Shown: one piece after another, positions 1 to 64,000 of the stretch | Position numbering within the stretch: the first letter of the stretch is position 1 | Layout of the letters: every line of letters begins with the position of its first letter | DNA from: Jaapia argillacea MUCL 33604 | Taxonomy: Eukaryota; Basidiomycota; Agaricomycetes; Jaapiales; Jaapiaceae | Direction of reading: 5' to 3' | DNA length: 64,000 nucleotides | NCBI GenBank assembly: GCA_000697665.1 | Contig: KL197732.1 | Coordinates: 184,316-248,315, forward strand | The notes under the pieces: model-generated | Told to the model about the DNA's origin: nothing | Databases searched by the model: none | The model's input: the letters and a program-made list of their open reading frames with translations, nothing else | Program-made: the position numbers and the translations under genes

Positions 1-32
1 TGTCCCCGCAGGAGCCGACCGCGGGTAAATAG

Positions 33-650
33 TTCAAGACGTCTGTTACGGGCACCACGGTCAATGGTACACCGTTGCCTTTGCCAGTTGGCCTCCTCGA
101 GAAGATGGTTCGCGAAGCTTCTTCGAGCAATTTGGCCGCTATCGGTCCTATTGACAACATATTTTTTGCCTACCCTTTTCAAAACCCTGCCATTATTTTT
201 TCGGCGAAAGGTGGGGAGACGTTGGTGAAGCTGGCGAACGAACCGCGGCTGGCTCGTTTTGTTGAGGCGATTGTTTTGGAAGGTGATGAAGAGACGCCTG
301 ATTGCACTCAGATGACAGGTACGTGTCACTATGATCCCGATTGTTCTATCTTCCTCTAATCGCGGCAACTGGTGTTTTTGATTAGCTGCCGAACGCAGAT
401 GTCGGTCTCCAGTTCCAAGAAACCATGTCCAACATGCACCAATTCCCAAGCCTTTCAACCCTCCGCGTCGCTTTCAAACCGATATCATCTGAAGACCGAC
501 CACCCCCTCCAAGACCATTCCCAATCCCACTTCCTCGCTTTCATCGACAAACATCAAAACCTGCTGCGTCGTCTTCGATCGTTGGATATCGTCAACCTTT
601 TCCATATTATGATCCCCAGTGTCGTTGGACATGGGGCGGTTAGGATTTAG
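33..650 (+). CDS. 3' part of an F-box/LRR-like gene, possibly decayed
   Basis: Partial at the window start. Position 33 follows an intron-like TAG acceptor, and an open frame runs to a GTACGT donor at 319. It encodes a stretch of the kind seen between the F-box and the repeats of fungal F-box proteins (LLEKMVREASSSN, then FVEAIVLEGDEE). After an acceptor near 385 the protein appears to resume with LPNADVGLQFQETMSNMHQF and FPSLSTLRVAF, typical leucine-rich wording, but the intron phases do not match. A second frame carries the continuation IDKHQNLLRRLRSLDI from about 500 to 600. Two frame changes in 600 bases suggest a degenerate copy, although an exon junction I failed to place could explain one of them. 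Upstream exons, including any F-box, lie outside the window. Function beyond the family resemblance is not inferable. Confidence 0.45.
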
Positions 651-1325
651 TAGTGGGTCTTCCCGATCGAAGTGGAATTTTGAAGTGGTTGGCGGGAGCG
701 GCAAAGGAAAGTGCTTTGTGGCCCTCTGATGGAACTTATTTGGGGGTTCATAACTAGACCTTGTCATTGCTCGATTCATTTAGTTTGTGGGAGGCTGGAG
801 TATTTAAGTACGGTCGATATTGTCCGACGCCAATGATGTTATATCATGATCGAGGAGGACTTGGTACACAACAAGTTGCCGGCCATCGTATTCCTGTATC
901 GTCCGCACCTCTACCACCGCCAATCTTCAAACGCGTACAAAAATTGTTTCCTCATCGTTCTGATCTCCAAGTATTGTCAAAAAATCCGTCCACATCGACC
1001 ACATCTCAGCCAACAACAAAAGGACTTGACGTCCATTCCATGCCAACGACTACGTCCAACAGGCATACAATTACATCCATCACCACACCCTTCTCGTCAT
1101 TACGAGCGCACAAGTAGCGACGGTGAAGACAAATACCTAGGCTAGCAGGGCACGAGGAGCATCTTCTCGTACTTATCGGGAGTCACAGGAGATCAACAAC
1201 GTGAGTTTGGGTCGTCCTTTGTTCTTTCATCTTCGTGGAAGCACTGCAACGCAGCTCTTTATCTTACCCCACCACCATTCTTTCTTTCTCTCCCTTTCTA
1301 TTCAAGACGTTCGCTCTATCGCTCC
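651..1325. other. intergenic, no gene seen
   Basis: Between the decayed F-box fragment and the large F-box gene. Short open frames on both strands are low in fungal-protein character. The 3' end (about 1255-1315) is pyrimidine-rich (CTTTCTTTCTCTCCC), as is common just upstream of basidiomycete start codons, so the promoter of the 1326 gene probably lies here. Confidence 0.5.
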
Positions 1326-4300
1326 ATGTCAGGGCTAACGCGTGCGGCTATCTGGCCAGGCAGTTCGATTGGTTCTCCACCGTCGGCCATGCCTTCGTCG
1401 ACTCCAGGTGCTTCAGGTTCGGGTTCAGGTGAAGGATCCTCGTCAAACCCGCCACCCTCAGCTTCTGAGAACATACCCATCGAAATCTGGTCCCACATTT
1501 TCTCTTCCCTCTCCTCGTCTCCATCAACCCTCCACTCTCTCTCCCTCGTCTCCCGCCAATGTCACTCCATCGCCCAACCAATTCTCATTCGTAATCTCAT
1601 CTGGAACGACCCAGTAGCAGTCGCTCGCAATATCCCCTACTGGCCACCAGGTCCCACCGGAACCAACCAAAACCAAATCGGAGACCCAACCCTCATCCGT
1701 TCCCTAATCTTCTCCCTCTCCCCAAACCGTACCTCATCTCCCCCAAATATAACCTTACCAAACGCCCAACACCCCAACGCAGCTCTAGCACACGAAACAC
1801 CAACCCGTCCTCGATTTTCAGACCCTCTCCTCGTTTCCCTCCGAAGTCGAATCTCTCACCTCCATACCCACCTACACGACCACGATACCGACACCATAAC
1901 CGCCATACGCCGGAGGATGGCGCGGAGGGACTTGGAGATGAGAGAATACAGTGTCCATGATTATTTGGCGTTTAGGGAACCGGAATTGGTCGCCGACTCT
2001 AACCTCTACTCCGCCGCTTTCAATCAACTGGCCAGGTTCACCAACCTTGACACTTTGGTTTTTAGGAATATGGGATTACCACCTAATCTTTTCGAAGTGG
2101 TACATTCCTTACCTAACCTCGAGCGGTTACACATCCAAGCGTGTTTACTCAGTCCTGCGCCAGGAGGCGCTGGTGCTCTAGCGTATTTGGATCATAGCAC
2201 TTTGGGTTTGAGAGAGTTGACGCTTTGGGGTTTGGGAAATCTTGGATATGGGGATAACGTTCAGGTTTTGTTGTTGGCTACTGCGAGCGGGTTGAGGACC
2301 CTCCGTGTAGATTCTACAGCAGACGTTTTTGGGATGTGGGTATCGTTAGGCGGACATGTCCCCCTCCAACCTCAACCTCAGCCACCCATCGTACCAATCC
2401 AAGGACTCGCTCACCCCATGCTCCCTCACATGGCTCTAAACCCCGCTCCCGTCCCTGTCCCTGCCGCTCCAAACCAAAACCCAGCGCCACTCGCACCCTC
2501 ACCAACCCTAACACTCTACCCCCACCCGACCCGCATCCCACGAACCCTCGCCCACGTATCAATGCGAATGCCACCCTTACCTTACGACAAGTTGTTAAAC
2601 TCGTCTAAACGGTTCCTTCATTCGTTCTTTGATTTTTTAAAGTGGTTGCCAAGGGAAGTGGAGTTGGAGAGGTTGGAGATGAGCGCGCCTGTTAGACCAC
2701 CTTATGATTTGCCTGGGGGGTGTATACCCCGTCTTAAATTCTTTCGGGGGCCTTTGAATGCTGTTTTGGCTGTTCTCGGTGGTGGTGCGTCTGGTTTGGG
2801 GGAAGGGGAGCAAGGAGCAGGAGGAGAAGGAGAAGGAGAAGTGGAAGTAGAGATTGTAGGGAGCGAGCCGGAAGAATGTGAGGATGGGTGGCATGAAGAG
2901 TTGGAAAGAGCTGATACCTTTGGAATGGGACATCATCATCATGGGCATGGGTTTGGTGTTGCCCCTGGCGGTGGTGGTGGGGGAGGTGGCGGGTTTCAGT
3001 GGCATGCGGGGGGGAATAAGAGTGTTAGAGCTAGTGATGTTACTTTGGTTCTTGGTATGTTCTTTCTCCCCTTCTCCCCTTCTCCCCTTCTCCCTCCGCT
3101 CCTTGCGCCATCTCCTCCGCCACCTTTAATCGTATTGAGCTGATTTGGGTTTCCCATAGGCGCCTTACCCACTCCCCATCGCGTGACCCGCTTAAGCGTG
3201 AGGATTCGCGAGTTGACTTGGGACGACGAGTTGTTACATTGTGTTGGGTGGGTATTTGGACCTGCGTTGAGGGCGTTGGAGATTGCTTGGGGGGTTGGAG
3301 AAGTTAGGGATGTGAGTTCGCCTTTTGATTCTTTCTTTTGGGTCCATACCGTCTTCTGTTGATACTAGCATTTCGTTGTCGTTTTCGTTCATTATCACCT
3401 TTGTCATTTCATTAATCGTCACATTTGTCGTGTTCATCCCTCACCCCCGAAGCTAATATACTTCTCTTTCGGTATGGATATAGGACACACTAGTAACGTT
3501 AGGCGCCGAACACCTAACTCGTCTCCCAAACCTCCAATCCGTACAACTCTACCGCATATCTTCTGGTCCACACAAACGCAAGTCAAACAGACCTCCTCCG
3601 GGCCTTTTCCATCGTTTCCATGATTCCGACGACGACGATTCTGACGACGAAGACCATGGACACGGCCAGCGTCAAGTAATGGACGACGAGTACGTTCGTG
3701 AGGCGTCCAACTATCTTAACCAGGCAGTAGATGAAGCACCCCAAAATAGCTCTGGCGAAGAGGAAGCAGAAGATGGATGGGAGGTTGCTCGTCGAGTCCC
3801 TGTTTCGTCACGACGACAGAGGGAGAGGAATCTTTGGGTTGGGGCCAGAGGGAGGGGAGAGGGGAGGTATGTTAATAGGGAACGAAGGAGGGTTAGGAGA
3901 GGCTTGTTGGGGGGTGGGATGCGCGGAGGTGGGCGTGGGCGTGTGGGGCTTGGTGGAGGTATTGGTCCGCATACGATGATTCCCGCAGACATTGGGACAC
4001 ATACGACAACTCTGGAAGAACAACCGGCTACTGGTGTCCGACGCCTCGGACGTATCGCTGTTCAGACACGGGAACAACGACCCGAAATACACTCATTACT
4101 CTCACCCCAAGAACGCGCCGTCGAAGATCAGGATCTTCGCGTTGAACGTCTAGCAGCTCAACTCAGGAGTGCAGAAGCCGAATTCAATGCTGCGTATGCT
4201 GCTATGCAGTCACGCAGTGATGTCCTACATGATCGTGGTCTTGATCGTAACGTCCCTGCTGGGTATACTGAGGAGGAAGCTAGGTTGATGGCCGAGTTCC

Positions 4301-5550
4301 AGATTCATAGGACTCGGTTTCATGAGGTTGTGAGGAGGAAGGAGGAGAGGGAGAGGGCTCATCGGGAGGCAGTTGATGAGTTGCGTGCTATGAGAGCTGC
4401 GGTTGATGTGTCTGAAGGTCGCGGTGGGGATAGAAGTGATGACGATGATATGGAGGAGGGTCCGTTCGGACCTTTCTTTGGGTCTAGAGGAGATCGATTT
4501 GGGATGGAGGATGAGGATGGGGAAGACGGGTTCGGTGCTGCTGATGGGTTTGGATATGGATTCTTCGATCCTGGTCGCCAACGCGCGAGTGGTGTGCTTG
4601 GTAGGACAACTGTTGGAGATGCGGGAGATGGAACTCGACCAGCGAGAGCCAGTCCTACCATATCGGATCTAGAACGTGAAACGTCTTTTGGGCGACGTGC
4701 GGATTATCAGATGAGGCCTGGGAATGGATTGGATCCGAGGAATCCTGGTAGTTGGCAACCCGTCCCGGTGGTGGGGTCGCCTGTTTTGGAGGATGTTGTT
4801 CCTGCTTCGGAGGCTCCTGCTCCGGAATTGGAGGGGGAGGATGAAGATGAGAGGATTGCTCGGGATTACCAGATGAGAGTTGGGAATGGTTTGGATCCTG
4901 GTAGTTGGCGATCTGCGTTGGTGCCAGAACCACTTGTTGCAGAGGAGGAGAATACGTCTTCTCGTACTGTGAACGAGGAGAGGAGACTTTCGGAGGGTTC
5001 GAAAGGGAAGGGGAAGCAGCGTGCTGAAGAGGAAGTTGAAGAACCCAAGGTCAAGGTGGGGGAACAGGAGGGCGAGGTGGACGCTGAAGGGTTAGATTTC
5101 CTCCAGCAAATCTCTGAACGATGGGCTCTTGAGCAGACTTCCATTGAGGAGCAGGAGATGCTTGAACGACTTGCTCGGGAGGAGAAAGTGAGGGAGGAGA
5201 GGGAGAAGGAAGAGCAGAGGGAGAGGGAGTTTTTGTTGACTTGGGAGAGGTTCGTTCCTGGTTTGAGGGAGGCTAGGTTGAGTGAGGGGTGGGTTTGGAG
5301 GAGGGATGGGGTACGGGGTCGGGCGAATGGGAGTGGGAGTGCCAGTGGGAGCGGGAGCGGGAGTTCTAGTGGGAGTTTGAGTAGGGGCGAGAGCTTGGAT
5401 GGGACGGGTATGAATGGGGTTTTGGGGGAGAGTGTTGGTGAAGGGTCGAACAAGTCTAAACGTAAGGGGAAGGGGAAAGCGAAAGAAGATGGGAAAGTTC
5501 AAGGGAGGAAAATGAACGAGTGGGCGAGGAGGGAGTGGTTGGATGAATGA
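1326..5550 (+). CDS. large F-box protein with acidic, coiled-coil C-terminal half (1315 aa)
   Basis: Three exons: 1326-3054, 3160-3311 and 3484-5550, with phases 1 and 0 at the junctions, give one frame of 1315 aa. After a Ser/Gly/Pro-rich leader the F-box starts near residue 50 (IPIEIWSHIF, then LSLVSRQCHSIA and LIRNLIWNDP). Leucine-rich stretches follow (PNLERLHIQAC, ELTLWGLGNL, LRTLRVDSTADVF). The same phrases occur in the F-box proteins at 40504 and 52506, so all three are paralogs. Unlike those, this one has a long tail: Gly- and His-rich runs (about residues 535-565), an Asp/Glu block, basic RG-rich DNA-like composition, then Glu/Arg heptad-like coiled coil and a Ser/Gly repeat near the end. 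F-box proteins normally recruit substrates to SCF ubiquitin ligases; the substrate here is unknown. Long antisense frames inside the last exon are composition artefacts. Confidence 0.88.
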
Positions 5551-6316
5551 GCCCACTGTGACTGGGTGTACGAAAAAGAAGTGCTTGGATGTACTTTGAA
5601 TTTATTGGTGTATGTATCAGTATTTGTTGTGGGACTAGGTAAAAGGTTATGACAATAAATAGAAGTCGATACTGGATTCCGATGTCAGAACCAAGTCAGA
5701 ACCGTCGATGCTTTCCTCTTCGACTTTTTCGTATTCCATGAGTGGAAAACTCGACAGCCTCTCGGTGAATGTATATGACAACTCCAGTCGATAGACAAAC
5801 GGATGATCAATGGTTAGCATGGCCTTAGATGGGAACGTTGCTCGCCGTTCAGAAACACTTGGCTTGTCAAGGAGCGTCTGGTAGAACTACCTTCATGACA
5901 CGCATCAGAGGCTCAACAGCCTAGCCTTGGATAAGGAAGTTCATTGACAGTCGCGGACGGCACGATCTGCTTAGTTCCTTGTCGCAGAAGTAGCTATCCA
6001 GAGAGACAACGAGTTCAGCCCCTGGGTTCCAGTGTGATAGGTGATTTTTCGATCAGTGTGGGTGCACCGAGTTTGCGATGATCAGGTATATTCAAAAATG
6101 AGCGGATACATGCAGAGACTACAGACAGGACGAAGGTGACGGTGTACGAGTTGGCAGTTGAACGTTGACGTCAGGGGAGGAGGAAGAGGGGAATTGACAC
6201 GCGCGTGGCAAACAAACCATAGACTTCGGCAAGTTCCGTGATCCTGGCAAACCGAAAAGTCCTCAACACCACCAGCAACAACGCCGCCGTAGCCCTCAAG
6301 ACATTCAAGATCCGTC
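5551..6316. other. intergenic, probable eL14 promoter region
   Basis: No supported gene. AATAAA-like sequence near 5655 (GACAATAAATAG) may serve the 3' end of the upstream F-box gene. The 3' end carries the likely promoter of the ribosomal protein gene that starts at 6317, but I see no clear TATA box. Confidence 0.45.
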
Positions 6317-7057
6317 ATGCCGGTGAGTTATACGATGACTTCTATATCATACAGACCGCCGGGAGAAACTCGGAGGGAAGTTTCAAGGCAGAGCGAGATG
6401 GATTCGTACCTGGAGAAATGGATGTACTTGCGCGCCCAAGAGACTTGGAGTCTCCAGTCTCCCCAATCTTCATGGCTTGTTCGAAGGACCCTCGAATCGT
6501 TGCTGATACGAACCCTCCATAGAGCTCCCCATCAGTATTCACCCGCTTCGTCCAAGTCGGCCGAGGTGCGTCATCCCCAAAAGACTCGTCTTATTTCAGA
6601 GTCTGACCGAATCTCCATTTGCACAGTTGTTTTGATCAACTCTGGCCCCCACGCTGGCCATATCGCCGTCGTCGCGGAGATCATTGACCATAACCGAGTG
6701 CGTCTCCTCCCCGTATTCTTCCAATCCTACCCTTTTGATAACACCAATCCCATTGTCCAGGCGATCATCGATGGCCCCACCACAGGTGTCCCCCGCCAAT
6801 CTTTCCCATACCGCCATCTCACCCTCACCCCCATCCTCATGAAAAACCTCCCAAGAGGAGCAGGCACGGGCGTCATCCGCAAACAACTCGAAAAGGAAGC
6901 CACCATCGAGAAATGGAACAAGTCATCCTGGGCACAAAAGCGCGCCGCAGTCGAGGCTAGGAGAAAGTTGAACGATTTCGAGAGGTTCAGCGTGATGTTG
7001 TTGAAGAAGTCTAGGAGAGATCGGGTTAGGAAGTTTGTGAAGAAGGCCAAGGCATAA
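6317..7057 (+). CDS. RPL14: 60S ribosomal protein eL14 (L14e)
   Basis: Four exons: 6317-6322 (only ATG CCG), 6523-6565, 6627-6697 and 6761-7057, encoding 138 aa, the usual fungal length. The spliced start reads MPSSPSVFTRFVQVGR, followed by VVLINSGPHAGHIAVVAEI, the KOW-like beta-barrel start typical of eL14. After the third intron comes AIIDGPTTGVPRQSFPYRHL and the basic helical end (WAQKRAAVEARRKLNDFERF and a Lys-rich tail). The protein sits in the large ribosomal subunit in the cytoplasm. The six-nucleotide first exon followed by a 200-nt first intron is the key to the start choice: the ATG is immediately followed by a consensus GTGAGT donor, and reading straight on would destroy the conserved N-terminus. 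Ribosomal protein genes with start-proximal introns are common in fungi. Confidence 0.93.
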   Translation: MPVSYTMTSISYRPPGETRREVSRQSEMDSYLEKWMYLRAQETWSLQSPQSSWLVRRTLESLLIRTLHRAPHQYSPASSKSAEVRHPQKTRLISESDRISICTVVLINSGPHAGHIAVVAEIIDHNRVRLLPVFFQSYPFDNTNPIVQAIIDGPTTGVPRQSFPYRHLTLTPILMKNLPRGAGTGVIRKQLEKEATIEKWNKSSWAQKRAAVEARRKLNDFERFSVMLLKKSRRDRVRKFVKKAKA

Positions 7058-7703
7058 AGGTGGCGCGTTGGAATGAAGGGAGGACTGGTGCGAGGTTCAC
7101 CTTGCTTTAGCCGTAGCCCGCGATGTGGTGCGGTTGAGGGTCGTATGGGTTCGCTTTTGCTTCACGTTTTTATCACTCGCATATCGCACCCCTCCATGCA
7201 CACATATGATCATGCTATGCGACACGTTTCCTGGCGAGATTTTGGTTGTGACCTCGACGACTACATGAACTAATCCTACAACTTCGTGATTGTTCAGACC
7301 TATAACATCAGATTCCCCTTTACGCAAGCAATCCTTCCGCCCTACCCAGAGCGACCCCAAAGTCCATCCTACCTCCAAACCCAGAACCAACCAACCCATC
7401 AACAAATTCCATCGCCTTATCCATCAAACCCTCCAACAACTCAGGCTCGTCAACGAGGTTTTTCTTCAAGAACGCGATAGCAAGCGCTGTAGCCCATATC
7501 TTCTCCTTATTGATCCCTACCCCAACTAATTCCGAGGGAGGCTGTGAGTACGAGCATGAACCGATGATTCGACGTAAGGGGCCATCCAGTTGGAATGAAC
7601 CATCAAACGATTGGAGTTTGACGAGATCGACTACCCCTGTTTTTAAGGGTTGACTTTGCGGCCTTGATGCCGGTGCTGGGTGATAACCATAACTTTGTGT
7701 TGA
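7058..7703. other. intergenic between convergent genes, nothing clear
   Basis: Lies between the ends of the eL14 gene (+) and the VIT/vWA gene (-). Small open frames on both strands show no recognisable protein. Probably the two 3' untranslated regions plus spacer. Confidence 0.45.
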
Positions 7704-10700
7704 TTATTGTGGGTAAGTGTTGCGAGGTCGAGATGTCAAGACGGGTGACGGGACCCTTTCGGGTGGTGGTCCTGAAGGTAGACTGTATTCGCTGACAGCC
7801 GGAGATAACATAGGAGAGCCGATATCAGACAAGTTCGATTGAGAAACCCTAGCCGGGATATCGGAGACTTCATCTTCAGAGTCTGACTCGAACCGTCCCA
7901 TGCTAGTACTGGACGGGGGTCCCCTTTCGTCTGACCCTCCAAGTATCCCAATGTCACTTTCCTCCCATTCGGAGCCTCGTTCGTCACCCGTTGTACCGGT
8001 GTCACTCATCTCAGCCGCATCGCCTTCCTGAACACCTTGGTTCGACCAATTCCATCCGCCTGGCGGAATGACCATACGTTCCCCTATCGGCAGTAACTCA
8101 TCGAGCTCGTTTGGCGTTGAGTACCATTCTTTCGCCTTCGTGGCGACCCAGCCCGCAACATGGCCCGTTTTCTTCAGCAGAGACAATACTGCTGCTTTTG
8201 GAGTGGAGTCCTTGGTTTGGTTTGAGGTAGGAACGTCGACATGGTTGTCCTCTGTCCCAGGGTCACACATCCCCGCCTGTGCATCATTGACCCCCTCCGA
8301 TTCGACTGGAGAGGACGCGGTAGGAATCGGAGACGAGGTGACTGGCGATTCGTCAAGGCCCATTGCGCGATTGGCAGTATCGCTCCTGTCTTCTGTTTCA
8401 TTTCGCGCGGTTCCTTGGAACTCAGGACCGGAGTCCCGATTGAAGTTTCTGTCCCTTGCAGAGGATCGCCCGGGCGATGACGAAGGGGAACGAGGCGGGG
8501 ATGAAGTAAACATTTCGTCTTCAGTGCCTCCTATGCCCCCTCCCCTTATTTGATTCGAACTTCCTAATGGGAGAGACCAGTTCGATGGTTCAGGGCTGTC
8601 GGCTCCACCGAAACCATCCTGACCTTCCTCTTGATCTCTACCCAACGACTCTGAGAACGAACTAGGCGAATTTCGATCAGCACTTTGACGATCTGAATCG
8701 AACGATGACTTCACAGGGGAGGGCACCCGTGAATAATTCTCTGTTTCAGACCTGGCCCTCTCCCGGGAACCGTCGGAATACTCTTCAGAAAGGGGAGGAG
8801 AAATGGGTGGAACAGGCCTCTCTTGGGAAGCAGTCTCGAGGTATGGCTGGAAATCTCCCGAGCTGGGTGATCTTGGGGGCGAAGAACCCCCTTCTTGGTT
8901 CTCTGTCTCAGAGTTTCCGTCAATTTCAGGACCATAAATGCCGTCGTCCTGGGAACCGCCAGAGTTCCGACTTCTACCTCGAGAGGGTGGAGACTCTAGT
9001 CGTTCACCGGCATCAACATCACTACCCCCATCGCTTCCATTACCATCTCCCAACAATGATGAATCGGCGGCGGACGATCCATCAGGGTGGGGTTCGACAG
9101 CGATAAATGAGGTATACCGGCTAGCCAGCTGATATCGCTCGCCGAGGCGAACGATCTCAGCTCTAGCCATTTGTTCTCGATTGGAACCCCGGACAACGTT
9201 ATGGAGGGGTGCTTTATCCTCTTCCAGATCGGTGATCAGGCGACGGGCAGCAAGGCTATGGACTAGCTTCCCATCTCCTGAACCGTACGGAGATACATGG
9301 GTAACGGGAACCGTCAACTCGAAGGTACGGTTTCCAGGTCCATCGATCTTGCCTCGAAGGACTACCTCGCGAGGAAGATCGGATGATCCGAGGATGGCGA
9401 AGACGTCGAATCTTATCCCAGGGTAGATATTTCCGATAGATGCGGGGCTCTGTCGAATGGGGGCCATCCCGACGGGAACTCCCCAGTCGACAGAAGCGTT
9501 GGTTACAGATGATACTCTTCCAGCGCGCAGGAGTTTCGAACATTTCCCTACGATGCTTTCCGTTGATGTGGCCATAAGACACGCGCCGTTACCCGCACGG
9601 GCTATACCCTCGCACATGGCGGTGGACACTTGGGTTCCGATCCCGAGAGTGAAAACGCGTAGGGGTGCATTAGATGATGACATCGCTACGGTTTGCTGGA
9701 CCAATTTAATGGTCGGATCAATATCGTACGCCTGTCAATCGCTGATCTTAGTGTCATTTGCCCAGTAAGCATGAAAGCGAAGCGTACTTCACCGTCTGTT
9801 AGGACAAACACAGCGGTGGGAATCCCCATATTTCGAGAGGTCAACGTGGTATGCAATGCTGTGAGAATCTCTGTCCCTCCATAATCCGCACCCATTCCTG
9901 CCACATGGTTTGTCTATGAATACCATGAGAAATTTGTGCGCCGATCAGAAGCAAGACAATGCGTCGAAGACTCACCGCCTGATTCAAAGTAACCGGACCG
10001 TACGAAATGCTCCTGCGCCAAAACGAAGTAGTCGTGCTGCCAAAGCTGAAAATGTTGAACGAAGTACCCTGACTCGGTAGCATGCGGAGCAACATTGTGA
10101 GAGTAGATTTTGCTGTTTCGATAGGACGACCGCTCATGCTCCCACTCCTATCAACCACGAAAATATATTCCTGTGAGACAACCTTGGGGAGGTCGAATTT
10201 TGGTACGAGTGTCAGATGCATGGCCACAGTTCCACGGGGATCGAGCTCCGCGAAACAACGAGAGGTATCAAGGCCATCTGCCCGAACGACGAGAACGAAG
10301 TCATAGTTTAGGAAAGTCGGCGAGCGAAATTTGGCCGTCTTGGCGAAATACTGATTGCTGAGAGTATCTGCAACGAGGGATATTCCGTGAGTTGGGCTAT
10401 GGACATCATGAATTTGACCACTAGCTTGGATGACGATGTCTATGGAAACGCGGGTGCTGGAGGGAGCAGAGTGTGCGTCCAACATCGTGGGAGGAGGGGT
10501 GCCGTATCGCTGCCCAACGGCCATGGGAAGGTAAAATCGGACTTGATCAGGGTTTTCATCTTCTCGGAGATCGATAACATACTGTCCAAAGATCAATGGA
10601 GGGACACCATAGATAAAGGTAGAGGCATACGGAGAGCCTTGTAGTGACGGATTTCTTCGCCGGGATTGAACCGATGGAGATCGTGAACGCTGTACAGGAA

Positions 10701-11211
10701 CATGTCAAGGATCGAGGAAAATCGGAAGCGGAAAATGGAGTCGAACCATCATCTGTGGCCCATTCGACCAAAGCTCCATCTTTCCCTTGACTGATAGCAG
10801 TTTCGTATATTTTAGCGGCTTCTTCCCTAGCTTTGCATTCCCCTATAACCAAGCGCCCATCTGCTGTGCGCATATCGAACGCACATACAGCTGCTCTGGC
10901 GGGTACGGGAAAGACATATTTTGCTCTGCTTGTGGCCTCCGTGGATGGATTGTTGTAAATCTGAATGAGATTCACGTGCGCCGATGCTACGATCCCCGGT
11001 AAGCGACAATCATGGCGAGAGTTATGAGCTCACTATCAACAATCTTGACTTCCACCTCGACCTTTTCCAATGGAAGATATATCAAGTCCTGATTATAGGC
11101 TTGATGGACGATACCACAAAAGCTACGCATGGTTGGGGAGAGAGTAAGTGTAAGCGGTGAAGGTGTAAGGGATGGAGTAGGTGGCCGGATAATCTTTGAG
11201 TTGTCCCGCAT
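7704..11211 (-). CDS. VIT and von Willebrand factor A domain protein (1078 aa)
   Basis: Six exons read on the minus strand: 11211-11034, 10986-10747, 10689-10631, 10581-9976, 9913-9788 and 9731-7704. Phases close exactly to 1078 aa. The first 180 residues form a VIT domain (VEVKIVDTSAHVNLIQIYNN, AKYVFPVPARAAVCAFDM, EEAAKIYETAISQGKDGALV). The vWA domain follows with an intact metal-ion-dependent adhesion site, DRSGSMSGRP, and the later GGTEIL and VLTDGE strands. The last 500 residues are Ser/Asp/Glu/Pro-rich and presumably disordered. Proteins with this VIT-vWA order (inter-alpha-trypsin inhibitor heavy chain and PARP4-like) are common in Agaricomycetes. Their role in fungi is largely unassigned. 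No signal peptide is obvious, so a cytoplasmic place is likely. Intron 2 uses a weak GTTCGA donor, supported only because it removes a segment foreign to the VIT fold. A decayed partial copy lies just upstream. Confidence 0.9.
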
Positions 11212-11427
11212 GTCTGGCCAAGACGCACCATCCTCAAGGCTCGAGCGCCTAATAGAAGGAGGTCAGGAGACGTAGGCAACCATGAGTCGTGCTGAGCACA
11301 TGTTAACAGATAACCCACTTTAGGAGCCCCAGTTACGATACTTTCCTCATTGGCCACGCAGTTCGAGATGGCGTTGGCTTTATGATTCCTCGAAGGAATT
11401 GCGCTCAACATCCTGAAGCGAGTTACT

Positions 11428-12040
11428 TCAAATACTTAGACTGCGTCGATGATGACGAACAAGAAGCCGTGAAGGAGAGTTGCACTGACATGATGTCAAC
11501 TCTGGGATCGTCCATAAAGCTCGACTTATAGATAAACTGACGTTACCGTCCACTCTCTCCCCCGGGTTCAGAGTACACCGTCCGCCCATTCGGCCAGTTT
11601 CGCCTTCGTAAAAGCCGAAGACGCTGTTGAACAAACTTATCGGCAGCCCTTAACGAAGCCCAGGAAGTGTGGATATGTAACCTTTGCGAACTCCATCTCT
11701 TCAACAGAAAGCAGCTTACTGCGCCCGACCAACGAGGCCGCCGATACTCCCATATCTCGAAAAGTTGTTGCAAGCATACCGGTTTCTCCATGATACGAAT
11801 GCTATTGCTGGGTGTTTACCTACAATTGCCTTTAGTATTACAATCGACACTACGGAGAGGAGATAACTCACCACGTCAAACATGTCTTCTTGTACGGAAA
11901 CTCTAGCGGCGTCAAATCGTGGCACGAGCATCGGCTGCATGGCCATGGTCTCACACAGATCCGACTCTGCGAAGTGACGAACAACGTGCATGGCATCATG
12001 GTTTACCAGAATGGCGAGTAGCATAAGTATGGAGTACACT
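11428..12040 (-). pseudogene. decayed partial duplicate of the VIT/vWA gene
   Basis: The minus-strand segment around 12030-11880 reads DAMHVVRHFAESDLCETMAM and LVPRFDAARVSVQEDMFDVV. This aligns with SRCFAELDPRGTVAM and LVPKFDLPKVVSQEYIFVVD of the intact neighbour, the part leading into the metal site. The copy then lacks the DxSxS metal site and picks up at a segment resembling TSRNMGIPTAVFVLTDG, about 130 bases further on (near 11780-11730), in another frame. Open frames are short and out of phase. I see no VIT portion. It is most simply a tandem duplicate that lost internal sequence and its reading frame, lying head-to-tail 5' of the functional gene. Confidence 0.7.
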
Positions 12041-12628
12041 GTATGTCAGGGTCTTCGTGACACCGCAACCTGAAGGGTGCTAGATTCACAATGAGAGGCC
12101 CTGAGCCCTTGAAAATATAAGATGCAACGGTATCAGTGAGCGTAAAAGAATCATATCAGCATGTAGATGCGACCAGGCGGCCCAATAGACACGATAAGCT
12201 CGAGCAGCAAAACTTGAGGGCAACTTGAAGGCTTGGATGGCGTCACGTAAGTCCGATGTCACTGCCTCTCACGTCACGAGTCACCCGATAGTCACACAAC
12301 CTGACTTTCTTTCCGCCAGAATGCAAGTCCAATGTCATGCCTGTGCAAGCCCACAGACTCGTCGGATACTTATCCCTACGTACATGCCAAACAATTGTGT
12401 GCCGTGTACACTGGACACATATCGCTCCCGATATCGGCGGGAAACCTGGGGTGGTTTTTGCGACTGATCGATGTCCTCTTATCAAAGATCGTGGCGGGAA
12501 ATACCCAGAGCACCGTAATTTTTCGCTTCTGAATGACTCGAAAGGCAAGTATAGCCAGCCATAACAAATTTTTGGATCTTAGTGGACGACCCCCATCTCT
12601 TCACCAAACCAGATATCACTTCACTCCC
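12041..12628. other. intergenic, promoter region of the polyamine/lysine fusion gene
   Basis: No gene supported. The short frames at 12225-12570 exist on both strands with no conserved content. The 12580-12628 stretch just before the ATG is CT-rich (CCCCCATCTCTTCACC), a usual feature of Agaricomycete core promoters. Confidence 0.4.
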
Positions 12629-15229
<2,601 letters not shown>

Positions 15230-15435
15230 ACGTTGTTATGGAAAGCAATAAGAGATAGTGATGTACTGTATCTGTAGATTTAGAATGCTAGGAGGATGAG
15301 GGGAAACGCTGTGTGAGATTTCCGTTTGCAGCCTCGGCCTCGGCGGACAATAACCTCTGCCGCAACAATGTAAAGTGAGACTCAATCTATACTCTGTCGC
15401 CTTCTCTCCTCGCCTCTCCTTCATCTCCTTGCACA
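15230..15435. promoter_or_regulatory. short spacer with probable promoter of the farnesyltransferase gene
   Basis: The 206 bases between two genes on the same strand must hold both the terminator region of the upstream gene and the promoter of the next. The last 40 bases before the ATG are a C/T tract (CGCCTTCTCTCCTCGCCTCT), typical of fungal start-proximal promoters. No TATA box is visible. Confidence 0.35.
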
Positions 15436-17342
15436 ATGGTTGCCCCACGACCAGCTCCAGTCGACGCCTATCCAACAGATACATCAGACACTCAAGCCGA
15501 AACTGAAGAAACCCTCCTCAAACACATCCCAGATCCCAACTCGAGTACCAATCCACCACCAACACTCCAGAAGAACGTTCATCTCCAATTCCTCGTGAGG
15601 AACCTACTCCAGGGGTTCCCATCGCGATATATCAGCCAGGATGCCAGTCAGCCTTGGTTGTTGTTTTGGACGATACAGAGTTTTAGTATCTTGCAAGCTG
15701 GGTTGGATCCTAATAACAAGCAACGGTGTGTCCCGTCTTGGTTTCCTTTTGGTGTTTTGGAGGGAAAGCTGATTGGGGTGTGGTTTGGGTGTGGGTAGGG
15801 CTATTGATACGATAATGGAGTGGCAGCACCCTGATGGGGGCTTTGGTGGAGGACCGGGACAGGCACCTCATTTGTTACCGACATATGCTGCTATCTCTGC
15901 TCTTGCGATTGTTGGGAGACCTGGTCCTGGAGGAGGTTGGGATCAGATTGATCGGTGAGTGTAACGCGACGATCTTTGAGTGTTCGTTTCGTCTCAACCC
16001 GTTCTAACAGGGAGAAGCTGTACAAGTTCTTTTTGTCGCTGAAACAGCCGGATGGATCTTTTTTAGTGATGGATCACGGAGAAGTCGACGTTCGGTGAGC
16101 GATTCAGAGTCGTCTCCATTCGAAAACCAAGATTTAATTGGGTATATGCTCTTGGTTGGCAGTGGGATATATTGCCTCCTAGTGACTGCCTCCCTCCTCG
16201 ATCTCCTAACCCCCGAACTTGTCGAAGGAACACCAGCCTTCATAGCCTCCTGCCAGACATACGAAGGCGGCTTCGCCTCCGCCTCCCAACCCTACTTCTC
16301 CGCCTCTCCCGACAGCGAAAGGGAAGGTGCAAGTACCTTACTCTCTTCACCTCGCCCACCCCTAGGCGAAGCGCACGGAGGCTACACATTTTGCGCTTTA
16401 GCCAGCTGGGTTATGTTACTACCTTTCCTCCCTCCCTCTAATGCACCTACGATCAATACGAAGACGCTTTTGAGGTGGTTGACGAATATGCAGGGAACGG
16501 AGATTGAGCTTGGAGGGTTTAAAGGGAGGACGAATAAGTTGGTTGATGGGTGTTATTCGTGGTGGGTTGGTGGGGCGTTTGCTTTGCTTGAGAGTATTGG
16601 GGTTGGTGGACCTCGTCATGGACATGAGCCTGAAGCCGAGCATGCTCGTGAACCTCATCACGGTGATGATGAAGGTTGGGATGATGTAGATGGTGAGTCC
16701 TGTTGTCTTACGCTCTGATGGGGCAAGGTTTGATAACCTTTGCCATAGATGTGCTCTTCAACCGGAAGGCCCTTCAAGAGTACATCTTGTATGCGGGCCA
16801 ACACCCCGCTGGAGGTTTACGGGATAAACCACCCAAGTACGTGTTATCTTCCTCACCACATCAGCCATATATTTACGCTACTACTTGGGTTGCTAGAGCC
16901 GCCGATGCCTACCATACACTATATTGTCTATGCGGGTTATCCTCCGCACAACATCACCTCGTTATATCCCCTGCTCGCAGGCAGGCAATCTACGATGTCT
17001 GGAAATCTGAACCTTCATCTAGTACGTCACCACTCTCGCCACCGCCTTCTCTGTCACTAACGTATTTGGATCGAATTTAGGTGAGGGAGACATACGCAAG
17101 AAAGTGTTCGCTGAATCATTGTCATGGGTCGAGGAGGAAGGTGCTGCGAAGTTTGTTGGCGGGACTAACAACAGAGTGGTAAGGACCTCCTTCCCCCGCC
17201 CTCCTCGCCTTTTTGACAATTCGAATCGACGTAGAATGCAACTCACCCCATCTTCAACTTGACCATCACACACACTGAGGGTATAATGAGTCACTTTTAC
17301 AAACAGACGGTACCACCCAGGGTTGTTTCGAAGAAGGCATAG
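15436..17342 (+). CDS. RAM1: protein farnesyltransferase subunit beta (492 aa)
   Basis: Eight exons: 15436-15725, 15799-15954, 16011-16094, 16163-16692, 16749-16836, 16897-17021, 17081-17178 and 17235-17342. All phases agree. The protein shows the repeated alpha-alpha barrel motifs of prenyltransferase beta subunits: WQHPDGGFGGGPGQAPHLLP, LKQPDGSFLVMDHGEVDVRG, CQTYEGGFASASQPYF with EAHGGYTFCALASWV, and GRTNKLVDGCYSWWVGGAFA. The last repeat, GGLRDKPPKAADAYHTLYCL, supplies the zinc-site Asp and Cys region (D and C of LVDGCYSWW, H of DAYHT). The enzyme attaches farnesyl groups to CaaX cysteines of Ras, a-type mating pheromone precursors and lamins' fungal equivalents, together with the RAM2 alpha subunit. 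An insertion of about 40 residues rich in His, Glu and Asp (HGHEPEAEHAREPHHGDDE) in the barrel is not typical of yeast or animal enzymes and is probably a surface loop. Confidence 0.94.
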
Positions 17343-17641
17343 CACGATGGATTGCAATGTGTCGGGGATTTGTATCGTGAAGTTAGATGGTGAAGGGAAT
17401 GTATCGGAATATGTGGAATTATATGGAACTTGTATTTCTCTCTTGCATCTTCGGTGTCTCGCCTTTGTGCGCAAGGAATGTCGCAGTGGAGGTTGGGATG
17501 AGATGGTGTCCGGTCCGATCGCTCCGAAACCAAGTTGAGGTTGCTTTCTCCGTCGAGGGCAACGTTGCATTTTTCTCATCCTCAAATACCTGGCCGAAGC
17601 GACTTGATACCCTGTTCTCATCTACACCTGCTTCCACAAAC

Positions 17642-18243
17642 ATGAAATCATTGTAAGTCCTAACCCGGCGCACCCTTAGTTCACATTTCTGACGAGACTA
17701 TGCAGTTACGCCGTCATTTTCTCTATCGTTGTGTTTTCCTCGTTGCAGCAGGTCGGGTCGACCGGCACACCCTCCGACGAGTGTTCGAACCCGCAGTACG
17801 GTAGCTGCTCATTCTACGCCGACTGCCTCGAGTCCTGATACCACTGTGGTCCCACCGGCTATCCCATTGGCTACGGCCAGAAATATTGCGAAAAATTCAG
17901 CGATGAACGCACACTGCTCAGTCCCATCGGTCAGACATGGATGCTCAACACAATGCACTGCCTCCAAACCGCCCTCGTCCCCGAAGCCACTGGTGCAGTG
18001 AACATGACTTGCGACCAACTAAAGGACACAGCATTCGATACCCATGCCGGGTGTTACCTTAAGAACGGACTTTGCAAGCTCCCTCCTTCGGACTGGATTG
18101 CTATTGTTGAAATTGTGAATTTCGAGACTCTGTTTCAGAGTTGGGATGCGTTCAAGGAGACGGTGGAGGCTGCGGCTGGTTGCATGGAGTTTTATACGTT
18201 CTTGCTGTATGGTGCGTTGCGGCGTGCTGTGGAAGAACTGTAG
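17642..18243 (+). pseudogene. small Cys-rich secreted protein, frame interrupted by one TGA
   Basis: Two exons: 17642-17652 (11 nt) and 17706-18243, 182 codons. The spliced start MKSFYAVIFSIVVFSSLQQ is a clear signal peptide, followed by TGTPSDECSNPQYGSCSFYA. The frame meets a TGA at 17836-17838 and then continues for about 135 codons with the same kind of content: YHCGPTGYPIGYGQKYC, LLSPIGQTWMLNTMHCLQ, THAGCYLKNGLCKLPPSDW. The cysteine spacing on both sides looks like one domain of about 12 cysteines. Basidiomycete genomes hold many secreted proteins of this pattern; I do not assign a function. The TGA is one transition away from CGA (Arg), so either recent loss, a sequencing error, or read-through is possible. 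The downstream half has not decayed, which favours error or very recent loss. Confidence 0.65.
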
Positions 18244-18427
18244 AGGGCTCTGCAGATTTCTCATGTATGCTTATTTATCGTCAGGTCAATTGTGACTTCC
18301 TTCATACCCCCTTTCTCTGCATGGACCTCGGGATGGATGGGCCTGACGACACTGTCGGTTCGAGCAACGGGTCAGACTATCTATCTACACAGGGCATATA
18401 TATACAAATACAAGACACAGACATCCC

Positions 18428-19947
18428 TCACGAACTCCCATCCGCTCGCTTCACCAACTCATGCAACCGATCCGCCATCCCACTCGCAACCCACTCATCA
18501 TTCACATGCCCATCAACTTCCACAACCTCAATCCCTTTCCCTCCCTCCTCCAAACCCTTCTTCAACTCCCGTACCAACGCCCCATCAGCTTCTTCATCCC
18601 AGAACACCCCTCCATCTACGTCAATCCCGCTCCACCCTTTCTTGGGTACCATGACCATACACAAATCAGGCCTAACACAAAACTCGTTCAGTCTCTTCGC
18701 CATCGTTCTTCCCATCTCGGCGCACTCTGAAGGGGAGGTGCGGAGGAGGGTTATGGAAGGGTTATGAACGTGTAAGGTTCGGGGAGGGGACGAGGATGTG
18801 TAGTGGGAAGGAACTGTTGATCGGGGACCGAAGTTGGCCATATCCAGAGCGCCGAGAGAAATTACTTGGGGTATGGATGATTTGGACGCAGCTGTTAGTC
18901 GGGTTGGGCCTGCAGAGAGGATACCTCCACATTGCTCATCTGCCAGTTCGGTTGTCGTGAGGTCTAGCACCGCATCGAACCACTGCACCGAAGAGGCATT
19001 ATCGTCAGTCATATCACGATGATTCATATGGGGATGGTTCTGCACCTTCTCCTCGATGAGCCTCTCCATCGTCCTACCTCCACTTCCCGTACAATGAAAT
19101 ACGACGGGTTCGTATAACCTTTGACCTGTCTCGTCGTCTTTGAACGATCGAAGGCGGTCACAGGCTGCGGTCACTCCTGGTGTGGTGAGGCCGAACATCG
19201 TTACGGCCACGAGATGTTTTGGTGAGTCCTTCATGTCTGGAGAGTCATCCTGGGGCGAAGCAGAGTTAGTCGAGAAGTAGGCATGCGCCATCCCCGCCAT
19301 TGCCGATGCTGCATTTGTGAGAATGAGAGAAGAGAGGATGTTTAACGTCCCAGAGATGTCGACTGTTAAAATCGAACAAATGGCATTGAGCTGAGTTTAC
19401 TCGAATGGACGGGGTATGGGAGCATACCGATGGAAGGCATCAAACAAATATCACTATCCCCGACATACGCACTCACATCCCCACTAGCCATCGTCGAAAC
19501 GCAAATCTTGGGTAACCCAATCTTGACGCCTCTCATCACCTCACAGACCAACGCGGTAGTGGTCGACCCTCCGAGCCCCATCAATCCGTGGATTCCACTT
19601 CCTTCATGAGAGGAGTTGATGTAGGACTGAACGAGGGATTGAGTTCCTTTCGTCATGAATTGGAGAGCTTCGGAGCGGGGGAGGGAACGGATGGTTTCGA
19701 GGGATGTTCCTGCTGCTGAACATACTGATGCGGGCGAGTGGGTGGAGGTTGGAGAGGGCTCTCCAGCCTGGGTTTGTACGATGGTCGGTCAGTATTGGGC
19801 CTGGAAACGACTGGGGGCGAAACTGACCTGAAGGGAGACGTCGATGAGGATGACATCACAACCTTTGGAGACTAGAATGTCTCGGACGAAGACATGTTCA
19901 GCCTCCTTTGTATCCAGGAAACCTATGAGGATGACTTGAGGACGCAT
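18428..19947 (-). CDS. UPF0261 / Tm-1-like ATP-binding domain protein (464 aa)
   Basis: Three exons on the minus strand: 19947-19828, 19767-19428 and 19362-18428, closing to 464 aa. The start MRPQVILIGFLDTKEAEHVF matches the conserved beginning of the UPF0261 family, followed by SKGCDVILIDVSLQAGEPSP, the Gly-rich GLGGSTTTALVCEVMRG, MASGDVSAYVGDSDICLMPS and DISGTLNILSSLILTNAASA. The C-terminal half has VTMFGLTTPGVTAACDRL and FHCTGSGGRTMERLIEE. The plant member of this family, tomato Tm-1, binds a viral replicase; the original enzymatic role is unknown. In plants, and in bacterial neighbourhoods, this domain goes with a PEP-hydrolase-like TIM barrel. Here the barrel is a separate gene at 45302. 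The 3' end faces the secreted-protein gene with 184 bases between them. Confidence 0.92.
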
Positions 19948-20514
19948 TGGATATTATTTGAGGGCTCAAGCCTTCAAGCTTCGGGGCTGTTGTGTGTATG
20001 GCAAGATGTATACGTTCGCGGGGTTGCCTGTTTTCTACTGGTATAAGCTTCGAGTGAGTAAGGAGACCAAAGATAGATCTTAGAAGGAGCTCCTCCTACG
20101 GCTTGATGGAACCATAATTGGGACCTCTGGCCATGAAAGGTACTCTGATTCTTCCCTCTGACTCTTGAGGTGGAGAGATGGAGGCGGAAGAACGGGCCGC
20201 AGACCACTCGTCGAAAGTCACTACTACGAAATTGTTTGGTGGACGGCACTTGCCAATCTTGCTTCAGCGCCTCGCCTCGCAATTGAAGAATAGATAGTAA
20301 CATAGTATTACATTAATACATATCGAACCACCACGGCACCATAACAATATGATTACAATAATATACCCCCGTACATGACGAGACAAGGTCTTTGGTGAAG
20401 CTGCAAATAGAATACTACCGCATTGCGACCCAGCGCTTTGTGACTGATTGATATGAGTAGCACGAGTCATGCGACGATAATTGTTAAGTCAAAGTAACAA
20501 TAATGATACAGCCG
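19948..20514. other. intergenic, promoter side of the UPF0261 gene
   Basis: Separates the start of the UPF0261 gene from the 3' end of the transporter gene, both on the minus strand. One open frame (20303-19974, minus) begins inside it but has no conserved content. A/T-rich stretches near 20290-20370 may be the transporter's 3' untranslated region. Confidence 0.4.
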
Positions 20515-22686
20515 TCAGTGCCCTAGGTGGAAGTCAGTACGGTCACTCACAGGGGAGAGACGAGGGAAGAGAGCGTACGAAGATGAAAGGAACATTAACG
20601 CGTCTATTGACAATCAAGTGGGTTAGTCAGAGCAAAACGGTACGAGAAAGTTTGCACTGTGACTTACATTGCACCAAAAGAAAAGCCTAAAAGTGCGATG
20701 AGTCCAGAGCAGATTGATCTAGTAGCGAAATGTTGTGCTCACCGATAACGTATCACACTCCCCATCAGGCGAATATAGTTGCGAGACAATCAACTGACTG
20801 GAGACCCACAACTGTCAGACTCGAGCGATACGAGACGAAGGGAAATACATACTTGATAGCTGCGGGTGTACCGCTTAACAACATAGCCACGAACCTCTCA
20901 GCAATAGCAGTTTGCGAGATCAGTCCTTTTTTCACCAAAGCTTGCACAACAAAGATACCGATGATTGGAAGAAGAAATAACTTGGCAACCGAAACGGCAA
21001 GCATGGCGGCGATGGGGAGGCGAGAAAGGGGTCGGGGGAGACGAAGGCGGGCGAACGAAGCTCCTAGCACTACAAGTGCAAGAGGGACGGCAATGGTACC
21101 GAGGAAATCAGCTGTTGAAGAGATACATAAGTCGAGGTCGAGGGATAAGAGGAGGGAAGCTACCAGTATCCATAACAAAGGCGAGCGGAGGACGACCATC
21201 AGGTCCGTGCCACGAGGGACCGCCAGAGCTCGACGTGTCAACAAACAATGCTTTCAACGGTGTGATGAGTGCGATTGGGAGGGAGATCGCCAACGTTAGG
21301 GTAATGGGAGTCACAGCTCCAGCTAACGGGCGGAAAATTTTCCCCAAAATCTGTCGGAAACGCGATTGAGTCGGAGGCAGCACTAGGGTTTCTTGTGATG
21401 GATTTTCGCCGGGAGGAAGTTTCAGCGACGGGGGAGATAGACTGTAGGTGCGGTGCTGAGATGGTGCTCGTAAGCTTGGTAACCGGGGGTGAGTGATGGA
21501 GATGGCAGAACGAGGCGAAGTTGTAATAGAAAGACGAGATGTCTGTCTGGCGAGTTGCACATCCAAACCAACGGTTGGACGTTTCTCGAATGGCAAAGGG
21601 ATCGCCCCAACTTCATCCAGATGCTCCTTGGAATGGCCCAGGGCTTCCTCATCCATGACAGGACCAGCCTCCTTCTCGTCCCTCGTGCTGTGAAGAGTCG
21701 CTTCATCAACTCGGATGGTTAATTGCCGACGTAGAATAACACGGGAGATCCATCCGCCGATGGGTTTTTGGCTCCATGGCACCTTGCGCTCAGCATCCTC
21801 GCCTTGGGGAACACCGGGCAGGTAGTCCCAGGCAAGCGATCTGGCCGCGCCGAAGACCCAAAACGTGATGTGATAGGTGACGATAAAAATCGACACGAAA
21901 GAGACTCCCACTAAAACCAAGAGTGAGTCGTTATAAGAGGGTGGGAAAGGAGAGTAACTCGAGGCCACGTACATGCAGGGTCAGTGCTCGGATCAAATGG
22001 AGGCAAGGTTGTGACCGTCATGACGATCGAATTGGCTGAAAAGCTAGTCAGCATCTTGCAATATCAAGAAATCCGGAAACAACGTACGTAGGTTTCCCCA
22101 GTTACTAGTGCCGCACATCACGACGATGCCCGTCCAGAAATTTCTCGGAACAAAGAATATCTCCCGGATGACCAGACCCATGAAGAAGCCAATAAATTGA
22201 TAAGTATAGGCGAGCAGTAGCAGGGGGCCAATAGCGGAAGCGTTTGACGGAGTGAAAGCCGGCACGATATTGGAGAATATCAAGCATGGAAGCGATACGC
22301 TCATCGTCACTTGCGATGCGCCTCGAGATGCGGCGGCAGGGAAGAGACCCTTGCGAGCAAGGATGTACCCAAACAAAACGGCCAAAAACCTGACGAGCAG
22401 TGCGATGTTAGCCTGCGAGCAATAGAAACGCGGAAGACGACGCCAAAGACGTATATGGCACCAGACAACGCCATGCGATGCCAATGTTCTCTCGAAGTGG
22501 ACCTGACGCGAATACGGCCAAGCACATTCCTCGGAGTCCCCAGTGAGTCGGCCACAGCCTCAGGTCGATACCTGCTCACTGAAGAGCGAAGGGACAGCGA
22601 CCATCACAGATCTACGAGCAAAGAGATACGCACATCTTTATTAGGGGCATGATACCACTATAAATTAGAAATCCTGCAGAGGCCAT
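20515..22686 (-). CDS. auxin efflux carrier-like membrane transporter
   Basis: Minus strand, about eight exons. The start at 22686 reads MASAGFLIYSGIMPLIKM. A short second exon between 22634 and 22412 is not resolved. From 22412 come ALLVRFLAVLFGYILARKGL, VSLPCLIFSNIVPAFTPS and GTSNWGNL, then after an intron PNSIVMTVTTLPPFDPSTDP. Another exon gives GVSFVSIFIVTYHITFWVFG. A cytosolic loop of about 150 residues (21830-21330) follows, then the second membrane half (ALITPLKALFVD, DFLGTIAVPLALVVLGASFA, RFVAMLLSGTPAAI, QLIVSQLYSPDGECDTLSAF) and a last exon ending near 20515 with QYALMFLSSSYALFPRL. Two bundles of about five helices around a hydrophilic loop are the PIN/PILS-like architecture (membrane transport protein family). 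Fungal members are ER or plasma-membrane proteins of mostly unknown substrate; calling it an auxin carrier only names the family. Confidence 0.88.
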
Positions 22687-24666
22687 AGCTAGAAGACTTG
22701 GAAACTTTGAGTGCGATGAAAGATGCTCACTAGCCAATTTGCGGCTGGTTTTTATCCACCAGCTTTACATTTCACCAAAGCACCGTAGGGTACCAATGCG
22801 TGGTGTATCTCCATGAGCAGCTAGAGGCGTGTTCAGACCATTCGTTCTGTCAATGGTTGGCGTTTCGGTGAGAGGCCCTGACAGAAATTACGGCAAGGTG
22901 GGCCGGCATGCCGTTGTTAACCGGACTTTGCCTCCGTCCCAAAATTTCCTTCCTTGTTTCATTCCTTCCTTCCACCCCCGACTCTCCTCTCTACTACCCT
23001 CCGTTGTCCTGTCCCTTCCTGAGACTCACCCGTCCTCTGAAACTGCATTCACTGATGTCTTTCCAGTTGACTTGGGTGTTTTCTCCACGGTACTGTTTGA
23101 AGCGAAAATGCCGCTTCTCGCCCAGTGCTTCCTCCAGATCGATTGTAATTTGGCAAATTCTCCTCAGCTTCTCTACTGGCTTCTTGATCCCTCGTACCGT
23201 TAACCTTTCTGACTCCTGCGCTTCTTGTTGCTGGAATAATGTCTGGATTCTTACGGGATCTACATCCAATTTTGGCGTAGACGGAAGGGCGTCCCCAATA
23301 ATAGCGCCGACCTGGATTCTTTTGCTCCATCAACACGCCCGAAACGTTGAGGTATGTCCACCGAACTGGACGTGATCCGTGTTGTCGCAGTCTTTCTTCG
23401 AATTTGACTCCATTTCATCCCTCGAGCGTCTTGCAGTGGCGACATTTTCATGGCAGATATATCTCAACGGGTGGCCATTGCACATCCTATGGTTCCGCGT
23501 CATCCATCCTCCTTGTGTTCTTGACTGTTCGCCGTCACTGTGGTGTCCACTGTCCACCAGCGGCTGCGGGAACGAACACGTTCGTGTCCGACCGCCTTTA
23601 GGGCTTTGCGGAGTCGTGAAATCCCCGAATCCATGCCTCACCTTTGCGGCTTGTGTTCTGATGACAGCTTCCCATTGCCCTGGACTGTCGTAGGAGTTTA
23701 AACCCTCTCGCCTCGACTTTCACCAATCTTAGGTTCTCTCCGAACGACACAGCGATGAAAGCCTCCTCCCTTTATTAAATGCAATGCGGCTAGATCGATC
23801 ACTGGCTATCTTTCTATCCATCCGCCATCTGCCAAAGAATGCTTGGAAGGGTGGTCTTCGCAGATCTTTTTGCCGGAAGTTTCTCGCAGGCACTCAGGTG
23901 CGCCTGTCTAGCCGACGAGGATGAAGAAATGTTTTCTTACACGTCGATTGGCAAAGCACTCTTTGGCTGGAAGAAATAAAATGCCCCAGCTCCATTACGA
24001 TACCTGAATGCATTGATCGTCGTCTTCATCAGTGCACCGCGAGACTTGTGGCTTGAGCTGCTACAAATCCATGTTGTGAGTGAAAATCTCAATTTAGTAT
24101 CAACTTGTTTGGGGGACTGCTGGTTGAGGGGGGCTCAGTGGAGGGGGGAAAGATTGTTGTTGATATTATTGTGGTTCGAAAAGAGCAAACTCTGCGCTGC
24201 TTGCTGGCGCCTTTACCCCTCGTAATATCACCACCTGATTCGAGCCTCAGACCGAGGTTTCATGTATTGTTGAAATAGGCCTGTTTATCGTTGGCTTCTC
24301 GGGGTTTCGAGCATTATAAAGGGTCAAACAGCTTCGCGTCTCAACGATCCCCGCCTAACTTCCAGGATTCTGCTTTCACATAATTCCACTCAGACGCGCA
24401 TCTCGTTCTGAACGCCCGATCGTCAGTCAATGTGGGCGTCGGGCATGGTTCTACCATGGACTGTTAAGCTTTAGGTATGACCCTGCCCTTTACGCGCTTA
24501 TGTTCTATGGGCGCTTAAAGGAGCCTTTCCTCTCCCATGTTGAGAACAATGCTCTTCTCCGTCTTACCACTTACTACATCCCTCGAAAAACTTGACGGTG
24601 AACAACATGCTCTAAGATCGCAGGTGACCTAACCTAAAGTAAATTAGGCTCCATTAGCCCTAACAC
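22687..24666. other. gene-poor region with a doubtful minus-strand coding remnant
   Basis: Nearly 2 kb with no confident gene. On the minus strand about 23315-22990 keeps one frame of about 100 codons with protein-like wording (PSTPKLDVDPVRIQTLFQQQ, KKPVEKLRRICQITIDLEEA). Just upstream, about 23690-23340, are broken pieces such as YDSPGQWEAVIRTQAAK in other frames. This may be a dead gene of unknown family. The remainder (23700-24660) shows only short frames. No terminal repeats, reverse transcriptase or transposase motifs were seen. Confidence 0.3.
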
Positions 24667-24883
24667 CTAAATTCAGAACGATAGACCGTTGGGATTTCCC
24701 CCACTCTCAGAAGCCTCTCGGTTCAGTCACCGATTGAGGCAAGTCGAACGCGGTGCCTTGACGACTGGCTCCACCCAGCACCACAATTCGTGTTCGAATC
24801 CCAGAAATCAATATAATCTCTACCCTTTCAACGGGCGTGCCTGAGTCAAGTAAAATCGCTGTGGTCCACCGTTCTGAATTTAG
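24667..24883. repeat. 217-bp MITE-like element with 21-bp terminal inverted repeats
   Basis: CTAAATTCAGAACGATAGAC at 24667 is matched in reverse complement by the sequence ending at 24883: 21 bases with two mismatches, the first 14 perfect. The interior holds a hairpin (GCCTCTCGGT ... ACCGATTGAGGC, about 24711-24740) and no coding capacity. A TA dinucleotide lies at each outer end (cTAAATTC ... GAATTTAg), which would suit a Tc1/mariner-like (Stowaway-type) target duplication, but the true boundary cannot be fixed from one copy. Confidence 0.5.
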
Positions 24884-25535
24884 CTGGAATGGTGCGCGTA
24901 TGACAATGCACCTCTAAATTCGATGTGATGTCCATATCCATGTCAATTATTACAAAAAAGGTGTCTTACAGCAACGAAATTCGTAGGTAAGCGAAGAGTG
25001 CCCGTCCAATAACAAACAGAAAAATCAAGAAGAAATGACAACAATGGCTCTGATTGATCACCATCACCAAGCAGTCCAATATCCACTCCCCTCGTTGCGA
25101 GATTGAAGTCCCCCAAGCAGGCCGCCGAGTAACCCCTCTTGCGTGGTGCATGGAAGTACGGGAGTCTGAGTATCGAGCGAGGAGTATGAGCCCACTCGGT
25201 CCCAATTGTCGTAAAATTCCACACAAACTCTTGGAGGGGAAGGTTGACGAGAGGCTAAGTATCTCGAGAAAGGTAGGGAAATTGTCAAATTGTATTAAGC
25301 GGAGGTCACGCAATTGGTAATATTCCTCTGTGAGGGTGAACACGCACCGACGGGAACATTTTGGAAGGCGGGAGTACATCAAAACTATGTATTTTATGAG
25401 GGTAAACCCTCATCTGTCGTGGAGCTTGGAATTCTAGCTTTGATAACCTACCTGGATATGAATAGTGGATTTTTTTCAAATGCCAGAAACAGTGAGAATC
25501 GGACAGAGGGTAAATGCATTACAAGCATTACAGTA
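24884..25535. other. intergenic, nothing clear
   Basis: Short open frames on both strands (for example 25382-24966, minus) lack conserved features. No repeats beyond the flanking elements were noticed. Confidence 0.35.
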
Positions 25536-26890
25536 CATAAGACAAATCTGAGGTAGGGGAGAAGCCGTCAGAAGAAAAGGAAGAGAAGAGGTGAGTGGAA
25601 AAGTAGGAAAAAGACAGGGGGGAAGAGGTAGGTAAATGATCATTGGCAGAGTAGGTGAGGGAGTAAATGAAAGGAGAATGGGAGGATGAGTTGGAGTATG
25701 ATAGGGAAAGGAAGAGTGAGGGAGGCATCATGGGAATGGGAGAGGTATAGGTAGAGAGGGAGGGAGGGAGGGAGAGAGTGGAGGGAGGGAGAGAGTGGAG
25801 GGAGGGAGAGAGTGGAGGGAGGGAGAGAGTGGAGGGAGGGAGAGAGTGGAGGGAGGAGAGAGTGGAGGAGGAGAGAGTGGAGGAGGAGAGAGTGGAGGAG
25901 GAGAGAGTGGAGGAGNNNNNNNNNNNNNNNNNNNNNNNNNNNNNNNNNNNNNNNNNNNNNNNNNNNNNNNNNNNNNNNNNNNNNNNNNNNNNNNNNNNNN
26001 NNNNNNNNNNNNNNNNNNNNNNNNNNNNNNNNNNNNNNNNNNNNNNNNNNNNNNNNNNNNNNNNNNNNNNNNNNNNNNNNNNNNNNNNNNNNNNNNNNNN
26101 NNNNNNNNNNNNNNNNNNNNNNNNNNNNNNNNNNNNNNNNNNNNNNNNNNNNNNNNNNNNNNNNNNNNNNNNNNNNNNNNNNNNNNNNNNNNNNNNNNNN
26201 NNNNNNNNNNNNNNNNNNNNNNNNNNNNNNNNNNNNNNNNNNNNNNNNNNNNNNNNNNNNNNNNNNNNNNNNNNNNNNNNNNNNNNNNNNNNNNNNNNNN
26301 NNNNNNNNNNNNNNNNNNNNNNNNNNNNNNNNNNNNNNNNNNNNNNNNNNNNNNNNNNNNNNNNNNNNNNNNNNNNNNNNNNNNNNNNNNNNNNNNNNNN
26401 NNNNNNNNNNNNNNNNNNNNNNNNNNNNNNNNNNNNNNNNNNNNNNNNNNNNNNNNNNNNNNNNNNNNNNNNNNNNNNNNNNNNNNNNNNNNNNNNNNNN
26501 NNNNNNNNNNNNNNNNNNNNNNNNNNNNNNNNNGGAGGGAGGGAGAGAGTGGAGGGAAGAGGGGGAGAGGGAAGAACTTGAAGGAGATTTCATATAAGTG
26601 GAAAGAAGGAAGGGAAAGGTGGAAAGGAAGAAGGGGAAGGTGGAAAGGAGGAAGGGGAAGGGACTGCAGAGGGAGGTGAGGAGTGAAAAGCTCAGAAGAA
26701 TAGAGGGATAGAGGTGTAAGGAGGGTAGAAATGAGGTGAGGACAGATGAACTTCCAAAGAATAGGTGGATGGAGGAGATGGAGGGTGGAGGAAAGGAAAG
26801 GGAACAGATCAATGGTGGTGGTGGTGGGGGGGGGCAGATGGCTGGGAATAAGGGAGAAGGAGGGGTAGGAGAGAGGAAGAGGGCCAATTG
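25536..26890. repeat. polypurine tract with minisatellite and internal assembly gap
   Basis: More than 1.3 kb of almost pure A/G on the plus strand. From about 25757 to 25855 a 17-base unit GGAGGGAGGGAGAGAGT repeats about five times, then a 15-base unit GAGAGAGTGGAGGAG repeats about four times up to the gap. The right side resumes with the same 17-base unit at 26534 and grades into irregular GGGAAGGTGGAAAGGA blocks and a run GGTGGTGGTGGGGGGGG near 26815. All the long open frames across it are artefacts of composition and of the gap. G-rich runs could form quadruplex or triplex structures. Confidence 0.9.
25916..26533. other. assembly gap of 618 N
   Basis: Unsequenced bases inside the purine minisatellite. 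The repeat unit is the same on both sides, so the gap most likely contains further repeat copies and its true length is uncertain. Confidence 0.98.
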
Positions 26891-28389
26891 ATAAAAACAT
26901 AACCAAGTGAATAGGGCTGCCTGTGAATGAGGTATCTAATCTGGAATAGACCCTCAGTAAGAATGACTCAGATGAAGTGTACATTGTCTGAATCGGACCC
27001 TGATACTGAGAGTTGAAAGCGAGGTCAACAGGATGAGCTCGAGCTCAAGACTTTCGCATCATGATTCGAAACGGGCAGAAGAGTCTCACGGATAGCTCAC
27101 GGTTGACTCGTTTCAGTATGTACTTCTCACGCATAGCTCGCGACCAAACAACCGCAAGCCGCGTCGCTGAGTCATCAACGGGATTTTGGACCACCTGGTA
27201 TATTCGGTGTCGCAAGCTCCACCAAAAATCACTTTCCAGTCATTTCATTCCATGCTTTGCCTTCGTACGTGCCTCAAGCGAGGTTAGTGGAAGGGAGCCG
27301 AGCACGGCCTGTCGCGAGACGACGCTGAACTTGCTCGGGAGGGAACGTCCCAACGTTGGTCGATGTCTGGTTTGCGTCCATCGGATCCAGCGCGAAGGTT
27401 GCCTCGATGCCACACTGCTCTCCCTGAGGGATGTCAATTTGCTGAATATCTCCAAGTTCGAAGGTGTTGGACTAGAGCAAGCATTCCACCGGAACTTAAA
27501 GACTGTCGTCATGACGCTCGCTAGCGAACAGAGCCTGGAAGCCTTTAGAATGACTGACATCGCAGGGAATCGCGAACGGCAAGTATAATCCACGTATAAT
27601 CTAGCCTACATGAAATTCGAAGTTTAACGATGTATATGCGTTCTCTGAATGATCCCAGCCGGAAGCAATATCCAGTAAGTAACCGTGAGTCTGGTGACCA
27701 AAGATACCGTCCACCAGGAAGTTCAAACGGTTGCGCTCATGATCGGAAATCATTGGTCAAGCTTGAGAGGTGAAGCCCAGGGAGAGTCCGTACGTGAAGT
27801 TTGAACGAGAGTCCCTTCAACTGAAGGGTCCGGGTGAAGGTATGCGGCCTCAGCCAGGAAACTCGACTAGGGGGCGGTCTGGTGACGAACCTTGTCCCCT
27901 GTCGTCCTCAATCTCATTCTTGAATCTTGTCACCATCTTGACTTCACCCAGAAAGATCGCACTCGACGATTGTCCCATGCGCATGAAGATCATGAGGAAA
28001 GGCCTGAAATACTATCGGGCGGATTTTGGGTCGGGGGCCGCCTATGCAAGAAGGCATCCTGTCACACCAACTCCGTGATTATGTCGGAAGTTGAAACTGT
28101 CATGTAAGGTTCGGGGTTTGTGATTTCTGACGACCTTCAATGTGACTTATCAGCCATTATTAGGTCCACGATAAGGCGTGATAAGGTATGTTCAGATCCC
28201 AACCTGGAAACAGAGCTTTGAAAATTCGGACAAATCTCTGACTGGTGTTGTAGTGCATATGACTGTCCGTCGAATTATCTGCGCCTCGACCTGTGTTAAC
28301 ACCGGGTATTTCAGCCAGCCATAGGAGGCGGCCGTGAGTAGGCGGCCGTACTGACCCTACGAAACTGAACACCGTCCAGGAGTCGAACT
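26891..28389. other. gene-poor region with a doubtful minus-strand coding remnant
   Basis: On the minus strand around 27480-27250 there is a stretch with protein-like wording (FELGDIQQIDIPQGEQCGIE, FALDPMDANQTSTNVGTF, then PPEQVQRRLATGRARLPSTN), interrupted soon on both sides. No start, splice sites or family could be assigned. The overlapping plus-strand frame 27061-27588 looks random. The remaining 27600-28389 shows nothing I recognise. Confidence 0.3.
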
Positions 28390-28835
28390 AGGACCCCTGA
28401 TAATCCCGGTAAAGGTCAGTCTGGGATTTTTTTGGACCTGTCCGGACGGATATCTCAGCAATAGCTGCCAATATGTCCGGACCCGCACCCAACATCAGAA
28501 ATAGGTGGATTTTTGTCCGGGTCCTGAGACATACCTAAATTTTTTTCCCAGGTCCATGGGTACGTAAAATTGCTATATACGGCAATAAATTTACCATATT
28601 TGGTTGCGACAGTTGGGGGGGTCGTACCAAGCGTAACTAAGGTCAAAGTTACAATTTTTGTCCGGGTGGGGGACTGACCTGACTGGCTGTGGTCCACTTT
28701 TTGTCCGGGCTCTCACCCTGACATTTTTGGGATTTTGGTGTGATTTGTGTCCGGATAGCGCCTAACCTCCCACTGCGCGGGGCTGATTACTGTCCGGACC
28801 GTGGACTTACATATACCACGATTATCAGGGGTCCT
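28390..28835. mobile_element. 446-bp hAT-like MITE with 16-bp TIRs and 8-bp target duplication
   Basis: AGGACCCCTGATAATC at 28390-28405 is mirrored perfectly by GATTATCAGGGGTCCT at 28820-28835. Immediately outside lie GTCGAACT at 28382-28389 and GTCGAACT at 28836-28843, a perfect 8-bp direct repeat as hAT transposases make. The interior has no open frame of note. It carries seven copies of TGTCCGG in the same orientation (28439, 28474, 28514, 28659, 28702, 28748, 28791), three of them preceded by T-runs. Arrays of short subterminal motifs are typical transposase-binding sites of hAT elements. Non-autonomous; a mobilising partner is not in the window. Perfect TIRs and target site duplication suggest recent insertion. 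Confidence 0.8.
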
Positions 28836-28843
28836 GTCGAACT

Positions 28844-29248
28844 ACAGCCATTTCTGGCCAAGATCGCCTTTGATAACACGGGAACAGTGCTTCGTTTTGT
28901 CATTACGGGAAGTGCAGGTGAGCCCTTAGTACGCTCCGGTGCCCTCATCGATCTCACCGGGTATTTCTCTCCGCATTGAGTCCTCACCCTTGATTGGCTT
29001 CTGCTCCGACTGGCGACAATCACGGTCCCTTTTATGTCGTGTTCGACCCATGGTGTACTAGTGATCTTGCTCCAAGTCCGTCGAAGGCTCAGCCCTATTC
29101 CCACCGTGAGCGTGAAAATCAATGGCGGTTCGGTCCCTCCTTGATCCACACTTGTCTCAAAGATCCTATCATAGGTGGCTAGTCGAGGTCAGTAAATTTC
29201 TGTCTCATGCGAGTCTTGATATCGTCGATCTTGATTATTCCGCCAGTT
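28844..29248. other. spacer upstream of the 7-TM gene
   Basis: Four hundred bases between the hAT-like element and the receptor gene. Small frames only. It should hold the receptor promoter; no motif is convincing. Confidence 0.35.
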
Positions 29249-30738
29249 ATGTCTTCCACTGACTCCAGCATGCCTATCTCCGGTTGGGTCTGGACGGACG
29301 AGTTGGTTCAACTCACGAGATGGCTTGCAGCAGTCCCAACGATCGCTGCTATTCTGGCCGCTCTTGTCGTGCTGGGACTCGCGCTTCGCTTGTACCTAAA
29401 CAGAGACAGGAGGCATGCATTACGACGGCAAAGTTTCCTAATGCTTCTCTCAGTACTTGCTATGAGTATCCCTTACAGTGCTGCGTACTTGTAAGTTGAC
29501 CTCCCTCTGCACTCCTCCAAGTAAGCTCGTTCTCACCAGAAGGACGGTAAGAATTGAAACTTTCTTGACTGGACCGTCCCCGTGGTGCGCGGTATCGATG
29601 TTCGTTGCGATTCTGACCGGTTTGTATTTCCCCTTCTAAGAGGCCAGACACTCATCGTTAGTATCACGAACAGGGAATTTCATTCAGTTCGTTGTTTCGC
29701 TCATCTCTGTGAACCTGCAATTGGTCTTCGTACACGGTGTCCGAACGGAGAGGTTTTTGAAGTGGTATCTGACAGCGTCCTTGCTTCTCTCGATTGCCAC
29801 TTCGCTACCTCCAAGTTCGTATCTCTTACCCCTATCTGTTCCCGTTGATTCACTTATTGCAAAATATTAGCCGCAAAGGGCGTCTGGGGCTGGGATCCCC
29901 TGCTCGATTGTTGCTATGTATCACTCGTTAATCCAAAGGAGCGACGTATGTGGCAAATCGCGGCGCTGTATTTCTGGTCCCTTCTCAGCGCGCTGGTGAC
30001 CTTGGTTTCGACATCGACCATCCTCGGAGCCCTGGTATCCCATAGTTTGCATCGGCGCCGGGTTCTGAGCCTGACTCAAAGAACTCACAATAACGTATTC
30101 AATGGGACTGCTGTTGCGATTGCTTGGAGGATCACCCTTTACCCATTGATCCTGAGTATGTCTTCCTTAATCGTACCGGTGACCACCATTCGTGCGACTT
30201 ACCTGTTTGACATAGTCGTTTTGACTGCGGTATCTACAGCTTCTGACTTCAGCACTGACAAGTCACTTGGAATTTCTTCACGGTCGGATTTTGTCGTACT
30301 GTGCGTCTACTCCTTCTTCTACGGTGCCCAACCACTGCTCTATGCTGTAGTGGCGATTTTTGTGGAGTAAGTTTTCTGTTTCTCTGCAGCGATGGTCTTT
30401 TTATACGTACTTATTTGAACAGTCCATCGTTCTCAGGAGCCGTCCGCCAGGTCATAAAGTCCGATATAAGCAGCGTTCGGTCCTGCATTTCCGGCTGTCA
30501 CACATCAACAGGTTCCTCTGTCAGTTCCTTGAGAGAACAAGATGAACGGCAGCCTTCTGCCAGACAGTCGAATTTTCCCACAGTTACTTTCGATCTACCA
30601 CAGCGTCCCGATCACTCGCACATCAATGGGAAGACAGACAGTACGGTGTCATCGGCAACTCCTTGTCGAAGTCGGGAGCATGGATCAATTTGGAGCACTA
30701 TTAGAACCGCATCTGAGGAGGAATATGACCAAATGTGA
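29249..30738 (+). CDS. seven-transmembrane receptor-like protein (424 aa)
   Basis: Five exons: 29249-29490, 29540-29619, 29674-29814, 29871-30366 and 30423-30738. Phases 2, 1, 1, 2 close the frame at 424 aa. The ATG at 29249 (MSSTDSSMPISGWVW) is preferred to an earlier in-frame non-ATG start. Hydrophobic segments in order: AAVPTIAAILAALVVLGLAL, MLLSVLAMSIPYSAAYL, PWCAVSMFVAILTGNFIQFV with VVSLISVNLQLVFVHGV, FLKWYLTASLLLSIATSLPP, then after the extracellular WGWDPLLDCCYVS the segments QIAALYFWSLLSALVTLVST, AWRITLYPLILSMSSLIVPV and VVLCVYSFFYGAQPLLYAVV. The order and the Cys-bearing loop resemble fungal G-protein-coupled receptor-like proteins. A Ser-rich cytoplasmic tail of about 105 residues ends the protein. 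Ligand unknown. A fragment of the 3' end is duplicated at 33.58-33.7 kb. Confidence 0.8.
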
Positions 30739-31349
30739 AGTCCAGCATTTGGTTTGCATTAGTTGACAAACCTCCACCCTTCGCTCGGTACAGTCCTTCC
30801 AGAGTGTACTGATGTATTTTCACGACTTGGATATATCTCTCCGCGTTTACGATGGTGTTGGTACGATTCGTAAGACGAGCCAATAACGAATATAAGTGTT
30901 TGTACATGAAGTTCTTCTCTCTGAAGAATATCATTCGTGAGCTCTCAATCCTCCGCGAACTTGAAGCCTTGTGAGACTCTACGGCCAAAATCCAGCTCGC
31001 CGTCACCAACACTTCATATCTCGTACTGGATGGAATGTCGGGCGATGGCTAGGCGCTACTAACCGCTTGAGCCTTGGTCCCTCCTTCCCGGATTACTGGC
31101 ATTAAGTATGCACAATCATATTTGCAGGCTCGCGAGACTTTGGCCATTATGAGAATGGGATCTTCCTGATTCGAAAGCCAGGGCGCTACTTCGTCCACAT
31201 ATAGCAAAGTTCAAACGGAGTAGTACAGCATGGCAATGCAATGAGACCGCCAGTGCCAAGCCCACGACGTCTAGGTAGACGCTCGCGAGAGTTCTTCCTG
31301 CCCACCGGACTGCCGTCATCCCACTGCTCAATTGCTCCCTTTCTTTGAT
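30739..31349. other. spacer between receptor and kinase genes, part of the duplicated unit
   Basis: No gene. The sequence, including CCTCCTTCCCGGATTACTG near 31080 and the stretch just before the kinase ATG, recurs in the second unit at about 33.72-34.35 kb, so it belongs to the tandem duplication. Confidence 0.5.
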
Positions 31350-33521
31350 ATGTCCTCTACCAAAATCCCAGATACGTTCGTCATTCCACCTCTAGAAGTC
31401 AACATAGACTTTGGGGCTGGCTTGGGGGGAGGTGGATTTGGGACGGTATATCAAGGTCACTGGCGGGGACATCTTGTTGCGGTGAAGGTGTTGGAGAAAG
31501 GACTACCGTCCAAGGTGACCTCGTGTAATGACAGGTATACATTCTCCGATCTGACCTATCGGGTGCAGCTGCTTCAGAGGGAGGTCGATGTTTGGAAAAA
31601 CCTCCGCCACCCAAATATTCTCGAATTCTACGGGGTTTGTACCACCGCAAATCCTCCCTTCTTAGTGTCTGCTCTAAAACGTGAAGGCCATGCATTGGAC
31701 TACATCGAGAATCATCCGGATGCGAACCGGTTGAGAATAGTGAGTTCCGATTGTAGCAGTCTCATCGACTTCGCGTTGATGGCATCAAGTTCTATGAAGT
31801 GTCCCTTGGTTTATCATATCTCCACGCTCATTCTATCATACATGGTGACCTCAAAGCAGTGAGCTTTCCCCTCCGCCAATCGCCCATCGTATCGGAGTAA
31901 ACATATATACTAGATGAACATCTTGGTAGATGAACGCGGGAGTGCTTGTCTCTCTGATTTTGGTCTATCGCGCGTCAGAAAACACAGTATTTCGACACTT
32001 AGACCTGCAAGCAACCAAACTCCACAAGGGACTCTTCGTTGGATGGCCCCGGAGCAGATGTCTAGAGGCGTTACTAATAAGATGTCTGACGTGTATAGTT
32101 TTGGGATGACGATGTACGAGGCAAGTATCTCCTTCTGTAATTTGATGTTTCACCACTCAATTCTTGTGTTTAACACAGCTTCTCACTGGAGAGGCTCCTT
32201 TCGCCAATCTTCCTGACCCGGTGCTATATGTTGTAGTCATTGATCGACAAGAGTGCCCATCACGCCCCGAGGACCTTCAGCGCATCGTAGGCGAACTCGA
32301 CAATGCTACATGGAGTCTCATTAGTGAGACCTGGAACCGAATTCCCGCAGAGAGGCCAACGGCTGAAACGTTAGTTTCCGCCCTCGAGAAGCTATCCTCG
32401 GCGTGGAGTTCAGGCTCGGCGGGGATAAACCCAGCACTTGGTCGTCCTTCTTGTTCCCGACTTGACTTTCTCTCAAAGGGAACCGATGAAGAAACGGTTT
32501 CTGATAGCGCTGATGCGACTCCTGGTGAACTCGTGGCGCATTCACAGAGATGGCCCGGCGGTAACTCGTCTGGCAGGGTGACTAGACTTACTTTTGACTC
32601 CCACATTCTGTGAGGCCGCTCTTCAACAATTTCTTGGATTCTGTTGACCTATGAACTTATCTCAAGGAGGTCGGTTGCCCTCGAGAACCTACCTTCAACG
32701 TGGAACGTTGGCTCAGCCGGGCCTGAGACTACGAATGTAATTTCCGGATATTTCGATGATAACTCATCTGATAGGGTGACGAGACTCAACTTCGACTCCC
32801 ACATCCCGTGAGGCTGCTCCCTCCTACAGTCGTTTGGTTTTTTTTGACCTCTCAATTATCAAGTAGGTCCGTGGGCTCTTCTGGACCACAAAGTTCGAAT
32901 GAGACTTCTTCGTCAAACGGCCTTCCACCAGGAAATCTGACTTCAGTCCCCAAACAAAGTTTTACACCTCGACTTCTTCGAGTTTCCGAGCATCAAGTAT
33001 ATTTCCAGCGTGGCGTCGATGCTCTCGACGCTGTGGTTCAGACATACTTCCATGGGGAGACTTTCACCTTGCCTCCGAGAAGCAGTTTCGCACTTTCCAT
33101 AGTCTTCGATAAGCCACAACTTGCCATGGAACTAGGGTTATCCTCGATGTTCCGCAATTTCCCCGTCATCACACCCCGGGATCAAGACGCTTTTAACGCT
33201 CAGGGTACCCATCCAGAGTGGTTTGAGGTAGCTGCTGCGAGCTCGGATCCGATGCGCCTGAGGACCTCTCGGTTTCGCTGTCACATCACATTTTCGTATG
33301 ATGCCCATAGAAGCAAGTGGGCTGTTACGAATGGAGGAAACGTCCTCGATACTTGGGTATGTGTTGATGTCAGGGGCGTGCGGATGGATTTAGACCTAGA
33401 CGCCTTCAGAGGTGGGCTGAATACAAGGATGAGGAAGGGTCCGCTACCGTTCAAAGAGCTTAATACATGTTCGCCTAGATGCAGGAAGTTCATGCGAGAC
33501 CATGACATCGATATCGTGTAA
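31350..33521 (+). CDS. protein kinase with repeat tail and unassigned C-terminal domain (613 aa)
   Basis: Seven exons: 31350-31514, 31569-31739, 31790-31858, 31914-32120, 32179-32609, 32667-32807 and 32864-33521; all phases close at 613 aa. Residues 20 to about 265 are a kinase of the tyrosine-kinase-like type expanded in Agaricomycetes. It has the glycine loop GAGLGGGGFGTV, Lys46 in VAVKVL, Glu60 in LQREVDVW, the catalytic HGDLKAMN (Asp132), DFG at 150-152, RWMAPEQM and SDVYSFGMTMYE. All catalytic residues are present, so it should be active; HGD instead of HRD is common in this group. The intron after exon 4 begins with GC (AG|GCAAGT). Residues 270-395 contain two copies of a module ending SSxRVTRLxFDSHI, each closing an exon at the same phase. 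The last 180 residues (from QVYFQRGVDALDAVVQTYFH) form a domain I do not recognise. A decayed duplicate follows. Confidence 0.85.
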
Positions 33522-34353
33522 ACGTTTGATGTACACCCTAGTCACCGTTCCATCCCACCCATGAAGTGTAAATACTTATCGGTCCCTTCTCAGCGCGCTG
33601 GTGACCTTGGTTTCGACATCGATCGTCCTCGGAGCCGTGGGGAGTATGGACCAATTTGGAGTATTATTAGAACCGCAGAGTCTGAGGAGGAATACGACCA
33701 AATGTGAAGTCCAGTGGCATTTGGTGTGCATTACTGTCGCCAAAACCCTTATTCCCTTCGCTCGGTGACGTTGTCTCCGAGTCTTTGGGAGTGTAATAAC
33801 GTCGACTTGGATACGTCTCTCCACGATTTTGGTACGACTCGTATGATACGGATTCGTAACTTGAAGATGAGCCGATAATGAACATATTTATACAATGGAA
33901 ATCTGAGTTCTGCATCGAACTCTGAGCCCGCCTTATAATTACGTACTGAAATATTGTGGCGATGGATCTTGAAGCTTGAAGCTTGACCGCGGCTTGGCCC
34001 TCCTTCCCGGATTACTGACATCCAGCACGTATGTGCAATCATAATGTTACGCGTAAGTATGGAGTGGTTGCGAGCAGTGGCCAAATTAAACCAACACAAC
34101 TGACAGATTGTGCAGACTGAACAGCCCGAGACCTTCGCTGGCAGTACTAATCACTTATAAGAAAGGAACCCTCCTCGATTGGAAAGCTTGGGCGCTATTC
34201 CGTCCACATATAGCAAAGCTCAAACAGAGTACAGCATGGCATTGCAACGAGGCCGCCAGTGCAGAGCCCACAACGTCTAGGGTAGACGTTCACGAGTGCT
34301 CTTCTTGTCCACAAGTCAGCCGTGATTCCACTCAATTGCTCCCTTTCTTTGAT
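33522..34353. repeat. start of second tandem unit: truncated receptor 3' end plus spacer
   Basis: About 33580-33640 repeats a piece of exon 4 of the receptor gene (GGTCCCTTCTCAGCGCGCTG at 29978 and again at 33582). It then jumps, skipping roughly 640 bases, to the copy of the receptor stop-codon region (AGGAATACGACCAAATGTGA, about 33690). The following spacer matches 30.74-31.35 kb. The copied receptor is only a remnant. Confidence 0.75.
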
Positions 34354-36467
34354 ATGTCCTCTACAAACATCCCGGATACGTTCGTCATTCCACCCCTAGA
34401 AGTCAACATAGACTTTGGGGCTGGCCTGGGGGGAGGTGGTTTTGGGACGGTATATCAAGGTCACTTGCGGGGACATCTTGTTGCAGTGAAGGTGTTGGAA
34501 AAAGGACTACCACCCAAGTCTTGGTGTCTGCTCTAAAACGTAAGGGCCATGCATTGGACTACATCGAGAATCACCCGGATGCGAACCGGTTGTGAATAGT
34601 GAGTTCCGATCGTAGAGCTCTCATCGTGACTTCGCGTTGATGACGTCGCTCAAGTTCTATGAAGTGTCCCTTGGTTTATCATATCTCCACGCTCATTCCG
34701 TGATCCATGGTGACCTTAAAGGAGTGAGCTTCCCTCTCCGTCCATCACCCATCATATTGGAGTAACATTTATGCAGATGAACATCTTGGTAGACGAGCAC
34801 GGGACTGCTTGTCTCTCTGATTTTGGTCTATCGCGCGTCAGAAAGCACAGTATTTCGACACTTAGACTTGCAAGCAATCGAACCCCACAAGGAACTCTTC
34901 GCTGGATGTCCCCAGAGCAGATGTCGAGGGGTATAACTAATAAGATGTCGGATGTATACAGCTTTGGGATGACGATGTACGAGGCAAGTTTCTCCTTCTA
35001 GAAGTTGACCTCCTACCACTCAACGATTGTGATGGACGCAGCTGCTCACTGAAGAGGCTCCATTTGCACATCTTCCTGATCCGGTGCTATATGTTCTGAT
35101 CATTGACCGACAAGAGTGCCCATCACGCCCGGAAGGGCTTCAGCGCATTCTCGGCGATCTCGAAAATGTCACATGGAGGCTCATTACTGAGACCTGGGAC
35201 CGAAATCCCACAGAGAGACCAACGGCCGAAACGTTAGTCTCCACCCTCAAGGAGCTATCCTCAGCATGGGTTTTAGCCTCAGTCGAGATAAACCCAGTAT
35301 CGGATCCCCTCCGTCGCCCTCAGCTTGACCCACTCTCAAGTGGAACCGATGAAGGAACGATTCCTGAGAGGTCGGACGAGACTCCTGGAGAACTGCAAAG
35401 ATATTTCAGCGATAACTCGTCTGGCAGGGTGACTAGACTTGATTATGACTCCCACATTCCGTGAGGCCGCTGTTCTATGATTATTTGGTTTCTGACGTAT
35501 CATCAAGGAGGTCGGTCACCCTCGAGAACCTATCCTCAATGTGGAATGTCGGTCCAACCGGGAGCGACCCACCCTCAGATTCTCCACGTCGTTCTCGACA
35601 TGACAATCTCGAAACTACGCCCTATAAAGCAACGATCCCTGAGAGCACGAATCCGACTCCTGGAGAACTTGTGGCCCAGTCGCAGAGATATTTCGATGAT
35701 AATCCGTCTGGCGGGGTGACGAGACTTAACCTCGACTCCCACATCTTGTGAGGCTGCTCGCTTCTACCGTCGTTTCGCTTTTGTTGACCTGTCAGATTAT
35801 CACGCGGGTCCGTCGGCTCGTCTGACCCACATAGTTCGAATGAAACTTCGTCAAATGTTCTTCCATCCGGAAAGCTGACTTCAGTTCCCGTCCAAAGTTT
35901 CACGCCACGACTTCTTCAAGTTTCCGAGCATCAACTATATTTCCAGCGTGGCGTCGATGCCCTCGACGCTTTGGTTCAGACGTACTTCCATGGGGTGACC
36001 TTCACCTCGCCTCCGGGAGGCAGTTTCGCACTTGGCATAGTCTTCGATAAGCCACAACTTGCCAGGGAACTAGATCTATCCTCGATATTCCGTAATTTTC
36101 CCATCACAACACAAGAGGATTTTAGCGCCCAGTCTGCTATAACCCATCCAGAATGGTTTGACACAGCTGGTGCGAGCTTGGATCCGACGGCAGCGAAACC
36201 AGTGCGCCTGAGAACGTTTCGATTTCGTTGTCAAATCACATTTTCGTATGATGCCCATAGGAGAAAGTAGGCTATATCGAATGGAGGAAACATTCTTGAT
36301 ACTTGGGTATGGGTTGATGTCAGGGGCGCGTGGATGGATTTAGACCTAGAAGCCATCAGAGTTGATGGGGCGAATACAAGACCTGCGAAGGGCCCGCTAC
36401 CTTTCAAAGAGCTTGACACATGCTCGCCGAGGTGCAGGAAGTTCATGCGAGACCATAATATCGTGTA
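34354..36467 (+). pseudogene. decayed tandem copy of the kinase gene
   Basis: Closely matches the kinase gene at 31350 along its whole length. The copy starts identically (MSSTNIPDTFVIPPLEVNI), keeps the glycine loop and VAVKVLEKGLP, but then lacks about 160 bases that in copy 1 hold intron 1 and the alphaC-to-hinge region. The frame stops at 34536. Later parts survive: HGDLK near 34715, MNILVDEHGTACLSDFGLSR at 34776, the GC-AG intron after the VYSFGMTMYE exon, the C-lobe from 35042 and the repeat tail with DSHIP (35464) and DSHIL (35751). The C-terminal domain begins about 35930 and meets a stop at 36268-36270, where copy 1 has Trp, although the remaining sequence to about 36467 still resembles copy 1. 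With a lost regulatory helix and at least two stops it cannot make a full kinase. Confidence 0.8.
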
Positions 36468-36559
36468 GACGTTCGATGTACATCCGATCCTACCCATGAA
36501 GTGCAACCATCTAATACCCAAAATTATAGACAACCGAAACATTGCAGGGACCCCTCCCA

Positions 36560-38544
36560 TCAACGAATATACCGATACGCAGGGTGTAAATCTCCCAGCC
36601 TCTCTTCCTCCTCAGGACTCACACCCTCACCTACACCACCCTCCCCATCCAAACCTACACCCTCCACTCCGAGCCTATCCCGTCTCCTATTCTCGATGGT
36701 AATACCCACCATATACGCCGTCGACGAAACGATCGACAAACAAACGAACGCAATGCAAATCGCGTAACCCTTGGTGAATTGTGGTGCGTCGGCAGAGGGG
36801 AATGAATAGGCTGCGATGATGCCTCCGATGTTGCCGAAACCGACCTAATTTAATGGATCAATGAGTGACAATGGACAGATTGGATGATAGAGTAAGTTGA
36901 GCACTGACCTGCCAAGCGCTGCCAACGGCTCTCCTCTTGTGTCCAGCTAAATTCGTATTGAACCAACCCACGATGACGGGCATACTGGTGTAAGCACCCA
37001 TAGCAGCGAGGAATAAGGCGGCGTATTGAGTATGTACATGGGTGGTCGACTTCCCGTGGACGCTAATGAGGATCGCGAAGCCAACGAGGGCGAGGAGGGC
37101 TGATCCTGCATGGAGAATGAGAAGGGTTAGTTACTCATTGTACGATAAGAAATGCTCGGTGGTGAAAACGTACCAACTGTGAACAGCCATCTATGTCTAG
37201 TTCGGTCGGAGACGAAAGAGACGATCATGGCAAACGCAAAGGCACACGCCCATGGGGGAACCGATCGCAGTTGAGTTTGAATGGCTTGAAAATGCAGATG
37301 TTAGAGTTGACGCTTTCTGAAAGAATACGAGAGGGAGAGCTTACCTCCATAACCCAAGTTCTTGATAATGGTGGGTGCAAAGTAGGCATATCCATAAGCG
37401 GGGACGATTAGCCCAAAGTACATCAATCCGCCCAAGAATATCTTATCTAAAGGTGATTCGCTCTGTATGAGCAAAACCAGAAAATTGGGATGGATGACGA
37501 AAATACTGACAGTCTTTGAATACGTCTAAAACATCCCTCCAACCGATCTTCTGGTGTAAAGCTGAAGGTCCAACATCTGCCTGAAGTCTCGCTTTCACAG
37601 CGTTTCGTTCTGCTTCAGTGAGGAACTTCGCATCTTCTGGGAAGTCGGGAAGGAGGAAGAACCAAATGATAGCTATGACACATGTGAAGGCGCCCTCTGT
37701 GGCAAAAATACGATTAGATTGAATCAAGGCCCTGATTCCCGTAGTGCTAAAAATCGGGCCCACCTATGATGAACACCCATCTCCAGCCCCTTAAACCCCT
37801 GGCCCCATCGAGCTTCCCGATACCACTGGCGAGTAGGCCACCGAATGCGCCAGCGAGGGTTGTAGAGCAGAAAAAGAAAGAGAACCTCTTCTGGCTCTCT
37901 TCTCTCCTATAGAAATTGGCGAGGATGTAGAATGAACCTAGTCTCCGGATCAGAACGTTGGGGTCAAAAAGGATGGAGGAAAGTGAGCGAACCAGGGAAC
38001 ATGACAGACTCGAATAACCCCAAGAAGAACCTCGTTGCAAGCAAACCGGCGTAGTTCTGAGTCAGCCCTTGGAGAGTCATGACCAGACCGAAACCAAACA
38101 TGCAAATCGACAGCCAGACATGCGGTTTCAGGTGTTTGAGGAGGAGGTTGGAGGGGATTTCGAAGATGATGTAGGGTACGAAGAAGATGACGAGGGCGTT
38201 GTTGTATTGAAGACCGGTCAAGTGCAAGTCCGTTTGGAGGCCGAAAAGAACTGCGTTGGATATATTGACCCTGGGTCACGAATTGATAAGTTTTTGGGTA
38301 AAGTTGGCGGATAAGACTGCGGTGAAGAGATCGAGGTATCTGCTCACCGATCCAGAAACGCCAGTAGGTACATCACGCAAAGAACAGGGAGGATATGGAG
38401 ATCGATCTTCCATAGCAATTTCTTCATGTCAACATCCCCGAATTGACTCTCCCCCGTTCCAGAGTCATAATCTTGGACGGTCTGAGCCAGTTTCTCATTG
38501 TCGCCCTTCTCGTTCGACGGTCGTGAGGAAATTGAGGGGGTCAT
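36560..38544 (-). CDS. MFS transporter, anion:cation symporter (allantoate/nicotinate permease-like) family
   Basis: Minus strand, about eight exons. Exon 1 (38544-38348) gives MTPSISSRPSNEKGD and the first helix LHILPVLCVMYLLAFLDR. Exon 2 from 38270 gives VNISNAVLFGLQTDLHLTGL, FFVPYIIFEIPSNLLLKHLK and ATRFFLGLFESVMFPG. Later exons give SFYILANFYRREESQKRFSF with TTLAGAFGGLLASGIGKLDG, then EGAFTCVIAIIWFFLLPDFP, KIFLGGLMYFGLIVPAYGYA, YFAPTIIKNLGYG and the C-terminal VIVGWFNTNLAGHKRRAVGS and FGNIGGIIAAYSFPSADAPQ. The end, HPAYRYIR at 36560, matches the HPxFRY end seen throughout this family. Twelve helices with the ACS-type DLHL and NxxGHxxR motifs. Members carry allantoate, nicotinate, pantothenate or similar anions into the cell; the substrate here cannot be told. 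One intron uses a weak GTTCGC donor. Confidence 0.9.
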
Positions 38545-40503
38545 CGAGGATTTTGAACTACAGGGTCAACCAGGACGAGCAGAGATGCGGGGAAAACGGG
38601 GGCTGCGTGGGGCAAAGAACCACAGTGCCAACATCAGGAAGAACATCGGATTGCTTTATGTACGGAAGCATGTTGTGGAGCGAAGAGAATGCAGCTGATC
38701 GACTGCACACCGGCAACAGCATCCTGGCTGAACAGTTGACTGGCTCGGCTATGGTCGGCCGATCACCGAAGTCTTCCCGGGCGTGCCGGCCGTCCCCTCA
38801 ACCGTGCTATTCCCTTCTCCGACGGCTACGGTGGTCGAAATGTCGCATACAGGTTTCAGCGTCGTTCAGTAGCGTTTCGTTCCTCCAATTCACTATAGTT
38901 TTTGTCATCCAGCAGCGCTCAGCATCGAGCGGTGCATGCTAGAAACAGTTATCGGCACCGGTTTCGTACACAGTACCGCTTCTAACGCCAGGTTGAGGCC
39001 TTATCGGCCTGGGGACAATCGACAGCAATGTTAATGAAGACACGAAGGGGCTTGAAGCAACATAGCGAGAAGGGAAGAACAGGAAAGTGAAACGAGAACC
39101 ACCGGAGTCGACTTGAGGGGGTATTTATGCGTTTCTCTGGTCCCTTCTTTCTTCCTTCTCACTCCAAAGATGTTTGAGCAGACAGATATATCGCGACCAC
39201 ATATCAACCAATCCCACACATTCATACTTCCCACATCTACTTGCCCTCATCCATGTGGTTTCGCTCGTATTCCGAGTATGGCATCCCTCGTTAGAGGAGG
39301 CCTGGGAGGTTACGAGGCATTCGGGGAATGTGAATGACGTTTCTGATACGCAGATGAAAGGCTTTCCATACCAAACGAAGGGAGCTGACAGGTCGCAAGA
39401 AGGAAAATATTTTTGCAAGTTACCTATCTGTTGCTCCCAGCTCATTGAAGAGCAGTTTCGGCCCCCTGGCTAGTTCGAAAGCCCTAGATGTAGATACGTG
39501 GGTTCATCAATACTTGTACCAGCTAGTATCGAAATACTGGGGACCAGATTTGATCCCAACCCAAGACTGGCGCAAGCAACGAAAGGAACACTCGCGGTGA
39601 TCCTGTTAAATCCAGACACCAACTATGAATATGTCCAGTTTGATAATTTGACTGGGGCTGTGTGACATGATCAGCAATCTGTTGGTTCCTTCGTCAATTA
39701 TAGAGATTTGACGAGCAAAATAACAGCCAGCGAAATCGCACCTTCAGTTAAAGGTGAGTTTGACTTTGGGTCGTGGGATCGCCACAACACTGGCCCAGAA
39801 AGGCAGGATCAGAAGCCCCCCTGACTTTCTCACGCACCACGGCCCACTGACAGTTCCCCCCACCACGTCTAGGAACTTTGGATCACGGCTTGGTTTACTG
39901 CGCTGCAGAAGCATTATACCGGCAGAATAGTTCCTGCCAACAGAGCCAGAATATTCGTGAGTCACCATGATGATGATGTAGTGAACAATATTAATGTCGG
40001 CTTTTTCGTCGCCCTCTGCCAGTCGAGTGGCGCACGATTGTTGAGACATATCCTTTCGGTGCGTGCCTTACCACATCTCTCAGCTCGATGCCTCAATTCA
40101 CGCAATTATCTGATCCTATCATGCGCTTTAGTGTGGGGACCGCCACGTTGTTGCATTTCAAGACGAAGACGCCTTGTCTCTTGTCACTGCTTCGACGCCT
40201 CTATACCCATTGGTGCGCTTGACTTTCAGAGTTTGGTGAGTCTAATTACCCGTTTCCCTGACAAAGAATTGACCCTTGTTCGTGAAAGTAGCTCGCAACT
40301 TATACTCCTGATATGGACTGCAAGCCTTCGCGTTTCCAAGGGCGACATTCCGGGACCAATGCATGCTAACTTGGGTTGAATTCGGCGCCTACGCCACCAA
40401 GTTCCGCAATGCGATGCACCTTCAGCTTAATCGGGCCTTCCCCAGACTTTATAAGACCCTGATACACACCATGCACACTCCCCACAACCCTCTGACTCTC
40501 GCC
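38545..40503. other. intergenic, nothing clear
   Basis: Nearly 2 kb between the start of the transporter gene (-) and the start of an F-box gene (+), so it should hold both promoters. The open frames here are short or overlapping on both strands (for example 38256-38942, an antisense shadow of transporter exon 1). The F-box frame extends upstream of 40504 to 40363, but the paralog at 54224 supports the later start. No repeats or RNA genes recognised. Confidence 0.4.
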
Positions 40504-42138
40504 ATGACCTCCTACCACAAACTTCCCGTTGAACTTTGGGCCCACATCTCTGGGTTTCTATCTCGCTCAGGTCTTTACAATGTCCTTCAAACGAATCGCC
40601 TCTTCCATGACATTGCGCTCCCGATCTTATATCGAAGCATCATCTGGAATGACCCAGTCGACGTCGCCAACCATCTTCCGTTCTGGGACTCCCATCCCGA
40701 AATGAAGCAGATCCCTCGTTCCCTCGTGTTTGCTGTATCTCCGCCTCGCTGCATCTGCGAAGAATTCGGCCCGCAAGTTGCCGTCGCTGACGGACGTACC
40801 AACGCCGCAATTACCACTGCTTATCGCGCTGACCTCAGATCTCACCACCTCGACCTACTTCCCCACTCCGCTACCCACTACACTCAATACGATCAACCTG
40901 AAGTATGCGCGTCGCCGCAACTTCACTATTTGATGTGTACCATGATCACTTCGTTCCAGCATTTGGAGATGTTGGCATTCCGCAACACGATACTTCCGGA
41001 GACGTTCTTCGCTACCATTCATAGTTTGCCTTCGCTGAGGACCTTACACCTTCAAGGTGTCATCCTCCCCGAATATGCCCCAGATTCTGTCCAAAACAAT
41101 CGCAATCTTCCTATCACCGAGCTCACCCTATGGGGTTTAGACAATCTAGAACCATCAGGCAATGCCAGATTCTTCCCCCTCGCCACAGCTTCGAATCTAC
41201 GCACTTTAAGAGTCGATTCCACCGCTCGTGTTTTCGCATGGATAATTAACAAGGAATTCACGGGCTCCGTCGTCGCACCCTCAAAACTTACCAACATTTA
41301 CTTGCGTATTTTAAAGGGTCAACCACACGATACGCTCTCATGCCCGGGACTATTTGTCATGTCTTTACTTTGGTTTCTTGGATGCCATGGGTCGGCTTTA
41401 CCCTTGGAAAGGCTGTCCATAAGTGGGTATGGACAAAACGTGGGCTGTCTATTCCCGGACGTCTGTCTTCCTCCGCTCAGCTACCTTCGTGTACCACTCG
41501 ACTTGATCGTTCCAATCCTCGGGAAAGCTTCTCAGAACCTCGAAAGTTTGGACATCAGCGAGGGAATAGTGTCCACGAGGGACCTAACTAACACGCTGAG
41601 TGAATTAGGGTGTTCGAAGAGCACGAGAAACTTGGGTTTAGCCTTGAAGTCCTGGGATGAAGCAATCCTGCCGGTTATCACGCAACTCTTCCCTGGTTTG
41701 AAGAGTTTGAAGATGACTTATTGGAGCTCCGATGGGCCGTGGATTGTTGAGCCACCGTCCGATGTGAGTGCCCTTCAGGTATCTTTGTGGGAATTCGGCT
41801 GCTGACTATTTGTTTTCTAGTTGCATTTGATCGGACCCAAATGCCTCGCACACCTCCGTAGCCTCGAAACATTCCAACTCTACTCCGTTAGCCCTCCCCC
41901 TGATCACTACATTCATCTTCCCCCGATCGCCCGTCAGCACCCCCTTGTATACGCAACTCAGTCTCAAATCCAATCGCGACCTTTCTTCGATGGAGATCAT
42001 AAGGTCAAGGATCTTTTAGCTGAGTGGAGTGAATTCTCGGAGTCTCTGGTTGAAGTCAAGTTTGAGCCGGCTCGAGTATGGAGGAGGGCAGGTCCTGGGC
42101 AAGAGTGGGACGTGCGAGCTGTTCACATCCCTGCCTAG
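40504..42138 (+). CDS. F-box protein with leucine-rich segments (525 aa)
   Basis: Two exons, 40504-41763 and 41821-42138. The start MTSYHKLPVELWAHISGFLS opens directly with an F-box and matches the paralog at 54224. Typical phrases: VLQTNRLFHDIALPILYRSI, IWNDPVDVANHLPFWDSH, LEMLAFRNTILPETFFATIH, ELTLWGLDNLE, LRTLRVDSTARVFAW. Exon 2 starts LHLIGPKCLAHLRSLETFQL and ends RVWRRAGPGQEWDVR. The intron position and both ends are conserved with the 52506-54224 gene, though sequence identity is moderate and this copy lacks part of the loop before the LRR core. It presumably acts as a substrate receptor of an SCF ubiquitin ligase. In-frame ATGs at 40363-40471 are possible alternative starts, giving up to 47 extra residues. 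Confidence 0.85.
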
Positions 42139-42328
42139 AACCTGTCATTTTCCAACGTAATGTCCATATACTGCAGACGTTTTCAGTCATTCATAATCTC
42201 ATTTCCTAAGTGCCAGACGTGCTTCGCCTAAAATCAATGTCATGAGGGCCTTGCAAGAATGACTATCCTGACTCTAGCATCATTAATAACACTCGAGCCA
42301 GAACGTAGATTGGGTGAAAACAGGAATA

Positions 42329-43195
42329 TTATGCGCCCTTCACAGCAACACTCGCATTTTCCAACCTTCTCTTTGCCCTCTCAATCTTTCCTTCCTCTTC
42401 TACCTCTCGCATCGCTGCCTCAGCCCAGCCTGATATCCCATCACGCTCATACGCATCCGTCAAACGCTTTTCAGCTTCTTGCCAACTCCAAGCCTGTCTA
42501 GTGGTCTCTATGTCGCACTCGATTTGAGAGGAAACAGAAACAGTCTCGGGATCCAGTTCCACAGGTCGATGGAGGCGTGAGGCCAGCTTTGGGAGCTTGG
42601 TCAACATAGTTTCCCTCATGAGTGCAGCAAATTCTTGGGTCTTCGGGCCGTTAGTTAGTGGGTGAGGAAAGCTTAGGATGATCTCCGTGGAACTCACATC
42701 TCGAACACCCAAGTAGCTCTTTACCCCCCATATCGTACTAGCAGCACCCACGCTCACGGCAGCTGTCGCGATCCCAAAAGCTTTCAAACAGTACAGAGCG
42801 CCGTTAAAATCATCAGACGCCTCCGAAGCGACCTGTTCGGCTGTCGAGGTATTTTCTATGCTCGTTGTCTTTGGTCTTGGTTTCGGAGTTGCCTGGACGG
42901 CGATGGGTACGACAATATTGCTCCGTCGAGGAGGTGGCGCGGACTTTTGTAGCGAATTTGCCTGGGTTCGGTGCCTCCGAAGGAGGACGATGGGGACAAC
43001 GAGGGCAACCGTCGAGAACGCCAGCTAAGTTTTTTTGTGGATCAAGAGCTCCCAAATCTTCGACAACGAACATTATACACGTACCAACGAAATAGGAATC
43101 CATTTGGGCACAGGATCCTTGCCCTTCGTTCTTGTTAGGACAGATGCAAAACCAACATTATTGTTGTTACCGTCCGAGGACGTCAAGCTCGACAT
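42329..43195 (-). CDS. TMEM242-like mitochondrial membrane protein (249 aa)
   Basis: Three exons on the minus strand: 43195-43085, 43024-42698 and 42640-42329, all phase 0. The protein begins MSSLTSSDGNNNNVGFASVL, has a first hydrophobic helix LAFSTVALVVPIVLLRRHR near residue 40, a Pro/Ser-rich linker, then a second hydrophobic segment ALYCLKAFGIATAAVSVGAA followed by STIWGVKSYLGVRDTQEF. This last piece resembles the conserved core of TMEM242 (two helices and a GVxxxxxF element), a mitochondrial inner-membrane protein that helps assemble ATP synthase and complex I in animals. The tail (RLTDAYERDGISGWAEAAM and a Glu/Lys helix) is hydrophilic. The family call rests on pattern memory, not an alignment. 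The gene starts 129 bases from the divergent F-box gene at 43325. Confidence 0.7.
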
Positions 43196-43324
43196 GAAAG
43201 GGCGATGCCGGCGGCAGCTTGAACCTCAACTCCTCATTTCCTTAGAATTACCCGCCAATTCAATATTCAATGACTTCAGGAGGCTCATATCCCGGTTTCC
43301 CTTCAGGGCTTCACCAGCATCCGA
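43196..43324. promoter_or_regulatory. shared divergent promoter, 129 bp
   Basis: Only 129 bases separate the start codons of the TMEM242-like gene (-) and the F-box gene (+), so both promoters must lie in, or overlap, this stretch. No TATA or CCAAT element is evident. Confidence 0.45.
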
Positions 43325-44962
43325 ATGTCTTCACAATCCTCCGCGAGATTGCTTGGCCTCTCCTGCGGCCAGCATGTTCTAGGAATCACCGAAATTTGTC
43401 GGGAGGTTTGTCTCACCGTAAAGGACTCGGGCAGGGAGACATGGAGACGTGATTTGATGGCAGCTGCGTGCTGTTGCAGAGCTATGTCGGAGACCCCCAT
43501 TGAAATTCTGTGGGAGGATATGATATCCCCTGTTCCCCTGCTGGCCCTCCTCCCAAACTTGTCAATGAACTCGAGTGGAGTATATGTAAGTGGCTCCTAT
43601 CGTCACTTTCTTCTTAGCGCACTCATGAAAATCTAGGAAATTGTACGCCCTTTCAAGACGGAGGACTGGATCAGGTTCGATGCTTATACTCGGCATGTGC
43701 GGACACTTCGCTATGAGCATCCCCATAGTGGAAATTGCACCATCTACCAAAAGATTTTCAACCAAAAATCGTCTCCCTTGTTTCCCTTCCTGCGAAGCAT
43801 TCAATGGCTTCATTCTAGTCCTCGGTCATTCATCGCATGCCCAATCATCATGGAGATAATACCGTTCTTAACTCTCTCTATGGATCATATCGTCGTCGGG
43901 GACCTTCATCGGTACATTCACGGCCCTCCTGACTCACAAGGAGACTCCAAGTTTTACTCACTCCTCAATACTTTGCCCACACTCTGCCCATCCCTCAAGT
44001 CACTTCACCTATCTGGACCGATGTCCACCACCTCGCTATTCTTCGTAGTTGGTTTCACTCAGCTCGGTTCCCTGTCCATTGACAACGGCCACTGCGTCAA
44101 TACGCTCACACTTTCCGCTCTGGCCTCCTTAAAGTTCCTTCATACATTGTCGGTCGTCAATTTCAGCTCGCCAGCGCTCCAAACCAGCATCATGCCGGTT
44201 CAATCTTTCCCGAGTCTGAAGACCCTTGACATCGTGAGAGGCTCCGCGCCACATCTACTACTCCTCCTCACGTCCGTCTCGAGTCGATCGTTTGGCCGTT
44301 GCCATGTTGAGGAGGTTGGGGGAGGGAGTATCGACGATATGGTATTGCTTATGAAGCAATTAGCACGCTTTCACTTGTCCCTGGTGGAACTTCGTTGGAA
44401 GTCGACAGGGGCTGAGCGAGAATTAGGTGCCGATGTTGACTTTGCAACGGAGTTACTGCAGCCGTTATTCACACTTGGGCGTTTGGAGTGGCTGGAGTTG
44501 GACCTTGGACTGACCTATAGCAACGTGCCGACTTTTCCAGGAGTCTTCGGGCTGAAGATGGGTCAATCTTGGCCGAAAATCCGACAACTCACCATCCAGT
44601 CATCCATGTTCCAGTTTTCGATGGAATCCTTGGCCGAGTTCATTTCGCAATGCCCAGACGTCGTGTCCATTTGTCTCAACCTGTCAGTTGAGACAGACGC
44701 TGGTTCGGCGTCGCATATGGACATCGCGTTGATAACACCCCGCACATCGTTGGTCGAGATCCGCGCTCCCATCGATGGATGTCGGGACGCCTACCGGCTC
44801 GCAGGGATTCTTCACCATCTCTTCCCAAACCTGAAGAAATGGGCGCTTTCGAACGATGTCAACAATGAGCTTGTCAACATCATAATGGGAAGGCCCGCCG
44901 GCACGCGTTCTGTATGCGTTCCACTCTACAATATTCCACCCCTCGCTAACCATTGGTACTGA
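43325..44962 (+). CDS. F-box/LRR-type protein (528 aa)
   Basis: Two exons, 43325-43585 and 43637-44962, phase 0. The N-terminus MSSQSSARLLGLSCGQHVLG then ITEICREVC and TWRRDLMAAACCCRAMSE is a diverged F-box of the type widespread in Agaricomycetes, ending in LWEDMISPVPLLALLPN. After the intron come DWIRFDAYTRHVRTLRYE and irregular leucine-rich repeats: FLRSIQWLH, LPTLCPSLKSLHLSGPM, FTQLGSLSID, FPSLKTLDIVRGSAPHL, RLEWLELDLGL, WPKIRQLTIQSS, CPDVVSICLNLS, LFPNLKKWALSN. It belongs to a different subfamily from the genes at 40504 and 52506. Expected to present substrates to an SCF ligase. An upstream in-frame ATG was not found closer to the promoter, so 43325 is taken as start. Confidence 0.82.
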
Positions 44963-45301
44963 GTAGGCTAGATCAAAGCAAGTATAATCCCGGAACACCT
45001 GATAGTGAACGGGTATCGACGGCAGAGTGTTGCTTTCGACGTCAACTTGCATCCCGGAGGTTGGCCCACATCTGATTCCGAGGTAGAATGAAGAAGTGTG
45101 CATTCTACGGTTGACAATTGTTGTGGTACATAGCGAGCCATTTTTGAAGCATGGACTGTTTTTTGAACACCGTCCTACGTCGCGGTTTGACGGAGCGCTC
45201 AACCGGTCCGAAGGGGCCGGTTCTTCCTTCCCACTCCCAACTCGCCTGCTGACAACTCCAGGTCGATGGCTCTGAGGCTCTGAGCTCTCATCTCCGTCTC
45301 G
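44963..45301. other. intergenic spacer
   Basis: About 340 bases between two plus-strand genes. A minus-strand frame (45439-44684) crosses it but overlaps both genes antisense and has no protein character. Nothing else seen. Confidence 0.4.
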
Positions 45302-46624
45302 ATGTCTTCGCCAAAATACGATGCTCCTCCAGCTGATGGTCGAGAGGCGTTTGCCCGCCTTCAAGCTGTGGTAAAATCCGGACAACCCATCATCGGTGGT
45401 GGTGCAGGCACTGGTATCTCTGCCAAGTTCATCGAACAAGGTGGTGCGGATTTACTCATCATCTACAACTCTGGTCGTTATCGAATGGCGGGGAGGGGTT
45501 CGTTGGCGGGTTTAATGCCATATGTATGTGGATGAAACTCGCTGAAGTGGTTCGTTCGGAACGTTCTGAGCGAATGGTATAGGGCGACGCGAACGAAACC
45601 GTGGTCGATATGGTCAGCGGTGGATTTTCTTGACCAGGTAATCGACTTTGAATTGATAGATTCATCAAGGCCAGAGAAGTGTTGCCTGTAGTGCATCATA
45701 CGCCTGTTTTGGCTGGTGTTTGCGCTTCTGATCCGTTCAGAAACATCCCTCGATTCTTGCGCCAGTTGCGTGATATGGGGTTTTCTGGTGTTCAGGTGCG
45801 TCTCCGTCGTCGTGTTAAGTCTTCGAATAGTTCTGATCATGATTACCAATTTGCAGAACTTCCCGACGTAAGTATCGGTTTGGGATGCTTCCCAAGGTTA
45901 TCAACATTGACAAACTCCCCGGCTCATCAGAGTCGGTTTGATCGATGGAACTTTCCGTCAAAACCTTGAAGAGACCAATATGGGCTACCACCACGAAGTC
46001 GAGATGGTGCGTGAAGCGAAGAAGCTGGGTCTGTTGACCACGCCGTATGTATTCAATGAACAAGAGGCCAAGTGGATGGCAGATGCGGGGGCCGATATCA
46101 TTGTTGGTCAGTTGATTCGGGCGCCGTTCTTCTCAGAGGGGTTTAACCATATTCTCTCCTTTTAGCTCACCTAGGTTTGACGACGAAAGGATGTGAGTTC
46201 TTCGTGATCTTGTTGTCGAACATCCTTTACTGGAATTATCTTGGGCGGGTCCATTTGACGGACGACAGCGCCGCCGGTTCACACGAAAGCCTTGAATGCT
46301 TGTTTATACTTACTCGGGTGCTGTTCATCCGTCATGTGCTCACAAATTCATTTCTTATATATAGCCATTGGTGCCCAGACCTCTAAAACTCTTGATGATT
46401 GTGTCAAGCTCGTCCAGGAAATGGCCGATGCTGCACACTCTGTCAATTCAGAGGTACTCGTCCTGGTACACGGTGGTCCCGTCGCAGAGCCTGATGATGT
46501 GCAATATATCTTGGATCGGACGAAAGGATTAGCTGGATTCTTCGGGGCCAGCAGTTTAGAAAGGTTGCCTGTGGAGAAAGCGATCGTGGAGTGGACGGGG
46601 AAGTTCAAGGCGTGCAAGGTTTGA
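45302..46624 (+). CDS. TIM-barrel, PEP-hydrolase-like protein (283 aa)
   Basis: Seven exons: 45302-45523, 45583-45612, 45670-45795, 45857-45867 (11-nt microexon), 45931-46106, 46166-46192 and 46365-46624. Phases close at 283 aa. Motifs in order: [75 protein letters not shown], the spliced [75 protein letters not shown] and [13 protein letters not shown]. This is the phosphoenolpyruvate-hydrolase-like TIM-barrel family. In plants it forms the C-terminal half of Tm-1-like proteins, and in bacteria it neighbours UPF0261 genes. Complete and probably enzymatically competent, although the reaction of the family is not firmly established. Its UPF0261 partner is the minus-strand gene at 18428. Confidence 0.92.
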
Positions 46625-48083
46625 GGTCAAACACAGCCTCTTGGGGCGGGAAAGGAGGATCCTTAGCAGCGATTGGGATGGGCCTCCAATGTATCCGGTG
46701 AAACCTGATCAATCGATGACATCTTCTATTGAGGACATCTTCTGGAGGAACGATGAAAAGCCCACGTAAACTTTGTTAAATCCGCCGAGTCGGTGGTTCG
46801 TTGTTCAGGAACACCGCGCCTGGTTCGCACAGGCTTTGCGTCGACTGTGTCAGTATGTGAAGCTATTTCGAACCTGCAGACTTGAGGATTCCCTCGAGCG
46901 AGACAAACAATCCTTTGCAGAGCAGAAGGAGAGCCACCGGCACTGATTCGGCAATGCCACGTTTTTTAATTTTCAACCGGAACTTTTTCATGTTAACGTT
47001 ATCCCAGTTCAATCTCAGTTGACCCCACACTGGCGAGTCGATAGCCATGTTGCACACAGTTATCTGAGCCCAGCTAGACCAGTTCGATATCCTTCGGATC
47101 TATGCCGCAGTTAATTTTGTTGACTCCTTCCTCGAGAGCCCTCGAGCACAGCCGGCTCATGGTTCCGTGTCTTTCACATACAGCACTACGCTAAGTGCTC
47201 GAACACGTCGCGGGACAATCGGGCCACCATCCAAGCAGCTCAGATTTATTGGAAAAACTATGCGCCGCGGCGAAAAGTAGGATCGAATTCGCCATTTTTT
47301 CCATCTGGGTGTTAGCTTGTCACTGGTGAACGGCCGATTCTCCCCTCCGTGACCTTCTCTGTTATCTTTGGCCCCATCTCGTACGATCTGAAGGTCTTCA
47401 ACGTACCTGTGTCAGCACGAGTCAAGGCCATCTCTGGTTGCGCAATAGCGCTAGGCGCTGCTCCGCCACACGTATGTTGGTAGCACCGAGCTCGGGGCGT
47501 TCCTTTTCCAACACGTGTCTTCCAAACGTTCAGATATTCCGGTGTGTCCCCTTCCACTGCTTCTGTGTTCTATGGCCATGTCGTCACAGAAATTGGCTGA
47601 GATGACTCAGTTTGTTTCCATTCCTTGGCACTTTTGATTCCAGTTGTTAACCATTGCCGGAGGGCCCACGGCGCTTGTTCGTATACACGTGTGCAAAACA
47701 CATCCCTCCTCGGGACAAAATTATAGTATGCCGGTTCCAAGACCCGAGCATCCTCTCTTTGGCTGTGCGACACTCAGGCTGTCTTCCCGTCTGTGACACT
47801 GCTTGGGGAAACGTCGTCCCCCAGTGTGAATCATCTTTTGAGCGCAATCCAAGAGGCGTTCCGAACGAAAGGATCTTGGAGCGTAGCTGCTCGGGGCTCA
47901 GTTTCCGCCCGATAACCTAACAAGGCGGTGATGCATTCCATAGTCCATTTTGGTTCCCTTGACTCCTGCTATGTTTCTGAGGACGACTTCTTGACCCGGT
48001 ATGTACTCTGACTCCCGTTATCCGGAAGCCGTTCTCACTCAGTATTTAAGATCCTTACACAGCTATGTTAAATCACTTTTGCA
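46625..48083. other. intergenic with P450 promoter
   Basis: About 1.46 kb without a recognisable gene. Small open frames on both strands (47057-46863, 47557-47312, 47773-47570) have no conserved content. The right end carries a TATA-like box, listed separately. Confidence 0.45.
48043..48049 (+). promoter_or_regulatory. TATA-like box of the P450 gene
   Basis: TATTTAA lies 35 bases before the ATG at 48084, followed by a short CA-containing leader. Position and context fit a core promoter, but the element is weak and untested. Confidence 0.3.
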
Positions 48084-50099
48084 ATGGCTCTTCTCGAATC
48101 CACTCTACTCTTTATCGCTCTGCTCTTCTGCTGTTATGCGCTCAGAATCACTCGAGCGCGAAGATTCCTGCCGCTTCCCCCCGGCCCACAAGGCAGCTTT
48201 CTGGCTGGTGTATCTCATCTGCTTCCTAAGACAGAGCCATGGAAGGTCTACGCCTCATGGGCTACTCACTTTGGTACGTGTTCTTGTATTCATTCGCACG
48301 AACATGAGGCTTACCGTCGCTTCACGTAGGCCCCGTCGTCTCTTTCCGGGTATTCAACCGTCGCACAATCGTCCTGAACACCAGCAAGGCAGCAAGGGAC
48401 CTCCTGGACAAGCGCTCAGCCATATATTCGGATCGACCGAAAGCGTGGATGTTCCATGAACTGTGTGGGCGAGGTAAATCGGTGATGAACATCTCAGCCT
48501 CCGAGGACCGGCATAGGGCCTATCGGAAAATGTTGCGCAATGCCCTGGCTCCTGAAGCAACGCGCTTGTATTCCGAGTTGTTGGCGTCCGAGATGAAAGT
48601 CCTGTTGCAAGGGTTCTCCGATAGTCCCGAGGATTTTGAAGCTCATATCAGGAGGTGAGATTGAGGTCAACTCTGCTCCGCCGTTCACTCACTCACTGAC
48701 TCCGATAGAAATGCAGCATCTGTAATCATGCAAGTCGCCTACGGCTATTCGGTCGCCGAGGAAGGCGACTATTTCGTTCAAAATGCAGAAGAGTCTTCAA
48801 AAATATCGGCGAAGGCTTTGGCGCCCGGACGTTGGCTGGTGGACTATTATCCCATTTGTGGGTGGATGTTTCTTATTGTCCGATTTCTTGTTCTGACAGC
48901 GATATCAGTACGCTTCATTCCGGCCTGGATGCCTGGTGCCAACTTTAGAAGACTGGGACAACAGTGGCGTCAGGAGTTAAGCACGCTCTCCGATGTCCCT
49001 CACGAGTGGGTCAAGGACCAGATGGTGCGTCTAATGAAAATTTCTTTTTTTGTTTATCTCACGTGTGTCGACATGTGCCTTTCAGGCTACTGGAGAATAT
49101 ACCGACTGCTTCACCACAAGACTGATGGAGGCCGAGCCGATGGACCCAGAACAAGAAGATATAATAAAATGGGCGGCTAGTTCCCTATACGCCGGGAGCA
49201 ATGACACGGTAAGCAATCTCAATCCTTCCTTGATCTTCGTGCCTGATCTCTCATCGACGCAATAGACTATTTCTGCTCTGTTGTCCTTTGTGGCGCTGAT
49301 GGCTCGACATCAAGATATTCAGAAGCGTGCGCAATCGGAGATTGACGAGGTGATAGGAAGAGATCGCCTCCCGGAACTGTCGGATTTGCCGCAATTCGTC
49401 TACCTCCTTGCTTTGATGAAGGAAGTCCTACGATTCGCTCCCGTCGGCCCGCTTGGTACGCCTGGTCTGTGTGACTAAGTTTCCAACAGTAATTGACCAT
49501 CCTATTCTTACAGCTCTACCTCATCGTGTCACCCAGGATGACGAGTATGAGGGCTATCTTATTCCGAAAGATGCCACAGTCATCGCCAATGTTTGGTAGG
49601 CTTACTTTTTCATTTCCGTGGTGTAATGATTGACGGACCCACCTTTATCTCCGTTTTCCTACAGGGCTCTCATGCACGACGAATCTGAATATCCGGATCC
49701 CTTCGTGTTCAATCCCGATCGCTTCTTCCCAAACGCATCTGGTGATTCTTGTCAACAAGATCCCCGACAATATGCCTTTGGTTTTGGCCAACGAAAATGT
49801 CCAGGTATGTTGGCGCGCTATGCTGTTTGGCTGCTTGATGGCCAACACTCCTTATAAATCAGGAATGCATTTTGCCGAAAAGTCAATGTTGTTAATCATG
49901 GCAGGTATACTGTCCAGGTACAGCATCAACCTTCCCAAGGACAAGGCAGCCGAGGTTCTACCGCATTTTGAGTTCACAACAGGGATTACAAGGTGTGTAT
50001 CTGTCTTCTTCGTGCCTTGCTCACTAAGATCTATCTGCTGACGGTGCAATTATAAGTCATATCCGACTTTTCGACATCGAGATCCTACCTCGAGCATAG
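48084..50099 (+). CDS. cytochrome P450 monooxygenase (495 aa)
   Basis: Ten exons: 48084-48273, 48330-48654, 48709-48857, 48909-49024, 49086-49208, 49266-49455, 49514-49595, 49665-49804, 49863-49992 and 50057-50099; every phase agrees, giving 495 aa. A membrane anchor (LLFIALLFCCYALRI) and the proline hinge LPLPPGPQG begin the protein. Helix C has HRAYRKMLRNALAPE. The I-helix oxygen groove is SSLYAGSNDTT, the K-helix ExxR is KEVLRFAP, and YPDPFVFNPDRF is the PERF-like element. The haem loop is FGFGQRKCPG with the cysteine ligand. It should be an ER-bound monooxygenase; the layout resembles the CYP64/O-methylsterigmatocystin oxidoreductase-like P450s that are greatly expanded in Agaricomycetes. 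Substrate unknown. No other biosynthetic genes surround it, so a secondary-metabolite cluster is not indicated. All signature residues are intact. Confidence 0.93.
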
Positions 50100-50340
50100 A
50101 CGCCTAACTCATCGAACATTTCGCTGTCTCAACCTCATCCCGAGTTCTATACTTGCAGCAGAGCTTGGTCAGACTGACGGACGATAATGTAAAATACGCG
50201 GACCTTCAGGCCCGAAACTAAAATAGGATACAACGTTAATAAATAGAGCTACAATGCCAATACGATCTGATGCATAGTCCCAGAAAGCGGAGAGCCGCGT
50301 CCTTGTGAAGTGGCGAGTGGACCATGAAACGATAAGTAAT

Positions 50341-51861
50341 CTAGCCAAAGCTACCATCAGCAGCATCCTCGACTAGATCCCAACCATCATCTTCCTCTGG
50401 GATCTTCTCGTGTCGTTTCTGTGAGCGTGGGGCTGTACCACTCCCCGAAGCCCGACGTGCCTTGATTCGGGCCCGTGAGGCAGGGGTAGCGGTTGTTGCT
50501 TGCAAAAGCTGTGCAAAGTCGAGTGGGAAGGAGCTAGGGGTGGGAGGAGCTAAAAGCGGATGTGTCTCATGAGAGCGTCTGCGAGTACATGGATATGTCA
50601 GTGGTGGAGTTACATCATAAACGGACATCCGTGAATATCCCGAACTCACCTTCCAAGATCTGGGCTACAGCACACTGCCCAGAGGTTACTTAAAACATCG
50701 CCGGCTTGAGATAGTGGGACATCGACTGATTGGGTGTGAGCAATGTAACAGACGTTGTAGAGGAGCATGGCGAAGGCCGTGGTGAATGAGGATTGGGAGG
50801 AGGTATTGGCGTCAATGAACGACTCGGATGTGAGTAGTGGGGTTGAAGGTAGGGTTGGAGATGAATTTGGTGGGGCAGGAGAGGACGATACGTGGAGTGG
50901 TTGCTTGGAGAACCATCTGTAGATAATCAATATTTGGCAAGTATACAAAAGTCGTGAAAGCGAATACTTACTTTGCCCAGCTTCCACTTTCGCCACCTCG
51001 TATTGCTCCGATGGAAGGTTGTCCGACGCCCAGCTTCCTTTCCGACCATGTTATCTCAAATGGTAGTTTGATGCCAAGGTAGAAAGATAATAAACCCAAA
51101 AAATGGATTGTATGGGTGATGACGGCGTTGATGTGGTCTGGTGGGTATCCTGTATCGTGGCATAAACAAATAGAAAAAATATGGGGAAAAATAGGAATAC
51201 TTCGTATATCACCTGGAACAGGCAGGACAAGGTCACCGATAGTCCACTCTCCCTTCGTCCCAGCTTTCCCTCCGATTGGCGGTCTACCACCAACCTCAAC
51301 CACATGGAATACTTCTACTAGTTCTTGTATCAGACCTGATCTAGCTCGCGCAATTGTATCGGATAGTGCACCAAGATCTTGTGTTTGGCGAGATATGAGG
51401 TTGTCGAGGGGTGTGGATGGTAGGAGCTTTGCAGCTGCAAGATTTCGTCGACGGGTGGCAAGGGTTTCACGAAGGGATCGAAGACGTTCACGGGCTTGGG
51501 TATATCAGAAATGGTGATAATTGGACTTGGTAAAGTATGTTTCCACATACCCTTATCATTATCCTTTTTCAGCTTCGTCAAGGCCCCCATAACCTCCTGT
51601 AATCTCTCTTGACTGCTCACAAGATCAGCTCGTCTCAAACGAGCGCCTTCTACTGAGGTCAAAGCTCTCGAGGCCTTGGTAACTTGGTCATCGCGCTCTG
51701 CAGACGCATGTGCTGTACGGTGCCGAAAGTCCCTAAGACTTCACGACCCGTTTCAGTCTTTCGACTGACAATTGCATAGGAGAGAATGATGCTCACTGCG
51801 TTCTCAGACAATTTTCGCAATAGAATCGCCTTTGCTTCAGCTCACAATTTTTGCATTCCAT
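50341..51861 (-). CDS. ATG14: autophagy protein Atg14 / UVRAG-like, VPS34 complex subunit (407 aa)
   Basis: Six exons on the minus strand: 51861-51797, 51732-51551, 51494-51201, 51149-50972, 50916-50650 and 50578-50341. Phases close at 407 aa. The start carries paired CxxC motifs, MECKNCELKQRRFYCENCL, the N-terminal cysteine repeats of Atg14/Barkor. A long coiled coil follows (ERDDQVTKASRALTSVEGAR, LRRADLVSSQERLQEVMGAL, RERLRSLRETLATRRRNLAA). Then comes the conserved UVRAG/Atg14 core: ELVEVFHVVEVGGRPP, WTIGDLVLPVPGD, INAVITHTIHFLGLLSFYLG, IKLPFEITWSERKLGVGQPS and FAMLLYNVCYIAHTQSVDVP. The protein ends EEDDGWDLVED. Atg14 directs the phosphatidylinositol 3-kinase Vps34-Vps15-Vps30 to autophagosome formation sites. 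The cysteine pairs favour Atg14 over UVRAG/Vps38. Confidence 0.9.
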
Positions 51862-52505
51862 GACATAGCGAGGTCGACAGGAGCAGACAGTAAGTACACG
51901 CAGTACACTGTACAGGGCAAGGTGGTCGACGTAAGCGTACCAGAAATGATCCTGCCTTTTTGAGCCGTTTGTCTGGCGCTGCATTTCCTGCAACATCCAA
52001 ACTCTGATGTCTCTTGGTGGTCTCTTCTGCAATCTTGCTGTGTTTTTTTATTCTCTCGGACTTACAACCATTCTCTTTCGAGAGAATCGATGATAGCTAA
52101 ACCCTTGCGCCAATTCTATGCACTTGTGGTAACCGAACAGCTGAGATTTGTCTTGCCTCAAATCATCCCAGGGTACCAGTGCTCGACATCAAGGGATTTC
52201 AAGTTTTATTCCCATCTTACACTGAGGTCAACGTGCCTATATTACGGAAGTCTGTCCGAGTCACCCCACCCGAGGGCGACTGAAAATACGGTTTCCGTCA
52301 ACTTCCGTCACGGAACTTGGGATTTCTTTGCGCATGGTGGTGGCGGTAGTTCGTCGCTGATTCCATATATGTTGTCAATGATATGGAATAAGCCATGTAT
52401 TCATACAATAGACAGACGCTACTGGTACAGTTCGATCGGAGAACGCAGTACTTGTACAAGAGAGGAGCGAGAACACAGAAAAGAAGATGGCTCAGAGTTC
52501 AATTC
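51862..52505. other. intergenic between ATG14 start and F-box 3' end
   Basis: Contains the ATG14 promoter. A 9-base perfect hairpin ATTCTCTCG ... CGAGAGAAT with a 20-base loop lies at 52050-52087, about 190 bases upstream of the ATG14 start. No gene seen. Confidence 0.4.
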
Positions 52506-54224
52506 TCAAACATAAACCTCCCCACTATGCCCATCAACCCCCCTGACGTTCCTCACGTTCCACTCATGTCCAGGTCCAGCTCTCCTCCACACCCGATTGG
52601 ACTCGAACTGAGCTTCCTTCAGCGACTTAGAGGATCGACTCCATCCAGCCAACAGATCTCTCGCTCGCTCATCACGACGGACAAAAGGGGGCGGCGTTAA
52701 TATAGGCTGAGGATTGCTTGGTGGTGGAGGGGGGCGAAGGTGAGCAGGATAATGTTGAATAACAGCTTCAACGATATGGTCTGGCAAATGTTCGAGACCT
52801 GCTGGGGGAGGAGTTTTATATTCGTTGGTCGCATAATCCCGGTACAGTTGGATGATTTCGAGGGAAGGAAGGTAGGCCAAGCATATCGGTCCAACGAACA
52901 GCAACTGAGATTTATCTTCAGACCAAAGTCAAATCTTTGAATTGAACAGACGACTTACATCAGAAGGAGCAACTCCAATGTCATAGGTGATTTTTAACCT
53001 CCTCAACCCGGGGAAAAGTTGCGCGACCGCATGCAAAATCTCGGTATCCCACGACGGTAGAGATAAGCAGAGCGTCTTGATGCGATGAGCTCCATCAACT
53101 TGGCCTAGTACGTCCGTTAGACTCCCCGCCGTTTTGATTCCCTCGCTGATATCCAAAGTCTCGAGCGGTCGATGAGAAGCATTGCCGAGGAAGGGAAGGA
53201 CCACATCGAGGTGCCCACGGAGGGACCTCAGCTGAGGAAAGTAGTTGTCGGGGAGTGGATCAGATCTGATCGCCCCTGAAGTTGACAACCTTTGTAAAGG
53301 CAAAGTCGACCCATGACGTCTAAGGAACTCCAAGTACGATGCTACGAATGCCTTCGCAGGTGCTCTAAGATTGTCGTATGGCAACGGCGGCAATCGCATG
53401 TAGACGTTGGTAAGATTATTGGGGACGACGACGGCGGGGACCAAATTGCCGCGGGCACCCGTGTGGGATGCGCGGTTATAGAGTGTGAACACATCTGCAG
53501 TAGAATCGACTCTGAGGGTGCGCAGGTTCGCAGCGGTAGCAAGGAGTAAGGGTGTCTCATTTCTCTCTTGCCTATTGCTCAAACCCCACAAGGTCAACTC
53601 CGTGATGGGAAGTTCTCGATGATTCTGGGTGCCCGGCGCGGCATACATCGTGAATATGACTCCTTGGATGTGAAGGGTCCTGAGTGACGGGAGATTGTGG
53701 ACGATGCTGAAGAACGTCTCTGGAAGAACTGTATTCCGGAACGTCAAGGTGTCCAGACCGCGGAATGACGGGATAATCGAACACATCCTGTGGTAAAGAT
53801 ACGGGGACGCGAGTAGTTCAGGCTCCTCGTAGCGAAAGTAGCGAGAGGTGGAATGCGGTGATAGATCAAGGTTCTGTGATCTGAGGCTGGTGCGGTCCAC
53901 TGCGAGGTTGGAGTTCGTAGGTCCATCTACGCCAACCACAACACTACTTTCACAGGAACCTGAATCTGCGTCCCAGTTGCGAGGGGGAGACACCGCAACC
54001 ACGAGGGAGCGGGGAACTTCCGTCTTGTCGCTATGAGAGTCCCAGAATGGGAGGTGGTTGGCGAGATCGACTGGGTCGTTCCAGACGATATCGCGATACA
54101 AGACGGGGAGAGCGATGTCGTGACACTGGCGGTTGGCTTGGAGAACGTTGCGAAGGTCAGAGCGAGGAAGCATTTGGAAAATATTGCGCCAAATTTCAAT
54201 TGGGACGTTGTCGCTGGCTGACAT
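52506..54224 (-). CDS. F-box protein with leucine-rich segments (554 aa), paralog of 40504
   Basis: Two exons on the minus strand, 54224-52959 and 52904-52506, phase 0. The start MSASDNVPIEIWRNIFQMLP opens the F-box; VLQANRQCHDIALPVLYRDI and VWNDPVDLANHLPFWDSHSD match the gene at 40504 almost word for word. Further shared phrases: TLTFRNTVLPETFFSIVHNL, PSLRTLHIQGVIF, PITELTLWGLSN, LRTLRVDSTADVF and the end SNRVWRRAGPGHEWNVR. Intron position is conserved. Pro-rich loops in exon 2 (LRPPPPPSNPQPILTPPP) are specific to this copy. The copies are 10 kb apart in opposite orientation, with TMEM242-like, TIM-barrel, P450 and ATG14 genes between them. Presumed SCF substrate adaptor. Confidence 0.88.
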
Positions 54225-56682
54225 GGTGGAACAGGGGAGGGGATGAAGAGAACTCGACCTGGGACTCTGCGATAGTGGCCTTGATATAGTAGGGCGATCG
54301 AAAGGTCCTTTTCCAGGACCTTGGCCTTGGAACCTGTACGAAGGTAGTAGAAGTTGGATCGGATCCCATGAACCCAGGACAAATTAGGAGCAGCCTATGA
54401 GCAACTCGTCATTGCCACAACGCTTATCATAGGCTTGAACATCCCGGGTATGGATCGCAGGTGTCTCAGTGTGGAAGGACGTCATCGAGACCCCGAGAGT
54501 AGGCTGATAATACAAGACAGAGTGAGGCTGTGAGAATGGGTAAATTCTGCAATGAATAAGGATGAACCGGGATGAAAGACGGTCCAGTTTCATAGCGTCC
54601 CGATGCAAGGGCAGTCTGCCAGCAAAAATGAGCGACTTCCGTGTCCGATTGAGGATGGGTAGATGCCTGTATGCTCTACAGAGGTTCCTTGTATTCTGCA
54701 GCCCTAATAAAGAGATATACAACATCCCTATCGCCAGTGTTTGATAGTCACATAGAATTTCATGAGCTGGAGTCTGAAGCGTTCCACATACCTCATTGTT
54801 GCTATCGTTAGCGCCGCATTCCGACCGCGTGAACATCGATCGATCGATGACCTTATATCAACCTCAACTTCGGAGGTTCAATATCCCAAACGCAACGGGA
54901 GAAAAGTCGCTTGCAATTGGTGGGACAAGCTTCGAATGGGTCTGACGGGGAAAACGGCGACTTCTCTCGGAAATCTGAAGAGTATAGGCCAGCTATCGCA
55001 TATTCAACCCTGTCCGACGAGGACAGAAGCAAACAGTGTCGCTACAAAAAGGGCGCCGGAGGGACGCAAGAAATTTGATCCTTCCTTTTTTGGGCAATTC
55101 AGCCGTTGGGCGGTGTGCCACAATCATCGTAGATTCAGATTATGCTCTGTTTGGGCGTGCAGCTAGCGTTGAGGCCGTCGACCAGCCAACTCTTCAACTC
55201 AAGGCAATTGGCATATCTGGTCAAACTTAACCATAATTAGGGACGATGACCGACTTTCGACATCCCATCACATATTTAGGGTACAAGGTGTCGCAACTCA
55301 ACTCGTCACGCAATAAACACACTCGAGACCACCCTCAAGCCAATGAAGAGTCCTCAGACCACTAGCATCTGAGCCAACCACGCGCCGACATTGGACCAAA
55401 TGACTGATTGCGCACGTTCGGTGGACGTCTGCTAGCGTCCGGAAGATCCTGACTGACAGGTTCGAGGAAGTTATGCGAGAAAGACTCGGAGTTACCACAC
55501 GGAAAATCAACTTTATAATGATAAGCCCAGGCAGATGACTGCCCAAAAGATGTTATTCAAGTGCAGAGGGTAATGGAGTTCGAAAAAAGTTACTCACGTC
55601 GTACACGGTTTCTGCTTCGTCGATGGTACCAACTTTGTTGTAGAATCGGCCTTGTGATAACACACGAACTCGTCCCTGTCATTTAGTCAAGGGTTAGAGG
55701 AAATAGAAGGGAAAAAAGAAATTTCACAGACTGTGTGGGTCCTCGATGGTTTTGACACGATATTCACCATGTTGGTTGTACAGTGGGTTTTTATTTTGGG
55801 AGGATGAGCGTCGTAAGTGCGGATCAGGCTTCGGTGTGGGCTGAAGCACCCAATGCGGGTACTTTATAACTATCGACGTCCAGCACGGAGTAGCAGAGGA
55901 TGCAGAGCATTCCTCCGCATCTTGCGCTGATCCGCCGTCAAGCAATTCAGGGCATGGAAAGAAGCCGAGGTCCTTCACTCGAAGATGCTGAGAACAAGAT
56001 CCCGATATGGAATTCACCGAGGTATTGCGCTGGAATGAGGAAGGAGAAAAGCGACATTGGGAACTGAGATCGAATAATAGCTGCGTTCCAGAGGTCATGG
56101 TTTTCACCGCATGCAGAGGACGGTCACGTAACAGCAAGTCGAGGGGATTCATTTGGGCTAAGGGGCCTGTTTGGATACCTCTGAGTCTCTGACCAGGTAA
56201 GGGCGGTCGCTTCGGTGCACCGCCCCAGACGCGCTTCTTGCATAGCCACACCAGGAGAAGGGGAAACGACCTAAATGCGACATCGAGAAAACTACGAGGG
56301 GCAGACAATCCCTGGCTGCACCTTGAGTATAAGTATAGGCAACAGACGAATGTTCCTCTCAAGATCAGCTCTGGCGAGGTGCCTTCCCAGGAGCTTGATA
56401 AATCTAACATGCCTAAAGCGAGCTCAGATATTCGGAATGAATGAAAGAGTAGAAAGTTTGGTACCAAACAGCTCCAAATACTAGCAGAGCAATCAGATCT
56501 TGTACCGTTGAGGGCTATGTGCTTGGAGTAGGTGGGTGGAACTCTCGTGATAGCTTGGTATTACAAATCCAGAGACAATACAAAGCTGGGTCGAATGAGT
56601 GATGATGATCAAGTTGACCTATTAGGACACTCACCAATATTAGATAACTTAAGAAACCAGAGAAATTTACATAACATCACGC
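54225..56682. other. intergenic, 2.4 kb, no gene supported
   Basis: Holds the promoter of the F-box gene at the left and the 3' flank of MIS12 at the right. A 247-codon minus-strand frame (56467-55724) exists but lacks an ATG near its start, and has irregular, Ser/Pro-rich, non-conserved content. Other frames are shorter. I found no transposon ends, tRNA or rRNA. Confidence 0.45.
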
Positions 56683-57583
56683 TCACTCCTTTGAACCACT
56701 CACTGCCTCTAACGCAGCTTTCACGTCTTCGACTTGACCAACATCGTACGCGGCCAAAGCGGCCTCTCCTACACTTGCACTTCCCTTCTGCCCAGCCTTC
56801 TCCCTCGATCTCGCCAGTAGTTGCTCCACAGCCCAGTAAAAATAGCCCGTCTTGTTGGTTTCCCATTGACGCTTCCCAGGGTCAGATAGCCGAAGCTGTG
56901 ATAGTGCTGAAACAGAGTCGGACGAAGGGTCCAGAGGGGGGAGTGTTGAGACGGATTCGAACATGGTAAGGAATTGTTCAGGAAGTGTGGATAGCGTGTC
57001 CATTGCGGGCGAATGGAGAAAAGATAGTCGTTCTAGTCGCTGCTCGGAGTGTCGCAGTTGAACTGCAGATTTGCGCACAGCCCTTGTATACAGGCGTTGT
57101 AGACGCCTCATCTGGAATGGGGTATCAGGCAGGTTCCAGGAAATTGTCTCGAGGAGATCATACATTATCAACCTTTCTTCGAAGTTCCTCAACCTCAGCC
57201 ATCAGTTCTTGCTCCCTCTCTGGAGGGTGATCTAAGTTCAGTCCCCTCTGGTGCGGTACGACAACGGGTAGGTCTGCTGGTATAGCAAATATATTCCTCA
57301 AGGACCATGCCTCAAAGAAATCAAATGCAATGTCTGCGTGCGAGTCAAGCAGTGTTTGGAATGCTACCAGGCCTTGTTCCAGTTCCAGCGCGGTTTCGGT
57401 ACTGGCGTCGCTCCCTGCGCGCCTTTGGACTTCCTTATCTAATAGCCCCTGCATAGCATCGACGGCCTGAGAGACAGCTTCATAGACGCTGTTAATAATG
57501 TCGTCTAGCATCAACTGTGGGGAAAATCCCAGAATTTCCGGGAGCAAGATCGACGGGACCGTCGCAGGAGGTGGAACACTCAT
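56683..57583 (-). CDS. MIS12: kinetochore protein Mis12/Mtw1 (282 aa)
   Basis: Two exons on the minus strand, 57583-57164 and 57111-56683, phase 0. The N-terminus MSVPPPATVPSILLPEILGF followed by FSPQLMLDDIINSVYEAVSQ is the conserved Mis12 head. The middle has LEQGLVAFQTLLDSHADIAF, FDFFEAWSLRNIFAIPADLP and the coiled coil EREQELMAEVEELRRKVDN. After the intron comes MRRLQRLYTRAVRKSAVQLR and a helical tail. Mis12 organises the MIND complex with Nsl1, Nnf1 and Dsn1 and links CENP-C to the Ndc80 complex at kinetochores. Length is in the usual fungal range (250-310 aa). I chose the GTATGA donor at 57163 because it keeps the heptad pattern; an upstream GTTGAT donor would remove three residues. The start at 57583 is the first ATG in frame with the head. 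Confidence 0.9.
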
Positions 57584-57780
57584 GATGGAAGGAGGCAAGA
57601 CGCGAACAGTCACATCCGTGACTGTGACAGGGTCACTGAGGGTCACTGATTTGTTTGCTTATCGACGACTCGGAGCCTCGGACGACGGACAAGTCTTCCA
57701 CAGTTCCACTGACGCGACCGTTAACCAGTATCGCACACTTTTATACCCGGGCCCACGCACGACGAGTTGACACTTGGAAT
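57584..57780. promoter_or_regulatory. divergent promoter between MIS12 and ipa-like gene, 197 bp
   Basis: The start codons of MIS12 (-) and the ipa-like gene (+) are 197 bases apart, so this stretch serves both. A TATA-like TTTTATACCC occurs near 57740 on the plus side, about 40 bases before the ipa-like ATG. The repeated TGACAGGGTCACTGAGGGTC (about 57625-57644) is an imperfect direct repeat that could bind a factor. Confidence 0.4.
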
Positions 57781-60358
57781 ATGCTGACTGCCCAAGTCGC
57801 GAACTACTCCACGAGAAATCAAGACGAGCGTACATATGGAGAAATATGTGCCTCCAGCTCGTTTGATCTGACTGAGCAGGACAAGAGCGATCTCGCCAAG
57901 TTTGAGCTATGGTAAGCGGATTACTAGAGCGTATCTCTCTGTATGTAGCCCTTATACTGTATGCTAGGTTGCAGCGCAAAGCAGGGAAAACGAAGGCGCG
58001 ATGGCTTTTTCGGGATCAGCGCAGACGGATGGCTGAGGTGAAAGACGTAGGTCTATCCCACTGATCCTCCGTCTATGATATTTAGGCTTCTTTTAGGATG
58101 ACCCCATATCTACGTTTTCCAACCCAGAGCTTGAACGATACATGCTGTGGTTCTATCACGAGGTGATGTAAGACCGGTCACCAAGTTCGGATGTCCATTG
58201 ACAGTACTTCAGATTGGCTTCCATGAAAACCCTCAGATCAAGTCACCCGTTCAACGAAAATCCGGGGAGACTTCCGTTGAGTTCATGGCTAGAACTGCCG
58301 GTGCGGGGCATCCTTCATCTACGCTGCGTGCGTTGTCCTTATAGCCCTTGTCCTTAAGCCCTGCTTCGCATTGGCGAAGCAGCCCGGCCTGAGTTGGACG
58401 TACTTGAGGCGTTGCGGACTGCGTCATCCCAGCTGGACGCTGTTAGCGATGAGCTCGATGCGTTCAGGAACGACCCCGACTATTTTATCTCAGTCATTCA
58501 ATCTCGAATCGCCTTTTCTGCTCAGGTAAGATCTGTCACCGTAGACTCATCCGAAAGCGACCACTCACAATTTCCCAAATACCTTGTCACAGCAAGTCCC
58601 AGATCTGAAAGGACAGAGCCGGAGCGAATTTACGCCAAAGTTATTGGTCCACGAAGTCCTCCAGACGGTTTTTGAACTCCATGCAAGCCATATGACATGG
58701 GCAATGATGACGGCCGGTCTGTCGCATCTAATCATTCTTGGCATCGTGACTGATGGAGAAGGGATAACCACTGTCGAAGGTGTGTCCAGTCCCTCACAAT
58801 TTACGTGTTGGCTCAGGAAAGCCTCCCAGGATTAATCCATTTACTAGAAGAGTTCAAGGATGCTCATGTACTCAATCTCTTTTTATCACTTCAAGCCGCC
58901 GTGTCATTCTGGGGTACCGTTCTTCACAAGAAACTCCAGACACAAATGGCGGCTTCTCCGCTGTTTCGCGACCGCGTTATCCGACTAGAGGATAGAGAGA
59001 TCCCGGTCTGCATTACATATTTTCACACCGCCGAGCCCGGAACTGATGGATCTGTTGCCGTAGGAGCTTAGCTGGGGTTACCCCATCTTTATGCCGAAGC
59101 ACTCACTACCGCCGAGACCAACCGCGGATTCAGGCAACTTGGAGCACTACATGCTCAGATTCCTTGCCGGTGGAGGCCTCCCCAGCGTAATACCAATGTA
59201 CTGCGCCTTAGCCTCGGCTTCGCCAGCTGAGAAAAACCAGCTGGACCAAACCGTGTTCGATACCCTCGGTGAACATTCCATGGCGCAAGACTTGCGTGCC
59301 GTCCTCATCGAAAGTCGACTTGGACAAGAAATCTCGAGGAGGAGCCTCGCCACAAATTCAGACCGAGAACACGATATCTATAACTGGAACGTGACGATGA
59401 TGTCGTGGTTCTCTGAAACTGCCAAGGTTTCTCGAGCGACTCGATCCACCAAATTCCTTCCGTCTTTGGAGTATGTTCGTGACCCGGCGAACTTCAAGGC
59501 TCTGTGGGATTATCTGGACACCAGCCTGGCTGATTTTGCCCGTCGATCTACCGATCCTAATCTTCGGACGAAGTTTGGTTTGCCCATCATAGATGAACCG
59601 ACGCCACCTCCATCACCAACACGGTCCTTGCCAGACCCACCACAACAGCAATCACGGCAACACCGCCCCAGTGAATCTTCAGATTCACTGGCTCCCTCGT
59701 GGTTGGAAACCAATCACGCCCAAGAGCGAGCCATTTCCGGCCATGTATATGCTACACGAATTGAAGAGGAATTGAGGATAAAAGAGAAATCTCGTCCTGC
59801 TACCATCAGCTTCGCTGCCGACGAACCACCGGAAAACGTTGATGAAGCGCAGGCGGACACTCAGGACCGCACCGCCTTCCGGCTCAGCAGAAAGGTTGTC
59901 AAGGTCTTTCGTCGCTTCTTAGACGACGACAAGGATGAGGACCCAAACTTGAAAAAAGGCCAGCTCAAGTGGAACGACTTTGAAAAGGTATAATTTCGTG
60001 ATCTCTCGCGACTATCTTGATACACCGCCTTTGATATATGAACTCATAAACTCTGCCTTTCCACTAGGCTATGACGAAAGTTGGCTTCCGCATCAAACAA
60101 TCTTGTGGTTCGAGTGTCAGGTTTGACCCGCCTCCCGAGATGCACGATTCTCCTTCGATTACTTTCCACCGGTATGAAAATCATTTTTCGTACTTGTACC
60201 ACATCCTCATAAACGAGTTTAAGACCTCATCCCGACCCCGTGTTGACTCCTGGCCTTATCCGTCGAATAGGCTATCGTTTGCACCGACGACTGGGATGGA
60301 AGGCCTCAGACTTTGTCGTGATCGACAAGACTCAAGACGCTGCAGGCGAGGCGTTGTA
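57781..60358 (+). pseudogene. ipa-like protein gene, reading frame appears interrupted
   Basis: Multi-exon plus-strand gene. It starts MLTAQVANYSTRNQDE, then DLTEQDKSDLAKFELWLQRK, DDPISTFSNPELERYMLWFY, RPELDVLEALRTASSQLDAV, KLLVHEVLQTVFELHASHMT, LPGLIHLLEEFKDAHVLNLF, LGLPHLYAEALTTAETNRGF, YMLRFLAGGGLPSVIPMYC. A long Ser/Pro-rich linker follows, then a C-terminal domain across the last two introns (GQLKWNDFEKAMTKVGFRIK, SVRFDPPPEMHDSPSITFHR, GYRLHRRLGWKASDFV). The order matches the fungal proteins often annotated as ipa proteins, whose C-terminus has a small dsRBD-like/YcfA-type fold (inference). Function is not established; a nuclear or RNA-related role is guesswork. The middle of the gene seems broken at about two points, or the assembly has errors there. 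The 5' and 3' parts look well conserved. Confidence 0.65.
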
Positions 60359-60855
60359 ACTTTTATTCTATCTACCATTGAATTCTCCTATTGTATGACC
60401 AGTTCTGCTTCGTCGGAGTTTTGTAGCTTGAATACTGTACTAAACCCGGCTACTCGCAACATTATACATACACAAATACTGATACAATAACGATACCATT
60501 CTTACTGTGTTCCATGACTAGTCCGTCTCGTTCTCGCAATCTCGGTACATTCCCTCCAAGCCTACATAAGCTCCCCGCAAACTTACTAGTCCGATACTAC
60601 TACCGCGAGAGACGAGAACATCACTGATCACTCAACCTCGGCAGCAAGGATTGAACAATCCGTGGGTGTCCCACGTAGCAAAGTGAGCAAAATTGGTTCT
60701 TCACAGGATAATTTCCTGTCCCACCGATGGAAAACGACAGGAGCATATATGATCCCTCCCAAATCCGGTTCAGCAGCGTCCTGAGCGAGTGTTCGGTCGA
60801 TTACGTTGCAAATTTCCTGTCCACCGCCCAAGAGTGAGATCAACGCCATAAAGGA
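60359..60855. other. spacer between convergent genes
   Basis: Between the ends of the ipa-like gene (+) and the MIF4G-like gene (-). Only short frames. Probably 3' untranslated sequence on both sides. Confidence 0.4.
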
Positions 60856-61887
60856 TTAAACACCAACAAAAGAAATACGAACAATCATCCATCGCCTCAT
60901 CATCAATTCATCCGCAGATTCACTTTCCCGACTCGCTCGTTCCGTAATCTTCTTCCGACAAGTTAACATAAAGTATTGGTCGAGGGGATCTGTTACATGG
61001 AGGCTGGCCCGGAGGAGGAGGAGGTACAGCGCACGACAATGGGTGACTGTGCTGAGGTCCTCGAGGAGCATTGAGATGAAGTGATACATGGTTTTGAGAG
61101 GAACGATGCCAATGGCGAAAAGGTCCCCGATGAAGGCGGTGATATTGAGGATTTGGGTGCGTGTTCCGTCCAAAGTGTCCCCAACTGATGCTAGGCCATC
61201 CCCTGCTCCAAAGCAAGTGAGGTCTGACTGAAGTAGTTTCACAAGTGTCATGATTGCCGTCGGGTTTGAAGGAAACAACAGTTGACTTACGTTCTTCCAG
61301 CTAGAGAGGAAGGCGCTACTAGCAAGTGAGAGAAGATCTCCTTCCAAGTGCATTTTGATATCCCATGACTTCCACATGAGATCCATCATTACATCGTGCA
61401 CCAATAACGCCACGGTACGCGAATACTCAATCTTTGCAATACCAGCGCAGAAGATGATCCTCGCCACGTTCGAGATGGCTACTGGACCATCAGACGAACG
61501 TAACAACACATCCGCAATTTGCGTCGCTTCGGAGTTGATCTCGCAAGGATGACAAGTCAACGAGACCATCCGTTGCATTTTATAGAAGTAAGTTTGGAGA
61601 GTACCGCTGAGTGGCGTAAGGGGGATCTTCTCCAAGATGATATGCTTCGGATAAGCCTGAGGTTGAGAGGTTGAGGCTGAGCGATTGTGGGAGTAGTGAC
61701 GGGGTATAGGGGAGGTGGTGCTTCGCATGTGCGAGGAGGTCGTGGGTTTGCCCTTGGAAACCGTCCAGAAGTATTGGCGAGCTCGGTGATCGCGATCCAG
61801 TTTTCCCTTCCTACTTTCAATGAAGAGGTTGGATGAATCGGAGGAAGGGAACTCGAGGAGGGAGCTTTCGGGACTAGAGTATGTCAT
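60856..61887 (-). CDS. MIF4G-like helical repeat protein (322 aa)
   Basis: Two exons on the minus strand, 61887-61291 and 61227-60856, phase 0. The first ATG in frame is at 61887 (MTYSSPESSLLEFPSSDSSN). After about 80 Ser-rich residues with a basic RARQYFWTVSKGK piece, the protein becomes helical: EINSEATQIADVLLRSSDG, NVARIIFCAGIAKIEYSRTV and ALLVHDVMMDLMWKSWDIKM. Then comes a segment close to the MIF4G signature, ILNITAFIGDLFAIGIVPLK, TMYHFISMLLEDLS and HCRALYLLLLRASLHV. MIF4G domains are found in eIF4G, CBP80 and NMD2 and bind RNA helicases such as eIF4A. Only about half of a full MIF4G domain is recognisable, so a role in translation or mRNA decay is a weak inference. The alternative is a fungus-specific helical protein. 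Confidence 0.65.
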   Translation of the reverse strand: MTYSSPESSLLEFPSSDSSNLFIESRKGKLDRDHRARQYFWTVSKGKPTTSSHMRSTTSPIPRHYSHNRSASTSQPQAYPKHIILEKIPLTPLSGTLQTYFYKMQRMVSLTCHPCEINSEATQIADVLLRSSDGPVAISNVARIIFCAGIAKIEYSRTVALLVHDVMMDLMWKSWDIKMHLEGDLLSLASSAFLSSWKNVSQLLFPSNPTAIMTLVKLLQSDLTCFGAGDGLASVGDTLDGTRTQILNITAFIGDLFAIGIVPLKTMYHFISMLLEDLSTVTHCRALYLLLLRASLHVTDPLDQYFMLTCRKKITERASRESESADELMMRRWMIVRISFVGV

Positions 61888-62753
61888 CTTGGTCGTAACC
61901 AGAGCTCCGCAGACGGGGAACGGGTCGGCAGAGGGGAGACTCTGGATGAAGAACAAGGCGTTTCATCCCGAACTACCCCGCTACTTATACGAGACGGGTG
62001 TGGATCGGTGGCTCAGTGGCTCTCAGTGGCCTCTTTGTGGAACCGGTCGTAAAGGCACAGCTCCCCAAGCGTGATCTCGCTTTGGTGATATTTCGTATTT
62101 GCACCTGGCCAAAGCCGGAATCACTGATTGCAAAGGGCGTCGGCCGTGTAAGGGTATCTAGCAGGACTTCCAGATATCTGACCAAGAGGGTATCCATTCA
62201 GCTTGAGGTTGTCCTCCGAGTTCATTCGTAATGGTCGTCGTCAAAAGCTGAAGTCACAGACAGCTGAGAGCCTGAACTTGGCGAGTTGGAAACGCCACCG
62301 GCAAGGTCCGTACCTGACATCCATCAACGTTTTGGGATTTCTTCTGCATCTATCATAGTTGCTACCCACTGTGTCCTCTACTCTTTTAGACCTAGTCGTC
62401 CGCTTGGCTAAGAACTTTGGTTAATATGACCTGGAAAGGTTGATTTACAAGCAAGGGTTTCAAACTTTACGGAGCAGCTTCTCGTACCAAGACGAGCCAC
62501 TTTGCGATGATACGCTATTTGGAGCGCCATTTGCTAGGTTGTTTCTAGAGAGTCTGCTGCTAAAATTCGTGTGCTGCAGATTCGAGAACTTGAAGCTTGT
62601 CATCGTGAGCCACGCCTCATCACGATCACGAGGCTGTGACGATCGTGTTGTATCGATGGCAACGGGCGCCTATCTTAACTCTGATAACTCCAAAGGTTTC
62701 CCAGCTCTTGTCGTTGGTTGATCGAGGACGTCTCAACCTCCGGGATCCTGGTC
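61888..62753. other. intergenic between divergent genes
   Basis: About 870 bases between the MIF4G-like start (-) and the F-box start (+). A tandem GTGGCTCAGTGGCTCTCAG near 62010 is an imperfect short repeat. No gene recognised. Confidence 0.4.
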
Positions 62754-64000
62754 ATGTCGGTCAGGGTGAAGTCATCCTGTAACTCACTCGCGAAAGGTCG
62801 ACCTCGTAGACCCATTCAGCCAGTCGACACGAATCTCCAATCATACGATCGCACCGACCCTTTCACGGCATTCAATGTCCTCAGAAAGCTCCTGGCCGGT
62901 CTTGTCTCACGTATCGGCGGGTGCCAATACAAGTTGACTCCCCAGGAACATAAACTCTCCATCCATCTTCTCAGCATTGTCGAACCCTTTGTTGGGCTTT
63001 CACCCTCACAGCGCACCATCACCCAACAACCTACGGAAATCCTCGATGCTATTGTCTACCATCTCGACTCGAAACGCGACCTGCTGGCATTGGGTCTCAC
63101 TTGCCGGCGCCTTCACGGTATCGTATTCCCCCGTCATTACGATTATCGAATCATCCGGTGCAAAGTTAGTTCCATCCGAGTATGGAACCACCTCGTCGTC
63201 CACAAGTCGTTGGCTCGCAATGTCAGACGATTGGAGATATTGGACGAACGCTCGTCGGGACATGAGTTCATTCCTCGAGGTATCTTGACGTCCGATACTG
63301 ACCTTGAGTCGACCGACGATGAACTCGGAATGCACGTTAAGCAAGAACGGTATCTCGTTGCGGCGTTGCTGAAGATGACAGCTCTGCAGTCATTTATCTG
63401 GTCTTGCAATCATTCGCCGATGTGTATCGACGATGTATGGCCCACTCTTATGAAGTTTCAGTCCCTCAGGGAAGTCGAAATCAACGATAATCTCGTGTTC
63501 AGTGGGAGTCGTCGGGAGGAGGGAGCGAGTGAACCCACCACCAAGGCTCGAGTACGCCCTTTCACCATTGATGTGGTAACAGCGACAACTTACTTCACAC
63601 ACAGATGCTCGATCTCAAGAACGTGAGCCTACGTGCTACAAAGCACTCGTATGGCTCCACCAAGAATCCCGATCTCATCCGTATCTTCAATCTTTTGAAT
63701 CAATGTCCTATTCTCGAGGTAGACACACCCATTGAAACAACCTCCGCCATCTCACCGATTTGTTTCCCAGTCCTTATCTGTTGGCTACGATCGCCCTAAC
63801 GGGATCGGCTACTCGAATCCTCTCGCAGATAACTTCTTCCTCTGCGGTAGATGGCCTCTTCTTCGCACACTCGTTCTTACAAACCTCAATTGCACATACA
63901 ATCAAGGCCGCGAAGTTGCATCGACGTTCTTCCTCGCTCATCCCAACCTCGAAGTACTTCACATCGATATCGGGTTTCACGTCCCCAATCCCGGAGGAGG
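62754..64000 (+). CDS. F-box protein, 3' end cut by the window
   Basis: Exons 62754-63575, 63605-63718 and 63771 to beyond the window. The protein starts MSVRVKSSCNSLAKGRP. Its F-box begins near residue 90 (QQPTEILDAIVYHLDSKRDL, LALGLTCRRLHGIVFPRHYD), followed by VWNHLVVHKSLARNVRRLEI and a leucine-rich domain (LLKMTALQSFIWSCNHS, LMKFQSLREVEIND, MLDLKNVSLRA, FNLLNQCPILE, WPLLRTLVLTNLNC, FFLAHPNLEVLHIDIGFHVP). Two very short introns (29 and 52 bases) are inferred from frame continuity; the first is unusually short, and its donor GTAACA is imperfect, so it may instead be a longer intron with a different donor. This subfamily (F-box preceded by about 90 residues) differs from the 40504/52506 pair. 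C-terminus not visible. Confidence 0.8.

Follow-up and report, generated by a model that had tools for sequence, protein, structure and literature searches.

A Jaapia argillacea kinase gene with duplicated linker exon ends and a C-terminal domain of no recognized family

The kinase gene and its surroundings

The window is a stretch of 64,000 nucleotides of contig KL197732.1 from Jaapia argillacea MUCL 33604, with a gene on the forward strand at 31350-33521. Splicing of its seven exons gives a protein of 613 amino acids with a frame that is open throughout and usable splice sites, and places the residues named in the preliminary description at the positions named there. The six introns are 50-58 nt each; five are GT-AG and one is GC-AG. 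Exon 1 (31350-31514) carries the start codon, the glycine-rich loop and Lys46, exon 2 (31569-31739) Glu60 in helix C and the hinge, exon 3 (31790-31858) the HGDLK catalytic loop with Asp132, and exon 4 (31914-32120) Asp150 of the DFG motif and TLRWMAPE, after which comes the GC-AG intron (32121-32178). The kinase domain ends in exon 5 (32179-32609), which continues into a first linker module. A second module, duplicated from the end of exon 5, forms exon 6 (32667-32807). The rest of the linker, a C-terminal domain of about 180 residues (32976-33518) and the stop codon lie in exon 7 (32864-33521); the segment beginning QVYFQ starts at residue 439. An in-frame TGA directly after the exon ending in FDSHIL had been considered a possible objection to splicing. 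It is the automatic outcome of a phase-2 GTGAG donor, which dictates such a triplet, and thus provides no argument against splicing.

The kinase domain is complete (Pfam PF07714, residues 20-273, E 4.6e-48). As claimed earlier, all catalytic residues are present: K46 (AVKV at 44), E60 (REVD at 59), D132 (HGDLK at 130) and D150 (DFG at 150). The glycine loop and APE motif that, with these residues, define protein kinases of PF07714 and PF00069 are found as well, and HRD is replaced by HGD. At E<=10 the only Pfam families matched over the 613 residues are of kinase type, all on the kinase part. The protein carries no NACHT or NB-ARC domain in Pfam and is therefore not a fungal NLR, and the approximately 19 residues ahead of the kinase match leave no space for the N-terminal four-helix bundle of MLKL. 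In the PDB, 675 distinct sequences matched the kinase part at E<=1e-20; the best 60 of these range from an EGFR chain (4.4e-44) through a Src/Abl ancestor and CTR1 down to B-Raf and others at about 4e-31, which fits a TKL or TK-like kinase. Diagnostic patterns of tyrosine kinases, as given in the consulted part of PMC3937382, are AARN, XP(I/V)(K/R)W(T/M)APE and GXR(L/M). None of the three is present in the window kinase, which at these sites has DLKAMN instead of AARN, TLRWMAPE without the first proline, and PSRP, with proline after the arginine. The lack of tyrosine kinase residues combined with proline at the fourth place of motif 3 (PSRP) agrees with the sequence features listed for FslK kinases in that part of the paper, features that other TKL kinases could also display. 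The enzyme is apparently active and probably cytosolic, and would belong to the tyrosine-kinase-like Ser/Thr type that has expanded in mushroom-forming fungi.

Downstream of this gene (copy 1), the block 29976-33538 recurs in pieces at 33581-36485 and includes a tandem second kinase copy at 34354-36468 on the forward strand. This copy lacks a stretch matching 31515-31659, which takes in part of exon 2 including the helix-C glutamate, and it has an in-frame TAG at 36268, inside its C-terminal domain; it is therefore a pseudogene. In its last intron the aligned acceptor AG is changed, and another AG lies nine bases upstream. Comparison of the two window copies gave a dN/dS of 0.16 for the kinase (bootstrap 0.09-0.27, based on 200 codons of exons 1 and 4 and a portion of exon 5) and of 0.42 for the C-terminal domain (bootstrap 0.25-0.68; 187 codons), both values including the branch of a pseudogene. 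Since one copy has decayed, the intact copy may be more strongly constrained than these values show. The C-terminal domain behaves like a true coding part.

A membrane-protein gene, earlier described as a 7-TM receptor-like gene, is located upstream at 29249-30738, also on the forward strand. Two of its ORFs gave no Pfam match at E<=0.1, and it has two paralogs that lie in tandem on contig C4 (622694-626436). The tandem duplication carried mere broken pieces of this gene along with the kinase: remnants of its 3' part are found at 33581-33766 (forward strand), where 29976-30035 and 30671-30789 recur at 95% and 82% identity. Further upstream are a repeat element at 28390-28836, with copies at C36:96785 (98% identity), C17:384858 (91%) and C25:86202 (80%), and, at 25643-26935, low-complexity ORFs with GGRE-type repeats that flank a run of undetermined bases. 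Elsewhere in the window an ORF with a UPF0261 C-terminal domain (Pfam 3.8e-72) occupies 18431-19396 on the reverse strand. Three F-box-like ORFs lie at 1146-3140, 40312-41802 and 62688-63623, of which one slightly exceeds the Pfam cut-off and two fall slightly short of it. Consecutive ORFs for spermidine synthase and the C-terminal part of saccharopine dehydrogenase share the forward strand at 13160-14786; in basidiomycetes these two genes are fused.

The C-terminal domain and the linker modules

The preliminary description could not place the C-terminal region in any family, and this was borne out by searches of Pfam, NCBIfam, PHROGs and the PDB, none of which gave a significant match. No Pfam entry matched the C-terminal 194 residues at E<=10, and the same threshold gave nothing for the domain in NCBIfam or PHROGs. 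The sole PDB sequence match, RWD domain 2daw, had an E-value of 1.7 and was judged to be chance. A three-row profile pointed to DPH3/Kti11, a CSL zinc finger, with PDB E-values of 0.29-0.38; the cysteines of the matched stretch are not kept, and this match was also attributed to chance. Two AlphaFold2 runs, with mean pLDDT values of 33.0 and 34.2, produced no usable model and so gave no support to the compact shape assumed in the preliminary description. An origin of the domain from any other frame of the kinase-TPR loci introduced below was not found in their DNA (best tblastn E 0.93). Pattern-matching stretches on bacterial or archaeal contigs (15) and viral contigs (5) were not confirmed in a single-protein scan, which detects close relatives only. 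Our literature search found no description of the domain or of the linker motif, which does not prove its absence in print.

In the 43.7-Mb genome the whole domain occurs at two places at E<=1. When the threshold is raised to E<=10, the N-terminal part is found at three places and the C-terminal part at two. The loci are the window gene, its decayed tandem copy and a fragment on contig C36. The C36 paralog retains only the beginning of the domain and then diverges (53 aligned columns with 35.8% identity, E 8e-4 when searched among the fetched loci); in the genome-wide search this fragment had an E-value of 0.065. If the domain is limited to a few fungi, it would be a candidate for a new fold.

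The linker is rich in serine and threonine and includes two modules in copy 1, no more. Exon 5 ends with SSGRVTRLTFDSHIL and exon 6 with SSDRVTRLNFDSHIP, each followed by a phase-2 GTGAGG donor. The first module is the 3' end of the exon that completes the kinase, and exon 6 is a shorter relative of the 3' part of exon 5. When the two exon ends are aligned together with the introns that follow them, 87 of 111 bases are identical (score 82), far above the scores of 300 mononucleotide shuffles (27 at most), which shows that they are real duplicates. The duplicated stretch comprises an exon end, the intron and the start of the following exon. When exons of the DSHI type were counted within this genome, as the preliminary description had proposed for homologs, each window copy had two and the C36 paralog one, exon 5 of the latter by similarity adjoining the start of the last exon. 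Thus, the number of modules varies even within this small group. A motif-exon unit of the C21 paralog was duplicated separately (100 of 118 bases identical, a figure without a shuffle control), and exon duplication has apparently extended linkers more than once. The earlier proposal that the tail can grow in this way agrees with the module counts, the duplicated exon ends and the separate event in C21. All five module introns of the window/C36 group begin with a phase-2 GTGAG donor, so that retention of a module intron leads to an immediate in-frame TGA.

Related kinases in the same genome

Searching the J. argillacea genome for kinases gave 155 matches; each exon is counted separately, and unrelated kinases are included. 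Eleven stretches around kinase matches were fetched and the downstream regions of eight were read. Among the matches listed, the best after the three family loci are kinases on C60 and C21, with 51-57% identity per exon. These belong to a set of paralogs (C60, C21, C22 and C24:14k) in which a kinase is followed by a linker and TPR-like repeats, and the nearest of them have kinase exons approximately 45-63% identical to those of the window gene. Related kinases cluster on C60, from about 43k to 138k of this 139-kb contig, and several of them have TPR repeats.

TPR-like units were found behind the kinase in seven of the eight loci read (L039, L040, L041, L042, L044, L045 and L046) and were not seen in L043, whose contig ends there. 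Pfam TPR_10 was run on ORFs of four of these loci; L041, L039 and L040 scored above the cut-off (4.2e-15, 3.3e-12 and 2.8e-08 among these) and L045 below it, and the calls for the remaining loci are based on reading by eye. In one ORF of 723 residues the kinase end, four linker motifs and the TPRs follow each other uninterrupted. Neighboring TPR units of L041 are identical at up to 38 of 45 residues, and successive units in the other three loci at no more than 27 of 45. Unlike these paralogs, the window protein has no C-terminal TPR repeats (Pfam, E<=10) and instead carries the orphan domain. In the window gene and the C36 paralog, this unrelated domain of about 180 residues thus occupies the position that TPRs have in the relatives.

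A related linker motif occurs in six of the eight loci read. Instances are SRQITTIHY (twice in C21), SRTITSLHYSDR, FRTVTSLHYSNH and similar segments, with the consensus [VI]Tx[LI]x[YF]; the constancy of the threonine is partly circular because it was required by the initial search pattern. With a motif model in which one locus at a time was left out, the linker motif ranked top in all six contributing loci and was not top-ranked in L042, L043, L047 and L048. A nine-motif model applied to 80,051 12-mers gave ranks 8 and 53 to the modules of the window gene and ranks 1 and 31 to those of the pseudogene copy; an unrelated window peptide came second, with a score of 12.9 versus 13.7 for the first. 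The C36 module ranked 14 of 11,909. Alignments of whole linkers with four paralogs exceeded shuffled controls in none of eight comparisons (83 to 614 of 1000 shuffles reached the score), so the tie to the paralogs rests on the motif model and on the position of introns. A phase-2 GTGAG donor lies close after eight of the 11 displayed motif instances, five from the window/C36 group, two from C21 and one from C60_43k. Locus C24_14k has a candidate phase-2 GTAAAT donor after the motif, and two C22 instances do not fit. No donor lies near the three instances of L040 or the four of L041, and the position at an exon border is therefore not general. We conclude that the linker motif of the window gene is probably related to that of the paralogs. 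The layout of motif and donor shared with C21 and one C60 paralog suggests that the design may predate the window/C36 branch.

In a rough FastTree phylogeny of kinases of this genome, built from query-anchored rows that include some intron read-through and leave out many of its kinases, the window copies and C36 were grouped with a support of 0.999. Its neighbors in the tree are distant kinases from this genome, with those of C21, C60, C22 and C24 placed on the opposite side. In this tree the window/C36 group appears as a sister or early branch. The TPR kinases may thus be its sister group, in which case loss of TPRs need not be assumed.

Possible roles and comparison with known systems

TPR repeats are usually binding modules. 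The location of the orphan domain at the TPR position of the relatives therefore suggests that it is an input or binding module. In the mechanism that we infer, this domain would sense or bind a partner and control the kinase, and the kinase would provide the output. In the linker, the recurring [VI]Tx[LI]x[YF] motifs could be (auto)phosphorylated or act as docking sites, and exon duplication would alter the number of such sites. If either module intron were retained, translation would stop immediately and the product would be a kinase that lacks the C-terminal domain. We are far more confident of the architecture than of this mechanism; the reading as a whole, an FslK/TKL-type Ser/Thr kinase with a sensing or binding domain and threonines in the linker that are phosphorylated or docked, is in our view about evenly balanced between right and wrong.

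The preliminary description instead proposed a private output domain. The C-terminal domain would then be an effector of the kinase that is released by phosphorylation of the linker to act, which is in agreement with the constraint on it (dN/dS 0.42, pseudogene branch included) and with its place behind a Ser/Thr-rich linker. Yet, in the related kinases that position is taken by TPRs, which are normally binding modules, and no family or fold points to an activity. This makes an effector role unlikely; the lack of a match for the tail among the families searched stands, and its designation as output is weakened. It is also doubtful that copy 1 is of little importance, a member of a young and decaying duplicate family kept temporarily after duplication. 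Such decay would explain why one of the three domain loci is a pseudogene and another has only a domain fragment, and the dN/dS of the domain is rather high. However, the splice sites of copy 1 are usable throughout, its 613 codons are open and the kinase dN/dS is only 0.16.

The linker repeats could alternatively be amyloid-like aggregation motifs as in RIPK and fungal NLR pathways, with clustering of the kinase as the switch. They are short and repeated, with alternating hydrophobic positions, and amyloid-like motifs have been reported in Agaricomycete NLRs in the accessible part of PMC9815663. In the window gene, however, the motif is placed between the kinase and the C-terminal domain and its version is charged, and we regard aggregation as very improbable. 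Least credible is a side-by-side receptor-kinase pair formed with the upstream membrane protein, as the preliminary description had suggested for a lineage-specific signaling pair. The two genes do adjoin on the same strand. On C4, however, the paralogs of the upstream gene are approximately 300 kb or more from the kinase positions among the matches listed (231787, 322245, 1041854 and 1566703), the two fetched paralog loci contain no kinase match, and the 11 stretches fetched around other kinase matches yielded no relative of the upstream gene (E 0.01). Only pieces of it were kept in the tandem duplication. These observations speak against the pair, which we consider hardly probable at all, and the membrane-protein gene is probably a neighbor outside the kinase system.

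Returning to the orphan domain as an input or binding module, a more elaborate version can be formulated. An undescribed domain would act as sensor in the place of TPRs, the module introns would form a built-in switch in which intron retention halts translation and frees the kinase from the C-terminal domain, and exon duplication would tune the number of threonine motifs. We consider this full combination quite unlikely. In the accessible part of PMC3937382 the function of the kinase expansions of mushroom-forming fungi is given as unknown. Paralogs with a common kinase and linker and a differing C-terminal domain offer a handle on these expansions, and the exchanged domain should reveal what is sensed or bound.

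Among known systems, the window gene is apparently a variant of the FslK/TKL type. With FslK, a fungi-specific lineage near the tyrosine kinases, it shares complete kinase residues, the lack of residues diagnostic of tyrosine kinases and the proline at the fourth place of motif 3, a likeness based on motif criteria and not on placement in a clade (PMC3937382, consulted part). It differs in its extra C-terminal domain, which matches none of the libraries searched; extra domains are recorded there in only 16 of 241 FslK members. TKL-type kinases are likewise numerous in Laccaria bicolor, to be compared with the 155 matches found here, which are counted per exon and include other kinase types, but a tail architecture of this kind is not described in the consulted part of PMC2838846. 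The C-terminal TPR units of the paralogs recall fungal NLRs with TPR sensors (PMC4986451, PMC9815663 and PMC10197012, each in the part consulted), whose recognition repeats are strongly alike among themselves according to the first of these. Of the paralogs only L041 seems to approach this degree of likeness, with up to 38 of 45 residues identical between neighboring units, and the window protein differs from these NLRs in having neither a NACHT or NB-ARC domain nor TPRs.
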